64,000 nt of DNA from Sulfurimonas sp. (GTDB lineage: Bacteria; Campylobacterota; Campylobacteria; Campylobacterales; Sulfurimonadaceae), in the NCBI GenBank assembly GCA_003978465.1, contig QNZS01000039.1, forward strand, positions 1 to 64,000. Direction: 5' to 3'. Both the position numbers and the translations under genes were made by a program. A model generated the notes under the pieces. It had not been told where the DNA came from. It made no database searches and was given only the letters and a program-made list of their open reading frames with translations. Shown here piece by piece: positions 1-64,000 of this stretch. Numbering within the stretch: the first letter of the stretch is position 1; every line of letters begins with the position of its first letter.

Positions 1-2
1 CT

Positions 3-113
3 GGTGTGACTAAGACTATAAAAGAGAGTGGTAAAGTTTTTGCAGGATTTCCTTTTATGGATCATAGAGCATGGCTTAAAATTCAGGGTAAATTAGCTAG
101 ACTTATTAAATAA
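3..113 (+). CDS. lpxD: UDP-3-O-acylglucosamine N-acyltransferase, C-terminal fragment
   Basis: This is the last 36 codons of a gene that begins before the window; the stop is TAA at 111-113. The tail contains SGKVFAGFPFMDHRAWLKI, which resembles the C-terminus of LpxD. LpxD is the cytoplasmic hexapeptide-repeat acyltransferase that adds the second acyl chain in lipid A synthesis. The proline-and-HRxW tail is the basis of the call; the left-handed beta-helix itself lies outside the window. It is followed after 18 nt by a small ORF on the same strand, probably in the same transcript. Confidence is limited by the short fragment. Confidence 0.65.
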   Translation, partial: GVTKTIKESGKVFAGFPFMDHRAWLKIQGKLARLIK

Positions 114-131
114 AATAAAGGATATTTAAAT

Positions 132-341
132 ATGATTACAATTCCATTAAGTTCAACAAAAAAAGGTGTTATTTCTGTAACAAAAATAGAGAGACCTTAC
201 GGTGAAGACAGTGATCCTGTAGCAAGTATTGGTATATCTTTAAGTGGTAATGCTGAAAGCCCAGAATGGAAAGTACATATTCCAATGGATAACTTAGCAG
301 ATGTTATTAAAGCACTCCAAAACTTAAAAGAGAATTCATAA
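132..341 (+). CDS. small conserved hypothetical protein (69 aa)
   Basis: I do not recognise a characterised family. The 69-residue product has no signal peptide, membrane segment or cysteine. It reads as an alternating beta-rich N-terminal part (residues 1-50) followed by a helix, MDNLADVIKALQNLKE. It starts 18 nt after lpxD, has ATG preceded by AAAGGA at a normal spacing, and ends just before a strong terminator. It is therefore probably the last gene of the lpxD operon. The regular composition and good ribosome binding site support a real gene. Confidence 0.7.
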   Translation: MITIPLSSTKKGVISVTKIERPYGEDSDPVASIGISLSGNAESPEWKVHIPMDNLADVIKALQNLKENS

Positions 342-353
342 AGATAGTCTTTT

Positions 354-400
354 TATATAAAGCTAAGAACTTAAAGTTCTGACTTTATATAGTTTTTTTT
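354..400 (+). terminator. rho-independent terminator after lpxD operon
   Basis: The outer stem TATATAAAG (354-362) pairs with CTTTATATA (383-391). An inner AGAACTT/AAGTTCT helix closes the hairpin, and a run of nine T follows. It lies between the convergent lpxD-side operon and aspC, and may act in both directions because A residues flank the left arm. Confidence 0.75.
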
Positions 401-418
401 AAAAAAGGGGAGAGGAGT

Positions 419-1603
419 TTAGTTTTTTTCTGTACTCACTGTTAGGTCTTTGACAAACTCTTCTATTCGTTTAATTCCCTTACGGATACTCTCTATATCT
501 GTTGCAAAAGAGAATCTAAAATAACCTTCAGATCCAAATGCTACTCCTGGTACTACAGCTACTTCTTTTTGTTCAAGTAAGTCTTTTGCAAATATAAGAG
601 AATCCTTACTGACTTCTTTAATGTTTACAAAAAGGTAAAACGCACCGTCTGGTTTTAAAACACTTAGACCATTAACGGCATTAAACAATTCAACTGCTTC
701 ATCACGACGAGTAGCAAATGCTTTTCTCATCATCTCTATATCTACATCGGCACGACCATCAAGTCCTGCTATCGCTGCCATTTGAGTGATAGAGTTAATA
801 TTTGATGTACTTTGAGACTGTAGTTTTTTTGTAGCTTTAATAAGTTCAGTATTAAAAGCAGCCATATATCCAAAACGCCATCCTGTCATAGCTACAGACT
901 TACTTAAACCATTTATAGTAACAGTTCTCTCAAACATATCTTGACTTACAGCTGCACTAGATATAAACTCACCATCATAGATAAGTTTCTCATACATCTC
1001 ATCACTTGCTACAATGATGTTTGTACCCTCTAGAACTTTTCCTAGTGCAATTAACTCTTCTTTTGTGTAAACACTTCCGGTAGGATTAGACGGACTCGTA
1101 AGAATTAACATTTTTGTGTTAGGAGTAATAGCACTTTTCAACTGCTTAGGTGTGATCTTAAATGCTGAAGTGTCATCAGTTAGAATCTCAACAACATCAC
1201 CTCCACAGTATCTTACAAGTTCTGGATAAGTAACCCAATAAGGTGCTGGAATGATTACTTCGTCACCCTTATCAATAGTTGCTGAAAAAAGGTTAAATAG
1301 TGAGTGTTTTGCACCATTGCTTACGATGATTTGATTTAGAGCATATTCTAAACCATTATCTCTTTTTAACTTTACTGCGACAGCTTCTTTAAGAGCAACG
1401 ATACCATCAACTGCAGTGTATTTTGTAAAGTCATTATTAATAGCTTCAATAGCTGCGTCTTTTATAACTTGAGGTGTACCAAAGTCAGGCTCGCCTGCGG
1501 AAAAGCTTAGTACATCTTTACCCTGAGCTTTTAACTCTTGAGCTAGTGTTGTAATAGCGATTGTGATTGATTCAGATAATGTGTTTATGCGGTTAGTTAA
1601 CAT
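419..1603 (-). CDS. aspC: aspartate aminotransferase, class I/II (PLP)
   Basis: The 394-residue cytoplasmic enzyme transfers the amino group between aspartate/glutamate and oxaloacetate/2-oxoglutarate. It matches class I fold aminotransferases of the AspB (Ib) type. The substrate region FSAGEPDFGTP is near residue 35, SPSNPTGSVY is near 170, and the PLP-lysine motif SKSVAMTGWRFGY is near 235. The C-terminal arginine region reads YFRFSFAT. Length is normal for the family. It is the last gene of a minus-strand series after cysE, 67 nt downstream of it, and so may have its own promoter. A narrower specificity, for example dual prephenate use, cannot be excluded. Confidence 0.9.
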   Translation of the reverse strand: MLTNRINTLSESITIAITTLAQELKAQGKDVLSFSAGEPDFGTPQVIKDAAIEAINNDFTKYTAVDGIVALKEAVAVKLKRDNGLEYALNQIIVSNGAKHSLFNLFSATIDKGDEVIIPAPYWVTYPELVRYCGGDVVEILTDDTSAFKITPKQLKSAITPNTKMLILTSPSNPTGSVYTKEELIALGKVLEGTNIIVASDEMYEKLIYDGEFISSAAVSQDMFERTVTINGLSKSVAMTGWRFGYMAAFNTELIKATKKLQSQSTSNINSITQMAAIAGLDGRADVDIEMMRKAFATRRDEAVELFNAVNGLSVLKPDGAFYLFVNIKEVSKDSLIFAKDLLEQKEVAVVPGVAFGSEGYFRFSFATDIESIRKGIKRIEEFVKDLTVSTEKN

Positions 1604-1670
1604 TAAAAACCCTTAGGTAAAATTATTAAGTGATTATACTAAAATAATAATATATGTAAGCTAAGGATTT

Positions 1671-2372
1671 TTAACTTTGCATAGATTTAATGAAAGAATC
1701 ATAAATTTGTTCTAGTTCAAGGTCTTGCTCTAGTAGTTCCTTGTTATCTTCAACTAAAATATGCTCTAGTATAGCCACACGCTTAAGCATATACTCAAAC
1801 ATTTCTTTGTTGATGTCTGGAAGCATATTGTGCATAAATGGATCTTTACATCTCCCTTTAGCAATCACATGAGCGGGAATACCAATGGCAGTAGAACAAG
1901 GAGGAACCTCTTTAACTACAACAGAATTAGCACCAATTTTAGAGTACTCACCAATTTCTATATTTCCTAGAATCTTTGCTCCGGCACCTAAAACTGCACC
2001 TTGTTTAATGGTAGGATGACGTTTACCACAATCAAGTGAGACTCCACCGAGTGTAACACCTTGATATATAAGAACATCATCTTCGATTATACTAGTTTCA
2101 CCAATAACAACACCTATTCCATGGTCGATAAAAACACGTTGACCAATAACAGCAGCTGGGTGTATATCTATGTGTGTAAAAATCTGAGTAAGACCCATAA
2201 TCATTCTAGCTAATCGCTTAAAGTTAGCAGTATAAAGTTTATGTGCTAGTCTATACCATGCTATAGCCCAAACCCCGGGATAATTAAATAAAAAATCTAT
2301 TTTAGAATTGAGAGCTGGATCATTCTTATAAGCATTTGAAAAGTCTTCTTTTATCTCTTTGTACAGTCCCAT
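1671..2372 (-). CDS. cysE: serine O-acetyltransferase
   Basis: This enzyme acetylates L-serine with acetyl-CoA, the first step of cysteine synthesis. The 233-residue protein has the N-terminal helical SATase region (residues 1-70, with YPGVWAIAWYRLAH). A hexapeptide beta-helix follows with HPAAVIGQRVFIDHGIGVVIGE and GNIEIGEYSKIGANSVVVKEVP. The catalytic His/Asp pair sits in IDHGIG. It is shorter than the E. coli enzyme but normal for the epsilonproteobacterial type. It starts 8 nt after the speA stop, so the two are probably co-transcribed with translational coupling. Confidence 0.93.
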   Translation of the reverse strand: MGLYKEIKEDFSNAYKNDPALNSKIDFLFNYPGVWAIAWYRLAHKLYTANFKRLARMIMGLTQIFTHIDIHPAAVIGQRVFIDHGIGVVIGETSIIEDDVLIYQGVTLGGVSLDCGKRHPTIKQGAVLGAGAKILGNIEIGEYSKIGANSVVVKEVPPCSTAIGIPAHVIAKGRCKDPFMHNMLPDINKEMFEYMLKRVAILEHILVEDNKELLEQDLELEQIYDSFIKSMQS

Positions 2373-2380
2373 AAATTACC

Positions 2381-4210
2381 TTAGCTTGTTGTTCTTAGAT
2401 AACCATTTTGTGTGAGGATGATCTCTAGTTTTAGAAGTGTATCACTTTTTCCTTTTTCTGTAATAAAGCTACTCTTTTGTAAATCTGTTTTAAGTTTACT
2501 TAAAAGTTCATTGCTGTCATAACCAATAGAATTTAGGATATTTAGAGTGCTTTTTGATTCCACTTCATTTAATACTTCAAAAGAGTTGTCATTTATCTTT
2601 ATAGTATATTCATTTGGATGAGTAAAGAGGTTATGACTCATTCCTAATGCTTCTTGATATGCACCAACATTAAAAAAACCTAAGAAATAATCCTCTTTTG
2701 TTATATCAATATCATGAAGGTATAGTGGTTTATCAGGATCAAAACCTATCTCGCCATCACTATCGCATGTTATATCCCATATAGATGCTGCACGCATAGC
2801 TTTTTTTGTGTGATGATGGATGGGCATTATCGGAAAATGTTGTTTGAGCCCCCAATAATCAGGCAAACTTTGAAATATAGAAGCATTTATTAAATAACGT
2901 TCTTGAAGGTTTACTTGGAGTTGCTTTAATTCACTTGCATTTATTTTAGATGTTAAACTTAAAGATTTTTTTATTATGTTATGTACAAGTATCTCTGCAT
3001 TTGAACGGTCTTGAAGGTTTATGTAACCTAGGTCAAAGAGTGTTAGTAGAGATTCTATATGGTCGAGTGCATCATGTAAGTATTCTATGCAGTTATCAGG
3101 TTTTATGTGTGTATAGAGTTCATTTAACTCGTCTATTAGTGGAGGATTTTTTTCTTGAAGATTTAATAAATTTTCGTGATAATCTTGTGTAAATAATTCT
3201 AAAACAGGTGTTATAAGGACAGAATGCGAGGCAACAACAAAACGCCCAGACTCTGTAAAAATATTAGGATGTTTAACTCCCTTAGCATCCATAATTTCAC
3301 CAAGTAAAAAGATAACACAACTAGAAAACTCTTGGATGGAATAATTATGCAGTTTTGCATCACTGTGTTGTGCATAAGTAACAGCAAGACCACCACCAAT
3401 ATTTATACTATTTAAAGACTGTGCACCTAATACCTTTAGCTCAGCATAGATGTTTCCAGCCTCTCTAAGAGCACGTTTTATGGGTGCTATATCTTCCATT
3501 TGAGAGCCAATATGAAAATGTATCATAGTAAATTTATCTAAAAGTTTAGCACTTCTTAAAAGTTTTGTAGCCTCGAGAATTTCTGTAGCAGTAAGGCCAA
3601 ACTTCGCATCCATTCCTGAACTTTTTGCCCATGTACCACTTCCCGTTGAGTGAAGCCGTACTCTGAGGCCTATACTTGGTATTTTTAAGTTTGACTCTTG
3701 TGCCACTTGGATTATTGTTTTGAGTTCCCCTAAACCTTCTATGGTGATAGTAATATCATGTCCAGATTGTTTTGCAATAAAGGCAAGAGTTATCATCTCC
3801 TTGTCTTTAAAACCATTCACTGTGATAGGAGAATTGGCTAGAGACTTACCCATAGCTAGAATAAGCTCAGCCTTACTGCCTGCTTCTAGACCATAAGAAA
3901 AATCTCTCCCTTCATTAGAAACGGCTTCAACTACAAAGGGTAGCTGATTGACTTTTAGTGGAAAGACAGCTTTAAAGTCACCTCTGTAATTGTTTTCTTC
4001 TATAGAGTAGTTAAAAGAATTATAGAGACTGGTTATCTGCTTTTTTATAAGGTGGGGAAAGCGTAAAACGATAGGTCCACGAACATCTAAAGAGCGAATT
4101 TTTTTTGTTATGTTTAAAAGAGAAGGTTTTGATTTGTAATTAACCAAAACTTCGTCTTTTTCTATGATAAAATTATTATCTGACCATATATCTAAACCGT
4201 ATGTATTCAT
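2381..4210 (-). CDS. speA: biosynthetic arginine decarboxylase
   Basis: This PLP enzyme of alanine-racemase fold III converts arginine to agmatine for polyamine synthesis. The 609-residue product has FKAVFPLKVNQ near residue 80, which carries the PLP lysine. It also has GLEAGSKAELILAM, the phosphate-binding stretch SINIGGGLAV, and a helical C-terminal domain typical of SpeA (family length about 630). It starts at ATG 4210, six nt after the stop of a 44-codon ORF that itself overlaps hisS, so the order hisS-smORF-speA-cysE looks like one transcript. No feature suggests the acid-inducible AdiA type. Confidence 0.92.
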   Translation of the reverse strand: MNTYGLDIWSDNNFIIEKDEVLVNYKSKPSLLNITKKIRSLDVRGPIVLRFPHLIKKQITSLYNSFNYSIEENNYRGDFKAVFPLKVNQLPFVVEAVSNEGRDFSYGLEAGSKAELILAMGKSLANSPITVNGFKDKEMITLAFIAKQSGHDITITIEGLGELKTIIQVAQESNLKIPSIGLRVRLHSTGSGTWAKSSGMDAKFGLTATEILEATKLLRSAKLLDKFTMIHFHIGSQMEDIAPIKRALREAGNIYAELKVLGAQSLNSINIGGGLAVTYAQHSDAKLHNYSIQEFSSCVIFLLGEIMDAKGVKHPNIFTESGRFVVASHSVLITPVLELFTQDYHENLLNLQEKNPPLIDELNELYTHIKPDNCIEYLHDALDHIESLLTLFDLGYINLQDRSNAEILVHNIIKKSLSLTSKINASELKQLQVNLQERYLINASIFQSLPDYWGLKQHFPIMPIHHHTKKAMRAASIWDITCDSDGEIGFDPDKPLYLHDIDITKEDYFLGFFNVGAYQEALGMSHNLFTHPNEYTIKINDNSFEVLNEVESKSTLNILNSIGYDSNELLSKLKTDLQKSSFITEKGKSDTLLKLEIILTQNGYLRTTS

Positions 4211-4216
4211 AATAAC

Positions 4217-4351
4217 TTAGAGATGAAGTTTATTGATAAAGTATACATCAACTTCAGCATTATAATTTGTACATATTAAGCTATTTTTATCAAGGTCTTT
4301 CAGACTTTTTAATAGGTTGTTATGATAGTTTCTAATATGCAGTAAATCCAT
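4217..4351 (-). CDS. small ORF between hisS and speA (44 aa)
   Basis: A 44-codon reading frame starts with ATG at 4351-4349, overlapping the hisS stop codon as TAATG. It ends at TAA 4219-4217, six nt before the speA ATG. The product begins MDLLHIRNYHNNLLKSLKDL and is a mostly polar, helix-like peptide with one cysteine and no membrane segment. I recognise no family. The stop-start overlap on one side and the close spacing to speA on the other make translational coupling likely, which is the main reason to list it. It could also be only a coupling or leader peptide for speA. Confidence 0.5.
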   Translation of the reverse strand: MDLLHIRNYHNNLLKSLKDLDKNSLICTNYNAEVDVYFINKLHL

Positions 4352-5562
4352 TAAAAATCCTTAAGAAGTATAATATTTTCTGATTTAGCTTCTAAATTTT
4401 TTATCCATATAGTACCATCTTTCTTTTCATTTTCGCCAATAACACAACAAAATTTTGCATTTACCTTATCAGCGGCATTTAAATGCTTCTTTAGGTTCTT
4501 TGCTTTATAGTCACAGACTACTTTGTTAGTTAAACGTTTACTTTGAGCCAACTTTACCACTAAATCTACAGCGTTACTATCCATTGCACCTATGTAATAA
4601 CCCTCTCTTGGTGATTCTGGCATAACTATAAGCTCCATAAGTCTCTCTATTCCCATAGCAAAACCAACAGCAGGAGTAGGACGACCATCTAAAAACTCTA
4701 CAAGTCTGTCATAACGTCCACCACCTGCAATAGCACTCTGACTTCCGATATTGTCACTCACAAACTCAAATGCAGTTTTAGAATAGTAATCAAGTCCACG
4801 AACAAGGTTTGTGTCTATTTCGTAGACAATACCATTCGTATCAAGAATTTGTTTGAGCTTAGTAAAGTCATCTTCGCAAGCACCACAAAGAGAGTTTATT
4901 AGTTTTGGTGCATTTACATATAGACTCTGACAATGTGTGTTTTTACAATCAAGTACACGGATAGGATTAGTCGTTTTTCTGCGTTGACAGTCTTCACATA
5001 TCTCATCTTCAACACTTTCTATAAATGATACTAATGAATCACGATACTGAGGCATACAGTTTTGATCTCCTAAAGAGTTTAACTGAAGCCTATAACCGAT
5101 GCCACATTTTTTAAGAATGTCAGCAACCATCATAATCATAGTTGCATCTTCATAAACACTATCAACACCAAAGCTTTCTACTCCAAACTGGTGAAATTGT
5201 CTTAGGCGACCTTTTTGTGGGCGTTCATAACGAAACATAGAACCGTGATAGAAAAATCTGTGTGTTCCACCGGCCTTGTCAAGTTTCTTCTGTACAAAAG
5301 CACGAACAACACCAGCTGTTCCCTCAGGACGAAGACAAACATCATTTTCACCCTTGTCAGTAAACTGATACATCTCTTTACCAACGATGTCACTACTCTC
5401 ACCAACACTGCGTTTAAACAGAGCAGTTTCTTCTAAAAGAGGTGTCTCGATAAAATGAAAACCATAATTTTGTGCAACCTTAGTTGCTAAGTTAATGAAG
5501 TATGTAAAACGCCCATAATCCTCGCTTAAAATATCGTTCATTCCTCTGAGTGACTTAATCAT
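4351..5562 (-). CDS. hisS: histidyl-tRNA synthetase
   Basis: This class II aminoacyl-tRNA synthetase charges tRNA-His. The 403-residue product has motif 1 around YGFHFIETPLLEE, motif 2 as FRYERPQKGRLRQFHQFGVE (residues about 111-130), and the HisA signatures LVRGLDYYSKTAFEF and AGGGRYDRLV. It has a motif 3 region GFAMGIERLM and a C-terminal anticodon-binding domain. Length is close to the family norm of about 420. The cysteine-rich insert with CEDCQRRKT, CKNTHCQ and CGAC is common in this group. It is the first gene of the minus-strand operon leading to speA. Confidence 0.96.
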   Translation of the reverse strand: MIKSLRGMNDILSEDYGRFTYFINLATKVAQNYGFHFIETPLLEETALFKRSVGESSDIVGKEMYQFTDKGENDVCLRPEGTAGVVRAFVQKKLDKAGGTHRFFYHGSMFRYERPQKGRLRQFHQFGVESFGVDSVYEDATMIMMVADILKKCGIGYRLQLNSLGDQNCMPQYRDSLVSFIESVEDEICEDCQRRKTTNPIRVLDCKNTHCQSLYVNAPKLINSLCGACEDDFTKLKQILDTNGIVYEIDTNLVRGLDYYSKTAFEFVSDNIGSQSAIAGGGRYDRLVEFLDGRPTPAVGFAMGIERLMELIVMPESPREGYYIGAMDSNAVDLVVKLAQSKRLTNKVVCDYKAKNLKKHLNAADKVNAKFCCVIGENEKKDGTIWIKNLEAKSENIILLKDF

Positions 5563-5680
5563 CTGTATCCTTTAAAAATAGTAATGCAAGGATACCATTT
5601 TTTATCTTTTGTTTTAATGATGAACCTTTTTTGAAGTAAAATTAGTGTAAAATCAGCCTAATATAAACGCAGGAAAATAG

Positions 5681-6922
5681 ATGACATTTAACAAGCTTGA
5701 ACTCTCAAGAGAAATTCTTCAAATCTTAGAAGAGAAAAACTTTAGAACCCCAACACCTGTACAAGAGAATGTAATTCCTTTAGTTTTACAAGGTAAAGAT
5801 GTTATTGCTCAGGCCCAAACTGGAAGTGGAAAGAGCGCTAGTTTTGTTTTACCTGTTTTAGAACTCTGGAGTCAAACTCGTGATAATGCTAAAAAGGGAA
5901 AGATAAAAGTTCTTGTTTTAACACCGACACGTGAACTTACACTACAGATAGCATCTACATTTAATGAATTCTCAAAGTATCTAGGAAAGACTCCACAAGT
6001 AGTTAGTCTCATCGGTGGAGAAAAGATTGGAGAGCAACTTTTTGAGGTACAAAAAGGCTGTGATATTCTTGTTGCAACAAGTGGTCGTTTCTTAGATGTA
6101 TTGAGAAAAAAACAGATGAATTTGTCACATTTAAATTATTTAATATTAGATGAAGCAGATAAGATGTTAAACCTCGATTTTAGCGAGGAATTAGACCTTA
6201 TTTTAGAGTCTATTCCAAAGAAAAGACAAAACCTACTTTTCTCTGCAACTTACCCAGAAAAGATGTTAAATATCATCTCTAAAATAGTGACAAATCCAGT
6301 TGAAGTAAAAATACAAGAGACACAAACAGTAGAAACAATAAATCAAAGAGTTATGGAAGTTAATCGTGAAAACCGCGGACCATTACTGCGACACCTGTTA
6401 ACACAAAATAAGTGGAAACTAGTCCTTGTTTTTATGGCAAATAAACGTGCTACTGATAATATCGCTGAAAAGTTTAGAAAGCATGGTGTAAAGGCAGCTT
6501 CATTTAATGCAGATTTAGAACAAGATATACGAAATGAGACACTTGCTGCATTTAAAGAAGCAAAAGTAAATGTTCTTTTTGCCACAGATATAGCAGCACG
6601 TGGGCTTGATATAGACAATATAGACTGTGTTATAAACTATGACTTACCGCGTTCACCTGCTGACTACATACATAGAATAGGGCGAACAGCAAGAGCAGGG
6701 AAGTCAGGAACGGCTATAAGCTTTATTGACCATGAAACACAGGCACATTTTAAACTCATAGAAAAACGCAGTGAAATAGCTCTTCCTCGTGAGACGATAG
6801 AGGGCTTTGAACTTCAAGGTGAAGCACCAAAGAAAGTGAAAGGTCCCGCTCCTGTGAAAGGAAAAGGAAAAAGTAAAAAAGACAAACTAAGAGAAAAAAA
6901 CAAGTTGTCTTCTAAGGATTAA
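5681..6922 (+). CDS. DEAD-box ATP-dependent RNA helicase, RhlE-like
   Basis: The 413-residue helicase unwinds RNA duplexes with ATP, most likely in ribosome assembly or mRNA turnover. All core motifs are visible: Q-motif TPVQENVIP, motif I AQTGSGKS, Ia PTRELTLQ, II LDEADKM, III SAT, V ATDIAARGLDID and VI HRIGRTARAG. The tail (about residues 380-413) is lysine-rich and basic, as in RhlE/CsdA relatives. It is divergent from hisS. Its stop codon overlaps the convergent ycaO stop within one TTAA. The exact subfamily (RhlE, SrmB or DeaD) cannot be fixed by eye. Confidence 0.9.
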   Translation: MTFNKLELSREILQILEEKNFRTPTPVQENVIPLVLQGKDVIAQAQTGSGKSASFVLPVLELWSQTRDNAKKGKIKVLVLTPTRELTLQIASTFNEFSKYLGKTPQVVSLIGGEKIGEQLFEVQKGCDILVATSGRFLDVLRKKQMNLSHLNYLILDEADKMLNLDFSEELDLILESIPKKRQNLLFSATYPEKMLNIISKIVTNPVEVKIQETQTVETINQRVMEVNRENRGPLLRHLLTQNKWKLVLVFMANKRATDNIAEKFRKHGVKAASFNADLEQDIRNETLAAFKEAKVNVLFATDIAARGLDIDNIDCVINYDLPRSPADYIHRIGRTARAGKSGTAISFIDHETQAHFKLIEKRSEIALPRETIEGFELQGEAPKKVKGPAPVKGKGKSKKDKLREKNKLSSKD

Positions 6923-8532
6923 GCTCTTTTTTTAAGCTCTAGTCTATCGTACATTTGAAGCATTTTATTATAATCCTCATGAAGAGTTACATCACATAGT
7001 AGAGCATCACCATCTAAAACACTCAATGCTTTGTGAACTCTTGCTTGTCCAAAGATATTATAAAGTGCTTCTTCATACTCACTAAACTCTAATTCGGACT
7101 CTTCCATTTTTGCAAGTTCTACTATAACAAGACCAAATTTATCGGATCCGTACTCTAAAAGTTCAAGTGCTTCTTCTGTTTCGCCTAAAACAAGCAGTAC
7201 TTGTGCTTTAAACTCTCTGAGTGTGAAGTTATTGACAAATATAACACCAATATACTTCTCAATGTTAAGAGTTTCTTCTAGCTGTTCAATTTCAATCATA
7301 ATATCTTGTGGATCATAGTCCTTGAAGTTTAAGACCATATCTCTAATGAGTTTTCCATTATTTTTGTTGTTGTAGATTAGGTCTTCTATAGGATAGACCT
7401 CTGATATACTAGGTACAATCAACTGACATGAGTAAAATCCAAGATAGTTGTACTCTCTTAAGTAACTCTCTTTATTCATTGTGTCTAAAATACCTGTTAG
7501 ATAGCTATGCTCTTCTTTTGTACTCACTCCCTTATAACTCCAAGATGCATACTCAAAACTTTTTTTACTACTTAAAAAAGGAAATCCAAGTTTACCATTA
7601 GAATCAATAAAGTGAGACTCAAGGTTAAAACTATCTGATACTAAATTCATGTCAAATGTAGGTACTTCAAAACTATCTAAGTTCTTTAAAGAACGCCCTT
7701 GCATAAGTTCTGTCATAGTTCTCTCTAAAGAGACTTCTAAGATAGGATGTGCACCAAAAGAGACAAAAAGAGTAGAGGTCTTTGGGTTGATTAAAGATAT
7801 GGCAGTAACTGGAAACTTTCCACCTAAAGAAGCATCAAGAACTTCGACTATAAACCCAAGTGCTCGAAGCTCTTCTACATCTTTACAAACTCTAGGAAAG
7901 CTCTTAAATACATCATTAGGAAAACTAGGTAAAGCATAACCCTTTTTGATAATTTCTATTTTTGCATGACGTTCAAAGATTTCACTTAGTGCTTGGACTT
8001 GTGCTTCCTCCGGAGTATTACCTGTTGCTAAACCATTGCTAACATATAAGTTACTAAGAATATTTAGAGGAATGTATGTAGTTGTTTTATTGCTGCGTTT
8101 AATGAAAGGTAGTGCGACTACTTTATCTTCATAGTCACTATTGTAATCAATTAAATCTTGGGCTGTGAGTTCGTTTGTAGGGTTATAGATAGCACTTAAC
8201 TCTGTGTTTAAATACTCTCCTCCCAACTCAAATGCCACTTCATCGGGATAGTATTTTCTTTGCGGGAGGTAGAAGTCTATAAAAAAGTTGTTAGTTTGTA
8301 GTCTCTCTATGTACTCACCCAAAGCACTAGCCATAGAAGCCTCAGATATTATACCTTTACCATTAGAATAGATATGTCTTGGAGCTTCAACGGAAGTCAG
8401 GTTCACAGAAAAGCAGTTTGATAAAGGGTGCTTTTCTTGTGCAAAAGTAGTCTCACAACCAACCTCTGCTAGTGTGTTTTTCATTTTTTTAAGTGACTCT
8501 TCTAAGGAAGCATCTTTAGAAAGAAGTTTCAT
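6919..8532 (-). CDS. ycaO: YcaO-domain protein, RimO accessory type
   Basis: This resembles E. coli YcaO along its length. The match includes EASMASALGEYIERLQTN near residue 65, a SNLYVSNGLATGNTPEEA stretch near 165, ALSEIFERHAK (ATP-binding glutamates), DASLGGKFPV and SFGAHPILEVSLERT. YcaO domains phosphorylate amide backbones. The E. coli protein is linked to beta-methylthiolation of ribosomal protein S12 by RimO. At 537 residues it is slightly shorter than the 586-residue homologue, and its C-terminal third is the most diverged part. No precursor peptide, cyclodehydratase partner or export gene lies nearby. This argues for the housekeeping YcaO rather than a thiazole/oxazole-modified microcin cluster. 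Confidence 0.88.
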   Translation of the reverse strand: MKLLSKDASLEESLKKMKNTLAEVGCETTFAQEKHPLSNCFSVNLTSVEAPRHIYSNGKGIISEASMASALGEYIERLQTNNFFIDFYLPQRKYYPDEVAFELGGEYLNTELSAIYNPTNELTAQDLIDYNSDYEDKVVALPFIKRSNKTTTYIPLNILSNLYVSNGLATGNTPEEAQVQALSEIFERHAKIEIIKKGYALPSFPNDVFKSFPRVCKDVEELRALGFIVEVLDASLGGKFPVTAISLINPKTSTLFVSFGAHPILEVSLERTMTELMQGRSLKNLDSFEVPTFDMNLVSDSFNLESHFIDSNGKLGFPFLSSKKSFEYASWSYKGVSTKEEHSYLTGILDTMNKESYLREYNYLGFYSCQLIVPSISEVYPIEDLIYNNKNNGKLIRDMVLNFKDYDPQDIMIEIEQLEETLNIEKYIGVIFVNNFTLREFKAQVLLVLGETEEALELLEYGSDKFGLVIVELAKMEESELEFSEYEEALYNIFGQARVHKALSVLDGDALLCDVTLHEDYNKMLQMYDRLELKKRA

Positions 8533-8688
8533 TTATATGTGAACCAGTTTACTTAATTGTTTATCTTCTTTTTTCATGATAGGGCTTCCTCAAATTTTTA
8601 AATGAATTATAGCTAAAAAGATAAAATAATTTGAAGCTATACCTAAAGAGTTAAATGTAAATCCTGTAGTGTGACTCATTCTGAAATA

Positions 8689-9850
8689 CTAAAATGCACC
8701 CCAAGTACTACCAATAGTGATATAAATAACTATATCTTGGTCCTCGCTTGTAGCAAAGTCTAAACTACCCCAAAGACCAAACTTCTGAGCCACCTCATAT
8801 CTAAATCTAAGTCCACCAGCAGGATGAAGCTGGACATCTGCAAAATTTGTATTTATTTCTATCGGTGCCGAGGAGAGATTAAAAACAGTCTCTTTTCCAA
8901 ATACCTTTGTAGCTACTCCAAATACGACTATATTCCATCTTGGTATAACTTCATAACGAACTTATAACTCGCTTAGTAGCATCTTCTCTCCTTGGTAACG
9001 CATAGCCGAGATATCATGCATACTTATAAAAGGGTTAGCAAAAAAGGGTATACGGTCTCCATTTGACTTAGTTACTGCTTCACCTTCTACTCTTAAACCT
9101 ATAGTGAACTTTTTTACTAAAGATTTAAAGTAAAAACCTTTTACTCCATAACGCCAAAAGTTTTCGCTACTACCAAGTCTCTCATCAAAACGACGTAGAG
9201 TTGCTTTGGCAAAAAGTCCACTTGCAGGAGTGAAAATAGTATCTCTAGTATCGTACTGAACAATACCTGCAAGTCCACCCATTTTAAATTTATTTTTAAA
9301 GAGAGGATTGAGTATTGGGTATTCTCCACCATTACGCTCTGACTTTAGGTCAGAATACTAAGAAAAAGTCACTCTCTCCAAGTCTAAACATAAGCTCTTG
9401 ATATGCGAAATAACCTTTTAGTTTCATATCTATACCAATATCGCGAAGGTAAAAGTTTATATTAACATCTACTGCTCCGAGGAAAGTAGTGCTACGAATA
9501 GTGTCTTTTTTCCAAAAATCCAAGTGATATGCCCCTGCAGCTTTTGTTCCGTTCTCTGTGGCTGCCACAAATATTCCTGATATGCTTGGAGGTAATTTTC
9601 TCTCTTTAACAGAGTTAAAAGTATCATGCAAAAACATTACGTTAAGTCCAGCACCATAACCAACAGCTGGTTCAGTGATGATAGTCGGAACTGGGAGAAA
9701 ACCATAACAAGTTCTAACATAATCGCTCACATCAAAAGCTCCAACTTCGGCACTTGTAAAAAGATCTTTTTCTTCTGTTTGAACATTTTGGGCAATAAGG
9801 GAAGAACAATTAAAACTAACAAGTAGTAGTAAAGCAATAATTTTCTTTAT
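8689..9850 (-). pseudogene. outer-membrane beta-barrel protein (BamA/D15-like), broken
   Basis: Three collinear pieces of one barrel protein are seen. Piece one reads from codon ATA at 9850 and gives a textbook signal peptide (KKIIALLLLVSFNCSS then LIAQ), with beta-rich sequence up to a stop near 9350. Piece two is in another frame (NGGEYPILNPLFKNKFKMG, then GIVQYDTRDTIFTPASGLF), about 9340-8965. Piece three is in the same frame as two but behind an in-frame TAA at 8964-8962, and continues VRYEVIPRWNIVVFG to a terminal GSTWGAF, the aromatic C-end usual for outer-membrane barrels. The lesions are therefore an ATG-to-ATA start change, a frameshift near 9350, and a nonsense codon. The gene lies directly after the FkbM gene. 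Sequencing error could explain one lesion but hardly three. Confidence 0.8.
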
Positions 9851-9857
9851 TTTTTTC

Positions 9858-10943
9858 TTATTTAGGGGAGGGTATAAAGTACATGACAGTTTCAAAAATC
9901 CCTTCCATATAGTGTCGAAGATAGATTTTATAGTCATCTCTTATACTCAAAACTAGTTCAGGTATTTTGTACCAATCCTCTGCTTTATGGTAGATGCAAA
10001 TAGCCAGAACAGGATGGGAATCTAAGATAGTTTGTTTAGCACCTTCTATCGCGTCTTGTTCAGCACCTTCAATGTCTAGTTTTATAAAATCAACTTCTTC
10101 ATTTATGATGTTGTCAATTGTATCAACTGCAACACTCTGTGTACCTTTTCCGTATATAGTAGAAAATGATTTCTCTTCATTAAAATAAAGAGTCTCTTTT
10201 TTATTTGAGACACCACAGGTTAAGAACTCTATGTTCTCAAATGAGGCTAACTCGCGTTTAGCTATTCTAATATTCTCAGGTATTGGTTCTATGAGCCATA
10301 TTTTAGCAAAATCAGGATAGTTTTTGATAACTTCTTCTGATGTGTCTCCAACATATCCACCACCATCAACAAAACGAATATTTTTTATTTTTGGCACTAT
10401 CTCTTTGTCAAAATACTGACCTAAATGATCATTTGTGAAACCTTCCATAAAGTTATAATCAGCTGAGATTTTAAAGTTTATGACTTTAGTAAAAATTGCT
10501 TTTGATTTCTCATCAGATAAAAGATCATAAGTTTGTAAGTACTTCTCTCGGTTGTGAGAAAAATTATCTTTAAAGTCACTTATAAAAGGAGGGGATACTA
10601 AATCAAAAGAGCTATATTTACAAAGTGCTTTATACGAGATGTTTTTAAAACCCATCTCATCTAGTCTTTGTTTGACCTCTAAAGGACTTCCTGTAGCTGT
10701 CCAAAGTATGATAGCAGCAAGAGGTACATCCTCTATCTTTAAAATCTCTTTTTTTCGTGAACGCTGTACTCTAGAAAAATCATCAATGATTCCATCAACT
10801 TCTATAAACTTTTTTACACTTTTTGTGAGTTTGTTTATACCAAGAATATACTTTTTAACATCCTGTGAGTGGATAAAAAGGTCTACTAACTCTTTATCCT
10901 TTTCGTTGATGTAATCGCTCTTAATTAAGTTGATAAATACTTC
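9858..10943 (-). CDS. FkbM-family methyltransferase, no standard start codon
   Basis: The frame encodes a SAM-dependent FkbM methyltransferase. The glycine-rich motif is FVDGGGYVGDTSEEV, and the second core motif is DFIKLDIEGAEQDAIEGAK. The tail RHYMEGIFETVMYF is typical. The first ATG is at 10655, giving 265 residues. However, the frame stays open and protein-like for 96 more codons back to the tmk stop, with sequence such as LGINKLTKSVKKFIEVDGII that belongs to the N-terminal region of this family. No ATG, GTG or TTG occurs in those 96 codons. ATC at 10934, five nt after AAGAAG, is where a start is expected. Either a non-standard start is used, a shortened protein is made from 10655, or the gene is dead. 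Confidence 0.7.
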   Translation of the reverse strand, partial: EVFINLIKSDYINEKDKELVDLFIHSQDVKKYILGINKLTKSVKKFIEVDGIIDDFSRVQRSRKKEILKIEDVPLAAIILWTATGSPLEVKQRLDEMGFKNISYKALCKYSSFDLVSPPFISDFKDNFSHNREKYLQTYDLLSDEKSKAIFTKVINFKISADYNFMEGFTNDHLGQYFDKEIVPKIKNIRFVDGGGYVGDTSEEVIKNYPDFAKIWLIEPIPENIRIAKRELASFENIEFLTCGVSNKKETLYFNEEKSFSTIYGKGTQSVAVDTIDNIINEEVDFIKLDIEGAEQDAIEGAKQTILDSHPVLAICIYHKAEDWYKIPELVLSIRDDYKIYLRHYMEGIFETVMYFIPSPK

Positions 10944-11522
10944 TTAAGTATTGATATTGTTTAATATGTTATTGGTTATTTCTACACGAGATAGAGTTGC
11001 ATCTATCTCTACAAGCTCGATGTTTAGGAGTTTTGTAGCTTCAATGATAGCATCTTGAATATCTAAAAGGTACTTACTCCCACGAAGCTCTATTCCATCT
11101 AGTTCTTTTTGTGAGAGTCTATACTCTAATTCCTCTTTTGTTAAACGCAGTAAAAAAACTTTTTGAGGATAAATGCCATTTGTTGCAAAATCATTAAGAG
11201 ATACGATCTCCTGTGTTTTTAATTCACCTTGAGTGAGAGCATAAGCAACACCGCTCACAGCACTTCTATCGCTTATAATCATTTTCTTATATATGTTAGG
11301 TTTAATGACCTTCTGCATGTGCTCAGCACGGTCAGCTAAAAAGAGTAAGAACTCAGCTTTTTTACTCTCTACCCGAGCAGATAAAAGCATTTCACGTATC
11401 TCTTTACCTATCTCCGTAGCACCGGGTTCTTTTGTTATGATAGCATCTGGAAAGTTTTTACTAAGTGCTTCTATCTGCGTACTTTTACCAGCAGTGTCTA
11501 TACCCTCTATTGCAATGTACAT
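10944..11522 (-). CDS. tmk: thymidylate kinase
   Basis: Tmk phosphorylates dTMP to dTDP with ATP. The 192-residue protein has the P-loop EGIDTAGKSTQIEAL near residue 7 and the substrate/lid residues FLLFLADRAEHMQKVI and ISDRSAVSGVAYAL, where DRS replaces the usual DRY. It has a Campylobacterota-type length, a little under the 210 typical of E. coli. The TKEPGATEIG segment is the dTMP-binding loop. It overlaps coaD by 16 nt. Its TAA stop is followed in the same frame by the open FkbM reading frame. The whole tmk-coaD-ubiX-flgA order is a recurring Campylobacterota cluster. Confidence 0.94.
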   Translation of the reverse strand: MYIAIEGIDTAGKSTQIEALSKNFPDAIITKEPGATEIGKEIREMLLSARVESKKAEFLLFLADRAEHMQKVIKPNIYKKMIISDRSAVSGVAYALTQGELKTQEIVSLNDFATNGIYPQKVFLLRLTKEELEYRLSQKELDGIELRGSKYLLDIQDAIIEATKLLNIELVEIDATLSRVEITNNILNNINT

Positions 11523-12004
11523 GAAGTCATATTTCCTATAATTTTTTGAACTGGTGCTGGTAGTATATGCTCAGTTTTTCCGTTAAACTTTAGAAGATTA
11601 CGAACAATAGAAGAACTTATAAAAGCATTTTGTAGTGTTGGCATAAGATATACAGTCTCTATACTCGTGTCAAGAGAGTTGTTTAAGTAACCTAGTTGTA
11701 GTTCATACTCGAAGTCACTCACAGCCCGAAGACCACGAATTAAAACTCCGGCTCCATACTCATGTGCCAAATCAATAGTAAGGTTATCAAAACCAACAAC
11801 GCGTACATTTTTTAAATCTACTACGGCGGCTTTTGTCATCTCTATACGTTCTGTCAGTGAAAACATTGGTTTTTTGTCCACTGATGCTGCAACTGCAATG
11901 ACAAGTTCATCAAAAAGCTTTGATGTTCTTTGTATTATGTCTATATGTCCATTAGTAACAGGATCAAAGGTACCAGGATACAGTGCTATCTTTTTAGAAT
12001 TCAT
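11507..12004 (-). CDS. coaD: phosphopantetheine adenylyltransferase
   Basis: CoaD adenylylates 4'-phosphopantetheine in coenzyme A synthesis. The nucleotidyltransferase signature YPGTFDPVTNGHIDII lies at the N-terminus, LIRGLRAVSDFEYELQL in the middle, and the ISSSIVR motif near residue 125. I choose ATG 12004 because GGGA sits at a good distance before it and homologues begin right before the KKIALYPGTFDP block. ATG 12016 would add four residues. The start region overlaps the ubiX stop and the 3' end overlaps tmk, consistent with a tight operon. Confidence 0.95.
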   Translation of the reverse strand: MNSKKIALYPGTFDPVTNGHIDIIQRTSKLFDELVIAVAASVDKKPMFSLTERIEMTKAAVVDLKNVRVVGFDNLTIDLAHEYGAGVLIRGLRAVSDFEYELQLGYLNNSLDTSIETVYLMPTLQNAFISSSIVRNLLKFNGKTEHILPAPVQKIIGNMTSCTLQ

Positions 12005-12006
12005 TT

Positions 12007-12528
12007 CTATTCCCATCTTTTATATAAGTTGTTTTGTATACCAAGCAGATCAAACCATTTACCTATGACAAAATTTTCCATCTCATCGAGTGTCTGTTGT
12101 TCTGAGTAGTAAGCCATAACAGGTGGGGCAATGATAATACCAAGCGATGCTAGCTTTTGCATATTTTCTAAAGCAATAGCTGAAAATGGCATCTCTCGAG
12201 GAGCAAGAATAAGCTTCTTCTTCTCTTTTATTATAACAGCTGCACACCTTGTAACGAGGTTATCTGAAATCCCACAAGCTATTTTTGCTAAGGTATTCAT
12301 AGAACAAGGTGCGATAATCATAGCATCAGTACCAAAAGAGCCAGAGGCTACACTTGCACCTATGTTATTGTTTTCATGTACTGTAACATCACCCAGCTCT
12401 TTACTTAAAACTGTTTTAGAATTTTCAGACATTATAAAGTGTTTTTGTACTTCTTTTGGAAGTAACTCCAGTACTTTTAAACCTAAGTTTACCCCGCTTG
12501 CTCCACTAGTTGCTACAACAATTTTCAT
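12007..12528 (-). CDS. ubiX: flavin prenyltransferase UbiX
   Basis: UbiX attaches a dimethylallyl group to FMN, making the prenylated flavin used by UbiD decarboxylases. The 173-residue protein shows the FMN-binding start VVATSGASGVNLGLKVLE, the SGSFGTDAMIIAPCSMNTLAKIACG core near residue 85, and KKLILAPREMPFSAI with the catalytic region near 125. A UbiD partner is not in the window. The upstream flgA stop abuts its start and it overlaps coaD, so it is the second gene of the flgA-ubiX-coaD-tmk series. Confidence 0.94.
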   Translation of the reverse strand: MKIVVATSGASGVNLGLKVLELLPKEVQKHFIMSENSKTVLSKELGDVTVHENNNIGASVASGSFGTDAMIIAPCSMNTLAKIACGISDNLVTRCAAVIIKEKKKLILAPREMPFSAIALENMQKLASLGIIIAPPVMAYYSEQQTLDEMENFVIGKWFDLLGIQNNLYKRWE

Positions 12529-13398
12529 CTATTTTATCTCCGCACTATTTCTAGCAGTCACTACTGCTTTTAATTTTTTACCTAAAGAATTTATGATGGT
12601 AATCCTCTCACCAAGTCGACCATTTTGTTTTGCTTTGGCTAAAAAAGATATGGCAATATTTGAGTCCTCTACTACAACATTTATAGTTGATCCACGTTTA
12701 ACCAAAAAAAGACCTACAACATCCCGACTCGTTAGGATAAAGTCTTTTTTAACTCTATGCTTTATTTGAAGTGTTGCCTTGTTTATCTCTTGAAGTGGTA
12801 ATGCTCTAAACTTTTGTAACATTATACTCTTTTTTTTAGCATTTAAAAAAGAGAGTTCATCATCTTTTTGTATCATTTGTTTGCTTATTATGACACTGAT
12901 ACGGGCTTTTACAAGGTAGTTGAAAAATATTTTTTTATTATCCTCTGTTTTAATTTCGATTATACCTTTATTAGATAAGTATGCCTTTCTAGGTAGATTT
13001 ATATGATAGTTTTGAGGCATTTCATAAAGATATGAACGCGGTGAGATAGAGACACTGTGTATATCGATATTCATATAGTTCTTTATATATATTTTTCGTA
13101 GGTATAACTCTAATCTATCCGTATTAATTGGGCTTTTTTGTGTAAATTGTGTGTAGTTATGTTTAGAAGATATATTTTTATATCCAAGTTTATTTAGTTT
13201 GTTTAGCAAGTTTTTTGTTTTGATTCTTATAGAGTGTCTATTTTTATCTATATCAAAAAGTTTAAGCTCTGACTTTGAGCCTTTTATAATATTAGATACT
13301 ACAACATAATTTTCTTGTATAAAATAATTACTTTTAAGCTGAGTGTTTGCATATAAGTGGATAAAAAGAGTAAAAGATAAAATAAATAGTAGTTTCAT
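12529..13398 (-). CDS. flgA: flagellar P-ring assembly chaperone FlgA
   Basis: FlgA is the periplasmic chaperone needed to assemble the flagellar P-ring. The 289-residue product starts with a signal peptide (MKLLFILSFTLFIHLYAN). It ends in the SAF-type domain: ARISVIISKQMIQKDDELSF, then DVVGLFLVKRGSTINVVVED and GERITIINSLGKKLKAVV. It is longer than enterobacterial FlgA (about 220) because of a central extension at residues 50-150, which is common in Campylobacterota. The start codon abuts a promoter-bearing intergenic region. It is the first gene of the ubiX-coaD-tmk operon, linking motility to housekeeping functions by position only. Confidence 0.85.
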   Translation of the reverse strand: MKLLFILSFTLFIHLYANTQLKSNYFIQENYVVVSNIIKGSKSELKLFDIDKNRHSIRIKTKNLLNKLNKLGYKNISSKHNYTQFTQKSPINTDRLELYLRKIYIKNYMNIDIHSVSISPRSYLYEMPQNYHINLPRKAYLSNKGIIEIKTEDNKKIFFNYLVKARISVIISKQMIQKDDELSFLNAKKKSIMLQKFRALPLQEINKATLQIKHRVKKDFILTSRDVVGLFLVKRGSTINVVVEDSNIAISFLAKAKQNGRLGERITIINSLGKKLKAVVTARNSAEIK

Positions 13399-13732
13399 AG
13401 GGTGTATTATATCTTAGATAATTATATTTTTATAAGAAATTAACATCTTGAAGAAACTTTTATTAGAGCTTGATATTCTAAAGCTTAAGTCAAAAGTTAA
13501 ATCTTCACAATTATAAACTAATCTATTTTATTCTTCTAATATCTTTTATAATGTTACACCTAACAATACTATACTTAATACATGAAGCAACAGTGTGATT
13601 GAGAATAAATTTATGAAATATGGTGTCTTTATCTTCAATTTAAATTAATAACAAAGTATAAACTAGGTTAAATGAGGATATCATTTCTAATAAATTATAT
13701 AAGTAGTAAACTGTAAAAGTTCGTCAACAGGG
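13399..13732 (+). other. non-coding stretch upstream of flgA
   Basis: This AT-rich region of about 330 nt lies between the flgA start and the tRNA-Leu 3' end. I find no ORF with protein-like composition and no strong hairpin. It must hold the flgA promoter on the minus strand; several TATAAT-like hexamers are present (for example TTATAATG near 13548), so none can be singled out. Confidence 0.5.
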
Positions 13733-13816
13733 TGGTACCAGAGATGGGATTTGAACCCACAAGCCGTGAGGCGGCGGATTTTGAATCCGCTATGTATACC
13801 GTTCCATCACTCTGGC
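13733..13816 (-). tRNA. tRNA-Leu (anticodon CAA)
   Basis: The minus strand folds as a class II tRNA of 84 nt including an encoded CCA. The acceptor GCCAGAG pairs with CTCTGGT (one G-U pair), the anticodon arm GCGGA-TTCAAAA-TCCGC gives anticodon CAA, and a long variable arm follows. The T-arm is GTGGG-TTCAAAT-CCCAC. The anticodon and the long variable arm identify leucine. The probable -10 box is TATTAT at 13844-13839. Confidence 0.95.
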
Positions 13817-13857
13817 ATTTGTGATTGTTAAAAATGAAATAATAGTCATATATTACT

Positions 13858-13884
13858 TAAAAGTAAATAACATAATGCCGATAT
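13858..13884 (+). promoter_or_regulatory. sigma-28 (FliA) promoter for flgL
   Basis: TAAAAGTA (13858-13865), then 11 nt, then GCCGATAT (13877-13884) fits the FliA consensus TAAAGTTT-N11-GCCGATAA at nearly every position and at exact spacing. It points to flgL, whose ATG lies 68 nt downstream behind a strong TTTGGAGG ribosome binding site. Late flagellar filament-cap and junction genes are FliA targets. Confidence 0.75.
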
Positions 13885-13951
13885 GTGTATATGGAACTTT
13901 TATTGCTAGATTTAAATTAAGAATAAAACAAATAATTTTTGGAGGTATATC

Positions 13952-16066
13952 ATGCGAGTTACACAAAGTATGTACTATAGTAATGTATTTTCAACTAGTA
14001 ATTCAAGACTTAATCAACAACTTTTTGATGTGAATAGACAAATTGCATCGGGTCAAAAAATACAATATGCAAGCGATGATATCAGAACATTTGCTGAAAC
14101 AATGCGTCTTGATAATGAGTTATCAACAATTGCTCAAGTGAAGAAGAGTGCTGCCAGCGGTTATGAAGTTGCAAATCAAACAGATGTCACCCTTAATGAA
14201 TTTACAGATAGTATGAATAGAATGAGAACACTTCTTATTCAAGCAGCTAATGATACGAATGATGATACTTCACGAAATGCAATTGCTATAGAGTTAAAAG
14301 GAATAGCGGAAAACTTAACATCTTTAGCAAATACTTCTATTAATGGTCAATTTCTTTTTTCTGGGTCGTCAACTAATATAAAACCTATCGCTGAAGATGG
14401 TTCGTATCAAGGAAACGATGTTGCTTTGTGCAAATTTTTGGGTTCAAATAATCAACAAAAATATAATATTACAGGTGCTGAACTATTTTTAGGAGAAGAA
14501 AAACAAGTAAAGAGAGCTATAACAAGTAATGTTGTTAATAATAATTTATTAGCAAATTATTCTGCCCTTCAAATCAATCAAGAAGACAGTGAACCTTTAA
14601 GCGGTAGCAGTACAATACGTAACCTTATGGGTGATACAGATAATACAGTTGACCCTGCAAATAAACACTTCTTTTATCTAAGGGGTACACAACATGATGG
14701 TACTGCATTTAAAGAAAAAATTACTATGAAAGATGCTGACAAAATTGATGACTTATTAACTAAAATTGGTACAGCCTATGGAAATACAGGTAATGTTAAA
14801 GTTGTAAATGTTACTTTAACAAGTACAGGACAAATAGTTATTGAAGACAAGCTAAGCGGTTCAAGCAAACTTGATTTCTCTTTAGTTGGTGCTACGGATT
14901 TTTCTGGTGCTAATCCTTCTGCTGCAGATGTTTCGAATATTGACTTATTAGATGGGGGAGAAACAGATTTTACAGCTAGCTTTGCTTCACCTGGTCTTTT
15001 TTTAGTAGAATTTACTAAATCAGGATTAACATCTAGTGCAGGTGGTGGAGTGACTGGAGATGTGGCAGCATCTACTGAAGGTCTTATCTACGATAGAGCA
15101 GAGTTTTCAAAGTTAGGCTCTGTGCTCTCCTCAGGTGTGCCACAAATTGTTCGAGGAGATAATTCCTTTGCAGTAGGAGGCACTAAACTTTCAGAGGTTG
15201 CTGACTTATCACAAGGCACAACAGGAACATTAGATGGTACAAATTTAAAGTTCGTAGGTGAAGATATTAATGGAAATAATTATAATGCAGTAATTAATCT
15301 AAATAGTGCTGGGTCCACTTTTACTCTTGATACAAATTTTGATGGTACACAAGACACTACATATAACCTTTATAATATGGATATACCTAGAGTAAATACT
15401 GACGCAGATAAAGTTACCTACCAGCAAATAATGGATGTGATGAACATGGTCGTGACAAATACATTGCCAGCAAATTCATCAGGCACTGAAGCTGAGTACG
15501 ACATAGCAATTTTAAATTCCCAGGCTTTAGGAAATACTTTTTTAAATAAGGATGGAAAAATATCATTTAAAGATATAAACTCTCCTATAACAAAAGCAAC
15601 AATGTCAATTTATGATGCTAATAGTAATGATTTTAGTGTAGGGGCAGATGCTTCCGTAATGAGTTTTAACGCAAATAATGCTTTAACTATAAGGGATCCA
15701 AAAACAGATTTTTTTAAAACTATAAATGAAATCATACAGGCTGTAGAGAGTCATAGCAATACCCCTGATTCAAATTCTATTGAGAAGCGTAACGTGGGTA
15801 TTCAAAATGCAATAGCTATGATGGATGACTTACAAGATCATACCTTTAGAACACAGTCAGTTATTGGTGCACAATCTAATAATTTGAATAATTCTTTGGA
15901 AAGAGCAGGTATACTTGAAATCAGCATAATGAGTCTGCGCTCGTCTGTTATAGATACTGATTTAGCAGAATCATCACTTAGACTCTCTCAATTGACATTA
16001 AACTATGAAGCAATGCTCTCAATTGTAGGTAGAGTTTCTAAATTAAGTTTGGTTAATTACCTCTAA
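13952..16066 (+). CDS. flgL: flagellar hook-filament junction protein FlgL
   Basis: FlgL (HAP3) joins hook and filament outside the cell. The flagellin-like N-terminus MRVTQSMYYSNVFSTSNSR is followed by QLFDVNRQIASGQKIQYASDD. The conserved C-terminus is RLSQLTLNYEAMLSIVGRVS. These D0/D1 coiled-coil ends frame a long serine-, threonine- and aspartate-rich central region (about residues 190-600). At 704 residues it is more than twice the E. coli length but ordinary for Campylobacterota, whose FlgL carries surface-exposed inserts. It is preceded by a FliA promoter and a strong ribosome binding site, so it is probably expressed alone as a late flagellar gene. Confidence 0.88.
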   Translation: MRVTQSMYYSNVFSTSNSRLNQQLFDVNRQIASGQKIQYASDDIRTFAETMRLDNELSTIAQVKKSAASGYEVANQTDVTLNEFTDSMNRMRTLLIQAANDTNDDTSRNAIAIELKGIAENLTSLANTSINGQFLFSGSSTNIKPIAEDGSYQGNDVALCKFLGSNNQQKYNITGAELFLGEEKQVKRAITSNVVNNNLLANYSALQINQEDSEPLSGSSTIRNLMGDTDNTVDPANKHFFYLRGTQHDGTAFKEKITMKDADKIDDLLTKIGTAYGNTGNVKVVNVTLTSTGQIVIEDKLSGSSKLDFSLVGATDFSGANPSAADVSNIDLLDGGETDFTASFASPGLFLVEFTKSGLTSSAGGGVTGDVAASTEGLIYDRAEFSKLGSVLSSGVPQIVRGDNSFAVGGTKLSEVADLSQGTTGTLDGTNLKFVGEDINGNNYNAVINLNSAGSTFTLDTNFDGTQDTTYNLYNMDIPRVNTDADKVTYQQIMDVMNMVVTNTLPANSSGTEAEYDIAILNSQALGNTFLNKDGKISFKDINSPITKATMSIYDANSNDFSVGADASVMSFNANNALTIRDPKTDFFKTINEIIQAVESHSNTPDSNSIEKRNVGIQNAIAMMDDLQDHTFRTQSVIGAQSNNLNNSLERAGILEISIMSLRSSVIDTDLAESSLRLSQLTLNYEAMLSIVGRVSKLSLVNYL

Positions 16067-16129
16067 TTTAGACCTTTTTTATTGCAAAAAGCTAAATAAT
16101 TACTTTATAAAATATTTTAGGCTATACTT

Positions 16130-16158
16130 CTTATAAATTTATTATATGGATTTATAAG
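16130..16158 (+). repeat. 9-bp inverted repeat at the ftsK start
   Basis: CTTATAAAT (16130-16138) and ATTTATAAG (16150-16158) form a perfect stem with an 11-nt loop ending one base before the TTG start of ftsK. The weak Shine-Dalgarno-like ATGGA lies partly in the loop. Confidence 0.5.
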
Positions 16159-16159
16159 C

Positions 16160-18358
16160 TTGAAAGATACTCTTTTTATTATAGTTTTTGGTGTTTTAAT
16201 TTACCTCGGTTTCGCAACTATTCTTGGGAGTAGTGCATTAATGGGAAGTTATGGAGTGTTTTTTTCTTCATATAACCATCTCTACTTTGGATACATTTCT
16301 TATATTTATCTTTTTATCTTAATTTTACCCCTATATTTCTTGTATAAAAATCCACTCTTAAACTTTAGGTCGTCTGAACTAACGACAGCCTCTTTTTTAA
16401 CATTTTTTTCATTTTTACTCATACAAGCATTACTTATCCAAAACGATTTAAGAGGAAAGTTTGGAGCAGATTTTGTTGACTTTTTGAGTCCATATATTGG
16501 TGTTTTTGGTTTATGGATATTTTGGTTTATCATTACATTAGTTTCTATAGTTATAGTCTTAGATAAAAGTACTTCTGAAATAGTAGGCCTAGTTTACTCC
16601 TTTATAGGAACAAAAACTTCGAGTATCTATTACAAAAAAACACAAGAGATAGGATGTAAAGAAGAAGCTCATATCGTTGAAAAACTTGAAGTACCTGGAG
16701 AAGAGAAAGAGAAAACTACTATAGAGCTGACAGAAGATGTTTTAAAAAATATAGAGACACCCACTTACTTAAGAAAGAAACCTACAGTAGTTACACCGAA
16801 GAATGAGCTAAAAGAAGTACCTATAGAAAAAAAAGAGGTAAAGAACCTTTTAGATATAGTTGAAGAGGTTAAAGAACAAAAGGCTACCATCGTTGTTGAT
16901 GAGTTAGAAGAGAATGCTAAACTCTTAGCTGATATGGATAAGGGAAAAGTTGAAAAACCAAAGAACTTTAAACTACCATCAGTAGATTTTTTACAAAAAG
17001 CACCAAAAACAGCGAAGAATGTGGATGAAAGTGAACTTGATGACAAGATTCGTTATTTAATAGAAAAACTAGCACACTTTAAAATAGATGGTGATGTTAT
17101 ACGAACTTATGCAGGTCCTGTTGTTTCTACCTTTGAGTTTAAACCAGCGGCAAATGTCAAAGTAAGTAAAATTTTAGGTCTTCAAGATGACCTTGCAATG
17201 GCACTCTCAGCAGAAACTATCCGTATACAAGCACCAATTCCTGGAAAAGATGTTGTAGGTATAGAAATACCAAATGAAACAGTGGACATAATATATCTTC
17301 GTGAGATTTTAGATGATAAACTCTTTAAAGATTCTTCGTCTCCTCTTACTATTGTTTTAGGAAAAGATATAGTTGGAAAACCTTTTGTAACAGACCTTAA
17401 AAAGCTTCCGCACCTTCTTATAGCGGGAACAACGGGTAGTGGTAAGAGTGTTGGTATAAATGCAATGATACTCTCCCTTCTATACAAAAATTCGCCTGAC
17501 CAACTACGTTTACTTATGATAGACCCTAAAATGCTAGAGTTTTCAATATATAACGATATTCCGCACTTACTTACACCTGTAATTACTAAACCGAAACAGG
17601 CTATAGCAGCACTTAATAACATGGTAGCTGAGATGGAGCGCCGTTATGAACTTATGGCTGAGACAAGAACAAAAAATATAGAAAATTATAATGAAAAGAT
17701 AAAAAAAGAGGGTGGAGAACATTTTCCTTATATAGTAGTAATTATTGATGAGTTAGCGGACCTTATGATGACGAGTGGAAAAGATGTTGAGTTTAGTATT
17801 GCACGGCTTGCACAAAAATCTCGTGCATGTGGTATTCATCTTATAGTAGCAACACAGCGTCCATCTGTAGATGTTGTAACAGGACTTATTAAAGCAAACC
17901 TTCCTTCTCGTATCTCTTATAGAGTAGGGCAAAAGGTTGACTCTAAAATCATTTTAGATCAAATGGGAGCAGAATCACTACTGGGTCGTGGTGATATGCT
18001 TTTTACTCCTCCTGGTTCAACTGGACTAGTTCGTCTTCATGCTCCATGGGCAACAGAAGATGAAATAGAAAAGATAGTAGACTTTATAAAAGCACAACGT
18101 GCACCAAACTATGATAAAAGCTTTCTAATTGAAGAGAATGAGTCTAGTACTGCATCTTTGAATGACTCATACGAAGAACTTGACGAATTGTATGAAGATG
18201 CTAAAAATGTTGTTTTAAATGATAGAAAAACTTCTATATCTTATCTGCAGAGAAAACTTCAAATAGGCTACAACCGTTCTGCACGTGTTATAGAGCAGTT
18301 AGAGCAAGAGGGAGTGCTTTCTTCGCCAAATACTAAGGGTATCAGAGAGATACTATAA
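16160..18358 (+). CDS. ftsK: DNA translocase FtsK
   Basis: FtsK is the septal DNA pump that clears and resolves chromosome ends at division. The 732-residue protein starts at TTG and has four N-terminal membrane helices (about residues 5-130) and a charged linker. Its motor domain carries Walker A LIAGTTGSGKSVGINA, Walker B YIVVIIDELADLMM and ATQRPSVDVVTGLIKANLP. The C-terminal winged-helix gamma domain ends in NRSARVIEQLEQEGVLS. The linker is short relative to E. coli, as is common in this phylum. It overlaps the next gene as TAATG. Confidence 0.95.
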   Translation: MKDTLFIIVFGVLIYLGFATILGSSALMGSYGVFFSSYNHLYFGYISYIYLFILILPLYFLYKNPLLNFRSSELTTASFLTFFSFLLIQALLIQNDLRGKFGADFVDFLSPYIGVFGLWIFWFIITLVSIVIVLDKSTSEIVGLVYSFIGTKTSSIYYKKTQEIGCKEEAHIVEKLEVPGEEKEKTTIELTEDVLKNIETPTYLRKKPTVVTPKNELKEVPIEKKEVKNLLDIVEEVKEQKATIVVDELEENAKLLADMDKGKVEKPKNFKLPSVDFLQKAPKTAKNVDESELDDKIRYLIEKLAHFKIDGDVIRTYAGPVVSTFEFKPAANVKVSKILGLQDDLAMALSAETIRIQAPIPGKDVVGIEIPNETVDIIYLREILDDKLFKDSSSPLTIVLGKDIVGKPFVTDLKKLPHLLIAGTTGSGKSVGINAMILSLLYKNSPDQLRLLMIDPKMLEFSIYNDIPHLLTPVITKPKQAIAALNNMVAEMERRYELMAETRTKNIENYNEKIKKEGGEHFPYIVVIIDELADLMMTSGKDVEFSIARLAQKSRACGIHLIVATQRPSVDVVTGLIKANLPSRISYRVGQKVDSKIILDQMGAESLLGRGDMLFTPPGSTGLVRLHAPWATEDEIEKIVDFIKAQRAPNYDKSFLIEENESSTASLNDSYEELDELYEDAKNVVLNDRKTSISYLQRKLQIGYNRSARVIEQLEQEGVLSSPNTKGIREIL

Positions 18359-18750
18359 TGAGTAAGCCTATTTTTGTATTTACTACATTTAAGAGCTCTT
18401 TTAGGGTTATAATTAAAAATCTAGAGTCATTAAGTGTTCTACAGATTCAAGATATAGAAAAATTTGTCTCTCAAAGAAAGGGTGTTTTTGACTTTGATAC
18501 ATACTCTTTTGTAATTCAAAAAATGATAGAGTTTACAGAGTTTGTAAAAATTATTGAGCTTAGTAGCCTAGATGCATCTTGTGTGGATAACCCTGTAGTT
18601 AGTCAGGTAAAACCACGAGTGAGTTTTGGACAGTATAAGGGTATGCTCTATACTGAATTACCTGATTCGTATATATTATGGCTAAAAGAAAACTATTCAG
18701 GTGCTCAAAAAAATATTTTAAAAGAAGAACTCAAATATAGAGGGCTTTAG
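18358..18750 (+). CDS. DUF3820-like small protein after ftsK
   Basis: The 130-residue product has a C-terminal block RVSFGQYKGMLYTELPDSYI then WLKENYSGAQKN with a terminal ELKYRGL. This resembles the DUF3820 / putative quorum-regulated virulence factor domain, which is often found at the end of exonuclease-like proteins. The N-terminal 80 residues have no family that I recognise. ATG overlaps the ftsK stop (TAATG), indicating translational coupling. No catalytic motif is visible, so no activity is proposed. Confidence 0.75.
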   Translation: MSKPIFVFTTFKSSFRVIIKNLESLSVLQIQDIEKFVSQRKGVFDFDTYSFVIQKMIEFTEFVKIIELSSLDASCVDNPVVSQVKPRVSFGQYKGMLYTELPDSYILWLKENYSGAQKNILKEELKYRGL

Positions 18751-18836
18751 CGTTACCTAAAACCACACTATTACAATATCTTGAAATATTTGTGTTTACA
18801 TTCGTAACACTTTAAAAATGGTTGATTATCTTTAGC

Positions 18837-18842
18837 TATAAT
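18837..18842 (+). promoter_or_regulatory. -10 box of acnB
   Basis: A perfect TATAAT lies 31 nt before the acnB ATG (18874), in an AT-rich region. No clear -35 hexamer is seen at 16-18 nt, which is usual for Campylobacterota sigma-70 promoters. Confidence 0.55.
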
Positions 18843-18873
18843 ATTTGGAAAATTACTCGTAATAGGAATAAAT

Positions 18874-21459
18874 ATGGCATTTTTAGAAGACTATAAAGCA
18901 CATGTTGCAGAGAGACTTGCGCTTGGTGTACCACCATTAGCACTAACAGCTGTACAAACAGCAGAAGTTATCGAACTGATTAAAGCTAATTGTACAGATG
19001 AGTTACTTGACTTACTTACAAATCGTGTAGCACCTGGTGTTGATGATTCAGCACAAGTTAAAGCAGCATTTTTAAATGAAATTGCAGCTGAGAATATCAC
19101 TGTTGATGCAATTTCAGCAGTAAGAGCAATTGAAATGCTAGGCATGATGTTAGGTGGATTTAATGTTCTTCCTATGATTCATGGATTAGCTTCATCAAAT
19201 AATGATGTTATAGAAGCTTCTATTACAGCTTTATGTAAAACTCTTTTAGTTTACGATGCATTTAATGATGTTGAAAAACTACATAAAGAAGGAAATACAG
19301 CAGCTACTAAAGTTCTTACTTCATGGGCAAATGCAGAGTGGTTTACTTCTAAGTCACCTATTCCAGAAGAGATGACTATTACAGTATATAAAGTTCCAGG
19401 TGAAACAAATACTGATGATTTATCTCCAGCTTCTGAAGCATTTACACGTTCAGATATTCCGTTACATGCAAATTCACTTCTAATTAATAGAATGGATAAC
19501 CCATTAGATACACTTAAAGAACTTAAAGCAAAAGGTAACCCTATCGCTTATGTTGGTGATGTTGTTGGTACTGGTTCTTCACGTAAATCTGGTGTTAATT
19601 CTGTTCAATGGCACCTGGGTGTAGATATTGACGGTGTTCCAAACAAACGTACTGGTGGTGTTGTTCTTGGTCAAACAATCGCTCCTATTTTCTTTGCAAC
19701 TTGTGAAGATTCAGGTGCACTTCCTTTAGAACTTGATGTCTCCGGTATGGAAACAGGTGATGAGCTTACTATTTACCCTTACAAAGGTGAAGCTCATAAA
19801 GATGGAAAATGTATTTCAACTTTTAAATTAACTCCAAACACTATTACTGATGAAGTTCAGGCTGGTGGTCGTATTCCACTTATCATTGGTCGTGGTCTTA
19901 CTTCAAAGGCTCGTGCAGTTTTAGGTCTTGGTGCTTCTGAAGCATTTTTAACTGCTGAACAACCAGCTGATACAGGTAAGGGTTATACACTTGCACAAAA
20001 GATGGTTGGTAAGGCTTCAGGTCTTGCTGGTGTTCGTCCAGGTATGTATGTAGAGCCAGAGATGAATACAGTTGGTTCTCAAGATACAACAGGTCCTATG
20101 ACTAGAGATGAAATTAAAGAGCTTGCAGCACTTGGTTTTAATGCTGATCTTGTACTTCAAACTTTCTGTCATACTGCAGCTTATCCAAAACCAAGTGATG
20201 CTGAGATGCATAAAAATTTACCTGCGTTTATCTCTAACCGTTCAGGTATTGCTCTGCGTCCAGGTGATGGAATTATTCACTCATGGTTAAACAGAATGGT
20301 TCTTCCAGATACTGTTGGTACTGGTGCGGATTCTCATACACGCTTCCCAATTGGTATCTCTTTCCCTGCTGGATCTGGTGCTGTTGCATTCGCTGGTGTT
20401 ACTGGTGCTATGCCTTTAAGTATGCCAGAATCTGTACTTGTACGTTTTTCAGGTGAAATGCAGCCAGGTATTACTTTACGTGACCTTGTAAATGCTATTC
20501 CTTATGTTGCTATTCAACAAGGACATTTAACAGTACCTAAAGAGGGTAAAATAAATGTATTTGCAGGTAGAATTTTAGAGATTGAAGGTTTACCTGATCT
20601 TAAAGCTGAGCAAGCATTTGAGCTTTCAGATGCATCTGCTGAACGTTCTGCTGCTGCATGTACAGTTCTTTTAAATACTGCACCAGTTGAAGAGTACTTA
20701 AAATCAAATGTAACTTTACTTGAAGCTATGCTTAAAGATGGTTATGCTGATGCAACAACTATTGAACGTCGTGTTGGTAAGATGAAAGATTGGTTAGCTA
20801 ACCCTACACTAATGAAACCTGATGCTGATGCAGAGTATGCAGCAGTAATCGAAATTAATTTAAATGAAATCACTGAGCCAATTTTGGCTTGTCCAAATGA
20901 TCCAGATAATGTTAAACTTTTATCTGAAGTTGCTGGAACTCCACTTGATGAAGTTTTCTTAGGTTCTTGTATGACTAATGTTGGTCATTACCGCGCTGCT
21001 GGTGAAATCATGAGAGGTGAAGGTAAGCATAATGTTGAGAAGTTTTGGATAGTTCCGCCAACTAGAATGGATGAGCAACAACTAATCAATGAAGGATACT
21101 ACGAAGTTTATCAAGCTATCGAAGCAACTACAGAAATTCCTGGTTGTTCTTTATGTATGGGTAACCAAGCATCAGCTCGTGTTAACTCTACAGTTTTTTC
21201 GACATCAACTCGTAACTTTAACAACCGTTTAGGTAAAGGTACACAAGTATTTCTTGGTTCTGCAGAACTTGCAGCTATGTGTGCAAAACTTGGAAAAATT
21301 CCTACTGTTAAAGAATATATGGACTTTGTACCTGCTAAAATTGCTGGTAAAGAAGATGCTATATATAAATATCTTAATTTTAACGAAATTGAAAACTATC
21401 ATCTTGAGCCACGAACAATCGCTGAAGAAAAATATGGTGTTACTGTTAAGCCAGTATAA
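18874..21459 (+). CDS. acnB: aconitate hydratase B
   Basis: AcnB interconverts citrate and isocitrate using a 4Fe-4S cluster. The 861-residue protein has the AcnB order: an N-terminal HEAT-like domain (residues 1-160), a swivel domain with [20 protein letters not shown], and then the catalytic domains. Cluster and substrate motifs include [33 protein letters not shown] and [15 protein letters not shown]; the cysteines in the last two are the cluster ligands. Length matches the family (about 865). It stands alone between ftsK and lolA, with a -10 box upstream and a strong 3' hairpin. It supplies the citrate-isocitrate step of the TCA cycle, used in the reductive direction by related autotrophs. 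Confidence 0.97.
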
Positions 21460-21461
21460 CT

Positions 21462-21495
21462 GTATACAGTAAAGTAGTAATACTTTACTGTATAC
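21462..21495 (+). terminator. perfect 15-bp hairpin after acnB
   Basis: GTATACAGTAAAGTA, loop GTAA, TACTTTACTGTATAC: a perfect 15-bp stem starting three nt after the acnB stop. There is no U-tract behind it, so it is either a terminator of non-standard form or a 3' stability element. Confidence 0.6.
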
Positions 21496-21579
21496 CACTC
21501 CATTCCTTCCATATAATACTCTTCAAAAAAAACTTTAAACTGCTACAATAAATAAAACCAATTTATAGATTATAATATT

Positions 21580-21974
21580 ATAAAATTCAAAGATCTTTTT
21601 CCTTTTAGAAAATCTTTATCTCTTTTATATATCGATGAGAATCAAGAGTTTTTAACAAATATAACAAATATACTAAAAAAAGTTTTTTCTAGTGTTAATG
21701 ATGCAATTATTAGTATTAATTATCTTAAGTGGATGAGTTTGATTTAGTTATAGTAAATGCTAGTTCTACTATTACGAGTACTGCCAACCTCATTCAAAAG
21801 ATACAAGAGAATAATCCTAATCAAAATATTATACTCATAACAGCAGAAAATACACTCTTAAACTTTTATGCACTAAATATCTTAGAACTACAAATGAAAC
21901 TCTGTAAAACAATACTTTTTCTTGATAATATTATACCAGTATTACAAAAATTCAATACTGCAGAATATACTTAA
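21580..21974 (+). pseudogene. response-regulator receiver domain remnant
   Basis: Two frames together read as one receiver domain. Frame one, from ATA at 21580, gives KFKDLFPFRKSLSLLYIDEN and then QEFLTNITNILKKVF, ending in a stop after KWMSLI. Frame two takes over at 21732 with DEFDLVIVNASSTITST and IILITAENTLLNFYALNI. The break fits loss of one G (TGGGAT to TGGAT). The usual phospho-acceptor Asp (DLVITD) is Asn here, and the expected start ATG is ATA. The remnant is therefore broken and may have been a pseudo-receiver before. No DNA-binding domain follows. Confidence 0.6.
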
Positions 21975-22136
21975 ATCCCCAAATAGAGAAATAGTAGTGA
22001 CTTACTGTATGAGTGTAAAAGTATAGGTCACTTTATGATGAATTAAAAACACTCAAGCAACAAATAGACTCTTGTAAAAAATGATTATCATTTCTCTATT
22101 AATATTAGTAAACCCTCTTTAACTATTTAATACCTA

Positions 22137-22649
22137 TCATCTGATTACATCAAAATTAGAGGGTATATCGGGTTCAAACTCTTCTACACTCATTTTCTTG
22201 TTAACTATTTGTTCACTAAAGTCGATTGAGATAGTATTATCTAGTTGGTCTTTATACTCAATAGATTTTAAGTCCGAGTCTATTACATTTATAATGTAGA
22301 GTACTGACTGAAACTCAGCTATATATTTATTTTTATTTATTTTTTTTGCATTTTTAATTATATTAAAAAAATCAATACTACTGTACAGTTTTTTAACTAT
22401 CACCTGCTCTAAATTTGGTTCAATTATAGTTGCCATATTTTTATTGATATATATAAATTTTGAACTTGGTTGAAAATACTCCCAAAGGACATATTGTGGT
22501 TTCATTGCTTTAATATGTCCGCTATACTCTAATGTGTTTCCCTTATCGTTTGTTACTACCTGTCTGAAGCTTGCTTCATATGAATTCATGGAGAAAATAT
22601 CACTAAAAGAAAGAGTAAAAAGTAGTGCTGAGAGAAAAATATATTTCAA
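22137..22649 (-). CDS. lolA: outer-membrane lipoprotein carrier LolA
   Basis: LolA carries lipoproteins through the periplasm from the LolCDE complex to the outer membrane. The 170-residue product has a signal peptide (MKYIFLSALLFTLSFS), then a SYEASFRQVVTNDKGNTLEY segment. The WEYFQP region and the late IDFSEQIVNKKMSVEEFEP fit the LolA beta-sheet fold. It is slightly shorter than E. coli LolA (about 203), as is usual in Campylobacterota. It is divergent from secA, and a LolC/E-type permease lies just beyond secA, so lipoprotein sorting genes flank secA. Confidence 0.85.
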   Translation of the reverse strand: MKYIFLSALLFTLSFSDIFSMNSYEASFRQVVTNDKGNTLEYSGHIKAMKPQYVLWEYFQPSSKFIYINKNMATIIEPNLEQVIVKKLYSSIDFFNIIKNAKKINKNKYIAEFQSVLYIINVIDSDLKSIEYKDQLDNTISIDFSEQIVNKKMSVEEFEPDIPSNFDVIR

Positions 22650-22737
22650 ATTGTATCCTTTATGTAAAAGAAATTATAACAAAAATTACATTTATACTTT
22701 TTCTTAGATTATATGTGATAAAATAAAATCAATTTCA

Positions 22738-22769
22738 CTATTACTATATAACAAACTATATAGTAATAG
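22738..22769 (+). promoter_or_regulatory. perfect 13-bp hairpin in the secA leader
   Basis: CTATTACTATATA (22738-22750), loop ACAAAC, TATATAGTAATAG (22757-22769), then AAGGTGAC and the secA ATG at 22784. A probable -10 (GATAAAAT, 22717-22724) would place the transcript start just before the hairpin. Confidence 0.6.
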
Positions 22770-22783
22770 ATACAAGGTGACGA

Positions 22784-25357
22784 ATGCTACTTGGATTATT
22801 AGGGAAGGTTTTTGGTACATCCAATGACCGTGAATTAAAAAAATATTTAAAAAAAGTAAAGTTGATAAATTCTCTTGAATCTAAATATCAGTTAATGAGC
22901 GATGAAGAACTTAAAGCTGTGTTTAATGCACTAAAGGCAAGCATACAAGATGAGAGTAGGACATTAGATGATGTTTTATGTGATTCTTTTGCTATTACAA
23001 GAGAAGCGAGTAAGCGTACTCTTGGTATGCGTCACTTTGATGTACAACTCATTGGTGGTATGACTTTACATGAGGGTCGTATTGCTGAGATGAAAACAGG
23101 TGAAGGGAAAACACTTGTTGCAACTCTCGCTATTACTCTCAATGCAATGCTCGGAAATGGTGTTCACTTAGTAACGGTAAATGATTATCTTGCATCGCGT
23201 GATGCATCAGAGATGTCACCACTGTATAGCTTTCTCGGATTTAGTGTTGGAACAGTTCTAGAAGATAAACATAGCCCAGAGCAGAAAATTGCTGCTTATA
23301 AGTCTGATATCACATACGGTACAAACAATGAGTTTGGCTTTGATTATTTAAGAGATAATATGAGCTACTCTAAAGATCAGGTTGCACAACGTAGTCATCC
23401 ATTTGTAATTGTAGATGAAGTTGATTCAATTTTAATCGATGAGGCTAGAACACCACTAATTATTTCAGGTCCTACAAATAGAAATATGCAAGATTATCAA
23501 AATGCAAACAATGTTGCGAACACTTTAGTAAAAGATACTGACTTTACAGTTGATGAAAAAGACAAGGTTATTCTTATCACTGAAGAGGGTATTACAAAAG
23601 CAGAAACACTGTTTAAGGTAGATAATCTTTACAGTGCGGAGAATGCTTCTCTTTCACATATACTTGACCAAGCACTTAAGTCTAACTATCTTTTTGAAGT
23701 AGATGTAGATTATGTAGTTCGTGATGGCGAAGTTATGATTGTAGATGAGTTTACAGGGCGAATTAGTGAAGGTAGGCGTTTTTCTGAGGGTCTACATCAA
23801 GCACTAGAAGCCAAGGAGGGTGTTGAGATTAAAGAAGAGACACAAACTCTCGCTGATATCACATTTCAAAACTATTTTAGAATGTATGACAAACTTGCAG
23901 GTATGACGGGAACAGCTGAGACAGAAGCGACAGAGTTTGCTCAGATCTATAATCTTGATGTTGTTTCTATTCCTACAAATCTACCAATAGGTAGAAAAGA
24001 TTTAAACGATTTAATTTATAAAACAGAAGAAGAAAAATTTAATGCTGTAATTGATACTATCAAAAAACTCAGTAAAACTGGACAACCTGTACTTATAGGT
24101 ACTGCATCAATTGAAAAGTCTGAAGCACTACATGAAGTCCTAAAACATGAAAAAATTGCTCATACAGTACTTAATGCAAAGAACCATGAACAAGAGGGTG
24201 AAATCATTAAATCAGCAGGTGCTAAAGGTGCTGTGACTATTGCAACAAATATGGCAGGTCGTGGTGTTGACATCAAAGTAAATGACGAAGTAAGAGAGCT
24301 TGGTGGTTTATATATAGTAGGTACAGAACGACATGAAAACCGTCGTATTGATAACCAGCTTCGTGGACGCTCTGGTAGACAAGGTGATGCCGGAACTACA
24401 CAGTTTTACCTCTCGCTTGAAGATAATCTTCTTCGTATCTTTGGAAGTGATAAAATCAAGTCTATCATGGAAAGACTGGGTGTTGAAGACGGTGAGTATA
24501 TAGAATCTAAGATGGTTACTCGTGCCGTTGAAAAAGCTCAGAAAAAAGTTGAAAATATGCACTATGAAGGCCGTAAGCAGATTGTTGAGTATGATGATGT
24601 TGCTAATGAGCAGAGAAAAATTATCTATAAGTTTAGAAATCAACTCCTTAGTGAAGATTATAATATTTCAGCAAAAATAGATATGGTAAGAGAAGAGTAT
24701 ATATCAAATATTTTACAGCTTTGTGATATTTATGAGGGTGGTGCTAGGGAAGATTTTAATCTTCAAGCACTCTCTGAGCACTTACAAGAAAAAATAAATT
24801 TTTCTTTAGAGATAGAATCTTTAAAAGAGCTAGAGTATGAAGAACTTTTTGATAATGTAAACAACACTATTAAAAAATCTTATGATGAAAAAATGAGTGT
24901 TTTAGAAGAGAGTATTAAGCATGATCTTGAAAAAGAGTTTTATTTAAAAGAGCTTGATAGTGCATGGAGAGATCATCTTTATGAGATGGACAATATGAAA
25001 ACAGGTATTCGTCTTCGTGCTTATAATCAAAAAGACCCACTTGTTGAATATAAAAAAGAGAGTTTTAATCTTTTTACTGAACTCGTTGGTGAGATCAAAT
25101 TTAATACAATTCGTACACTTCACATTATTCAATTTAAAATGGAATCAGCAAAAGAAGAAGCTACAGCAATAGCAGAGCAAAGAGAAGTAGAGCAGAGGCA
25201 GCAAGAAGCACTAATGCAACTAAACCATACTGACACAGGTAATATTAAAACTGATAAAAAAATCGCAAGAAATGACCCTTGTCCTTGTGGTAGTGGTAAA
25301 AAATATAAACAGTGTTGTGGAAAAAGTGGCCCTAAAAAAGGTCTATTTGCCTCTTGA
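22784..25357 (+). CDS. secA: preprotein translocase ATPase SecA
   Basis: SecA drives post-translational export through SecYEG. The 857-residue protein has NBD1 with [13 protein letters not shown] (Walker A) and [17 protein letters not shown], the preprotein cross-linking domain, and NBD2 with [11 protein letters not shown] and [13 protein letters not shown]. It ends with the helical scaffold and the zinc/SecB-binding tail [19 protein letters not shown]. Length and domain order are standard. Its last bases overlap the next gene (TTGA). A perfect hairpin in the leader may affect translation. Confidence 0.97.
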
Positions 25358-26556
25358 AAAAATCAATAGTTACCTATTTAGTTAAAAGGTTCCTTCGTTT
25401 TGATAAAGAGCAACCTTTTATTTTTCTCTCAGCACTTCTAGCTTTTTTTGGTATCACACTTGGTGTTATGGTTCTTCTTGTAGCTATGGCACTTATGAAT
25501 GGTTTCGACAAAGAGTTTAAAAAACAACTCACTATTATGAACTATCCTCTCACTATTATTCCAAAGTTTTACGGTGGAGTGAATGAAAACCTTCTCATAG
25601 ACTTAGAATCAAAATTTCCAAAACTGCATTTTAGTCCTTATGTGCAATCCTCAGTAATGATTCGAAATGGCTCAAGACTAGAAGGTGGGTATCTTTTTGG
25701 TGTAAACTTTAAAGATGAAGCTAAGGTAAATAGTGTTTTAAAAGAAGCGATCTCTGGAAATACATTTAAAAAATTCGATGTACTCATTGGTAAAAGTTTA
25801 AAGCAAGAGTTTAATCTCTTTATGGATGATAAACTCATGTATATTTTTACAAGTATTGAACCTGGTGGGCTCTCTATAACACCAAAGGTTAAGCGTTTTA
25901 AAATTCGATCTGTCTTTGACTCTGGTCTTTCTGCCTATGATAAAGCATATAGTTACACTACATTAGAAGCCTTACAAATCATGATGCATATGCCTTCTAA
26001 TATGTATGATGGCATACATGTATACTCAAAAAATCCGCATGATGATATAGTAAAAATAAAAGAGTTCTTACCAATAAGCACAAGCATTAAAGGTTGGTGG
26101 CAAGATAATTTAAACTTTTTTGCTGCACTAGAGATGGAAAAAGCTTCGTTGTTTATAGTTTTAATGCTCATAATACTTATAGCTGCTATAAATATTATAT
26201 CATCACTTCTTATGACTGTTATGAATAGAAGAGGGGAAATAGCACTTCTATTGTCTCTTGGTGCTACAACAGGAGAAATTAAAAAAGTATTTTTGTATCT
26301 TGGTATTATTATTGGAATAGCAGGTATAGCTGCTGGGGTATGTTTAGGCTTAAGTGGGATATGGATACTTGGTTCTTTTGATATTATATCTTTACCAAAA
26401 GATGTTTACCCTACATCAACATTACCTTTAGATTTAAGCTTGTTTGACTTTATTCTGATTGTACTCGGTGCATTTTTTATTGTTATCGGTTCTTCATACT
26501 ATCCTGCTAAAAAAGCAAGCGAAGTTGATATATTAACAGTGCTTCGTAATGAATAA
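25354..26556 (+). CDS. lolE: lipoprotein-releasing ABC transporter permease (LolC/E type)
   Basis: This inner-membrane permease of the LolCDE family releases lipoproteins to LolA. The 400-residue protein has one N-terminal membrane helix (about 20-48), a large periplasmic MacB-type domain (about 50-260), and three C-terminal FtsX-type helices. [17 protein letters not shown] just after the second helix is the coupling motif. TTG overlaps the secA stop, so it is translated in the same operon. The ATPase LolD is not present here. LolC and LolE cannot be told apart by eye, so the symbol is tentative. Confidence 0.82.
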
Positions 26557-26565
26557 CTCAGGGTA

Positions 26566-29500
26566 CTATTTTTTCTCTATAGTGTTTTTAATTAACTGAT
26601 AAGGAAGAGACAGTGTTCTCTTTATGATGTTAAAAGGTGCTACTATAATATCCTCAGCCAGAAGTAACTTTATCTTAGGATCAGATACTTTTCCTTTGAT
26701 ACTCAAGGTTGTAGAGATTGTATCCTTATCTAAAACAATATAACCAAAAAGTGGAACCTTTGCTAGATCACTTCCTAAGTTCGTCTTTAGATTTAGTAGA
26801 ATATCTAAATAGTCATTTTTTAAGGATACTATTCCATTTCCAAAAATATCAATCTCTTTTGAATCTAAATAAATATTAGTTAAATTAAACATATCCTTCT
26901 TGTATTCAAAGTTGGTGTATGCTTTGTCTACAAAAAGTCCTTTATTATTGTAATCTGCTTGCTTAAAGGTTACGAGAGAGGGTATATTTGCTATAAAAGC
27001 TAAGATATTGTTTAGTGTTTTATAGTCTTTTATCGCTGTTTTTTTGACATAAACCACACCACTATAATCATTAATATTTCCACTTAGTGAAAAATCCAAG
27101 TTTCCTTTAGTAAACTTTGATAAAGGTAGCAGTCTATTCATAAACTTATCATTAAAGTTTTTACCATAAAAATAAAACTTTTTATCCTCAAAATGCAAAC
27201 CTGAATTCCCTTTAGCATGTTTGAGTTGAGCAGTTAAAATAGTCTTATAAAATTGTACATCAAGAGTATCATATAAAATATGTCTATTTTTATTTATATA
27301 TAAAGTAGAATCTGTTGCGATAAGTAGTACATTTAAAAATTTAGACTTTTTTGTACTAGCAGGCATCTCCGAAATAGCTCGAAGCACTTCATTGATGTTT
27401 ATAGAGGTCTTATTCATTTTGATATCGATTGAGTCTTTAATAGTTATATGTATCTTGTTATTTACATTAATATATACTTTTTTATCATATATTTTTCCTT
27501 TTATTTTATACTTTTTTAATGCGATATTGTCTTTTACAAGTATCCTGTATGGGTATACTATATTGGATTTAAATCGTGTGTATTTATCATTTTTGTTTTT
27601 ATATAGTGTAAAGTTCCCCTTTTCTAAATGTAACTTTTTTAGTAAGTTAGAGTTCTTTGCGATGCGACTTAATGCATTCAGCTTTAGCTTCCATCCCTTT
27701 TCTTGTGAAGAGAACTCACAGGAAAGTTTTCTAGAGTTAATCTTAAGTACATTATTTTCATTTGAGAGGGATAGTAGAATTGCTTTATTTTTATATAGAA
27801 TATTGTGTGTATTTGGATCAGTAAGAACAAAGTCACTCAGGCTAATATGTGATTTTTCACTCCTATGATTAAAGTTTGCATCGATTTTTACTGTTACATA
27901 TTTCCCAATATCTAGTTTTGTATGTTTTAATAATATTTTATTTTCATCTACTGTAAGGTAGAAATCAGTTGTTTTCAGTTTAGATCCTAACACCTTAAAA
28001 AAGATTTCATTTTTAGAAAAAATAGATAGTTTTTTATCATATACAATTTTCAAAGGAGTATTAGATTGACTTAGCGAAACACCTTTATATTTAAATTTAA
28101 GTATATCAGCATCAATTTTTGCAGTCATAGCATCAAAATCTATGGAACCAGAAATAAATGCACTTCCTACACTCTTATCTTGTATAAATGTTGTTGGAAT
28201 TTGAAGTTTTAACTTTTTTAAGTCAAAAGGCATATGAAGAGTATCTACATTTATTTTCTGATTTTTAAAGTGCCATAAAGAGGAGTTGATATCTATTGAG
28301 TCTCCATCACTATCTATATTGTACTGAACTGTTAAAGGAGTATGAACTGTATCTAGAAAGAGGCCTTTTGCAGCTATATGCTCAAACTTAAAACTTATCT
28401 CTCCTTTGGATGTAGCCGCATTAAATGTAACATCTACGGATGCTTTTGCTATATTCCTATAGCTTGCTTGCATCCCTTTAACTCTAACATCATAATTATT
28501 TATGTGTATATTTGCATCATAAACATCAATATTTAGACCTAAGTAGTCAAAGTTGGCTTTTTTTGTGTAAAAGCTTCCCTTTACATCTACATTAAGTTCT
28601 CTTAGTCCTATTTCTAGAAAAAGATCTGTTTTAATTACTCCTTTTTTTTGTAAAAAAGGAAGTTTAATTTTATACTTATTTAAGATTTTAAGCATATCTT
28701 TGTCTAAGAGTGTACTAAAGAGTAGATTAATAGTTAAGAGTTCTTCTTGTTGATTGAAGTCAAGTTTTAACCAACTCGTTCCTAGATATTTACCAGAGGT
28801 ATATGCTTGGTGCGGATATATAAATAAGAAACCATCTTTAAGCTCAAGTTTCGTCTCTTGAGTGTGGATAGCATCAAGGTCTTTACTATAAGTATAGTGA
28901 AGTTTATTTATTGTTGCTGTTGCATGAATATTTTTTAGAAAATTCTCTAGTCTATTGTAGTCTATATAACCATACACACTACTAATGTCTAAGTATGACA
29001 TTTTAATAGCATCATATGCCCAGTATTTTCCTTCTTTAGGTAGGTTCATAAGTTCTATAGCATGTTTATACTCTATTATTTTTTTATTACTTACTACTTT
29101 GTAATATAGTTGTGTAGTAGTTGATTGTAGATACAGTGTTAAATCTAATTCTTTAGCGATATTAATATTAAGATTTGTGTGGAGTTGTACTTTTATTGTA
29201 TCAAAATAAATATTTCCAAAAAGTGTAATATCTCTTTTTTTATCATAAAGTTTTTTTACATTAACAAGAAGTACACCATCTGCTTTGGAGAGTGCTATAT
29301 CAAGTTCTATATCCTTGGAAGATGCTAGAAGAAATCCTTTATGGTTACTATGATACTTAAGTGAGCCAACAATATCTTTATATACTATTTTTTCAACTAC
29401 AAGAGAGTTAAACCAATGACTTGCATTAGCTAGTGACTGCATAGCAATTCCAAATTCTTTATAAGTAGTTTTGGTGTTTGAATTATTTTGGACTACTTTT

Positions 29501-29706
29501 ATCTCATGTAGAGAAACATCTAGTTTTTCATTCCATTTAATGTATAATTGCTTTATGTGAATATTTGAAATAGAGACTTCATTAAAGAAAAGTCCATTTT
29601 GAATAACTATAAAACCTATAAAAAGTAAGAGAAAAATGAATATAAGCAGACTGACAATACTAAAGTATATTTTTGAAATCATATTGATAATTATATTGTC
29701 GTTCAT
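26566..29706 (-). CDS. AsmA/YhdP-like envelope protein (1046 aa)
   Basis: A large protein anchored by one N-terminal helix (residues about 10-35), followed by about 1000 residues of repeating beta-strand sequence. It fits the AsmA-like / DUF3971 group (YhdP, TamB relatives), bridge-like proteins thought to move phospholipids between membranes. The C-terminal part has LNLKTNLGSDLAKVPLFGYI then TTLSIKGKVSDPKIKLLLAE, the typical AsmA-like C-terminal signature. I use ATG 29706 because TAGGTAGAAC precedes it; ATG 29682 lacks a ribosome binding site. Its first 71 nt overlap the divergent mltG. It is convergent with the LolC/E-type gene. Confidence 0.8.
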   Translation of the reverse strand: MNDNIIINMISKIYFSIVSLLIFIFLLLFIGFIVIQNGLFFNEVSISNIHIKQLYIKWNEKLDVSLHEIKVVQNNSNTKTTYKEFGIAMQSLANASHWFNSLVVEKIVYKDIVGSLKYHSNHKGFLLASSKDIELDIALSKADGVLLVNVKKLYDKKRDITLFGNIYFDTIKVQLHTNLNINIAKELDLTLYLQSTTTQLYYKVVSNKKIIEYKHAIELMNLPKEGKYWAYDAIKMSYLDISSVYGYIDYNRLENFLKNIHATATINKLHYTYSKDLDAIHTQETKLELKDGFLFIYPHQAYTSGKYLGTSWLKLDFNQQEELLTINLLFSTLLDKDMLKILNKYKIKLPFLQKKGVIKTDLFLEIGLRELNVDVKGSFYTKKANFDYLGLNIDVYDANIHINNYDVRVKGMQASYRNIAKASVDVTFNAATSKGEISFKFEHIAAKGLFLDTVHTPLTVQYNIDSDGDSIDINSSLWHFKNQKINVDTLHMPFDLKKLKLQIPTTFIQDKSVGSAFISGSIDFDAMTAKIDADILKFKYKGVSLSQSNTPLKIVYDKKLSIFSKNEIFFKVLGSKLKTTDFYLTVDENKILLKHTKLDIGKYVTVKIDANFNHRSEKSHISLSDFVLTDPNTHNILYKNKAILLSLSNENNVLKINSRKLSCEFSSQEKGWKLKLNALSRIAKNSNLLKKLHLEKGNFTLYKNKNDKYTRFKSNIVYPYRILVKDNIALKKYKIKGKIYDKKVYINVNNKIHITIKDSIDIKMNKTSININEVLRAISEMPASTKKSKFLNVLLIATDSTLYINKNRHILYDTLDVQFYKTILTAQLKHAKGNSGLHFEDKKFYFYGKNFNDKFMNRLLPLSKFTKGNLDFSLSGNINDYSGVVYVKKTAIKDYKTLNNILAFIANIPSLVTFKQADYNNKGLFVDKAYTNFEYKKDMFNLTNIYLDSKEIDIFGNGIVSLKNDYLDILLNLKTNLGSDLAKVPLFGYIVLDKDTISTTLSIKGKVSDPKIKLLLAEDIIVAPFNIIKRTLSLPYQLIKNTIEKK

Positions 29707-30592
29707 GTTCTACCTAAATAAGCCGATTCAAGCCCCAAAAGTACTCTATATACAACAAGGCTCTATTAATAAGATTATAGCACATCTACAAACTCAAAAT
29801 AAGCAAATAAGTAAACTAGATACATTTATACTTAGAGTAATAGGTTCTCCTCAAAGTGGTTGGATAAACATGGGTACAAGATATAATACTAAAGCTGATT
29901 TTTTATATAAACTCACACATGCTAAAGCAGCATTACAAAATGTAACACTTATACCAGGTGAGACAAGCTATATATTTTTGAGACAACTAGCTAGCTCTTT
30001 AAATATGAGTGTTAGAGAACTAGAATATCAATTTTATAAACAATCACCTTTTAAGGAGGGTGCATTAGTTCCAAACACTTATAGTATACCTTTGGGTATA
30101 TCTGAAAAAGATTTAATTAAACTGCTACTAAAGGTATCATTAAGTAAAATGAAAAGTACTTCGATGAAGATATTTGGTACATATAATGAAAGAAAATGGT
30201 TACATTATCTATCTATAGCCTCTATAATACAAAAAGAGTCTGCAAATATAAAAGAAATGCCTATGGTTAGTTCTGTTATTTACAACAGAATAAAAAAAGG
30301 TATGCACTTACAGATGGATGGTACCCTTAACTACGGGAAATACTCGCATGTAAAAATTACACCTCTTAGAATTAAAGAGGACAAGTCTATGTACAATACA
30401 TATCTATATAAAGGAGTTCCACACCTTCCTATCTGTAATGTAAGCCTAGACGCAATAAAAGCTGCTATATTTCCTGCTAAAACAGACTATCTTTATTTTA
30501 TGAAGAATAAGAGGAATATTCATGATTTCACACGTTACTATTCTACACATCTACTGAACATAAGGCATGTTACTAAAAGAAACAATAAATAA
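29636..30592 (+). CDS. mltG: endolytic murein transglycosylase MltG
   Basis: MltG cuts nascent glycan strands and so sets their length. The 318-residue protein has one N-terminal membrane helix (residues about 9-28), a LysM-like region, and the YceG catalytic domain. The catalytic glutamate is in SIIQKESANIKEMPMVSSV, followed by YNRIKKGMHLQMDGTLNYG. Length is normal. The ATG at 29636 is needed to keep the membrane helix, so the 71-nt overlap with the opposite AsmA-like gene appears real, with each 5' end inside the other gene. Confidence 0.92.
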   Translation: MNISRLTILKYIFEIILIIILSFMFYLNKPIQAPKVLYIQQGSINKIIAHLQTQNKQISKLDTFILRVIGSPQSGWINMGTRYNTKADFLYKLTHAKAALQNVTLIPGETSYIFLRQLASSLNMSVRELEYQFYKQSPFKEGALVPNTYSIPLGISEKDLIKLLLKVSLSKMKSTSMKIFGTYNERKWLHYLSIASIIQKESANIKEMPMVSSVIYNRIKKGMHLQMDGTLNYGKYSHVKITPLRIKEDKSMYNTYLYKGVPHLPICNVSLDAIKAAIFPAKTDYLYFMKNKRNIHDFTRYYSTHLLNIRHVTKRNNK

Positions 30593-30656
30593 ATAAAATC
30601 AAAAAATTATTCAAGCTGGCAGTATGTTCTTCTACCTTATGTTATTATTAGGTTTG

Positions 30657-30662
30657 TATAAT
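30657..30662 (+). promoter_or_regulatory. -10 box of icd
   Basis: A perfect TATAAT lies 50 nt before the icd ATG (30713), which itself has AAGGA at a good distance. It is the best -10 candidate between mltG and icd. Confidence 0.5.
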
Positions 30663-30712
30663 CCATGAAGTATATACTTTTATGAGATAAATTTAATTCA
30701 CAAGGACAACAT

Positions 30713-32887
30713 ATGTCAAAAATTATTTGGTCAAAAATCGATGAAGCTCCGGCTTTAGCAACTTATTCTTTATTACCTATCGTTAATGCTTTTACTAAGG
30801 CCGCAGGTGTAGAAGTTGTAACTAGTGACATTTCACTAGCCGGTAGAGTTTTATCTGCAATGGGTCTTGCTGAAGACGAACTTTCTAAGTTAGGTGAAGT
30901 TGTTTTACAAGAAGATGGTAACATCATCAAGCTTCCAAATATTTCTGCTTCTATTGGTCAGCTTAAGGACTGTATCGCTGAGCTTCAAGGTCAAGGTTTT
31001 GATATTCCTGATTTCCCTGAAAACCCAACAAATGATGCTGAAAAAGCTACACAAGCTAAGTATTCAACTTGTTTAGGTTCTGCTGTTAATCCTGTTCTTC
31101 GTGAAGGTAACTCTGACAGACGTGCTGCTAATGCTGTTAAAAAGTTTGCTCAAAACAATCCACATAAATTACGTGCATTCCCAGAAAACCCTAAAGCATA
31201 TGTTGTACATATGGAAGGAAATGGAGACTTTTACGGTAACGAGAAGTCAGTGACAGTTGCAAAAGCTCAAAAAGTAACTATCGCTCTTAACGGTAAAGAG
31301 TTAACTACTATTGATGCTATTGATGCTGAAATCCTTGATGGTACTTATATGTCAATCGCCGCACTTAATACTTTTTATGCAAAAACTATTGAAGATTCAG
31401 TTAAAAATGATGTTTTATGGTCACTACACCTTAAAGCTACAATGATGAAAATCTCTGACCCAATTATGTTTGGTCATGGTTTCAAGATATTCTTTAAAGA
31501 TGTATTTGCTAAATATGCTGATACTTTTGCGGAGTTAAACGTTGCAGTTAACCAAGGTATGTCAGATCTTGAGAAGAAAATTGCTGGTCATGCAAAAGAG
31601 GCTGAAATTAAAGCAGCATTCCTTGCAGTAGTTGAAGGTGATTCTCCAAAGATTGCTATGGTTGATTCTGATAAAGGTACAACTAACTTCAATGCATCAA
31701 ATGATGTAATTATCGATGCTTCTATGCCAGTTGTTGTACGTGAAGGTGGTAAGCAATGGGACAGAACTGGAGCTGCAGTAGAGTGTGTTGCTGTTATTCC
31801 TGATTCTACTTACGGTATGTTTCACCAAGAAATGGTAGCTGATTGTGTTAAGAATGGTCAATATGATGTTACAAAAATGGGTACAATGCAAAATATCGGT
31901 CTTATGGCCCAAAAAGCTGAAGAATACGGTTCTCACCCAACAACTTTTGAATTAGCAGAAGCTGGTACAGTTACTGTTACTGGTACAATTGACGGTGAAA
32001 TGATGTCTTTTGAATGTGAAGCTGGTGATATCTGGAGAATGTCTCGTACTAAAGATATTCCAATCAAAGACTGGGTTCGTTTAACTGTTGAGAGAACTGG
32101 ACTTGAAAAAGTTCCTGCAATCTTCTGGTTAGATGATAAACGTGCTCATGATATTCAAATTAAAATTAAAGTAGATGCATTCCTTAAAGAATTTGATACT
32201 ACAGGTTTAGACATTCAATTTATGAATGTTACTGATGCAACTCGTTTCACAAATGCTCGTGTTCGTGAAGGTAAAATGACTATCGCTGTTACTGGTAATG
32301 TTCTTCGTGACCACCTAACTGATATGTACCCAATCCTAGAGCTTGGAACATCTGCTAAAATGCTTTCTATCGTTCCTTTATTAGCTGGTGGTGGTCTTTA
32401 TGAGACTGGTGCTGGTGGATCTGCTCCTAAGCATGTTGATCAATTCTTAAAAGAAGGTCACCTTCGTTGGGATTCTTTAGGTGAGATTTTAGCACTTGCT
32501 GAGTCACTTCGTTTCTTAGGTCTTAAAAATTCTGATGCAAAACTAACAGCACTTACTGCTGGTCTTGATATTGCTAATGATGCTTACCTAGACAACAATA
32601 AAGAGCCAGGACGTAAGGTTGGTCAACCAGATAATAAAGCTTCTCACTTCTTTGTAGCTCAATACTGGGCTAAAGCTCTTGCTGAGGGTGACAATGCAGA
32701 ACTAGCTTCTAAGTTTGCTCCAATTGCTAAAGAACTTAAGGAGAAAGAAGATACTATTATGGCAGAACTTCTTGCTGTTGAGGGTAAAGCTCAAGACATC
32801 GGTGGTTATTTCCATCCAGATGATGCAAAAGCTGAAAAAGCTATGCGTCCATCTGCTACTCTTAATGCTATTATCGACTCGATATAA
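30713..32887 (+). CDS. icd: isocitrate dehydrogenase, NADP-dependent, monomeric type
   Basis: This is the monomeric (about 80 kDa) NADP isocitrate dehydrogenase, which interconverts isocitrate and 2-oxoglutarate. The 724-residue protein begins KIIWSKIDEAPALATYSLLP. It contains KYSTCLGSAVNPVLREGNSD and RRAANAVKKFAQNNPHKL (substrate site). Later it has MVDSDKGTTNFNASNDVIID and the GGLYETGAGGSAPKHV region. These are diagnostic of the monomeric family and differ from the dimeric Icd. It has its own promoter and terminator. With acnB, mdh, fumC and sucCD it forms the C4-C6 half of the TCA cycle. Confidence 0.96.
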   Translation: MSKIIWSKIDEAPALATYSLLPIVNAFTKAAGVEVVTSDISLAGRVLSAMGLAEDELSKLGEVVLQEDGNIIKLPNISASIGQLKDCIAELQGQGFDIPDFPENPTNDAEKATQAKYSTCLGSAVNPVLREGNSDRRAANAVKKFAQNNPHKLRAFPENPKAYVVHMEGNGDFYGNEKSVTVAKAQKVTIALNGKELTTIDAIDAEILDGTYMSIAALNTFYAKTIEDSVKNDVLWSLHLKATMMKISDPIMFGHGFKIFFKDVFAKYADTFAELNVAVNQGMSDLEKKIAGHAKEAEIKAAFLAVVEGDSPKIAMVDSDKGTTNFNASNDVIIDASMPVVVREGGKQWDRTGAAVECVAVIPDSTYGMFHQEMVADCVKNGQYDVTKMGTMQNIGLMAQKAEEYGSHPTTFELAEAGTVTVTGTIDGEMMSFECEAGDIWRMSRTKDIPIKDWVRLTVERTGLEKVPAIFWLDDKRAHDIQIKIKVDAFLKEFDTTGLDIQFMNVTDATRFTNARVREGKMTIAVTGNVLRDHLTDMYPILELGTSAKMLSIVPLLAGGGLYETGAGGSAPKHVDQFLKEGHLRWDSLGEILALAESLRFLGLKNSDAKLTALTAGLDIANDAYLDNNKEPGRKVGQPDNKASHFFVAQYWAKALAEGDNAELASKFAPIAKELKEKEDTIMAELLAVEGKAQDIGGYFHPDDAKAEKAMRPSATLNAIIDSI

Positions 32888-32899
32888 GTTTTAAGTCTA

Positions 32900-32936
32900 C
32901 TGTGTGCTTTTATAGCACATAGTATTTCGTTTTTTA
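32900..32936 (+). terminator. rho-independent terminator after icd
   Basis: CTGTGTGCT (32900-32908) pairs with AGCACATAG (32914-32922) with one G-T pair, followed by a T-rich tail (TATTTCGTTTTTTA). It separates icd from the mdh operon. Confidence 0.75.
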
Positions 32937-32986
32937 TATGATACTAATTTACTAGTTTTATACAAAAGGCGAAGAACCTTTCATAA

Positions 32987-33057
32987 ATGATACCTTGTTA
33001 TCCTTAAGTAATATGTGTTAGCACATACTGTTTAAGTGTATCTCTAACCGGTATCAT
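32987..33057 (+). promoter_or_regulatory. structured leader element upstream of mdh
   Basis: The outer arms ATGATACC (32987-32994) and GGTATCAT (33050-33057) are a perfect 8-bp inverted repeat. Between them, 33003-33036 forms a long hairpin (CTTAAGTAATATGTG, loop TTAG, CACATACTGTTTAAG; one mismatch). The mdh ATG is 24 nt beyond, behind AGGGAG. It could be a structured 5' UTR or paired protein-binding sites. Confidence 0.55.
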
Positions 33058-33081
33058 ACTATTTAATATCAGGGAGTTTTA

Positions 33082-34038
33082 ATGAGCGAAGGAAAAAGAG
33101 TAGGGATAGTCGGTGCTGGTAATGTTGGTGCAACAGTGGCTTATTCTCTAGTAATGCTTGGTGCTTGTCACGAAGTAATTTTACGTGATAATAAAATTGA
33201 TGTAGCAAGAGGAAAGGCATTAGATATGTCTCAGGCCGCATCTGCTGTAAGAAGTCATACTGTTGTTAAAGTCGCTGAAGAAATGTCAGACTTAGTAAAC
33301 TGTGATGTTGTTGTTATAACTGCAGGTAGCCCAAGGCTTCCTGGTATGAGTCGCGATGATTTACTTATGATAAATGCAAAAATTACGAAAGAAGTTATAA
33401 AAGGTGTAGCGAAGTACTCTCCTGATGCAATCATCATTATGGTTTCAAATCCTTTAGATGCAATGACTTATGTTGCTCTAAAAGAGAGTGGTTTTGATAG
33501 AAGCCGCGTTATTGGTATGGCTGGTATCTTAGACAGTTCAAGAATGGCTGCATTTATTCAAGAAAAACTTGGTTACGGTGGTGGACAAATCCGTGCATCT
33601 GTTATGGGTGGTCATGGCGATGATATGGTTCCTCTTCCTCGTTACTCAACCGTTGCAGGAGTTCCTCTTTCTGATGTACTTACTGATGCTGAGATTGAAG
33701 AAATAGTTGAAAGAACTCGTAAGGGTGGAGCAGAAATTGTTGGACATTTAAAAACAGGTTCAGCTTATTATGCTCCTGCTAAATCAACTGCTATTATGGT
33801 TAATGCAATACTTAGAGATACTAAACAAATTTATCCTTGTGCAGTTCTTCTTGAAGGTGAGTATGGTTTTAATGATGTTGTTTCGGGTGTTCCTGTAATG
33901 ATTGGTGCTAATGGTGCTGAGAAAATCCTTGAAGTAACACTTAATGAGCAAGAAAAAGAAATGTTTGAAAATTCTTGTAAATCAGTACAAGGACTTATCA
34001 ATACCTTAAACGAAAATAATTTTTTTGACGGAGAGTAA
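33082..34038 (+). CDS. mdh: malate dehydrogenase
   Basis: Mdh interconverts malate and oxaloacetate with NAD(H). The 318-residue protein is of the LDH-like MDH type. The Rossmann start is [33 protein letters not shown] carries the substrate arginine of the mobile loop, [13 protein letters not shown] follows, and the catalytic histidine lies in [16 protein letters not shown]. It is the first gene of the mdh-fumC-sucC-sucD series, with a strongly structured leader in front. fumC follows after 3 nt. Confidence 0.95.
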
Positions 34039-34041
34039 GCA

Positions 34042-35433
34042 ATGAGTACAAGAATTGAAAAAGATACAATGGGTGAAATTCAAGTTCCAGTAGATGCTTA
34101 CTGGGCTGCTCAAACACAGAGAAGTATTCAAAACTTCGCTATTGGTGAAGAGACTATGCCATATGAAATTACAAGAGGTTTTTCTTACTTAAAAAAAGCA
34201 GCAGCTCTTGTAAATGCAGATTTAGGAACACTAGACCAAAAAATAGCAGATGCTATTGCTGGTGCTGCTGATGATATGCTTGCAGGAAAACTTGATGGAA
34301 ATTATCCACTAGTTGTATGGCAAACAGGTTCTGGTACACAGTCTAACATGAATAACAATGAAGTTCTTGCTAATCGTGCTACAGAAATTCTTGGTGGTGA
34401 TTTTAGAACAGATAAACTTGTTCACCCAAATGACCATGTAAACAAATCACAAAGTTCTAACGATACTTACCCAACAGCACTTCACATTGCTGCAGTTATC
34501 GCAATTGAAACAAAAGTTATTCCTGCTATACAAAAACTAAAAGCTACACTTACTGCTAAATCTGCTAAATTTGAATCAGTTGTAAAAATTGGTCGTACAC
34601 ACCTTCAAGATGCAACACCACTTACTCTTGGTCAAGAGATCAGTGGTTGGGTTGAGATGTTAAACAAGTGTGAAAAAATGGCTAAAGATTCTCTAGAAGC
34701 TGTTCGTGAATTAGCACTAGGTGGAACGGCAGTTGGAACTGGTCTTAATGCTCACCCAGAAATGGGCGAGAGAGTTGCTAAAAAGATAAGTGAATTAACT
34801 GGTCATGATTTTATCACAGCACCAAACAAGTTTCACGCACTTACTTCTCATGATGCACTAGTGTATTCTCACGGAGCACTTAAAGCACTTGCAGCAGATA
34901 TGATGAAAATCGCTAATGATGTGAGATGGTTAGCATCAGGTCCTCGTTGTGGTCTTGGTGAGTTAGAGATTCCTGCAAATGAGCCTGGTTCTTCAATCAT
35001 GCCAGGAAAAGTAAATCCTACTCAAGCTGAAGCTGTAACTATGGTTACATGTCAAGTTTTTGGTAACGATGTAGCTATTTCTATGGGTGCCTCACAAGGA
35101 AACTTTGAGTTAAATGTTTTCAAACCAGTAATCGCATATAATTATTTACAATCATGTCGTTTACTTGCTGACTGTATCGTATCATTTAATGATCATTGTG
35201 CCCTTGGTTTAGAACCAGTTGCAGATAAAATTGATCACTTTTTACATAACTCATTAATGCTAGTTACTGCTCTTAACCCATATGTTGGTTATGATAATGC
35301 AGCAAAAATTGCAAAAACTGCACACAAGAACAACTCAACTTTAAAAGAAACAGCTATTGAGCTTGGTCTTTTAACAGCAGAAGAGTTTGACAAGTATGTA
35401 ATCCCAGAGAATATGATCGCACCAAAAGCTTAA
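34042..35433 (+). CDS. fumC: fumarate hydratase, class II
   Basis: FumC interconverts fumarate and malate without an iron-sulfur cluster. The 463-residue protein has [20 protein letters not shown], then the [19 protein letters not shown] region, [16 protein letters not shown] and the family signature [17 protein letters not shown] with the catalytic serine loop. Length equals the family norm (about 465). It lies 3 nt after mdh, so the two are co-translated. Many relatives use the cluster-containing class I enzyme; the oxygen-stable class II enzyme here is worth noting. Confidence 0.97.
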
Positions 35434-35494
35434 ATGTCAGTTTAGGCTTCATGCCTTTATAAAATTAAAAATTAAAAATTTACAAGGAGAATAA

Positions 35495-36667
35495 ATGAAT
35501 ATACATGAGTATCAAGCAAAACAAGTTTTTGCTAAATATGGTGTTCCAACACCAAAAGGTATAATGGTTGAGAGCGTTGAAGCTGCTGTTGAAGCTGCAA
35601 AAGAACTAGGTGGCCCAGTGTGGGTTGTTAAGGCTCAAATTCATGCAGGTGGTCGTGGTTTAGGTGGTGGTGTTAAACTTGCTAAGTCTATTGAAGAAGT
35701 AAGAGAACTTTCAGATGAAATTCTTGGTATGACTCTAGTGACACACCAAACTGATGCTGCTGGTAAACTTGTTAGAAAGCTTTACATTGAAGATGGTGCT
35801 GACATTAAAGATGAGTTTTACCTTTCTGTTGTTCTAGACAGAAAACTAGAAATGCCTTTAATTATGGCTTCTACTGAAGGTGGAATGAACATTGAAGACG
35901 TTGCAGAAAATACTCCTGAAAAAATCATTACTATCCCTGTTGATCCAGCTATTGGTTTTCAAGGTTTTCATGGTCGTGAACTAGCTTTTGGTTTAGGTAT
36001 TACTGACAAAAACGAACAAAAGAAAATTATCTCATTTGCACAAAAACTTTTCAAACTTTATATGGAAAACGATGCAGAGATGATTGAAATCAATCCTTTA
36101 GTTAGAACTGGTTCAGGTGACTTTTTAGCACTAGATGGAAAAATGGGCTTTGACAATTCAGCTCTTGGACGTCAACCAGAGATCGAAGCTATGAGAGATT
36201 TAACTGAAGAAGATGCTGATGAAGTAGAAGCTGCTAAATATGGTCTTTCATATGTTGCTCTTGATGGTGAAATTGGTTGTATGGTAAATGGTGCTGGTCT
36301 TGCTATGGGTACTATGGATACTATCAACCATATGGGTGGAACACCTGCTAACTTTTTAGATGTTGGTGGTAGTGCAAACGCAGAAACTGTTGCAAAAGGT
36401 TTTGAGATTATTCTTAGAAATCCAAATGTAAAAGCAATTTTTGTAAATATTTTTGGCGGAATCGTTCGTTGTGATCGTATTGCTAATGGTATTATTGAAG
36501 CAACTAAACTTACAGATGTAAATGTACCTGTAATTGTACGTCTTGATGGAACAAATGCTCCAGAAGCTTCTGAAATTTTAAAGAAAGCAAATATATCTAA
36601 CTTAATTGTTGGTGACGACTTAGCTGACGGTGCTGCAAAAGCCGTTGCTGCTGCGAAAGGAAACTAA
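35495..36667 (+). CDS. sucC: succinyl-CoA synthetase, beta subunit
   Basis: The beta subunit carries the ATP-grasp nucleotide site of the enzyme that interconverts succinate and succinyl-CoA. The 390-residue protein starts MNIHEYQAKQVFAKYGVPTP. It has VVKAQIHAGGRGLGGGVKLA, the metal-binding EINPLVRTGSGDFLALDGKM, and NGAGLAMGTMDTINHMGG near the subunit interface. The ribosome binding site is AAGGAGA. It is separated from fumC by 61 nt and followed by sucD after 4 nt. Confidence 0.97.
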   Translation: MNIHEYQAKQVFAKYGVPTPKGIMVESVEAAVEAAKELGGPVWVVKAQIHAGGRGLGGGVKLAKSIEEVRELSDEILGMTLVTHQTDAAGKLVRKLYIEDGADIKDEFYLSVVLDRKLEMPLIMASTEGGMNIEDVAENTPEKIITIPVDPAIGFQGFHGRELAFGLGITDKNEQKKIISFAQKLFKLYMENDAEMIEINPLVRTGSGDFLALDGKMGFDNSALGRQPEIEAMRDLTEEDADEVEAAKYGLSYVALDGEIGCMVNGAGLAMGTMDTINHMGGTPANFLDVGGSANAETVAKGFEIILRNPNVKAIFVNIFGGIVRCDRIANGIIEATKLTDVNVPVIVRLDGTNAPEASEILKKANISNLIVGDDLADGAAKAVAAAKGN

Positions 36668-36671
36668 TTAA

Positions 36672-37547
36672 ATGTCTATACTAGTAAATAAAGATACAAA
36701 AGTAATCGTTCAAGGTTTTACAGGAAAAGAGGGTTCTTTTCATGCTGAGCAATGTTTAGCATATGGAACTAAGATTGTTGGTGGTGTTACACCAAACAAG
36801 GGTGGTCAAACACATTTAGGTAAACCTGTATTTAATACAGTTGCAGATGCAGTAAAAACTACTGGTGCTACTGTTTCTATGATTTTTGTTCCGCCTGCTT
36901 TTGTTGGTGACGCTGTTATGGAAGCTGCTGAAGCTGGAATTGATCTTGCTGTAATTATTACAGAAGGTGCTCCTGTTAAAGATATGCAAATGGCTAAAGC
37001 TCATGCAACTAAACATGGTATGAAAACACTTGGGCCAAACTGTCCTGGTATTATTACTGCCGAAGAGTGTAAAATTGGAATTATGCCTGGTATGATCTTC
37101 AAAAAAGGTAATGTTGGGCTTATTTCCAAGTCTGGTACATTAACTTATGAGGGTGCTAATCAAGTTTGTAAAGAAGGTTTTGGTATTTCAACTGCTGTTG
37201 GTATCGGTGGAGATCCAATTATTGGTCTTTCATACCTTCAACTTCTTCCAATGTTTGAAGCAGATCCTGAAACTGAATGTATTGTTCTTATTGGTGAGAT
37301 TGGTGGAGATCTTGAAATTCAAGCTGCTGCTTACATTAAAGAACACATTACTAAACCAGTTGTTGCATTTATCGCAGGTCAAACTGCTCCTAAAGGTAAA
37401 ACAATGGGTCATGCTGGTGCAATCGTATCAGGTTCTGCAGGTACTGCAGCTGAGAAAATGGCTGCTCTAGAAGCTGCCGGTGCAACAGTTGTTGTTTCTC
37501 CAGCTGAAATCGGTCAAGCAGTAACTAAGGCAATGGCAAAAAAGTAA
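36672..37547 (+). CDS. sucD: succinyl-CoA synthetase, alpha subunit
   Basis: The alpha subunit binds CoA and carries the phosphorylated histidine. The 291-residue protein begins [20 protein letters not shown], contains [18 protein letters not shown], and has [20 protein letters not shown]. The active-site histidine is in [18 protein letters not shown]. It is paired with sucC. Its stop overlaps the next small gene as TAATG, so that gene is translationally coupled to it. Confidence 0.97.
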
Positions 37548-37795
37548 TGATAAGAACTTTAGAATTACAAGACCTAAGTTGTGGAGCTTGTGCTGAAACT
37601 ATCAGAATCGGACTTGACCTTGCAGGTTTTACATCTGTAAAGGTTACTCTTTTGACTCATCCTCATTCTGCGTCAGCTGAAATTATAGATGATGAACATT
37701 TTGAACTTTTTAAATCAGTTCTAAGAGGTCATGGTTACAGTTTAATTGATGATGAGCTACAAAAACCTGATAAACCATCAGGCGATTACGCTTAG
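37547..37795 (+). CDS. small HMA-like (CxxC) protein after sucD
   Basis: The 82-residue product has the ferredoxin-like fold pattern of heavy-metal-associated domains. LQDLSCGACAETIRIGL at residues 6-22 has the CxxC in the usual loop, and HPHSASAEIIDDEHFELFKSVLRG follows the beta-alpha-beta pattern. Such domains carry copper or similar ions, but the motif is GAC rather than the usual MHC, so metal binding is inference. ATG overlaps the sucD stop and a terminator follows, so it is the last gene of the operon. A role in the reductive TCA enzymes is not shown. Confidence 0.75.
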   Translation: MIRTLELQDLSCGACAETIRIGLDLAGFTSVKVTLLTHPHSASAEIIDDEHFELFKSVLRGHGYSLIDDELQKPDKPSGDYA

Positions 37796-37815
37796 TAATC
37801 TTTCTCTATATCTAA

Positions 37816-37844
37816 GGCAAGCGATTATAGCTTGCTTTTTTTTT
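37816..37844 (+). terminator. terminator of the mdh-sucCD operon
   Basis: GGCAAGC (37816-37822), loop GATTATA, GCTTGC (37830-37835), then nine T: a classical intrinsic terminator at the end of the mdh-fumC-sucCD-HMA series. Confidence 0.9.
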
Positions 37845-37871
37845 AATCCTCAATTTAACATTACTTAATAT

Positions 37872-38489
37872 TTATACTTTTATGCTTTCCCAGAAGAAGT
37901 CTACATGCTTTTCAAAGTGTGTAGATAATGAGTTAGTAGATAAGTCATCAAAGTGCATTAGGGTGATTTGCAGTCTTATGTAGAATAGGGTGGATAAAAA
38001 CTCATAAGAGACCATCATAGGATCGCCAGAGCGTACAAGAGAGTTCTGCATCATTATAAATAAGCCCTCCGAGAGCACTTTAATGTTTTTTTCATGGAAC
38101 TCTGCTTGAAACTGCACTCTAAGCTCTCTGTTTTGCATTAGCTCTATCATCAGTAATCTAAACATATTTTCATTCATCTTATCAAAAGTCAGCATCTTAT
38201 GTTGTAGTGCAAACTTTTGTAAAAATGGCTTTCCTTTTGTGGCTAATTCCTTTATCTCATCAGATGAAAGAGAGAAGGGTGAAGAGAAAATACCCTTTGC
38301 TACTTCAAGAAATATCTCCTCTTTGTTTTTATAGTGATTATAGATAGCACTCTCCCTTATTCCCACTTCTGAGGCTATTTTTCTCACACTTGTGCCCTTG
38401 TATCCCAACTGAGAGAATAGAGTAGTTGATACTTTGAGTATTTTCTCTTTAGTTCCGCTGCGTTTAGTAGGTCTCGTATCTGTAGGCAT
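37872..38489 (-). CDS. TetR-family transcriptional regulator
   Basis: The 205-residue regulator has the TetR helix-turn-helix at residues 15-60 (KILKVSTTLFSQLGYKGTS, then VRKIASEVGIRESAIYNHYK). An all-helical ligand/dimer domain of about 140 residues follows with no family-specific motif that I know. Four operator-like sites TGAACA-N2-TGTTMA, spaced 31-32 nt apart, lie between it and rnpB. A minus-strand TATAAT (38540-38535) is bracketed by two of them, so autorepression is likely. The signal and target genes are unknown. No efflux pump or enzyme gene lies beside it. Confidence 0.9.
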   Translation of the reverse strand: MPTDTRPTKRSGTKEKILKVSTTLFSQLGYKGTSVRKIASEVGIRESAIYNHYKNKEEIFLEVAKGIFSSPFSLSSDEIKELATKGKPFLQKFALQHKMLTFDKMNENMFRLLMIELMQNRELRVQFQAEFHEKNIKVLSEGLFIMMQNSLVRSGDPMMVSYEFLSTLFYIRLQITLMHFDDLSTNSLSTHFEKHVDFFWESIKV

Positions 38490-38510
38490 TTAAGCTCCTT
38501 TTTTACTATA

Positions 38511-38524
38511 TGAACACTTGTTAA
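38511..38524 (-). promoter_or_regulatory. TetR operator-like site 1
   Basis: TGAACA-CT-TGTTAA, one mismatch from a perfect TGAACA-N2-TGTTCA palindrome. It lies just downstream of the minus-strand -10 box, near the expected start point of the TetR gene transcript. Confidence 0.65.
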
Positions 38525-38542
38525 CATTAAACTAATTATATA

Positions 38543-38556
38543 TGAACACTTGTTAA
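38543..38556 (-). promoter_or_regulatory. TetR operator-like site 2
   Basis: TGAACA-CT-TGTTAA, identical to site 1, 32 nt away. It lies in the -10/-35 spacer of the minus-strand promoter whose TATAAT is at 38540-38535. Confidence 0.65.
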
Positions 38557-38573
38557 TATCAGCTTATACAAAA

Positions 38574-38587
38574 TGAACAAGTGTTCA
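38574..38587 (+). promoter_or_regulatory. TetR operator-like site 3 (perfect palindrome)
   Basis: TGAACA-AG-TGTTCA is a perfect 6-2-6 inverted repeat, 31 nt from site 2. It lies just upstream of the plus-strand TATAAT at 38591-38596. Confidence 0.7.
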
Positions 38588-38590
38588 TAT

Positions 38591-38596
38591 TATAAT
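38591..38596 (+). promoter_or_regulatory. plus-strand -10 box between operator sites 3 and 4
   Basis: TATAAT directed toward rnpB, bracketed by operator-like sites 3 and 4. A start about 38603 would give an rnpB precursor with about 60 extra 5' bases. Confidence 0.5.
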
Positions 38597-38605
38597 TTTA
38601 ATGAG

Positions 38606-38619
38606 TTAACACTTGTTCA
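38606..38619 (+). promoter_or_regulatory. TetR operator-like site 4
   Basis: TTAACA-CT-TGTTCA, 32 nt from site 3 and at the expected start point of the plus-strand promoter. It also lies at about -58 to -45 of the rnpB-proximal TACAAT box (38653-38658). Confidence 0.65.
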
Positions 38620-38663
38620 TATGTATAAAAGCTGTATAAAGGTTTTTTTTAGTACAATCTCAT

Positions 38664-38986
38664 AGGTACAAAGATAGTTACTTGAAGTCAAATTCAAGAG
38701 GAAAGTCCGAGCTGCTGTAGGACGGTGTTCCATTTAACGAATGGCCGTAGTAATACGAGGGAAAGTGCAACAGAGATTAGACTTCTATTCTAAGAATAGT
38801 AAAGGTGAAAAGGTGCGTGTAAGAGACCACCAGTTTCTATAGCAATATAGAGAGCTTGTAAACCCAACATGGCAGCAAGAAACAGATGGTTAGCGTCCTA
38901 CAATGCTATTGTTTCGCTAGAGGCACAAAGTAATGTGTGCAGTAGATTAATAACTATTACTACAAAACTCGGCTTATTTGTACCTT
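38664..38986 (+). ncRNA. rnpB: RNase P RNA (bacterial type A)
   Basis: This is the catalytic RNA of RNase P, which removes tRNA 5' leaders. Conserved blocks are clear: GAGGAAAGTCCGAGCT (CR-I), ACAGAGATTAGAC, GGTGAAAAGGTGCGTGTAAG then AGACCACCAG (CR-II/III region), and TACTACAAAACTCGGCTTA at the 3' part (CR-V). The ends are set by pairing of AGGTACAAA (38664-) with TTTGTACCT (-38985), helix P1. A TACAAT box at 38653-38658 could be its own promoter. Confidence 0.95.
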
Positions 38987-39106
38987 ATATAAATGTCACT
39001 AACTATAATAGGCAAAGCCAACTATAGTTGCAGGGACTCAAAGTCGCTACAATCCCCTAAAGCTATAAAAACATTAGTTTTTAAGATATCAATAGAGGTG
39101 CTTCAA

Positions 39107-39478
39107 ATGAAAAAATCAATAATATTATCATTAGCTATGTTATTTAGTGCATGTGCTACACCGTATATAGAACATACACAAGACAATCTACTACAAATAA
39201 CGATGAATGATAAGCTAATCATAAAAGGAGAGGGTAATCCTCTTTTCAAGAACACTATAAAGCTTCTTAACCTCACTATACAACAGAGAATTTTTCTTAT
39301 GGATGATGATACTGTGCTTACCTACGAAGATGCTACTGCTAGTATGGGCTACAGGTATAACTATGGTATACAGAAGACTGTAAGTATTATATTTCCCCAG
39401 TATAACTATGAATTAATCGATATCAAGGGTAATATTCACTTTTTACACTTAAAACTAATACAAATACTGAATACTTAA
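39107..39478 (+). CDS. putative small lipoprotein
   Basis: I do not recognise the family. From ATG 39107 the product has 123 residues with a lipoprotein signal peptide (MKKSIILSLAMLFSAC, lipid cysteine at 16). About 105 mature residues follow, including MGYRYNYGIQKTVSIIFPQY, which suggest a small beta-rich envelope domain. I prefer this start to an in-frame ATG at 38993 because AGAGGTG precedes it and the signal peptide then stands at the N-terminus. The longer version would overlap the downstream flank of rnpB. Confidence 0.6.
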   Translation: MKKSIILSLAMLFSACATPYIEHTQDNLLQITMNDKLIIKGEGNPLFKNTIKLLNLTIQQRIFLMDDDTVLTYEDATASMGYRYNYGIQKTVSIIFPQYNYELIDIKGNIHFLHLKLIQILNT

Positions 39479-39489
39479 TATTAGAAAAT

Positions 39490-39715
39490 ATGAATAAAAA
39501 AAGAATTAAAATGATTTACGGTTTAGACAAAAAAACTCTTTGAAAAACTTTTAAGTGCACGATCTAAAGAAGAATCTCCTTCTCTAGAAAAATATATCTC
39601 TGTATAATCAACTGAAGCATATAAAGACATTAGTTTACATATAAAGAGCACTTGGGATATTAAAAGCTCTATTTTGAATAAGCTTGTTACTCAAGTAGGT
39701 AAGAGAAAGATATAA
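39490..39715 (+). pseudogene. decayed small ORF (about 75 codons)
   Basis: From ATG 39490 the frame reads MNKKRIKMIYGLDKKTL and stops. Removing one A from the run of seven A at about 39529-39535 restores LFEKLLSARSKEESPSLEK and then YISV, followed by a second in-frame stop (TAA). Protein-like sequence STEAYKDISLHIKSTWDIKS continues to a final TAA at about 39715. One homopolymer slip and one nonsense codon thus break it. I recognise no family. Confidence 0.5.
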
Positions 39716-39781
39716 AAGTATTTTTCAATAGAATTTACATTATGTTAACCAATACTATAAAATAAGGATATAATAATTAAT

Positions 39782-39994
39782 ATGAGTAAAAAAGAACAAC
39801 TAATTATAGATATACAACAGTTATTAAATAGCCATGTAAATATCTCTACTACAACAATCAACCCTGAGCTACTTTCATTTATGGATGAGAAAACACTTAT
39901 CAGTATTATAGGCTCTCTCTTAGATCAAAAAGAGAGACATCTTGAGGCTGATGGTGAATGGCTTGAGCAATTTAAGAAAGATACAAATAATTAA
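39782..39994 (+). CDS. small conserved hypothetical protein (70 aa)
   Basis: The 70-residue acidic, helical product (SKKEQLIIDIQQLLNSH, then LLSFMDEKTLISIIGSLLD and QKERHLEADGEWLEQF) has no membrane segment or cysteine. I recognise no characterised family. The ATG is preceded by AAGGATATAATAATTAAT, where AAGGA is a plausible but distant ribosome binding site. It stands alone between decayed sequence and tRNA-Glu. Confidence 0.6.
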   Translation: MSKKEQLIIDIQQLLNSHVNISTTTINPELLSFMDEKTLISIIGSLLDQKERHLEADGEWLEQFKKDTNN

Positions 39995-40198
39995 CAATAA
40001 ATAATATCCATATTTTATAACAATTTATTAGACTTGACTTCCATGCTTTATATACATATAAAATAATAGTTTTCCCTGTCGATATCTACGACACAGTAAA
40101 TGAAAATGAAAATGCTGTAAGCACTAGGGTATTACGTAGTTTTTACTACTAATCCAAAATATCTTATAAATTTTATGTTTTATTAAGCATAAAATCTA

Positions 40199-40204
40199 TA
40201 TAAT
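40199..40204 (+). promoter_or_regulatory. -10 box of tRNA-Glu
   Basis: TATAAT 27 nt before the mature tRNA-Glu 5' end. It may also drive the GluRS-like gene 84 nt downstream of the tRNA, because no other strong -10 is obvious between them. Confidence 0.55.
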
Positions 40205-40230
40205 TTCGACTCAACAAAAAAGTTGAAAGT

Positions 40231-40305
40231 GGCCCCGTCGTCTAGCGGTTAGGATCCATGGTTTTCATCCATGTCACAGGAGTTCAATTCTCCTCGGGGT
40301 CACCA
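40231..40305 (+). tRNA. tRNA-Glu (anticodon UUC)
   Basis: The 75-nt tRNA includes an encoded CCA. The acceptor GGCCCCG pairs with CGGGGTC, the D-arm is GTCTAGCGGTTAGGAT, the anticodon arm CATGG-TTTTCAT-CCATG gives UUC, and the T-arm is AGGAG-TTCAATT-CTCCT. Identity is clear from the anticodon and the typical tRNA-Glu D-arm. Confidence 0.97.
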
Positions 40306-40388
40306 CTTACACTTTCAAATAATCAAAAACTCAACATACATTAATCAAAATTTTGTTAAAATCACAAAAATAATTTTTAGGAACTTTA

Positions 40389-41630
40389 ATGCTTAGATTT
40401 GCATCAAGTCCAACAGGTGATATGAATATAGGGGACCTTCGTGTTGCCCTTTTTAGCCATCTTGTGGCACAAGAAAAAAAAGAAGACTTAATTGTCCGTA
40501 TAGAAGATATGGATAAGAAAAAAAACATTAAGGGTAAAGACCAAGAGATACTTGATACACTAGGTCTTTTTGGCATTGACTACACTCAAGTTATTTACCA
40601 AAGTGAAAGTGCTCGTTTTCACTCTGCAATGGCACTCCAACTAGTACACGAAAAAAAAGCTTTTTCTTGTTTTTGTTCTGATGATTGGTTAGAGAAAAAG
40701 CGTAAAGAAGCAAAATTTGCTAAAAAGAAATACTTATATGATGATGCTTGTCGTTATCTTCCAGCAGAGCTTGTCATCGATAATACTAGTCCTTTTTGTA
40801 TTCGTATAGTTAGACCAGATATAGATGCTAGTTTAGAAAATGATGCAGTAGATAGCTTTATTATCTTACATCAAGACAAAAGACCAACATATAACTTTGC
40901 ATCTGCTGTAGATGATATGTTAAATGATATTAGTATTGTTATTGAGGCTAAAGAGCATATGAGTAACTTATCTAAACAAGAACACATTAGAGAGTCTCTG
41001 AGTTATGATAAAAAAGTAGAGTATTCATATATAACAAGTATTGTATCTGATGATATACCAAGTGTTAAGTTTTTGCTTGAAGAAGGTTTCTTACCCGAAG
41101 CTATATCAAATTATTTAATATCAATTGGAAACGAGACTCCTAAAGAGATATTTACACTAGCAGAGGCGAGAGAGTGGTTCACATTAGATACTTTATCTAA
41201 TACCCCTGCTCTCTTTGATATAGATACACTTCGTCATATAAATCAAGAGCATCTTAAAGCTCTTGATCCTAAAGAGTTATCACGTTATGTTGGTTTTGCA
41301 GATATTGAAATAGGCGAACTTGCTCGTATTTATCTTCAAGAAGTGGGAACAACTAAAGAGTTGAAGGCTAAAATCACTACTATCTTTAGTGAGCGTATTA
41401 TTCCTGAAGCTTTAACTAAATCAGTAGCAACAATGAAGGCTATTATTATAAGTGCACCCTACTTTGATAAGTATGATGACTTTAAAAATTATATAATAAA
41501 AGAATCTGAACTTGAGGGGGAGAACTACTCTAAAGCATTACGTACATTACTTACAAATGCACAAAGTGGTCCTGATTTAGTTAAGATATACAAGTATCTT
41601 AAAAATTATATTGGGGAGATTGTAAAATAA
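40389..41630 (+). CDS. glutamyl-tRNA synthetase paralogue lacking catalytic motifs
   Basis: The 413-residue protein is collinear with the GltX2 type of Campylobacterota, including the anticodon-binding half. Its class I signatures are eroded. The HIGH motif region reads SPTGDMNIGDLR, with Asn for His. The usual VIRGEDHVSNTPKQ is VIEAKEHMSNLSKQ. The KMSKR loop, normally between YAHLPIIL and SVKWLL, is missing, so YSYITSIVS runs into DDIPSVKFLL. A segment near residue 150 is also shortened. Conserved parts include IVRIEDMD, SCFCS and YNFASAVDDML. The ORF is unbroken, so it looks selected rather than decayed. It lies 84 nt after tRNA-Glu and overlaps yggT as TAATG. A normal GluRS must exist elsewhere. 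Aminoacylation by this protein is unlikely; a tRNA-binding or regulatory role is inference. Confidence 0.85.
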   Translation: MLRFASSPTGDMNIGDLRVALFSHLVAQEKKEDLIVRIEDMDKKKNIKGKDQEILDTLGLFGIDYTQVIYQSESARFHSAMALQLVHEKKAFSCFCSDDWLEKKRKEAKFAKKKYLYDDACRYLPAELVIDNTSPFCIRIVRPDIDASLENDAVDSFIILHQDKRPTYNFASAVDDMLNDISIVIEAKEHMSNLSKQEHIRESLSYDKKVEYSYITSIVSDDIPSVKFLLEEGFLPEAISNYLISIGNETPKEIFTLAEAREWFTLDTLSNTPALFDIDTLRHINQEHLKALDPKELSRYVGFADIEIGELARIYLQEVGTTKELKAKITTIFSERIIPEALTKSVATMKAIIISAPYFDKYDDFKNYIIKESELEGENYSKALRTLLTNAQSGPDLVKIYKYLKNYIGEIVK

Positions 41631-41914
41631 TGGAAATGATAATAGAAATAGTTCAAGGTGTTGGTGGGATTCTAATAAGTATTATCAGTGTTTATATATG
41701 GGTTTTGATAATCACAGCTCTTTTAAGTTTTGTGAACCCTGACCCTTATAACTCTATTGTACAGTTTCTTCATAGAGTAACCAACCCTGTATATGTATTT
41801 ATTAGAAAGTTTATACGTACAGATTTTAATAACTTAGACTTAGCACCTTTGATACTCATCATTGGTCTGCAGGTTCTTATTGTTGTTCTTAGTAGCCTTC
41901 TTCGCTCACTTTAG
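41630..41914 (+). CDS. yggT: YggT family membrane protein
   Basis: The 94-residue protein has two membrane helices (about 12-32 and 72-92). Between them lies the YggT block FVNPDPYNSIVQFLHRVTNP, which continues VYVFIRKFI. The family is linked to osmotic tolerance and, in some bacteria, to division-site localisation, but its function is not settled. ATG overlaps the stop of the GluRS-like gene (TAATG). Its own stop overlaps the convergent lipoprotein stop. In many Campylobacterota yggT lies near a lytic transglycosylase gene, which is not the case here. Confidence 0.9.
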   Translation: MEMIIEIVQGVGGILISIISVYIWVLIITALLSFVNPDPYNSIVQFLHRVTNPVYVFIRKFIRTDFNNLDLAPLILIIGLQVLIVVLSSLLRSL

Positions 41915-42369
41915 TCATCTTTTACAAAGACGATTACATCGGATGAAGCGTTTGCAATCTTAGTGACAAGTCTTAAGTTTGCATTCTCTTGTGTAAACTT
42001 AAGCAAGTAATACTTTTGCCAGCTTACATTTGAATCAGTTAATACTGTAAACTCATTATCAGCTTGAAGCTCTTTAATTATACTTGGGTTCATATCATTA
42101 AGTGTAAAACTCACTGCTGCTTTATCGTCTTTAGCATATAAATAAATATAAAAATACTCACCATCTTTATACTTTTCTGGATTCACAGCATTAAGATACA
42201 CACAACTCAATACACCAGTAATACTTTTATCATCATATATTTTTGAACTCACTATATTCTCTTCACTAATTGCTCTTTCTGGTGAAATATCAAAGCGAGA
42301 AAAAGCATTATCATACGAGCAAGCACTAAGAAGTAGTAAAAATATGTTTATTATTAAAAAAGTTTTCAT
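41911..42369 (-). CDS. putative lipoprotein
   Basis: The 152-residue product begins with a lipoprotein signal peptide (MKTFLIINIFLLLLSACSYD, lipid cysteine at 17). A beta-rich domain of about 130 residues follows, containing YFYIYLYAKDDKAAVSFTL and SSDVIVFVKDD. I recognise no named family. It lies alone between the convergent yggT (4-nt overlap at stop codons) and the divergent mobB, so it has its own promoter. Envelope localisation is inferred from the lipobox. Confidence 0.8.
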   Translation of the reverse strand: MKTFLIINIFLLLLSACSYDNAFSRFDISPERAISEENIVSSKIYDDKSITGVLSCVYLNAVNPEKYKDGEYFYIYLYAKDDKAAVSFTLNDMNPSIIKELQADNEFTVLTDSNVSWQKYYLLKFTQENANLRLVTKIANASSDVIVFVKDD

Positions 42370-42454
42370 TTTGTCCTCTAATTTGTTCAGAATTATATCT
42401 TATTAAACTCTTCTTTTGTATAATCAAATAAAAATATCACGGGGGAAGGAAAAA

Positions 42455-42958
42455 GTGAGCAAAAGATTAGCTGTAGCATTTACTGGACCTTCAAACAGTG
42501 GAAAAACAACTCTTATTTTAAAAATAGCTCGGAAACTGATACATGAGCAAAAATTAAAAGTTGCTATTATTAAGCATGATCCGAAAAATAAGGCATATTT
42601 TGATGTTGAGGGTAAAGATAGTTACAAGTTTAGTGATACAGGAGCAGAGGTTATTGTTACCTCTCCGACTCGTACAACTTACTTTTCTCAACAACATTCA
42701 GAATTTGATGATATGATAAGACTATTTGATGACTTTGATTTTTTACTTGTTGAAGGACTAAAAAATTTACCACTTCCACGAATAAGTGTGTTTAGAGAGT
42801 CTTTTGATAGTGACTATCTTGGTTACATGGATGCACTAGCTACTGACTCTAGTATAGATTTAGGTGCATATGATTTACCAAAAGATATAGATGTACTTGA
42901 CTTAAATAATGTACACGAAGTTATTGAGTGGATACTTATAAATGCAAAAAAAGTTTAA
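42455..42958 (+). CDS. mobB: molybdopterin-guanine dinucleotide biosynthesis adapter MobB
   Basis: MobB is a GTP-binding helper of MobA in molybdenum cofactor synthesis. The Walker A motif FTGPSNSGKTTLILKIAR is at residues 7-24 from the chosen start, followed by VAIIKHDPK, ATDSS and the family end VIEWIL. I choose GTG 42455 because GGGGGAAGGA precedes it; the frame extends upstream to TTG 42416 without conserved sequence. It lies 12 nt before fbp, so they share a transcript. A MobA partner is not in the window. Confidence 0.85.
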   Translation: MSKRLAVAFTGPSNSGKTTLILKIARKLIHEQKLKVAIIKHDPKNKAYFDVEGKDSYKFSDTGAEVIVTSPTRTTYFSQQHSEFDDMIRLFDDFDFLLVEGLKNLPLPRISVFRESFDSDYLGYMDALATDSSIDLGAYDLPKDIDVLDLNNVHEVIEWILINAKKV

Positions 42959-42970
42959 AAAAGGAAAGTA

Positions 42971-43813
42971 ATGAGAGATATATTTGATGCTATTCAAAAA
43001 AGTGCTATACGTATTAAAAATGCTATAGATGTAAAAGACATAGGTTATTCACAATTAGAAAACAGTTCTGGTGAAACTCAACTACAACTAGATATTCAAT
43101 GTGATTTGATCATTCAAGAAGAATTTTCTAAGGTCTCTTCTGTTCATACAATAGCAAGTGAAGAGAAAGAAAAAGAGATGCTTTTAAATGCAAATGGTAA
43201 ATACTTTATCGCTTATGATCCTCTTGATGGCTCATCTTTAGTAGATGTTAACCTTAGTGTTGGTACTATTTATGGAATTTATGAGGGTGCATTTGGCGCT
43301 GACAAAATGGTAGCAGCTTGTTATGTTGTTCATGGTCCTCGTGTTGAGATGGTTTTTGCAGAGAATAAAACAAAACTTTACCTTCTCCAAGATGGTGAGT
43401 TTGAGTTTGTGAAAGAGATAAGACTTACTCCTAAGGGTAAACTTATGGCTCCAGGTGGAACACAACAAAACTGGGCACCATATCACAAAGAGATGATAGA
43501 TAGTTTCTTCTCTGAGGGTTATCGTCTACGTTACTCAGGAGGAATGGTTCCTGACTTACACCACATTCTTCTTAAAGGTGGAGGACTTTTCTCATATCCT
43601 GGTACTAGCGATAAACCAGAAGGGAAATTGCGTCGTCTTTTTGAAGTATTTCCTTTTGCTTTTATATATGAGAAGTCTGGTGGTCAAGCCATAGATGGTG
43701 CAAATAAGCTTATGAGCTTAGGTCATGGACATATTCACGATACTGCTATCTGTTTTTTCGGTTCAGACTATGAAATAGACAGAGTAAGAGAGGTTTACGC
43801 AAAAAATGCCTAA
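42971..43813 (+). CDS. fbp: fructose-1,6-bisphosphatase, class I
   Basis: Fbp removes the C1 phosphate of fructose 1,6-bisphosphate in gluconeogenesis. The 280-residue protein has the metal motifs [10 protein letters not shown] and [20 protein letters not shown], the region [20 protein letters not shown], and the C-terminal [17 protein letters not shown] with the substrate-binding residues. It is shorter than the E. coli enzyme (332), as in other Campylobacterota. It overlaps the next small gene by 8 nt. In an organism that fixes carbon it would feed hexose synthesis. Confidence 0.96.
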
Positions 43814-44003
43814 TAAGCCAAAAGACAAGTTTCAACTTTATCTCGATGAGATGTTGCAAAAGCTACAAGCTTGTCAAGTAAGTAAGGGTCATAAAAGCTG
43901 TAGCCTTTGTGAGTTTTACTTCGGATGTGAGATAAGAGATGAGTATGTAAAAGCTGTTTACAACTCCATGTCTAAAGGTGAGACTGGTGGATTTGAATTT
44001 TAA
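43806..44003 (+). CDS. small CxxC-x5-C protein after fbp
   Basis: The 65-residue product has [20 protein letters not shown] at residues 31-50, a C-x2-C-x5-C pattern suited to binding zinc or an iron-sulfur centre with one further ligand. It ends [10 protein letters not shown]. No family name is known to me. It overlaps the fbp 3' end and is therefore co-translated with it. A link to Fbp is only positional. Confidence 0.7.
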
Positions 44004-44124
44004 ATTCAATCTACTAGCCACTAGCTCCCAAACACTTTCAAAATCCCCTCAAAAATATTTATAAGAAAATTACAAGTATAAAAATTCTACACTATTGAAA
44101 AAATAAGTAGTATAAGGAAAAACA

Positions 44125-44970
44125 ATGAATCAAAACAATATTAAAAATGCAGTAGAAGCATCACTAGTGGCAGATAGTTACCTTTTAGGCTCTCATTGGA
44201 TTTATGATATAAATCAGTTAAAAAATTTAAAAATCGACTGGAATGAGCTTAATGCTCCTTGTGCCAAGTGGCATGAGGGAAAAGAAAAAGGTGATTTTAC
44301 ACACTATGGTGATCATACAAAATGGCTACTAAATCATGTAAAGGAGTCTAAGACTTTTGACATACAAGTTTATAAACAAGTATGGCTTCAAAATATGAAA
44401 GACTATAAGGGTTACATAGATGGTGCTTGTGCTGATACTATAAAAATCATAGAAGAAGATGAAAGTGCTGTAGTTGGTTCAAGTTCACACGACCTCTCAA
44501 TAGTTGGGAGAATTTCTCCACTCTTATATGTAAGCGATACAAAACAAGAGTTTTTAGCAAATGTAAAAAGTTTTGTAAGTTTTACACATAATAACGAAAC
44601 GGTTTTAAATGTCGCAGAACTCTTTGCTAATATTCTTTACGATGTAGCAGATGGTGAGAAGATAAAAGATGCTCTAGAAAAAGCTACAGTACCGAAAAAG
44701 ATACAGAGTGCTTTTGAAAAAGGAGTATTAAGCAAGGGTGAAAAGACCTTTGATACTATACTAAAGTTTGGTCCAAGTTGTACTGTCCAAGGTGCATTTG
44801 AAGCAACTCTGCACCTTCTTGCAACATATGATGACTTTAAAGAAGCAATGGTTCAAAATGCCAAAGCAGGAGGAGACAGTTCTTCAAGAGGTATGATAGT
44901 AGGGATGCTTATGGGTGCTGCAAATTGTACTATTCCTTCATCTTGGAGAGAAGGCACTAAGGGACTCTAA
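44125..44970 (+). CDS. ADP-ribosylglycohydrolase-like protein
   Basis: The 281-residue all-helical protein resembles the ADP-ribosylglycohydrolase (DraG/J1 crystallin) family. EASLVADSYLLGSHWIYD is at the N-terminus, THYGDHTKWLL near residue 60, and AGGDSSSRGMIVGMLMGAAN near 250. In active members the metal motifs are usually T-D-D-T and GGDTDT(I/N)A; here they read GDHT and GGDSSSR. Catalysis is therefore uncertain, and this branch may act on another substrate. It stands alone with its own ATG and AAGGAA ribosome binding site. Confidence 0.8.
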   Translation: MNQNNIKNAVEASLVADSYLLGSHWIYDINQLKNLKIDWNELNAPCAKWHEGKEKGDFTHYGDHTKWLLNHVKESKTFDIQVYKQVWLQNMKDYKGYIDGACADTIKIIEEDESAVVGSSSHDLSIVGRISPLLYVSDTKQEFLANVKSFVSFTHNNETVLNVAELFANILYDVADGEKIKDALEKATVPKKIQSAFEKGVLSKGEKTFDTILKFGPSCTVQGAFEATLHLLATYDDFKEAMVQNAKAGGDSSSRGMIVGMLMGAANCTIPSSWREGTKGL

Positions 44971-45054
44971 GTTTTAAATATAAATACTCAATTTATTGAT
45001 AAATCTAAGGCTATTTAGATAAAATAACATCAATACATTTGACAGGACAAAAAA

Positions 45055-47007
45055 TTGAGTAAATATATAACAACACCTATATACTATGTGAACGGTGAAG
45101 CCCATATTGGACATGCTTACACTACTTTTATAGCTGATACAACTGCTAGATATGAGAGACTTAAAGGTAACGAGACTTACTTTTTAACTGGTACTGATGA
45201 ACACGGCCAAAAGATAGAAGAGTCAGCACAAAAGCATGGCAAAGAGACACAAATTTTTGCTGACGAAATCAGTGCTACTTTTAAAAGTCTTTGGGATGAA
45301 TTTGAGATAAGCTATAACAAGTTTATTCGTACAACTGACAAAGACCATATGGCTGGTGTTCAAAAAGCATTTTTACATATGTTTAATAAAGGTGATATTT
45401 ACAAAGATTTTTATGAAGGTCACTACTGTGTTAGTTGTGAGACATTCTTTCCTGAAATGCAACTCATAGATGGCGAATTTTGCCCTGACTGTGGTCGTGC
45501 TACAAGTATAGTTAAAGAAGAAAGTTACTTCTTTAAACTCTCAGAGTACGAAGATAAACTACTTAAACACTACGAAGACAATCCTGACTTTATCATGCCA
45601 CGTTCACGTGTAAACGAAGTAAAGAACTTTGTAAAAGGTGGACTACGTGATCTTTCTGTGACACGTACATCTTTTACCTGGGGTGTAAAAATGCCAGAGT
45701 CTCTTAATGATAACAAGCATGTTATGTATGTATGGTTAGATGCCCTGCTCAACTACATTACAGCACTTGGTTATGGTAAAGATGATGCTAACATGGACTT
45801 TTGGCCTGCATCTACTCACTTTGTTGGAAAAGATATCCTGCGTTTTCATGCTATTTATTGGCCTGCATTTTTAATGAGTCTTGACTTACCACTCCCCAAA
45901 ACTATTGGTGCTCACGGTTGGTGGACTCGCGATGGTGAAAAAATGAGTAAATCTAAGGGAAATGTAGTCTCTCCAAAAGAGGTTGCAGATGCTTACGGTA
46001 TGGAAAACTTACGTTACTTTATGCTTCGGGAAGTTCCTTTTGGTCAAGATGGTGATTTTTCTCAACGAGCACTTATAGACCGTATTAACTCTGAGTTATC
46101 AAATGACTTAGGAAATCTACTCAACCGTATCATCGGTATGAGTGGAAAATATTCTGAGTATGAGATTGATAGTGTAGATGTAGAAAAGTATCATACAAAA
46201 GAACTTGAAGCTATGAACAAGGTGCTAGACTCACTTGATCACTACATGAGCGAAATGCAAACTCATAGATACCTTGAAGAGTTATGGAGACTGTTTTCTA
46301 TTGGAAATACTGCTATTACTGAGCATGAGCCATGGGTAAAGATCAAAAATGAGCAAAAAGATGAAGCACTTGCTACTGTAGCACTTGTTGCAAACATTTT
46401 AGCAAAAGCAGCTATTATGCTCTCCCCTGTTATGCCTAAAACAACTGAGACTATCGCTGACGCTTTAAACTTTGAGATAAATAATGCTAGTTATATAGAT
46501 ATGGTAATTGATAAAAAGCTATTAAAACTATTTAATATCAAAAAAGTTCCTCCTCTTTTTCCTCGTATTGATGAGCCTTTAATGCCTGAAGCACCTAATG
46601 CTGAACCTAATCCTCCTAAAAAAGAGAAAAAGTCTTCTAAACAAAAAGAGAAGTTCGATTCATCAGCTAGTTTTGATGACAACCTTATAGAAATCGGTCA
46701 GTTCTTTGAGACATCACTTAAAATAGGAACTGTTTTAGAAGCAGAAGAAGTACCTAAAAGTAAAAAACTTCTCAAACTAAAAGTTAGTCTTGGCGAGAAG
46801 GATACACGCCAGATAGTAGCTGGAATACGAGAATTTTACTCTGCAGAATCTCTAGTAGATACACAAGTATGTGTAGTTGCTAACCTTAAACCTGCAAAAC
46901 TAATGGGGATTATGTCTGAGGGAATGCTTCTTGCTGCTAAGGATGAAGATGGTCTGTGTTTAATAAGACCGGAAAAACCTAAAAAGGCAGGCACACCTAT
47001 TGGATGA
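45055..47007 (+). CDS. metG: methionyl-tRNA synthetase
   Basis: MetG charges tRNA-Met. The 650-residue protein starts at TTG and has PIYYVNGEAHIGHAYT (HIGH), a zinc knuckle CVSCETFFPE with CPDCG, and KMSKSKGNVVSPKEVAD. The C-terminal tRNA-binding OB-fold (about residues 548-650) includes FFETSLKIGTVLEAEEVPKS and LMGIMSEGMLLAAKD. A lysine- and proline-rich linker (about 520-545) joins the two parts. It overlaps the following Mur-like gene as ATGA. Confidence 0.96.
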   Translation: MSKYITTPIYYVNGEAHIGHAYTTFIADTTARYERLKGNETYFLTGTDEHGQKIEESAQKHGKETQIFADEISATFKSLWDEFEISYNKFIRTTDKDHMAGVQKAFLHMFNKGDIYKDFYEGHYCVSCETFFPEMQLIDGEFCPDCGRATSIVKEESYFFKLSEYEDKLLKHYEDNPDFIMPRSRVNEVKNFVKGGLRDLSVTRTSFTWGVKMPESLNDNKHVMYVWLDALLNYITALGYGKDDANMDFWPASTHFVGKDILRFHAIYWPAFLMSLDLPLPKTIGAHGWWTRDGEKMSKSKGNVVSPKEVADAYGMENLRYFMLREVPFGQDGDFSQRALIDRINSELSNDLGNLLNRIIGMSGKYSEYEIDSVDVEKYHTKELEAMNKVLDSLDHYMSEMQTHRYLEELWRLFSIGNTAITEHEPWVKIKNEQKDEALATVALVANILAKAAIMLSPVMPKTTETIADALNFEINNASYIDMVIDKKLLKLFNIKKVPPLFPRIDEPLMPEAPNAEPNPPKKEKKSSKQKEKFDSSASFDDNLIEIGQFFETSLKIGTVLEAEEVPKSKKLLKLKVSLGEKDTRQIVAGIREFYSAESLVDTQVCVVANLKPAKLMGIMSEGMLLAAKDEDGLCLIRPEKPKKAGTPIG

Positions 47008-48020
47008 GACTTGAAAATGTCCTCGCACTAACAAATGCAAAACTTTTAAATAAACCATTTGTAAGTAATTTTACCAATATTGTTTTTGATGTGAAAAATG
47101 TCAAACGTGGTGACTTATTCATTGCGTTTGATGAGTCAAGCATTGAAAATGCAATACTACATGGTGCCTATGGAATTATTTTCAGTAAACCTACACAAAT
47201 TAGTGACAGTGAAATAGCTTGGATCAAAGTCCAAAGCCTAGATGATGCACTTAAGCGCCTTCTGCGTTTTAAACTTTTAGATAAAGACATAAGAGTATAT
47301 GAAACTAATGAAATTGTACTCAAATTAGCACTTCAAATAGTAACAGAGCCTAGTTTTATAGCTATTAGTGGAAGTATCCTTAATATCGCGAAACAACTTT
47401 GGAATATTGAAGACTCTTCTTGTATTCTTTTTTGTTCAAGCTTAAGTGATAAAGACATCTTTACTAAAACCATAGAACTCTCAAACACTACATATAAAAG
47501 TATAAATATAATTGAACAAACACTTTTTGAGACATCTTTTATATATAATGATGTGTTTTACGAAAGGCAACTTATATCACCCTTTTTCATACCCTATTTA
47601 GAGATACTACTACACCTCTTTAAAAACCTAAAAGTAAATTATAGACTTCGTAAATTTACTCCAATAGGACATTTTGAAGCCGTCTTTACAAATAAAAAGT
47701 TTGAAGTAAAAGAGTTCGGGACAAGTGATAAAGTGCTTATATTTGAGAAAAATAGCACTCTTGTAGAATCTCAAATAACATTCTTACAAAGTGAAGCAAC
47801 TTGGGCAAAAATAGTGTATGTAGTACCCCAAGATAATACAAAGCTAATTAATAAAGTTGAGAATAAAGAGTCTTTAATTGTTTATAAAAATAAGAATGAA
47901 ATTCTTAATGCTCTAAAGAAACATCACTTTCATTTTGCATTAGTTATCGGTGCAAATAAAGATCTACTTGACAAACATGTTAACCTTCAAATGCAACCAA
48001 ATTTATTCGACTTTAAATAG
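47004..48020 (+). CDS. Mur-ligase-like protein without a P-loop
   Basis: The N-terminal part resembles Mur ligase domain 1. IVFDVKNVKRGDLFIAFDES is at about residues 27-46, followed by NAILHGAYGIIFSKP. The central ATP site, where Mur ligases have GxxGKT, reads AISGSILNIAKQLW, so the P-loop lysine and threonine are absent. The C-terminal 130 residues contain a beta-alpha pattern (KIVYVVPQD, FALVIGANKDLLDK) that could correspond to the Mur C-terminal domain. ATG overlaps the metG stop. It is probably not an active ligase. In this phylum proteins of this position are often labelled peptidoglycan synthetase, but without evidence. Confidence 0.65.
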   Translation: MRLENVLALTNAKLLNKPFVSNFTNIVFDVKNVKRGDLFIAFDESSIENAILHGAYGIIFSKPTQISDSEIAWIKVQSLDDALKRLLRFKLLDKDIRVYETNEIVLKLALQIVTEPSFIAISGSILNIAKQLWNIEDSSCILFCSSLSDKDIFTKTIELSNTTYKSINIIEQTLFETSFIYNDVFYERQLISPFFIPYLEILLHLFKNLKVNYRLRKFTPIGHFEAVFTNKKFEVKEFGTSDKVLIFEKNSTLVESQITFLQSEATWAKIVYVVPQDNTKLINKVENKESLIVYKNKNEILNALKKHHFHFALVIGANKDLLDKHVNLQMQPNLFDFK

Positions 48021-48129
48021 TCCAAGTGGTTTATTTTGTTAAACTCTTTTGATATCGCCGCTAAGTCATTTAATGATAAATATACTCTACTATAGCCCTT
48101 GAAATATAAAATATATACAAAGTTTTTGA

Positions 48130-48135
48130 TATAAT
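48130..48135 (+). promoter_or_regulatory. -10 box of the TRAP binding-protein gene
   Basis: TATAAT lies 35 nt before the ATG at 48171 in an AT-rich 150-nt intergenic region; no -35 is clear. Confidence 0.5.
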
Positions 48136-48170
48136 ATTAGACTAAATATTAATATATAGAGTGAGTCATT

Positions 48171-49301
48171 ATGAACCGTAGAAATTTTTTAGCAACAGCA
48201 ACCTTGACTTCTACAGCCTTCGTTTTAGATGGCTGTAATGACGAGAATCGCCAAGCAATAGACTACTCAAAACATCCTCATAAAAAAATAGATAAGAAGA
48301 CTGTTCATATTAATAAAAATAAAAAAACTCTTATAAAGCTAGCGACTTCTTGGCCTGCACACTTTCCTATAATGGGAACAGGTGTTGAAAAATTTGCACA
48401 AAGAGTTAAAGATGTTAGTGGTGGTAGTTTAGAGATAAAAATATACCCTAAAAATACACTTGTACCTGCATTAGCTGTTTTTGATGCTTGTTCTAGTGGT
48501 GAGATCGATGCTTATCATTCAGGACCTTACTATTGGAAAGGTAAAAACTCTGCGTTTTCACTCTATAGCGGTTTACCTTTTGGTTTTACAGCGGAAGAGA
48601 TTAACTCATGGTTAATATTTGGTGGTGGTTTGGAATTATGGCGAGAACAGTATGCTAAATACAATCTTCACCCTTTTGCAGGTGGAAATACAAATATACA
48701 AATGGGTGGATGGTTTAGAAAACCTATAGAGTCCCTTGAAGATATGAAGGGTTTAAAAATGCGTATTCCTGGTTTAGGTGGAGAAGTTTTTTCAAAAATG
48801 GGTGTAAATCCAGTACTTTTACCAGCAGGAGAGATATATACATCACTTGAACGCGGTGTTATTGATGCGACTGAATGGGTAGGACCAGCACTCGATATTA
48901 AAATGGGATTTTATAAGGTTGCTCCTTATTATTATTCTGGTTGGCACGAACCAGGTTCTATTTTAGAACTTACATTTAACAAACATACATGGAATACACT
49001 CGCATTCGAGCATCAGTCTATCATAGAAGTCTGTGCTAGTGAGATGAATTCGAATATGACCTCAGAATTTCATCACGACAATATCTATGCACTTTCTAAA
49101 CTTCAAGACCTCGGAGTTACACTAGGTCACTTTCCAAAAGATGTAAATATAGCTGGAAAAAAGGCTCTTAAAGAAGTTATTATTGAGCTCAGTTCTAAAA
49201 ATAAGGATTTTAAGAAGGTATACTCATCAATCTATGAGTACCTTAACCTTTCTCGTGCCTGGAGTGATGTAAGTTTGAGAAATTTTCTTAACGAGAGGTA
49301 A
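48171..49301 (+). CDS. TRAP transporter substrate-binding protein, DctP/TakP type
   Basis: This is a 376-residue periplasmic binding protein of the TRAP class. The N-terminus MNRRNFLATATLTSTAFV has a twin-arginine motif (RRNFL) followed by LDGC, so the product is probably a Tat-exported lipoprotein (cysteine 22). The core has ATSWPAHFPIMGTGVEKFA, KGLKMRIPGLGGEVFSKMG and LERGVIDATEWVGPALDIKM, close to the TakP branch that binds 2-oxo acids as dimers. The dctQ and dctM membrane genes are absent on both sides, so it must work with distant partners or as a sensor. Confidence 0.88.
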   Translation: MNRRNFLATATLTSTAFVLDGCNDENRQAIDYSKHPHKKIDKKTVHINKNKKTLIKLATSWPAHFPIMGTGVEKFAQRVKDVSGGSLEIKIYPKNTLVPALAVFDACSSGEIDAYHSGPYYWKGKNSAFSLYSGLPFGFTAEEINSWLIFGGGLELWREQYAKYNLHPFAGGNTNIQMGGWFRKPIESLEDMKGLKMRIPGLGGEVFSKMGVNPVLLPAGEIYTSLERGVIDATEWVGPALDIKMGFYKVAPYYYSGWHEPGSILELTFNKHTWNTLAFEHQSIIEVCASEMNSNMTSEFHHDNIYALSKLQDLGVTLGHFPKDVNIAGKKALKEVIIELSSKNKDFKKVYSSIYEYLNLSRAWSDVSLRNFLNER

Positions 49302-49361
49302 AAGCTATTATTATATTATAATAGTGTAATATTATACATATATTTATACTACGGACTTAGA

Positions 49362-50591
49362 TTGAAAAAACTTTTTTGCACTATACTATTTTCACCTCTT
49401 TTAGTTTTTGCATCATTTAATGCAAAAATTATTGATACCATTACACTTCTCCCTATAAAAAATGCAGTGATTTGTAATGCAAAACAAGAAATCAAAAGTG
49501 ATAATAATGGACTTTTTAGCTTAAATACACAAGAAGGTATACTACATATAAAAGCGCATGGCTATAGACCAATAGAATTTAATGCTACTACAAGCAAGAG
49601 AGTATTTAAATTACAAGCCATAAAAATTAAAGCACTCTACTTAACTTTTTGGGGTGCTAGCAATAATTCTAAAACACTTAAAAATCTACTTTTTACCATA
49701 AAAAAGACACAGGCTAATGCTATAGTTGTGGATGTAAAAAACGAATTTGGTTCAACATCTTTTCTCACATCCTTTAAACAGGCAAACTCATACGGTGCAC
49801 ATAAACAAAGAACCAATCGTAATATACAAAAGTTTATACAAACTATGAGAGATAATAATATTTATACAATAGCGAGAATAGTTACGTTTAAGGATGAAAT
49901 TCAGGCCACACACAATCCTGAGTATGCCATCAAATGCGATGATAACGGAAGCATATGGAGAAACCATGATGATATTGCATGGGTTGACCCTTTTGACAAA
50001 CGCTCGCATACATACACTATTGAGATAGCCAAAGAAGCAGCAAAGGTCGGTTTTGATGAAATCAACTTTGATTATATTCGTTTTCCAGCGAAGTCTCGCC
50101 TGAGGTATTCAAAAGAAAATACAAAAGAAAACAGAATAAAAGCTATAACAACCTTTCTAAGTAGTGCAAAAGAACAGTTGTGTCAGTATGGAGTTTTCAT
50201 CTCGGTTAGTACCTATGGAAATATTCTATGGGGAGAAAAAGATGATGATAATAATATAGGTCAAACTCTAGAATCTCTAGCTCTTCATTCTGACTATATT
50301 GCACCCATGCTCTATCCTTCTGGATTTGCCTCTGGTTCATTTAATTTTGAGTATCCAGCAGACCATCCCTATGATGTAATATATCGTAGTTTGAACAATA
50401 TAAAAAATAGAATAGATCTAAAAAGAATAAGACCTTGGTTACAATATTTTAGAGACTATAAAAGTAAAAAAAAACCCTATAGGAGATATGAGATTCAAGA
50501 ACAGATATTCCCAACAAAACAGTTACAAACTAATGGGTGGATGATGTGGTCACCTTCTAGTAAATATTATATTGGTTATATTTTACCTTAA
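49362..50591 (+). CDS. putative glycoside hydrolase (DUF4015)
   Basis: The 409-residue secreted protein has a signal peptide (MKKLFCTILFSPLLVFASF) and a carboxypeptidase-regulatory-like beta-sandwich at about residues 20-80. A (beta/alpha)8-type domain of the DUF4015 group follows: ANAIVVDVKNEFGSTSF, FDEINFDYIRFP and DYIAPMLYPSGFASGSFN. The DYIRFP and APMLYPS motifs are diagnostic of DUF4015, a predicted glycosidase with unknown substrate. The start is TTG at 49362, needed to include the signal peptide. It is convergent with the YgjP gene (9-nt overlap). Confidence 0.85.
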   Translation: MKKLFCTILFSPLLVFASFNAKIIDTITLLPIKNAVICNAKQEIKSDNNGLFSLNTQEGILHIKAHGYRPIEFNATTSKRVFKLQAIKIKALYLTFWGASNNSKTLKNLLFTIKKTQANAIVVDVKNEFGSTSFLTSFKQANSYGAHKQRTNRNIQKFIQTMRDNNIYTIARIVTFKDEIQATHNPEYAIKCDDNGSIWRNHDDIAWVDPFDKRSHTYTIEIAKEAAKVGFDEINFDYIRFPAKSRLRYSKENTKENRIKAITTFLSSAKEQLCQYGVFISVSTYGNILWGEKDDDNNIGQTLESLALHSDYIAPMLYPSGFASGSFNFEYPADHPYDVIYRSLNNIKNRIDLKRIRPWLQYFRDYKSKKKPYRRYEIQEQIFPTKQLQTNGWMMWSPSSKYYIGYILP

Positions 50592-51239
50592 CTTAATATA
50601 TTTTAATGCATCTCTAAATTGTTTAGACTGAGGCAAATACATCTCAACTAAAGCATGAAATTCCTTAGAATGATTCATATGTTTTAGGTGTGCTAATTCA
50701 TGCACAACCACATAGTCTATAAGGTCTTTCGCCACCTTCATAAGCTCGGTATTAAAAGTGATTACTCTTTTTGAACTACAGCTTCCCCACCTACTTTTCA
50801 TTTTCCTGTATTTAATTACATCAAAAACAAGACCCATTTTTTTAGAATAGTAATCTGCTCTCTCATTTAAATAACCAATAGCTGTATTCTTGTAGAAATC
50901 ATCATAACATTTCATTATTTTCTGTGGTGAATTCACTCGTAATTTATGAAGTTTTGCTCGTAAAGTACTTGCCTCTACACTATCTATACTATACCTTTGA
51001 GAAAAAAGTAAAACTTCATCCTCTAGGTTCATCTCCAAAGATACATATTTTTTTTGTTTTTTTAACTGTTTTTGTATCCAAGAATCACGTAATTCTAAAA
51101 GGTTTAACACATAAAGATGAGAATTATTAGAAGTCTTCACAAGTATCTTGTTTTTCGAATCAATTCCTATATATGTGTTTTTTAACTTTGGATTATACTT
51201 TAAAACAACCTCGCAACCCTTATGCACTAAGTTATTCAT
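50583..51239 (-). CDS. YgjP-type metal-dependent hydrolase
   Basis: The 218-residue protein carries the zincin motif YVVVHELAHLKHMNHSKEF (HExxH plus a downstream histidine) near residue 175. The block KMKSRWGSCSSKRVITFNTE before it is typical of the YgjP/DUF45 family. Members are related to SprT and wss proteases, but their substrate is unknown. It overlaps queC by 8 nt upstream, so the two are co-transcribed. The N-terminal 100 residues are diverged and lysine-rich. Confidence 0.85.
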   Translation of the reverse strand: MNNLVHKGCEVVLKYNPKLKNTYIGIDSKNKILVKTSNNSHLYVLNLLELRDSWIQKQLKKQKKYVSLEMNLEDEVLLFSQRYSIDSVEASTLRAKLHKLRVNSPQKIMKCYDDFYKNTAIGYLNERADYYSKKMGLVFDVIKYRKMKSRWGSCSSKRVITFNTELMKVAKDLIDYVVVHELAHLKHMNHSKEFHALVEMYLPQSKQFRDALKYIKLR

Positions 51240-51912
51240 AAACTATTGGGTCCTTTACTCCAGCTTCTATAAATCCATTTATACGCAGTCTACAACTATC
51301 ACATACACCACAAGCTTCTTTTTCATTTTTATAACAAGACCACGTCAGAGAGAGGGGTGATCCAAGTTCTATAGATTTTTTCACTATCTCTGACTTTAAA
51401 AGATGTACTAAAGGCATATGGATTGTAATATCTGTCTCATCTTTTGTACCAAGGTTTATAGCATTTTGCATTGCCTGTATATAAGTTTCTCTACAATCAG
51501 GATACCCACTACTGTCTTCTTGAACTACACCTATGCTTATGAGTTCTGCACCCTCTTTCTCAGCGATAGCTGCTGCCATACTTAAAAATATACCATTACG
51601 AAAAGGCACATACGTGATAGGTACACCCTCTTCTACTCCGGATACAGGAACATCTATTTTAGAGTCAGTTAATGCTGATGCTCCGAGGTGTTTAAAAAAA
51701 TCCAAATCAAGACTATATGTTTGAGATACTTTTAAATGCTCACAAATCAAATCAAAACACTCTTGCTCTTTTGTTTGTGTTCTTTGTCCGTAGTTAAAGT
51801 GAATAGCTATTATTTCATAACCATCATTTTTCATCATCTGTGCACTCAAAGTTGAGTCCATACCCCCACTCATTATACAAACAGCTCTTTTAACTAAAAT
51901 TTTATTTTTCAT
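51232..51912 (-). CDS. queC: 7-cyano-7-deazaguanine synthase
   Basis: QueC makes preQ0 from 7-carboxy-7-deazaguanine in queuosine synthesis. The 226-residue enzyme has the PP-loop CIMSGGMDSTLSAQMM, ATP-use motif YVPFRNGIFLSMAAAIAE, and the zinc site CYKNEKEACGVCDSCRLR at the C-terminus. Length is normal. It is the first gene of a two-gene series with the YgjP-type gene. The other queuosine genes queD, queE and queF are not in the window. Confidence 0.95.
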   Translation of the reverse strand: MKNKILVKRAVCIMSGGMDSTLSAQMMKNDGYEIIAIHFNYGQRTQTKEQECFDLICEHLKVSQTYSLDLDFFKHLGASALTDSKIDVPVSGVEEGVPITYVPFRNGIFLSMAAAIAEKEGAELISIGVVQEDSSGYPDCRETYIQAMQNAINLGTKDETDITIHMPLVHLLKSEIVKKSIELGSPLSLTWSCYKNEKEACGVCDSCRLRINGFIEAGVKDPIVYE

Positions 51913-52140
51913 AATAGTATTTTAACATATTTTCTTCAGCTTCTTTAAAACAAAATGGTACCACAATAGTATGTATAAGAAAAGAGCACAATATATTCAA
52001 GCACAGCAAGTTTTAAAAGTGCTAGAGAGTATTTCACAGTAAATGTGGAAATCTACTTCTCAAATAATTAAGTATAGGCTCTCATTTAAACATTAGTGTA
52101 TAAGCCCTATTCATAAGTACATTTAGATATAATTATATTT

Positions 52141-52560
52141 ATGATTGAACTTGATAACAGAACAACCCTTACAATAGATATATCCCTCCTACAGGCAATA
52201 TCAGACACCCTTACAAACAAAGAAATTGAACTTATTGTCACTTCAAATAGTGAGATACAAAGTATCAATTCTGAGTATAGAAATATCAATAAAGCAACCG
52301 ATGTACTTAGTTTTCCTTATGAAGAGATGCCTATGAGCCCTCTAGGAAGTATAGTAATCGCGGAAGACTTTGTAAAAGCAAAGGCTAATGAACTTGGACA
52401 TACACTCTCCGATGAGCTTGCCTTACTTTTCATTCATGGCTTACTTCATCTCTTAAGATATGACCATGAAGTAGATAGTGGTGAGATGCGTGAAAAAGAG
52501 AAAGATATCATAGAGTTGTTCTCCCTTCCAAAAAGTTTAATAGTAAGAAACCAAGGATAA
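52141..52560 (+). CDS. ybeY: endoribonuclease YbeY
   Basis: YbeY is a metal-dependent RNase for rRNA maturation and ribosome quality control. The 139-residue protein has INKATDVLSFPYEEM, the SIVIAEDFVKAKANELGHTL region, and the zinc motif FIHGLLHLLRYDHEVDSGEM (HGxLHLxGYDH type, with Arg for the usual Gly). Length is a little under the usual 150. The CaCA gene follows after 2 nt, so the two are translated from one message. Confidence 0.94.
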   Translation: MIELDNRTTLTIDISLLQAISDTLTNKEIELIVTSNSEIQSINSEYRNINKATDVLSFPYEEMPMSPLGSIVIAEDFVKAKANELGHTLSDELALLFIHGLLHLLRYDHEVDSGEMREKEKDIIELFSLPKSLIVRNQG

Positions 52561-52562
52561 AT

Positions 52563-53486
52563 ATGGATTATATAGTTTTTTTAGCTGCGATGGCTGCACT
52601 TATTTATGGAGCAGACTTTATTATTAAAGAGTCCGAGCGTATAGCACTTCACTTTAATATTTCTCACTTTGTTATCGGTGCTACACTTGTAGCATTTGGA
52701 ACTAGCTTACCTGAAATGGCAGCATCTATGATGGCGGCCTCACAAGGTAAGAGTGATATGGCTGTTGCTAATGTACTTGGGAGTGTTATCTTTAACATCA
52801 CTCTAGTACTTGGTTTAGTACTTTTTATAGCAAAGTCTATGAAGCCTGAACGTGACTTGTTCTCAAAAGATAGTGCCTGGGTTGTAGTACCTGTTGTGAT
52901 TTTTTTACTTATGATTCAAGATGGTGTCATCAGTAGAGTGGATGGGGTTATTTTCCTTCTTCTAATGATTTCATACCTTATCTTTTTGTTTACTAGCTCA
53001 AAAAATGATTTAGAATGTGAGATTGATGAGAGTTTATCGCAGAAGTTTAACTGGACTAAAACACTAGTTTTACTAACTATTGGTTTTATCTTTACTATAG
53101 GTGGTGCAAACTTTGTGATCGAGAGTGGTACAAGTATAGCTAGAAGTCTTGATGTAAGTGAATGGATGATAGGTCTGTTTCTCATCTCACTTGGAACTTC
53201 TCTTCCTGAACTTGTAGTATCACTTGTAGCCATTAAAAAAGGAAATTCTGACATGAGTATCGGAAATATTATCGGTTCAAATGTAGCAAATTTTTCTATG
53301 GTAATTGGTGGTTCATCACTTATTCATCCACTTATAGTGAACATGCAAGAGAATAGTTTCGATATTTTCATAATGGTAGCCGCATCACTTACTCTACTCT
53401 TTATACTAGCGAATAAGCTCTACAACAAAGCGGGTGCAATTTTTCTTTTTGCTATCCTCGCTCTTTTTATACAAAATAGCTTTTAG
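52563..53486 (+). CDS. calcium/sodium exchanger, CaCA (YrbG) family
   Basis: The 307-residue inner-membrane protein has about ten helices. It contains two copies of the alpha repeat that binds ions: ATLVAFGTSLPEMAASMMAA (residues about 40-59) and LISLGTSLPELVVSLVAI (about 218-235). Each is followed by a GNxIGS-type helix (NVLGSVIFNITLVLG; GNIIGSNVANFSMVIG). This is the K+-independent Na/Ca exchanger branch typified by YrbG. It is convergent with mrdA. Confidence 0.93.
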   Translation: MDYIVFLAAMAALIYGADFIIKESERIALHFNISHFVIGATLVAFGTSLPEMAASMMAASQGKSDMAVANVLGSVIFNITLVLGLVLFIAKSMKPERDLFSKDSAWVVVPVVIFLLMIQDGVISRVDGVIFLLLMISYLIFLFTSSKNDLECEIDESLSQKFNWTKTLVLLTIGFIFTIGGANFVIESGTSIARSLDVSEWMIGLFLISLGTSLPELVVSLVAIKKGNSDMSIGNIIGSNVANFSMVIGGSSLIHPLIVNMQENSFDIFIMVAASLTLLFILANKLYNKAGAIFLFAILALFIQNSF

Positions 53487-53518
53487 GCTGTCTCTTTAAA
53501 AAACACTTTATTGAGAGT

Positions 53519-55303
53519 CTACTTTTCAATATACTCAAGCTCTAAGAGCTTGTTATAAATATCTGACACAATTGCTCCCGCTGCATGACCACCATGCCCT
53601 CCATGTTCAACCATAACCATTACAACATACTTAGGATTTTTATAAGGTCCATAAGATGTGAACCAAGCATGAGAACGATTATAGTATGACATTTCACGCT
53701 CTAGTTTTCTTTTTTTGATGTTTTGCTTAATTGCAATGACTTGTGCTGTACCTGTTTTACCAGCAATAATAACCTTAGAATGAAGGTAGGATGTTGCTGT
53801 GCCTTTTAGGTTGTTACAAACTTCATACATTGCCTTTTGAATTATAGGAAGTTGTTTTCTTTCTTTCTTATTTAAAACATTTTTATACTTATTTTTATAC
53901 TTTTTACCATTTATCTCATATGCAAGATGTGGAGTTGGTACTCGTCCCGTAGCGATAAAAGCCGTTTGCTGTGCTATTTGGAGAGGGGTAACAAGAAAGT
54001 CACCTTGTCCGATAGACATATTGGCAGTTTCCCCGATACTCCATTTTCTATTATACTTTTTAAGTTTCCAGTCTCGCGAAGGCACTACACCTATAAACTC
54101 ATTTGGTAAATCTATACCGGTTTTTGTGCTTAAACCATAACGCTTGAGTCCAGCACTCATTTTTCGGTTTCCAAGGATAAGACTACCCTTATAAAAAAAG
54201 TCATCACAACTCTCACGAATAGCCTTATTTATATCTGTATATTTATGCCCTTTTCTCTTCCAACATCTAAAAATACGACCTCCTAAAGGAAGTGAAGACC
54301 TACAGTCTACCCCCCATCTACTAGAGAGATCAGTAGAAATATATAAAAGTCCTAACATCGGTTTTATCGTGGAGCCTGGCGGATATAAACCGTGAATTAG
54401 TTTGTTTGTCAAAGCGTGATCCATACTTAAAGATAAACTATCATACATCTTATATGACATTCCTGATACAAATATATTGAGATTATAGTTAGGAAAACTC
54501 CCTGCTGCAAGGATAGACCCATTAACATCCATCACAACCATTGCCCCAACCTTTCCTTCAAAAAGCTTAGACATATAAGTTTGCAACTCCATATCAATAG
54601 TAAGTTTGAGTTTTTTATTTTCGTCTGCTTTGGAATAACTGAGCTGAGCCACTTCTTGATTAGTTGCGTTTACTTGGACTTTACGTATTCCTGGTTGTCC
54701 TTGTAGGTAATTATTGTAGTATTTCTCTATACCTGTTTTTCCGACATAACCAATGAGTCCAAGAAGTTGATCCTCACCTATTTCTTTTTTATTTGCACGT
54801 GATACATAACCTACCATATGTGCGGCAATATTTTTATAAGGATAGTAGCGCTTTGGCGCTGGAATAATTTTAATATTTTCTCTAAGGTTTAAGATTGAGT
54901 ATACTGGTAAAATATCCTTATAAGGCACAAAGTGCACTATGTCTATATAGTCATGGTTGTAATATGACTCTCTTTTCTCATACTTTTGTAACATATCTTC
55001 TACACTAAGGAATGGAAGAAGTTTTTTGAGTACTTGTATCTCTTGATTTAAAATTTCGATATTCTTTTTACCTGTAAGATGTGGTGCAAGTTGTAGTCTA
55101 AAACCTAACTTATTTATAGCGATAGGTCTGTTTTTTATATCAACTATTTCTCCCCTAACTGGTGCTATTCTTTCATATTTAATTGTGTTTTGTTCAGATA
55201 GTTTTAGATAATGGCTATGAGAGTTTACACTGAGTAAAAAAACTCTTACTGTTAGGGCTAACCATGTAGAGATGAAAAAAAAGATTATAAGTTTAGCTTT
55301 CAT
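53519..55303 (-). CDS. mrdA: penicillin-binding protein 2 (cell elongation transpeptidase)
   Basis: PBP2 is the transpeptidase of the rod (elongasome) complex. The 594-residue protein has one N-terminal helix, the dimer region ERIAPVRGEIVDIKNRPIA, and the catalytic domain. SxxK is in YPPGSTIKPMLGLLY, SxN is represented by RESCDDFFY, and KTG is in IIAGKTGTAQVIAI. The DLPNEFIG and VTPLQIAQQTAFIA segments also match the family. It overlaps the MreD-like gene by 4 nt, as expected for elongasome genes. Confidence 0.95.
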   Translation of the reverse strand: MKAKLIIFFFISTWLALTVRVFLLSVNSHSHYLKLSEQNTIKYERIAPVRGEIVDIKNRPIAINKLGFRLQLAPHLTGKKNIEILNQEIQVLKKLLPFLSVEDMLQKYEKRESYYNHDYIDIVHFVPYKDILPVYSILNLRENIKIIPAPKRYYPYKNIAAHMVGYVSRANKKEIGEDQLLGLIGYVGKTGIEKYYNNYLQGQPGIRKVQVNATNQEVAQLSYSKADENKKLKLTIDMELQTYMSKLFEGKVGAMVVMDVNGSILAAGSFPNYNLNIFVSGMSYKMYDSLSLSMDHALTNKLIHGLYPPGSTIKPMLGLLYISTDLSSRWGVDCRSSLPLGGRIFRCWKRKGHKYTDINKAIRESCDDFFYKGSLILGNRKMSAGLKRYGLSTKTGIDLPNEFIGVVPSRDWKLKKYNRKWSIGETANMSIGQGDFLVTPLQIAQQTAFIATGRVPTPHLAYEINGKKYKNKYKNVLNKKERKQLPIIQKAMYEVCNNLKGTATSYLHSKVIIAGKTGTAQVIAIKQNIKKRKLEREMSYYNRSHAWFTSYGPYKNPKYVVMVMVEHGGHGGHAAGAIVSDIYNKLLELEYIEK

Positions 55304-55752
55304 AATATACTCACAAAGAAAAGTTCAATTACTATATAGTATATTATATAGTAATTTAATTCAGGAGGTGCTAAAAGAAATATACTAGACATCAAAGAAA
55401 GGAATAAAAAGTACCCTATATAAGCCATAAGAACAGATGAGAGTTTTATGCACCAAGTACAAGAAAAAATTTGATTCACTTTAGGTATTATTAATTTGCA
55501 AACAATATAAAAGTAGATTATTGAACTAAAGAGCATATATCCATGGTTGACTTCAAAAATGACCAGACAAAAGGATAAAATTAAAATTGAGGCATAATCA
55601 TTACGTTTAAAGGATCTTGTAAAAAGTACAAAGAGTACGGCTAGCATAGGTGGTAAGCTTAAGTATATACTGCTCATAGAGCTATACAGTACAAAGATAA
55701 CTATGTAAGCAAAAAGCTCTACAGTGTTTTTATGAGTGATACTTCGTTGCAT
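55300..55752 (-). CDS. MreD-like membrane protein
   Basis: The 150-residue product consists of about five membrane helices with few polar loops. The sequence alone gives no strong family motif. Size, topology and position directly before mrdA fit MreD, the membrane partner of the MreBC-PBP2 elongasome. It overlaps the GNAT gene upstream and mrdA downstream by a few bases, so all three are coupled. MreD proteins diverge quickly, so the call rests mostly on context. Confidence 0.6.
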   Translation of the reverse strand: MQRSITHKNTVELFAYIVIFVLYSSMSSIYLSLPPMLAVLFVLFTRSFKRNDYASILILSFCLVIFEVNHGYMLFSSIIYFYIVCKLIIPKVNQIFSCTWCIKLSSVLMAYIGYFLFLSLMSSIFLLAPPELNYYIIYYIVIELFFVSIL

Positions 55753-56186
55753 ATTGGAAAGTGTTTACATTTAATACAATCAGCCCAAATTTTATGTTCG
55801 GGGAGGGACTCTTTTGGAATTTCAACAAAGCCTAGTCGTTCAAAAAAAGCTTGTTTATATGTAAGACTAAGCACTCTTTGTATACCTAAAGAAGAAGCTT
55901 CTTCTAGTGCTTTTTTAACTAAATTTTCACCGATTTTCTGACCACGGATACCATCTTTTACTATAAGTGAACGTACTTCTGCTAAATCCGTTGTGTGAAT
56001 GTGTAAAGCAGTAAAACCAACAAGCTCTTCCTCTTTATAAGCGAGTGTGTAAGAGCGAATATTTGTCGCTATTTCATCCTCACTTCTATCGAGTATCACA
56101 CCACTCTCTATTTCAGGAAGTATCAACTCTCGCATTTCATGAATTGTTGCAAGAGTTGCTTTTTGATAGTTAATCTTCACTATCAC
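55719..56186 (-). CDS. GNAT acetyltransferase with C-terminal cysteine motif
   Basis: The 155-residue product is an ArgA-type N-acetyltransferase without the kinase-like domain. It has VRSLIVKDGIRGQKIGENLV (acetyl-CoA P-loop, the Q/R-x-x-G-x-G/A pattern as RGQKIG) and LTYKQAFFERLGFVEIPKES. A tail follows with DCIKCKHFPICNE (C-x2-C-x5-C). Such short ArgA-like proteins can supply N-acetylglutamate for arginine synthesis, but substrate is inference. It starts at GTG (56186 or 56180), overlapping the engB stop, and overlaps the MreD-like gene at its 3' end. Confidence 0.8.
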   Translation of the reverse strand: MIVKINYQKATLATIHEMRELILPEIESGVILDRSEDEIATNIRSYTLAYKEEELVGFTALHIHTTDLAEVRSLIVKDGIRGQKIGENLVKKALEEASSLGIQRVLSLTYKQAFFERLGFVEIPKESLPEHKIWADCIKCKHFPICNEVSLIKTL

Positions 56187-56790
56187 TCTCTAATAGTATG
56201 TCATGAATTACCTTATTTACTTTATGCGTTCCTTTTTTCTTTGAACTTGAAACTGTCATCGCATTTGGAAACTCACGTCTAAGTGCACTTTGTTCTTTTT
56301 GATTAAGTTTATCTATTTTAGTAAATATTTGTAAAATAACTTGATTATCTCTTACATGCTCAAAAAGAAATTCACTTACTTGAGTATCAATATCTAAGTG
56401 AGGATGTCTACAATCAATAAGATGTATAAAAAGTTTTATCTGAACACGTTCGGCAATATAATCAGTTAAGTTTTTTTCCCAGTCGTGTTTAATAGACTTA
56501 GAAACTTTTGCATATCCAAAACCAGGTAAATCAACAAACTTTGCTAAGAGTTTTTTATTTTCATTATCCCTGTCTATAAATGTCACATCAAAATAGTTAA
56601 TAAGTCTTGTTTTACCTGGAGTTGACGATACTTTGGCTAAACCTTTATGGTTTGTTAGAGCATTAAGCAGAGAACTTTTTCCTACATTTGAGCGTGCCAT
56701 AAAAACAACTTCATTTTGTTCCTCTGACTCTGGGGCCAAGGCAACATTTGGTGCAGAGATTATAAACTTTGCTTCTACTATTTCTACCAT
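56170..56790 (-). CDS. engB: ribosome biogenesis GTPase EngB (YsxC/YihA)
   Basis: EngB is an essential GTPase for large-subunit assembly. The 206-residue protein has the P-loop ARSNVGKSSLLNALTN, switch region SSTPGKTRLINYF, G3 FVDLPGFGYAKVSKS, G4 FTKIDKLNQKE and G5 VSSSKKKG. Length is standard. The lptA stop overlaps its start and its own stop lies within the GNAT gene, so it is in the middle of a tight operon for envelope transport and synthesis. Confidence 0.96.
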   Translation of the reverse strand: MVEIVEAKFIISAPNVALAPESEEQNEVVFMARSNVGKSSLLNALTNHKGLAKVSSTPGKTRLINYFDVTFIDRDNENKKLLAKFVDLPGFGYAKVSKSIKHDWEKNLTDYIAERVQIKLFIHLIDCRHPHLDIDTQVSEFLFEHVRDNQVILQIFTKIDKLNQKEQSALRREFPNAMTVSSSKKKGTHKVNKVIHDILLESDSED

Positions 56791-57269
56791 TATTTTTTTT
56801 CCTCTTGATTCTCATCTGTTATATTAAATATCATAATCACTGGTTCCTTTTTTAAACCTTTGGCATAAGCCTTTCCTGTTGTTATGTTAAGAACAACTTC
56901 ATCACCTATAATCTCTTTTTTTTCATCGATTTGTTTGAGGTAAACATTTGTGTAAAAGTAGTATTCACTTTTCTCTGGCAAGTAGATTACCTTACCTGCA
57001 GTTCCTCTATACTTCATCCCTTTTTTTGTTACAATTTTAAAAGAGACATTTCCAAATGCTATAAACTTTGTTGGTTTGTTGGTTTCATCAGTATATATAG
57101 TTACCTTATGTGCATTGAGTTCATCATTTTCTGTGATGACATTCACATGCCCTTCAAAGATAGAAATACCCTTATCCAGATCAGTATCAAAGGCATCCGC
57201 TATGATTTTTAACTCGTCTGAAAATAAAAAGCTACTTAAAAACATTGTTATGACAAATATATATCTCAT
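56790..57269 (-). CDS. lptA: LPS transport periplasmic protein LptA
   Basis: LptA forms the periplasmic bridge for lipopolysaccharide. The 159-residue product has a signal peptide (MRYIFVITMFLSSFLFSDE), then the OstA-like beta-jellyroll: GISIFEGHVNVITENDELNA, TKFIAFGNVSFKIV and YYFYTNVYLKQIDEKKEIIG. Length is close to the family (about 165-185). It overlaps lptC upstream by 4 nt and engB downstream by one base. The combination kdsC-lptC-lptA is conserved across proteobacteria. Confidence 0.88.
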   Translation of the reverse strand: MRYIFVITMFLSSFLFSDELKIIADAFDTDLDKGISIFEGHVNVITENDELNAHKVTIYTDETNKPTKFIAFGNVSFKIVTKKGMKYRGTAGKVIYLPEKSEYYFYTNVYLKQIDEKKEIIGDEVVLNITTGKAYAKGLKKEPVIMIFNITDENQEEKK

Positions 57270-57787
57270 ATTTTGCTCTCTTGAAGTTGGTATTTGACTG
57301 TTACTTGTTTAGACTTCATAGTATTGTTTATGGAGTCATATATAAAAGAAGCTCCTCTCATACTATTTTTGTCTTGATGTGCTAAGTAATCATCTTGAGT
57401 TTGTACTGTAGAGTTTTTAGTATTATACTTAAGGGTATCAGACTCAAATGTTAGACCATCTTCTCTTTTATACACTACATTGCCTTTTAAATCTACGATA
57501 TTATTTTTATATATTCCATTATCTGCTTGCATACTTGAAACAAACTCTTCAGAGCTGTCAATAAAGTTGATATCATCTACAATATACCTCTGAGTATACC
57601 TAAGAGCCTTAGTTCCAGACATAACTGTCTGTAAACCAGTGCTTTGCAGTTCATACATAATAAAGTTTTCTATCGTTAGAAGTGGTACATCGTCAAACTC
57701 TTGTTGTTTGATTTTGAGAGGTTGGAAAAATATATATATCAACATCAATGCACTAAAAATGGAGATAAAAAAAATATTAATATTAAT
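57266..57787 (-). CDS. lptC: LPS transport protein LptC, probable ATT start
   Basis: LptC anchors LptA to the inner-membrane LptBFG complex. The soluble part (NFIMYELQSTGLQTVMSG, DLKGNVVYKREDGLTFESD, QDDYLAHQDKNSMRGASF) fits LptC. The first ATG (57748) lacks a ribosome binding site and would cut the N-terminal membrane helix. Upstream of it the frame runs back 14 codons to the kdsC stop with sequence INIFFISIFSALMLIYIFF, a complete helix. No ATG or GTG is there, and the only TTG (57751) is also inside the helix. ATT at 57787 sits six nt behind AAGGGG, so I propose an ATT start; this is unusual. Confidence 0.75.
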   Translation of the reverse strand: MNINIFFISIFSALMLIYIFFQPLKIKQQEFDDVPLLTIENFIMYELQSTGLQTVMSGTKALRYTQRYIVDDINFIDSSEEFVSSMQADNGIYKNNIVDLKGNVVYKREDGLTFESDTLKYNTKNSTVQTQDDYLAHQDKNSMRGASFIYDSINNTMKSKQVTVKYQLQESKI

Positions 57788-57790
57788 AAT

Positions 57791-58291
57791 TTACCCCTTA
57801 GTCCAGGCAGATAAAAATTCCTCTCGTTGATCATTTTCATCTACTAAAGTATCTATCATCTCTCTAACTGCTCCATGACCACCCTGACTTAAAAGAGTTG
57901 TGTCAACAAGGGAACGTATCTCTCTTACTCCGTTAGCAGGTGTAAAACTGCGACCAACAAGACTCAACATATTATAGTCGTTTAAGTCATCACCAATAGC
58001 CGCTACTTCAAACATACGCAGACCTAAAGAGTCTATGATTTCTTTGATAACTCTGTCTTTGTCTTTTATGCCTTGGTGTAAGTTCTGTACACCTAGTTCT
58101 TGGGCTCTGCGTTTAACTATCTCAGACTTACGCCCCGTGATAATAGCAACTTGCAAACCGAGTTTAATCCAAGTAGTGATACCTAAACCATCTTTAACAT
58201 TAAAAGTCTTACTCTCAATACCATCGTTTGAGTATGTAAGACCTCCATCACTAAGGCAGCCATCAACATCTAAAACAAGCAGTTTAATCAT
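57791..58291 (-). CDS. kdsC: KDO 8-phosphate phosphatase
   Basis: KdsC releases phosphate from 3-deoxy-D-manno-octulosonate 8-phosphate for LPS core synthesis. The 166-residue HAD-family enzyme has LLVLDVDGCLSDGGLTYSND (motif I DxDG), AIITGRKSEIVKRRAQEL (motif II) and EVAAIGDDLNDYNMLSLVG (motif IV), without a cap domain as expected for the C0 subclass. It overlaps hisB by 4 nt at its start. Its stop is in the lptC reading frame. Confidence 0.95.
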   Translation of the reverse strand: MIKLLVLDVDGCLSDGGLTYSNDGIESKTFNVKDGLGITTWIKLGLQVAIITGRKSEIVKRRAQELGVQNLHQGIKDKDRVIKEIIDSLGLRMFEVAAIGDDLNDYNMLSLVGRSFTPANGVREIRSLVDTTLLSQGGHGAVREMIDTLVDENDQREEFLSAWTKG

Positions 58292-58860
58292 AAAGTACCT
58301 TTTGTACTTGGTGTTCCTATACGCTCATTTTTTGTAGTAGCACGACGAAGAGCAACTGCTAAAGACTTAAATGCAGCCTCTATGATGTGGTGCTTGTTTT
58401 TTCCTCGTAACTCTACTATGTGTACTGACAGTCTTGCATTTAGTACCACAGCGCGGAAAAACTCTTCGACGAGTTCTGTATCAAAGTCACCTACTTTACC
58501 AATTGGAGAAATTTCAAAGACTAAAAATGGACGATTACTAAGATCTAGGTCACAAGAGACACATGCTTCATCCATAACGATATTTGCACTTCCAAAACGC
58601 TCCATACCTTTAACAGGGTAAATAGCCTCTGCAATCAGTGAACCTAAAACAATACCAATATCTTCTACACTATGGTGATCATCTATGTGAGTGTCACCCT
58701 TACAGCTAACAGTAATATCCATTAGAGAGTGTTTTGTAAAACTCTCAAGCATATGGTCTAAAAAACCAACACCTGTATTCATATCTGCTTTTCCTGTGCC
58801 GTTTAAGTCTAAACTTACAGTTATATCTGTCTCTTTTGTTGTTCTTGTTTTACTTATCAT
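58288..58860 (-). CDS. hisB: imidazoleglycerol-phosphate dehydratase
   Basis: HisB dehydrates imidazole glycerol phosphate in histidine synthesis. The 190-residue monofunctional enzyme has two metal-binding histidine motifs, GFLDHMLESFTKHSLMDI with DDHHSVEDIGIVLG, and the later GKNKHHIIEAAFKSLAVALR. It has no phosphatase domain, unlike the fused E. coli protein. It lies between rlpA (2 nt) and kdsC (4-nt overlap). Its presence in an envelope operon is common in this phylum. Confidence 0.96.
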   Translation of the reverse strand: MISKTRTTKETDITVSLDLNGTGKADMNTGVGFLDHMLESFTKHSLMDITVSCKGDTHIDDHHSVEDIGIVLGSLIAEAIYPVKGMERFGSANIVMDEACVSCDLDLSNRPFLVFEISPIGKVGDFDTELVEEFFRAVVLNARLSVHIVELRGKNKHHIIEAAFKSLAVALRRATTKNERIGTPSTKGTL

Positions 58861-58862
58861 TA

Positions 58863-59681
58863 CTAGTCCTCTCTTATTATAAATGCTTTATTAAAAATAC
58901 CATTCTTTTTGTAATCACGTGCTTCTTGTTCACTCTTAAATCCAGTGAGTACTACTTTAAAGATTCGTCCATTTGGTGTCTCGATATCTTTAATTATAGT
59001 TGTATAACCATCTGTATGGTCGTACTTCTCTTGTGTAACCAAAGCTCCCGCTATTTTAGAAAAAGATGCGATTTGTAAGGAAAAATTGCCAATAGACTTT
59101 TTTTGTGGAGATTTTTTCATCTCTTTTTTACTAGGAATTCTTTTCTTACCCTTTGTCTCAAATCCTAAAATCTCTAGAGTTATAGGTGCTGTCCCTCGTC
59201 CTACCATATCTATCTCATGTGCCGCTTTGTTTGAGAGATCTATGATTCTAGTAGCAATAAATGGACCTCTGTCGTTAATACGTACTACGGTAGTTAGACC
59301 ATTTCTACGGTTTGTTACTTTTACGATAGTGTTCATCGGTAGTGTTTTATGTGCTGCTGTCATACCGTACATATTGTAAGTCTCACCATTTGATGTAAGT
59401 TTACCGTGAAAGTCAGGGCCATACCATGAGGCATTTCCTTTAAAACTATCTCCAACACTCACAACAGTTGGATAGTACTTAATTCCACGAATAATATAGG
59501 GTCTCATAGTAGGGTGTGAATAGTTTTTTTTATTCACAGTTGCACTATGCACTGACTTATCATATGAGTATGCCTTATAATCAGAGTATGTTGTGTGTTT
59601 ATATACACCCTTTCCTCTAGTACTACAAGCACTTATAAGTAGTGTAAATACAATGAAGGCAACTATATAGAGTTTACTCAT
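58863..59681 (-). CDS. rlpA: septal ring lytic transglycosylase RlpA-like lipoprotein
   Basis: RlpA cleaves denuded glycans at the division site. The 272-residue product has a lipoprotein signal (VFTLLISAC, cysteine 19). A double-psi beta-barrel follows with [20 protein letters not shown] and then [22 protein letters not shown]-terminal SPOR domain begins [19 protein letters not shown]. The catalytic Asp region RINDRGPF and H(G)KLT are retained, so activity is likely. Its start lies within the last 8 nt of the mltD-like gene. Confidence 0.92.
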
Positions 59682-60903
59682 AGATCTTTAAGCTCTCACC
59701 AATTTTGATAAGTGAGCCCTTTATTTTATTTTGAGACTTAAGGTTTTTTATAGTGACTTTATATGCACGTGATATTGACTCAAGTGAGTCTCCTCGTTTT
59801 ACCATATAGTAGTTTCTTGTATTGAGTTTTTTTCTATGCTTAGATGTTACTATGGGTATGATGAGTTTTTGTTTTAATCTTAAGTTGTTGTTTTTAAGAT
59901 TATTAAAGTCTTTGATGACTTTATATGAAACACCATACTTATTTCCAATGTATGAAAGGTTGTCTCCACTTGTGACTAAATGAATTTTGTAGATGTTTTG
60001 CATAGGTGCTTTGTAGTATTTGCGTTTAAAGTCCGCTAACTTAATGTAGGGAATATAAATATCATATGTCTTTGCATAAGGAGGTACAAAATCATACTTT
60101 AGATGTCTGTTTAAGTTTTTTAAGTCTCCCAGTGGCATCTCTATGAGTTTTGCTACACGTTTAAGCGACTCACCACTTGAAATCTTTACAGTAGAAATAG
60201 AGTAAGCATTTGCACGGTTTAAGAGGTGCTCATACTCACTAGATAAAAGATGTTGCTCATCCGTTCCAATAAGAGCTAAAGCAACAATCTTTCTTATATA
60301 ATTACGACTCTCTCTTGGAATGTACTTTTTATCTGAATCAAGTAAAACAGAAAGCTTATCACTACCCGCTTTTTTTATAGCATAATTGAGCCTTCCTCCA
60401 CCACAGTTGTAAGCAATGGCTGCTAAGTACCACTTCCCAAAATGCTTATGAAGCGAAGAGAGATACTTTGCAGCCGCTTCAGTTGACTTAATTAAGTCTC
60501 TTCTCTCGTCAACATACTCGTCTATCTTGAGGTTATAGATACGTCCAGTTTTTGGCATAAACTGCCAAAGTCCTGCGGCTCTTTTAGGAGAGTATGCTCT
60601 TGTTTTAAAGTTTGACTCAGCCATAGCGAGGTAGAGAAACTCCTGGGGTACATTGTATTTTGTAAGAGTATTTTTAATAGCAGGTATAAAGACATATGCA
60701 TTATCCATAGTTTTAAAAAAATACTTACTTTTTTTAATAGAACTGTTTTTTGTACGCATTTGATTCATTATGGGGTCATAAAGAAAAGATGGGTCTATGT
60801 CAAAAGAGTCTAAAAGTGCTAATTCTTTGTTGAAGTTAGACTCATAGTTCAAGTTTGCAAAAAGAAACAAAGGAAAAAGAAGTGTTAAAAAATATTTATA
60901 CAT
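59674..60903 (-). CDS. mltD: membrane-bound lytic transglycosylase, MltD-like
   Basis: The 409-residue secreted protein has a signal peptide ([17 protein letters not shown]). An SLT domain at about 85-230 carries the catalytic glutamate in [20 protein letters not shown], then [15 protein letters not shown] and [18 protein letters not shown]. Two C-terminal LysM repeats follow (about 318-358 and 368-409, as [19 protein letters not shown] and [18 protein letters not shown]) that bind peptidoglycan. This is the MltD layout. It is coupled to rlpA, another glycan-cleaving gene, and follows tatD after 64 nt. Confidence 0.92.
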
Positions 60904-60967
60904 ATATAACTTTTTATTTTAATTTTAATAGATTTTATCCAAATTATTATTAACCTATTATAAACAC

Positions 60968-61741
60968 CTAAATAGAGAAGAGTTTTTGAGCATTCTCTGT
61001 AGTTAAATCTTTTATATTTTCCAGTGGAACTTCTAAGAGTTCAGACATCTTTTGAGCTACAAAGGTAGTATAAAAAGGCTCATTGCGCTCTCCTCGATGA
61101 GGAACAGGAGTAAGATATGGTCCATCAGTTTCGATAATGAGTTTTTCGCGCGGAATCTTAGGTAAAACATTTACAAGTTTTTTAGCATTTTTAAATGTCA
61201 AAACACCACCTATACCAAAGTAAAAACCTTCATTTGCAAGGCTTAAAAGCTCTTCATCTGCGTTAAAACAGTGAAGCACTCCCCCTACTTTGCCAACATT
61301 TGCGTCAAGCATCAACTCTTTTGAGTCACGAGAAGCATCTCTTATATGAACTATAAGTGGTTTTTTATACTTTTTTGCTAACTCTATCTGTGCACGAAAG
61401 ACTCTTTTTTGTTCTGTCTTATTTGCTAAAATCTCTTCTTCTGTACCTTCGAGTCTAAAATAGTCAAGTCCACATTCACCGATAGCAACACACTTTTCAT
61501 GTCCAACATACTTCTCAAAATCAAGAGCATCAAACTGTGCTTTATCATAAGGATGAACACCTACTGAGAAATATATATCAGCATGTGCTTCTGCAATTTT
61601 TACAGCCTTATCAAGTGTAGTAGTGTCAGCACCAGGGATGATAAAACGCTCGACTCCACCCTCTCTTGCACGTTCTAAAACAGTCTCTAAGTCTTCATTG
61701 TAACGCTCATCATCTAAATGTATGTGTGTATCTATAATCAT
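60968..61741 (-). CDS. tatD: TatD-family hydrolase
   Basis: This metal-dependent hydrolase of the TatD/YcfH group is a probable 3'-5' exonuclease. The 257-residue TIM barrel has IDTHIHLDDERYNEDLE (HxH), AIGECGLDYFR (metal Glu), PLIVHIRDASRDSKELM, GVLHCFNADEE and IIETDGPYLTPVPHRGERNE (metal Asp). All ligands are present and length is normal. ATG overlaps the recN stop as ATGA, placing it in an operon for DNA repair and wall turnover. Confidence 0.93.
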   Translation of the reverse strand: MIIDTHIHLDDERYNEDLETVLERAREGGVERFIIPGADTTTLDKAVKIAEAHADIYFSVGVHPYDKAQFDALDFEKYVGHEKCVAIGECGLDYFRLEGTEEEILANKTEQKRVFRAQIELAKKYKKPLIVHIRDASRDSKELMLDANVGKVGGVLHCFNADEELLSLANEGFYFGIGGVLTFKNAKKLVNVLPKIPREKLIIETDGPYLTPVPHRGERNEPFYTTFVAQKMSELLEVPLENIKDLTTENAQKLFSI

Positions 61742-63273
61742 TTATGTGCCTCTAGTAATTCACGAGCAAACTTCTTGGCTTCATTGGAGATGTTTTCACC
61801 ACTTATAATTCGTGCGATCTCATCTACTCTCTCATCAAAGTTTAACTCTTTTGCTTTTGAAATAGTACCATCTTTATAGACTAAAAAGTGCTGATTTCCC
61901 ATAGAAGTCAGTTGTGGCTGATGAGATATGACAAATATCTGAAAATGAGCTGAGAGTTTACGCAGTACTTTTGCCACAGACATAGACTCTTCACCACTTA
62001 AATTTGCATCTATCTCATCTAGCATTAACACACCACCATTCTTACTCATAAACTCAGATTTGAGTGCTAGGATGGCTAAACGCAGACGGTTAAATTCTCC
62101 CGTACTTATCTTTGCGAGTGCTGTGTTGTTTAGTTTGACGCTTAAAAGGTCACAACCAGAGAGTGAATACTCCTCTTTTTCAAGGATGATGGAAGCCTCA
62201 CGAAGATAGAGGTCTTTTAAATAAGCATTGAGTGCTTTTGTGAAATGACTTAACTCTTTTTCTCTTAGATCACTTAGCTGCATGCCTAAACTCTCAACAA
62301 GTTCACTTAAGATGTTGTATCTGTTTTGTAAGTCACTCTTTGCTATCTCTATGTTTTCATACTTCGCTAGTTCTAGTTTTTTCTGTTCTTTGTAACTTAT
62401 AGCTTCGGTCACACTTCCATACCTGTGTTTAAGTCCGCTTATCTCTTCTATGCGGTTAAGTACTTCTTCTATGTCTACTTCATCCAAAGCAGAAAACCTC
62501 TCAGTTGCAGAGTCAAAGTGTGCACGTAGCTCGTTCATAGCATCATCAAAAAAAGCAGTATCTACACCAAGAGTATCTAGTGTAGAAATAGCAAGATGCT
62601 CATGAGTGAAAATTTCCATGGCAGCCTCTAAAGACTCCAAGACTTTCTCTTTTTTAGATAGTTCTTTTTTTATAATAACTAACTCTTCATCTTCACCCTC
62701 ACTTGGGTTGATGTCTTCTATCTTTTTTATCTCAAATGCAGCAAACTCTTTCAGTTCTACTATCTTTCTCTCTTCTTCTTCTATCTTCACTAACTCTTTT
62801 TTTACCTCAGAGTACTCAATAAAACTTTTTTTGTACTTCTCTTTGAGTGTCAGGATTTTTTTAGACTTTGAAGCGATACGGTCATCTAAAATACCAAGCA
62901 GGTTTTCATTCTCAAAGTCACTAAAGTCTTTTAGGCTTAAGTGTCTTAGATAATCAGAAGCAACACCACCTATAGCCTTACGAGATAGACTTTGGTTATT
63001 TACAAAATAACGAGAGTTCCCTTTTTTAATGTGTTTAAAAACATTTATGTCATCGTTCTCTATGCCCGAACTCTCTTCGTTGATGTTCCAAGTAACACTA
63101 GACTCACACAAAGCAGCATCACAAGTAGAAGCTCCTAAAGATGAGAGTATAGACTCCATAAGGATAGACTTTCCACTACCACTAGGTCCTGTAAACACAA
63201 TAAGCCCAGTCTCTAAGTTTAGTTCTGCTTCTTTAAAACTAAGGTAGTCTTTGAGGTAAAATCTCTCTATCAT
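61738..63273 (-). CDS. recN: DNA repair protein RecN
   Basis: RecN is an SMC-like ATPase acting at double-strand breaks. The 511-residue protein has Walker A VFTGPSGSGKSILMESIL at residues 28-45 and two long coiled-coil arms (about 140-330). The signature KISTGEFNRLRLAILALK is near 390, and Walker B GGVLMLDEIDANLSGEE near 417. It is about 40 residues shorter than the E. coli protein, with shorter arms, as is common in this phylum. It starts the minus-strand operon. Upstream lies decayed sequence, not the NAD kinase gene often found before recN. Confidence 0.94.
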   Translation of the reverse strand: MIERFYLKDYLSFKEAELNLETGLIVFTGPSGSGKSILMESILSSLGASTCDAALCESSVTWNINEESSGIENDDINVFKHIKKGNSRYFVNNQSLSRKAIGGVASDYLRHLSLKDFSDFENENLLGILDDRIASKSKKILTLKEKYKKSFIEYSEVKKELVKIEEEERKIVELKEFAAFEIKKIEDINPSEGEDEELVIIKKELSKKEKVLESLEAAMEIFTHEHLAISTLDTLGVDTAFFDDAMNELRAHFDSATERFSALDEVDIEEVLNRIEEISGLKHRYGSVTEAISYKEQKKLELAKYENIEIAKSDLQNRYNILSELVESLGMQLSDLREKELSHFTKALNAYLKDLYLREASIILEKEEYSLSGCDLLSVKLNNTALAKISTGEFNRLRLAILALKSEFMSKNGGVLMLDEIDANLSGEESMSVAKVLRKLSAHFQIFVISHQPQLTSMGNQHFLVYKDGTISKAKELNFDERVDEIARIISGENISNEAKKFARELLEAHK

Positions 63274-63531
63274 CTAGTATCCTTTGGAATGGAGTAATCA
63301 TTTATTTTGTGTATAGTAGTGTAAATAACTAATGAGTACATAAAGTATTGCATTTTGTCATATTTATATACTCCATAATTTAAGCTCATTTAGATTCTTT
63401 TAATGGATATATGATCATAATGCTCATAAATGCTCTTATCCCTGAAGTCAAACATTATATACCAACTAAAAAAAACAGATTTTAAGCTTGCTGAAAGAAA
63501 AGTTAAAAACTCAATATAAAGAATTATCAAT

Positions 63532-63980
63532 ATGAATGAACCTACATTTTTGTCAACACAAACACTATTTAGAAAATGGTTAGATAATAATCATAATAAA
63601 GAAACAGAGTTATTTGTTGGTTTTTATAAAATCGAAAGTGGTTATCCAAGTATGACTTGGTCTGAGTCGGTTGATCAAGCCCTTTGTTTTGTGTGATTGA
63701 TGGTGTGCAAAAGTCTTTAGATAAACATTCTTGTCAGATAAGGTTTATGCCACGAAAAAAAGAATAAAAAAGACCTAAAATTACCAAGTGATTTTGAAAG
63801 TAAATTTAAAAATAATGTAAAAGCATGGTGAACCATCGTATAAAAACATTCCATACATTGGGTCATTTCTGCAGTACAAGAGAAGACTAAACTAAAATGG
63901 TTGGAGAATTAATTGCTTCTAGTGAACTTGGTACAAATAAATTCAAAGATAGTAAATATAAGAAAAAGACTACAAAATAA
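63532..63980 (+). pseudogene. YdeI-family protein, decayed
   Basis: From ATG 63532 the frame reads MNEPTFLSTQTLFRKWLDNN and later ELFVGFYKIESGYPSMTWSE, ending VDQALCFV and a stop at about 63697. This matches the N-terminus of YdeI / OmpD-associated proteins, which go on CFGWIDGVRKS. The next piece is in another frame (IDGVQKSLDKHSCQIRFMPR), then a stop. A further piece LPSDFESKFKNNVKAW and HWVISAVQEKTKLKWLE lies behind more stops and an internal deletion. At least four lesions make it non-functional. The function of intact homologues is unclear. Confidence 0.8.
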
Positions 63981-64000
63981 TTATAATCTTAGTTTTAATA

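Follow-up and report, generated by a model that had tools for sequence, protein, structure and literature searches.

A phased array of four predicted TetR operators accompanies dif at the chromosome terminus of Sulfurimonas and other Campylobacterales

RESULTS

Genes and sites at the locus

The window, by which we mean the whole stretch of 64,000 nucleotides that was analysed, belongs to a Sulfurimonas genome whose nearest named relative is Sulfurimonas sp. UBA2011 (TetR 98% identical). At the locus of interest a TetR-family gene on the minus strand faces away from rnpB, and rnpB is followed by dif and by a small open reading frame (Table 1). Between the two genes lie four palindromic sites with centres at 38517.5, 38549.5, 38580.5 and 38612.5, giving spacings of 32, 31 and 32 bp; these are exactly the sites and the spacing given by a sequence-only reading of this DNA. 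All four match the pattern TGAACANNTGTTMA with 0 mismatches (plus strand for sites 1 to 3, minus strand for site 4), and the 64-kb window holds no exact match beyond them. A strict site occurred in 0 of 2000 first-order Markov stretches of 154 bp, and the four-operator array is far beyond chance.

Table 1. Features of the tetR-dif region, in coordinates of the window
Feature	Position	Strand	Remarks
TetR-family gene (205 aa)	37872..38489	-	Pfam TetR_N PF00440
Operator 1	38511..38524	+	TGAACACTTGTTAA; in tetR leader
tetR -10 box TATAAT	38535..38540	-	Abuts operator 2
Operator 2	38543..38556	+	TGAACACTTGTTAA; between candidate -35 and -10 of tetR
CTTA (TAAG on minus strand), candidate tetR -35	38563..38566	-	Conserved
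Operator 3	38574..38587	+	TGAACAAGTGTTCA
Plus-strand TATAAT	38591..38596	+	Not conserved, probably chance
Operator 4	38606..38619	-	TGAACAAGTGTTAA on minus strand
rnpB core promoter -10 box TACAAT	38653..38658	+	Conserved, also without array
rnpB, RNase P RNA class A	38663..38990	+	Rfam RF00010, 215 bits; in this lineage separates array from dif
dif, chromosome dimer resolution site	39723..39750	+	TTTCAATAGAATTTACATTATGTTAACC; identical to published 28-bp core of Sulfurimonas denitrificans
70-aa ORF	39782..39994	+	Begins 32 bp past dif; relatives conserve it beside dif

The protein carries a TetR_N helix-turn-helix at its N terminus (PF00440, 50.4 bits against a cut-off of 24). Its AlphaFold2 model (pLDDT 86) consists of ten helices in the all-helical TetR fold, and the best Foldseek matches of the model were TetR proteins (E value, 2.9e-07), the closest folds being generic TetR regulators only. 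Orthologs are single copy and were found in 22 of the 86 Campylobacterales genera sampled; the majority of these genera have none.

The tetR and rnpB promoters

Both TATAAT boxes noted in the sequence-only reading exist, one on each strand, and their conservation differs sharply. The minus-strand box abutting site 2 is exact in 46 of 59 Sulfurimonas relatives and is present in 57 of the 59 when near variants are included, and a conserved CTTA lies on the opposite side of site 2 from it in these relatives. Given this arrangement of a -10 box against site 2 and a candidate -35 element beyond it, the suggestion that the TetR protein represses its own gene, through predicted sites 1 and 2, is plausible. 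Autoregulation is usual among TetR proteins.

The plus-strand TATAAT between sites 3 and 4, by contrast, recurs in only 2 of the 59 relatives, so that the extra, operator-controlled rnpB promoter proposed from it is probably a chance match; it is already missing in the closest relative (TetR 98% identical). The idea fared no better from the side of rnpB. In six genomes in which rnpB lies away from an array its own TACAAT promoter is retained, and the array is also found beside neighbours other than rnpB. By these signs rnpB is not the target of the array, and we rejected its control as the main function. At one of the six loci (L193), which has no adjacent tetR, a single palindrome, AGAACAGTTGTTCA, lies over the rnpB -35 region.

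The array across Campylobacterales

The intact chain of four sites is present in 59 of 61 upstream regions of Sulfurimonas tetR genes, with successive spacings of 32, 31 to 32, and 31 to 33 bp, and the same kind of array is found at TetR orthologs down to ~40% identity in other families of the order. The number of sites is four at 93 of 115 loci. What varies between lineages is the spacing: 22/22/22 bp in part of family f18; 32 to 33 bp in f1, f4, and part of f18; and 42 to 43 bp in f6. Among neighbouring pairs of sites, 15 are spaced at 21 to 22 bp, 258 at 31 to 33 bp, 37 at 42 to 43 bp, and 3 at 63 bp, with nothing between; the 63-bp spacing corresponds to a missing site, and four longer values are stray matches. 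The differences between lineages are whole helical turns only, which fits the binding of TetR dimers to a single face of the helix. At one locus (L091) a fifth operator stands 22 bp past the fourth, and the last site is again ~52 bp from the rnpB 5' end.

A search for further copies of the motif, as proposed in the sequence-only reading, showed that the array occurs essentially once per Sulfurimonas genome. The genome-wide site calls rest on pattern searches. Of 120 Sulfurimonas genomes, 90 gave the array with a pattern of two phased sites, whose reversed control had nearly no matches; such a pair occurs about once per genome, and no second array was found elsewhere in them. Strict sites outside the array (listed in 15 genomes, with many of them read in context) lie nearly all inside reading frames, for example, in the YEQLL codons of a D-hydroxyacid dehydrogenase-like gene and in recJ. 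With a looser pattern, matches did not exceed those of the reversed control in G009 (38 versus 42) or G011 (60 versus 62); in G129 the counts were 61 versus 45. With strict outside sites mostly in reading frames and looser sites without excess in G009 and G011, we rejected a hidden regulon. One intergenic site, TGAACATATGTTCA at position 1501 of L045 (G028), lies just upstream of a small protein gene (MKIVLAVDTDKK...) and may belong to another regulator.

Linkage of the array to dif

The dif site of the window falls between annotated open reading frames and agrees without a mismatch with the consensus of S. denitrificans and Sulfurovum across the XerC arm, the 6-bp centre, and the XerD arm. 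It lies 1124 bp from the centre of operator 4, with rnpB between. In G011 and G238, dif is unique in the 400 kb around the array.

Among the 87 loci with at least 1.9 kb of upstream sequence, dif or its counterpart difH lies no more than 3 kb from the array in 69, and wherever whole loci were scanned it was on the array side. The orientation relative to tetR is constant for 64 of 65 dif and 17 of 18 difH sites. Where the two have nothing between them, the distance from the centre of the last operator to that of difH is 63 to 68 bp (11 of the 18 difH loci), and the last operator is 63 to 65 bp from a classical dif (three loci); further distances of 93 to 105 bp include loci without a detectable outer site. 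Overall, the array lies between 63 bp and 2.6 kb from dif (331 bp to 2.6 kb in loci other than the compact ones), and rnpB intervenes in 43 loci. In the examined stretch of the remaining 18 of the 87 loci no intact dif was found. Two of these (L099 at position 2340 and L318 at position 1212) contain a dif with one arm altered, possibly the remnant of an element integrated at dif.

Elsewhere the neighbours of the array include xerH, murA, mutS, a DUF808-like membrane protein, small lipoproteins, and a 68-aa protein, all named from their translations and not from database matches. Neighbouring genes thus change while tetR, array, and dif remain together: the constant partner of tetR and its array is dif. 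By this comparison, the array is older than its rnpB neighbourhood. The sequence-only reading had suggested that an original divergent target, an efflux or enzyme gene, was lost and that rnpB came to occupy its place, and that the tetR-rnpB interval be compared in relatives. The part of this idea in which rnpB is a later neighbour fits what we found; an efflux or enzyme gene as the constant partner was not found, and we discarded such a target since the neighbours vary between loci and none is constant. A hidden RNA gene, sought in the loci without rnpB, was likewise not found, and a tRNA-processing theme, which had rnpB in one lineage and rnz close to xerH in another, was dropped after dif was found. 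At L194 (G129) and L098, where the TetR ortholog (72 to 73% identical) lies away from rnpB and dif, there is no operator upstream of it.

Position at the terminus

In all 31 complete genomes with a known dnaA, which cover families f1, f4, f6, and f18, the TetR ortholog lies at 0.454 to 0.5 of the genome from dnaA. The GC-skew switch (maximum) and the array are 12 kb apart in G011 and 8 kb apart in G238, and within the window the GC skew turns near 48 to 50 kb. Carnoy and Roten published dif positions for S. denitrificans, Sulfurovum NBC37-1, and Nitratiruptor SB155-2 (PMC2731167). The dif or difH sites that we found next to the array in G083 (2,201,561 bp), G276 (2,562,277 bp), and G177 (1,877,931 bp) are at these published positions; we took the three genomes to be those three organisms, in that order, partly on the basis of this very agreement.

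DISCUSSION

In the current analysis, we found that a TetR-family gene and a phased array of four palindromic sites are held next to dif at the terminus. Chromosomal dif is generally thought to need only the Xer recombinases and FtsK and no accessory sequences. We give an even chance to the reading that the array is a binding platform for the TetR protein and an accessory element of dif for terminus or dimer-resolution handling, with operators 1 and 2 also serving autorepression. Four TetR dimers would bind, presumably cooperatively, to one face of the helix and so form a phased complex next to dif, and through operators 1 and 2 the protein could repress its own gene as well. Such a complex would most likely help to handle the terminus at division, for instance if it assists or gates the Xer reaction, or if it tethers dif or marks it. 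In its broader form, for which we would claim slightly less than an even chance, the TetR-fold protein and its array would be conserved across much of Campylobacterales as a dedicated partner of dif, working with XerCD-dif as well as with XerH-difH, and would represent either a chromosomal counterpart of the accessory complexes of plasmid Xer sites or a terminus anchor.

The range of this proposal has bounds. Campylobacter, Helicobacter, and Arcobacter species use difH/XerH (PMC2731167); such genera, together with the majority of sampled genera that have no TetR ortholog, indicate that Xer recombination does not in general require the element. Moreover, with distances from array to dif of up to 2.6 kb, a rigid complex cannot be the rule. 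The Sulfurimonas genomes do not count as mutually independent, and common descent connects many of the loci; independent evidence is strongest in the recurrence across four families, two dif systems, and different neighbours.

The main rival is plain autorepression with neutral linkage, in which the array controls only tetR, a conserved gene order at the terminus keeps tetR by dif, and the real targets have other or weaker sites. Linkage of array and dif could indeed be neutral synteny in a slowly rearranging terminus, and the -10 box set against operator 2 in nearly all relatives, the fact that the array follows tetR beside many different neighbours, and the usual autoregulation of TetR proteins all speak for it. 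However, four phased sites are more than autorepression requires, and the concerted changes of spacing by whole turns, like the distance of 63 to 68 bp to dif in both dif systems, are left unexplained. The linkage also outlasts the turnover of neighbours, the tetR gene of G129, relocated from dif, has no array, and no regulon sites were detected by the pattern search in Sulfurimonas or by the looser pattern in G009 and G011. We regard this rival as rather unlikely, though much the most serious of those considered.

A replication fork barrier, in which forks would be halted or paused at the bound TetR dimers and so come together near dif, in the manner of Tus-Ter or RTP-Ter, would suit an array that lies at the GC-skew switch and opposite dnaA and whose protein, like RTP, is encoded beside its own sites. 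The sites are, however, near-palindromic and gathered in one array per genome, with no polar trap seen to flank the terminus, and we think this improbable. More doubtful again is that the TetR protein regulates xerH or other genes adjacent to dif and that the link was kept where XerCD replaced XerH. In families f4 and f18 the array does stand between tetR and difH-xerH, but the xerC and xerD genes are reported to be far from dif in Sulfurimonas and Sulfurovum (PMC2731167) while the array is still with dif, and a second array was not found elsewhere in Sulfurimonas genomes. We would attach equally little credence to the earlier view that operators 3 and 4 control an rnpB promoter. It draws on the divergent position of rnpB in most Sulfurimonas genomes, where operator 4 is mostly ~53 bp upstream of the rnpB 5' end, and it is opposed by the rarity of the plus-strand TATAAT, by an rnpB promoter that stays intact without the array, and by arrays found without rnpB.

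The proposed role as a dif accessory element has partial parallels. At the plasmid Xer sites cer and psi, ~180 bp of protein-bound accessory DNA lies beside the Xer core (PMC5357621). The array, at ~80 to 150 bp and 63 to 68 bp from dif in compact loci, resembles the PepA-ArgR and PepA-ArcA complexes of these sites in layout; unlike them, it concerns a chromosomal dif and a TetR protein, not plasmid sites with PepA and ArgR hexamers, and its distance from dif is not fixed in every lineage. RefZ with its RBM sites (Bacillus) and SlmA with its SBS sites (E. coli) are TetR-family proteins whose sites mark chromosome position (PMC6657595). The window protein matches both weakly, scoring 43.7 bits for RefZ and 27.5 bits for SlmA, below the NCBIfam equivalog cut-offs of 180 and 120 bits; the RBMs, however, are fixed relative to oriC and SlmA sites avoid ter, whereas here there is one array at dif. 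MatP and matS, which link the terminus to the divisome, likewise mark the terminus in a sequence-specific manner. matS sites, however, are scattered over ter and MatP has a different fold, in contrast to the single phased array described here. With RTP-Ter and Tus-Ter the locus shares a protein gene beside its own sites at the terminus; those systems have other folds and polar sites, whereas near-palindromic sites in one array, and not polar flanking sites, were found here. Finally, in the difSL-XerS and difH-XerH modules a gene accompanies dif, a linkage described for difH (PMC2731167), whereas tetR and its array keep to dif even in genomes where no recombinase gene is linked to it. Judged by title and abstract, no paper was found that describes a TetR protein at dif or xerH.

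A protein and its array that stay by dif through an exchange of the recombination system and of all neighbours would indicate that terminus control in Campylobacterota has a layer not recognised so far. At a practical level, a misleading candidate for rnpB regulation is removed, and the array offers a sequence signature for locating dif in draft genomes. Six drafts of 93 to 99% stated completeness (G018, G020, G062, G076, G089, and G126) gave neither an RNase P RNA match nor a tetR ortholog; the joint absence of the two points to an assembly gap at the locus, probably at the dif region. Homologues of the 70-aa open reading frame downstream of dif (MSKKEQLIIDIQQLLNSH...) also lie near dif in more than 40 related loci, including some in other genera (L123 and L128).
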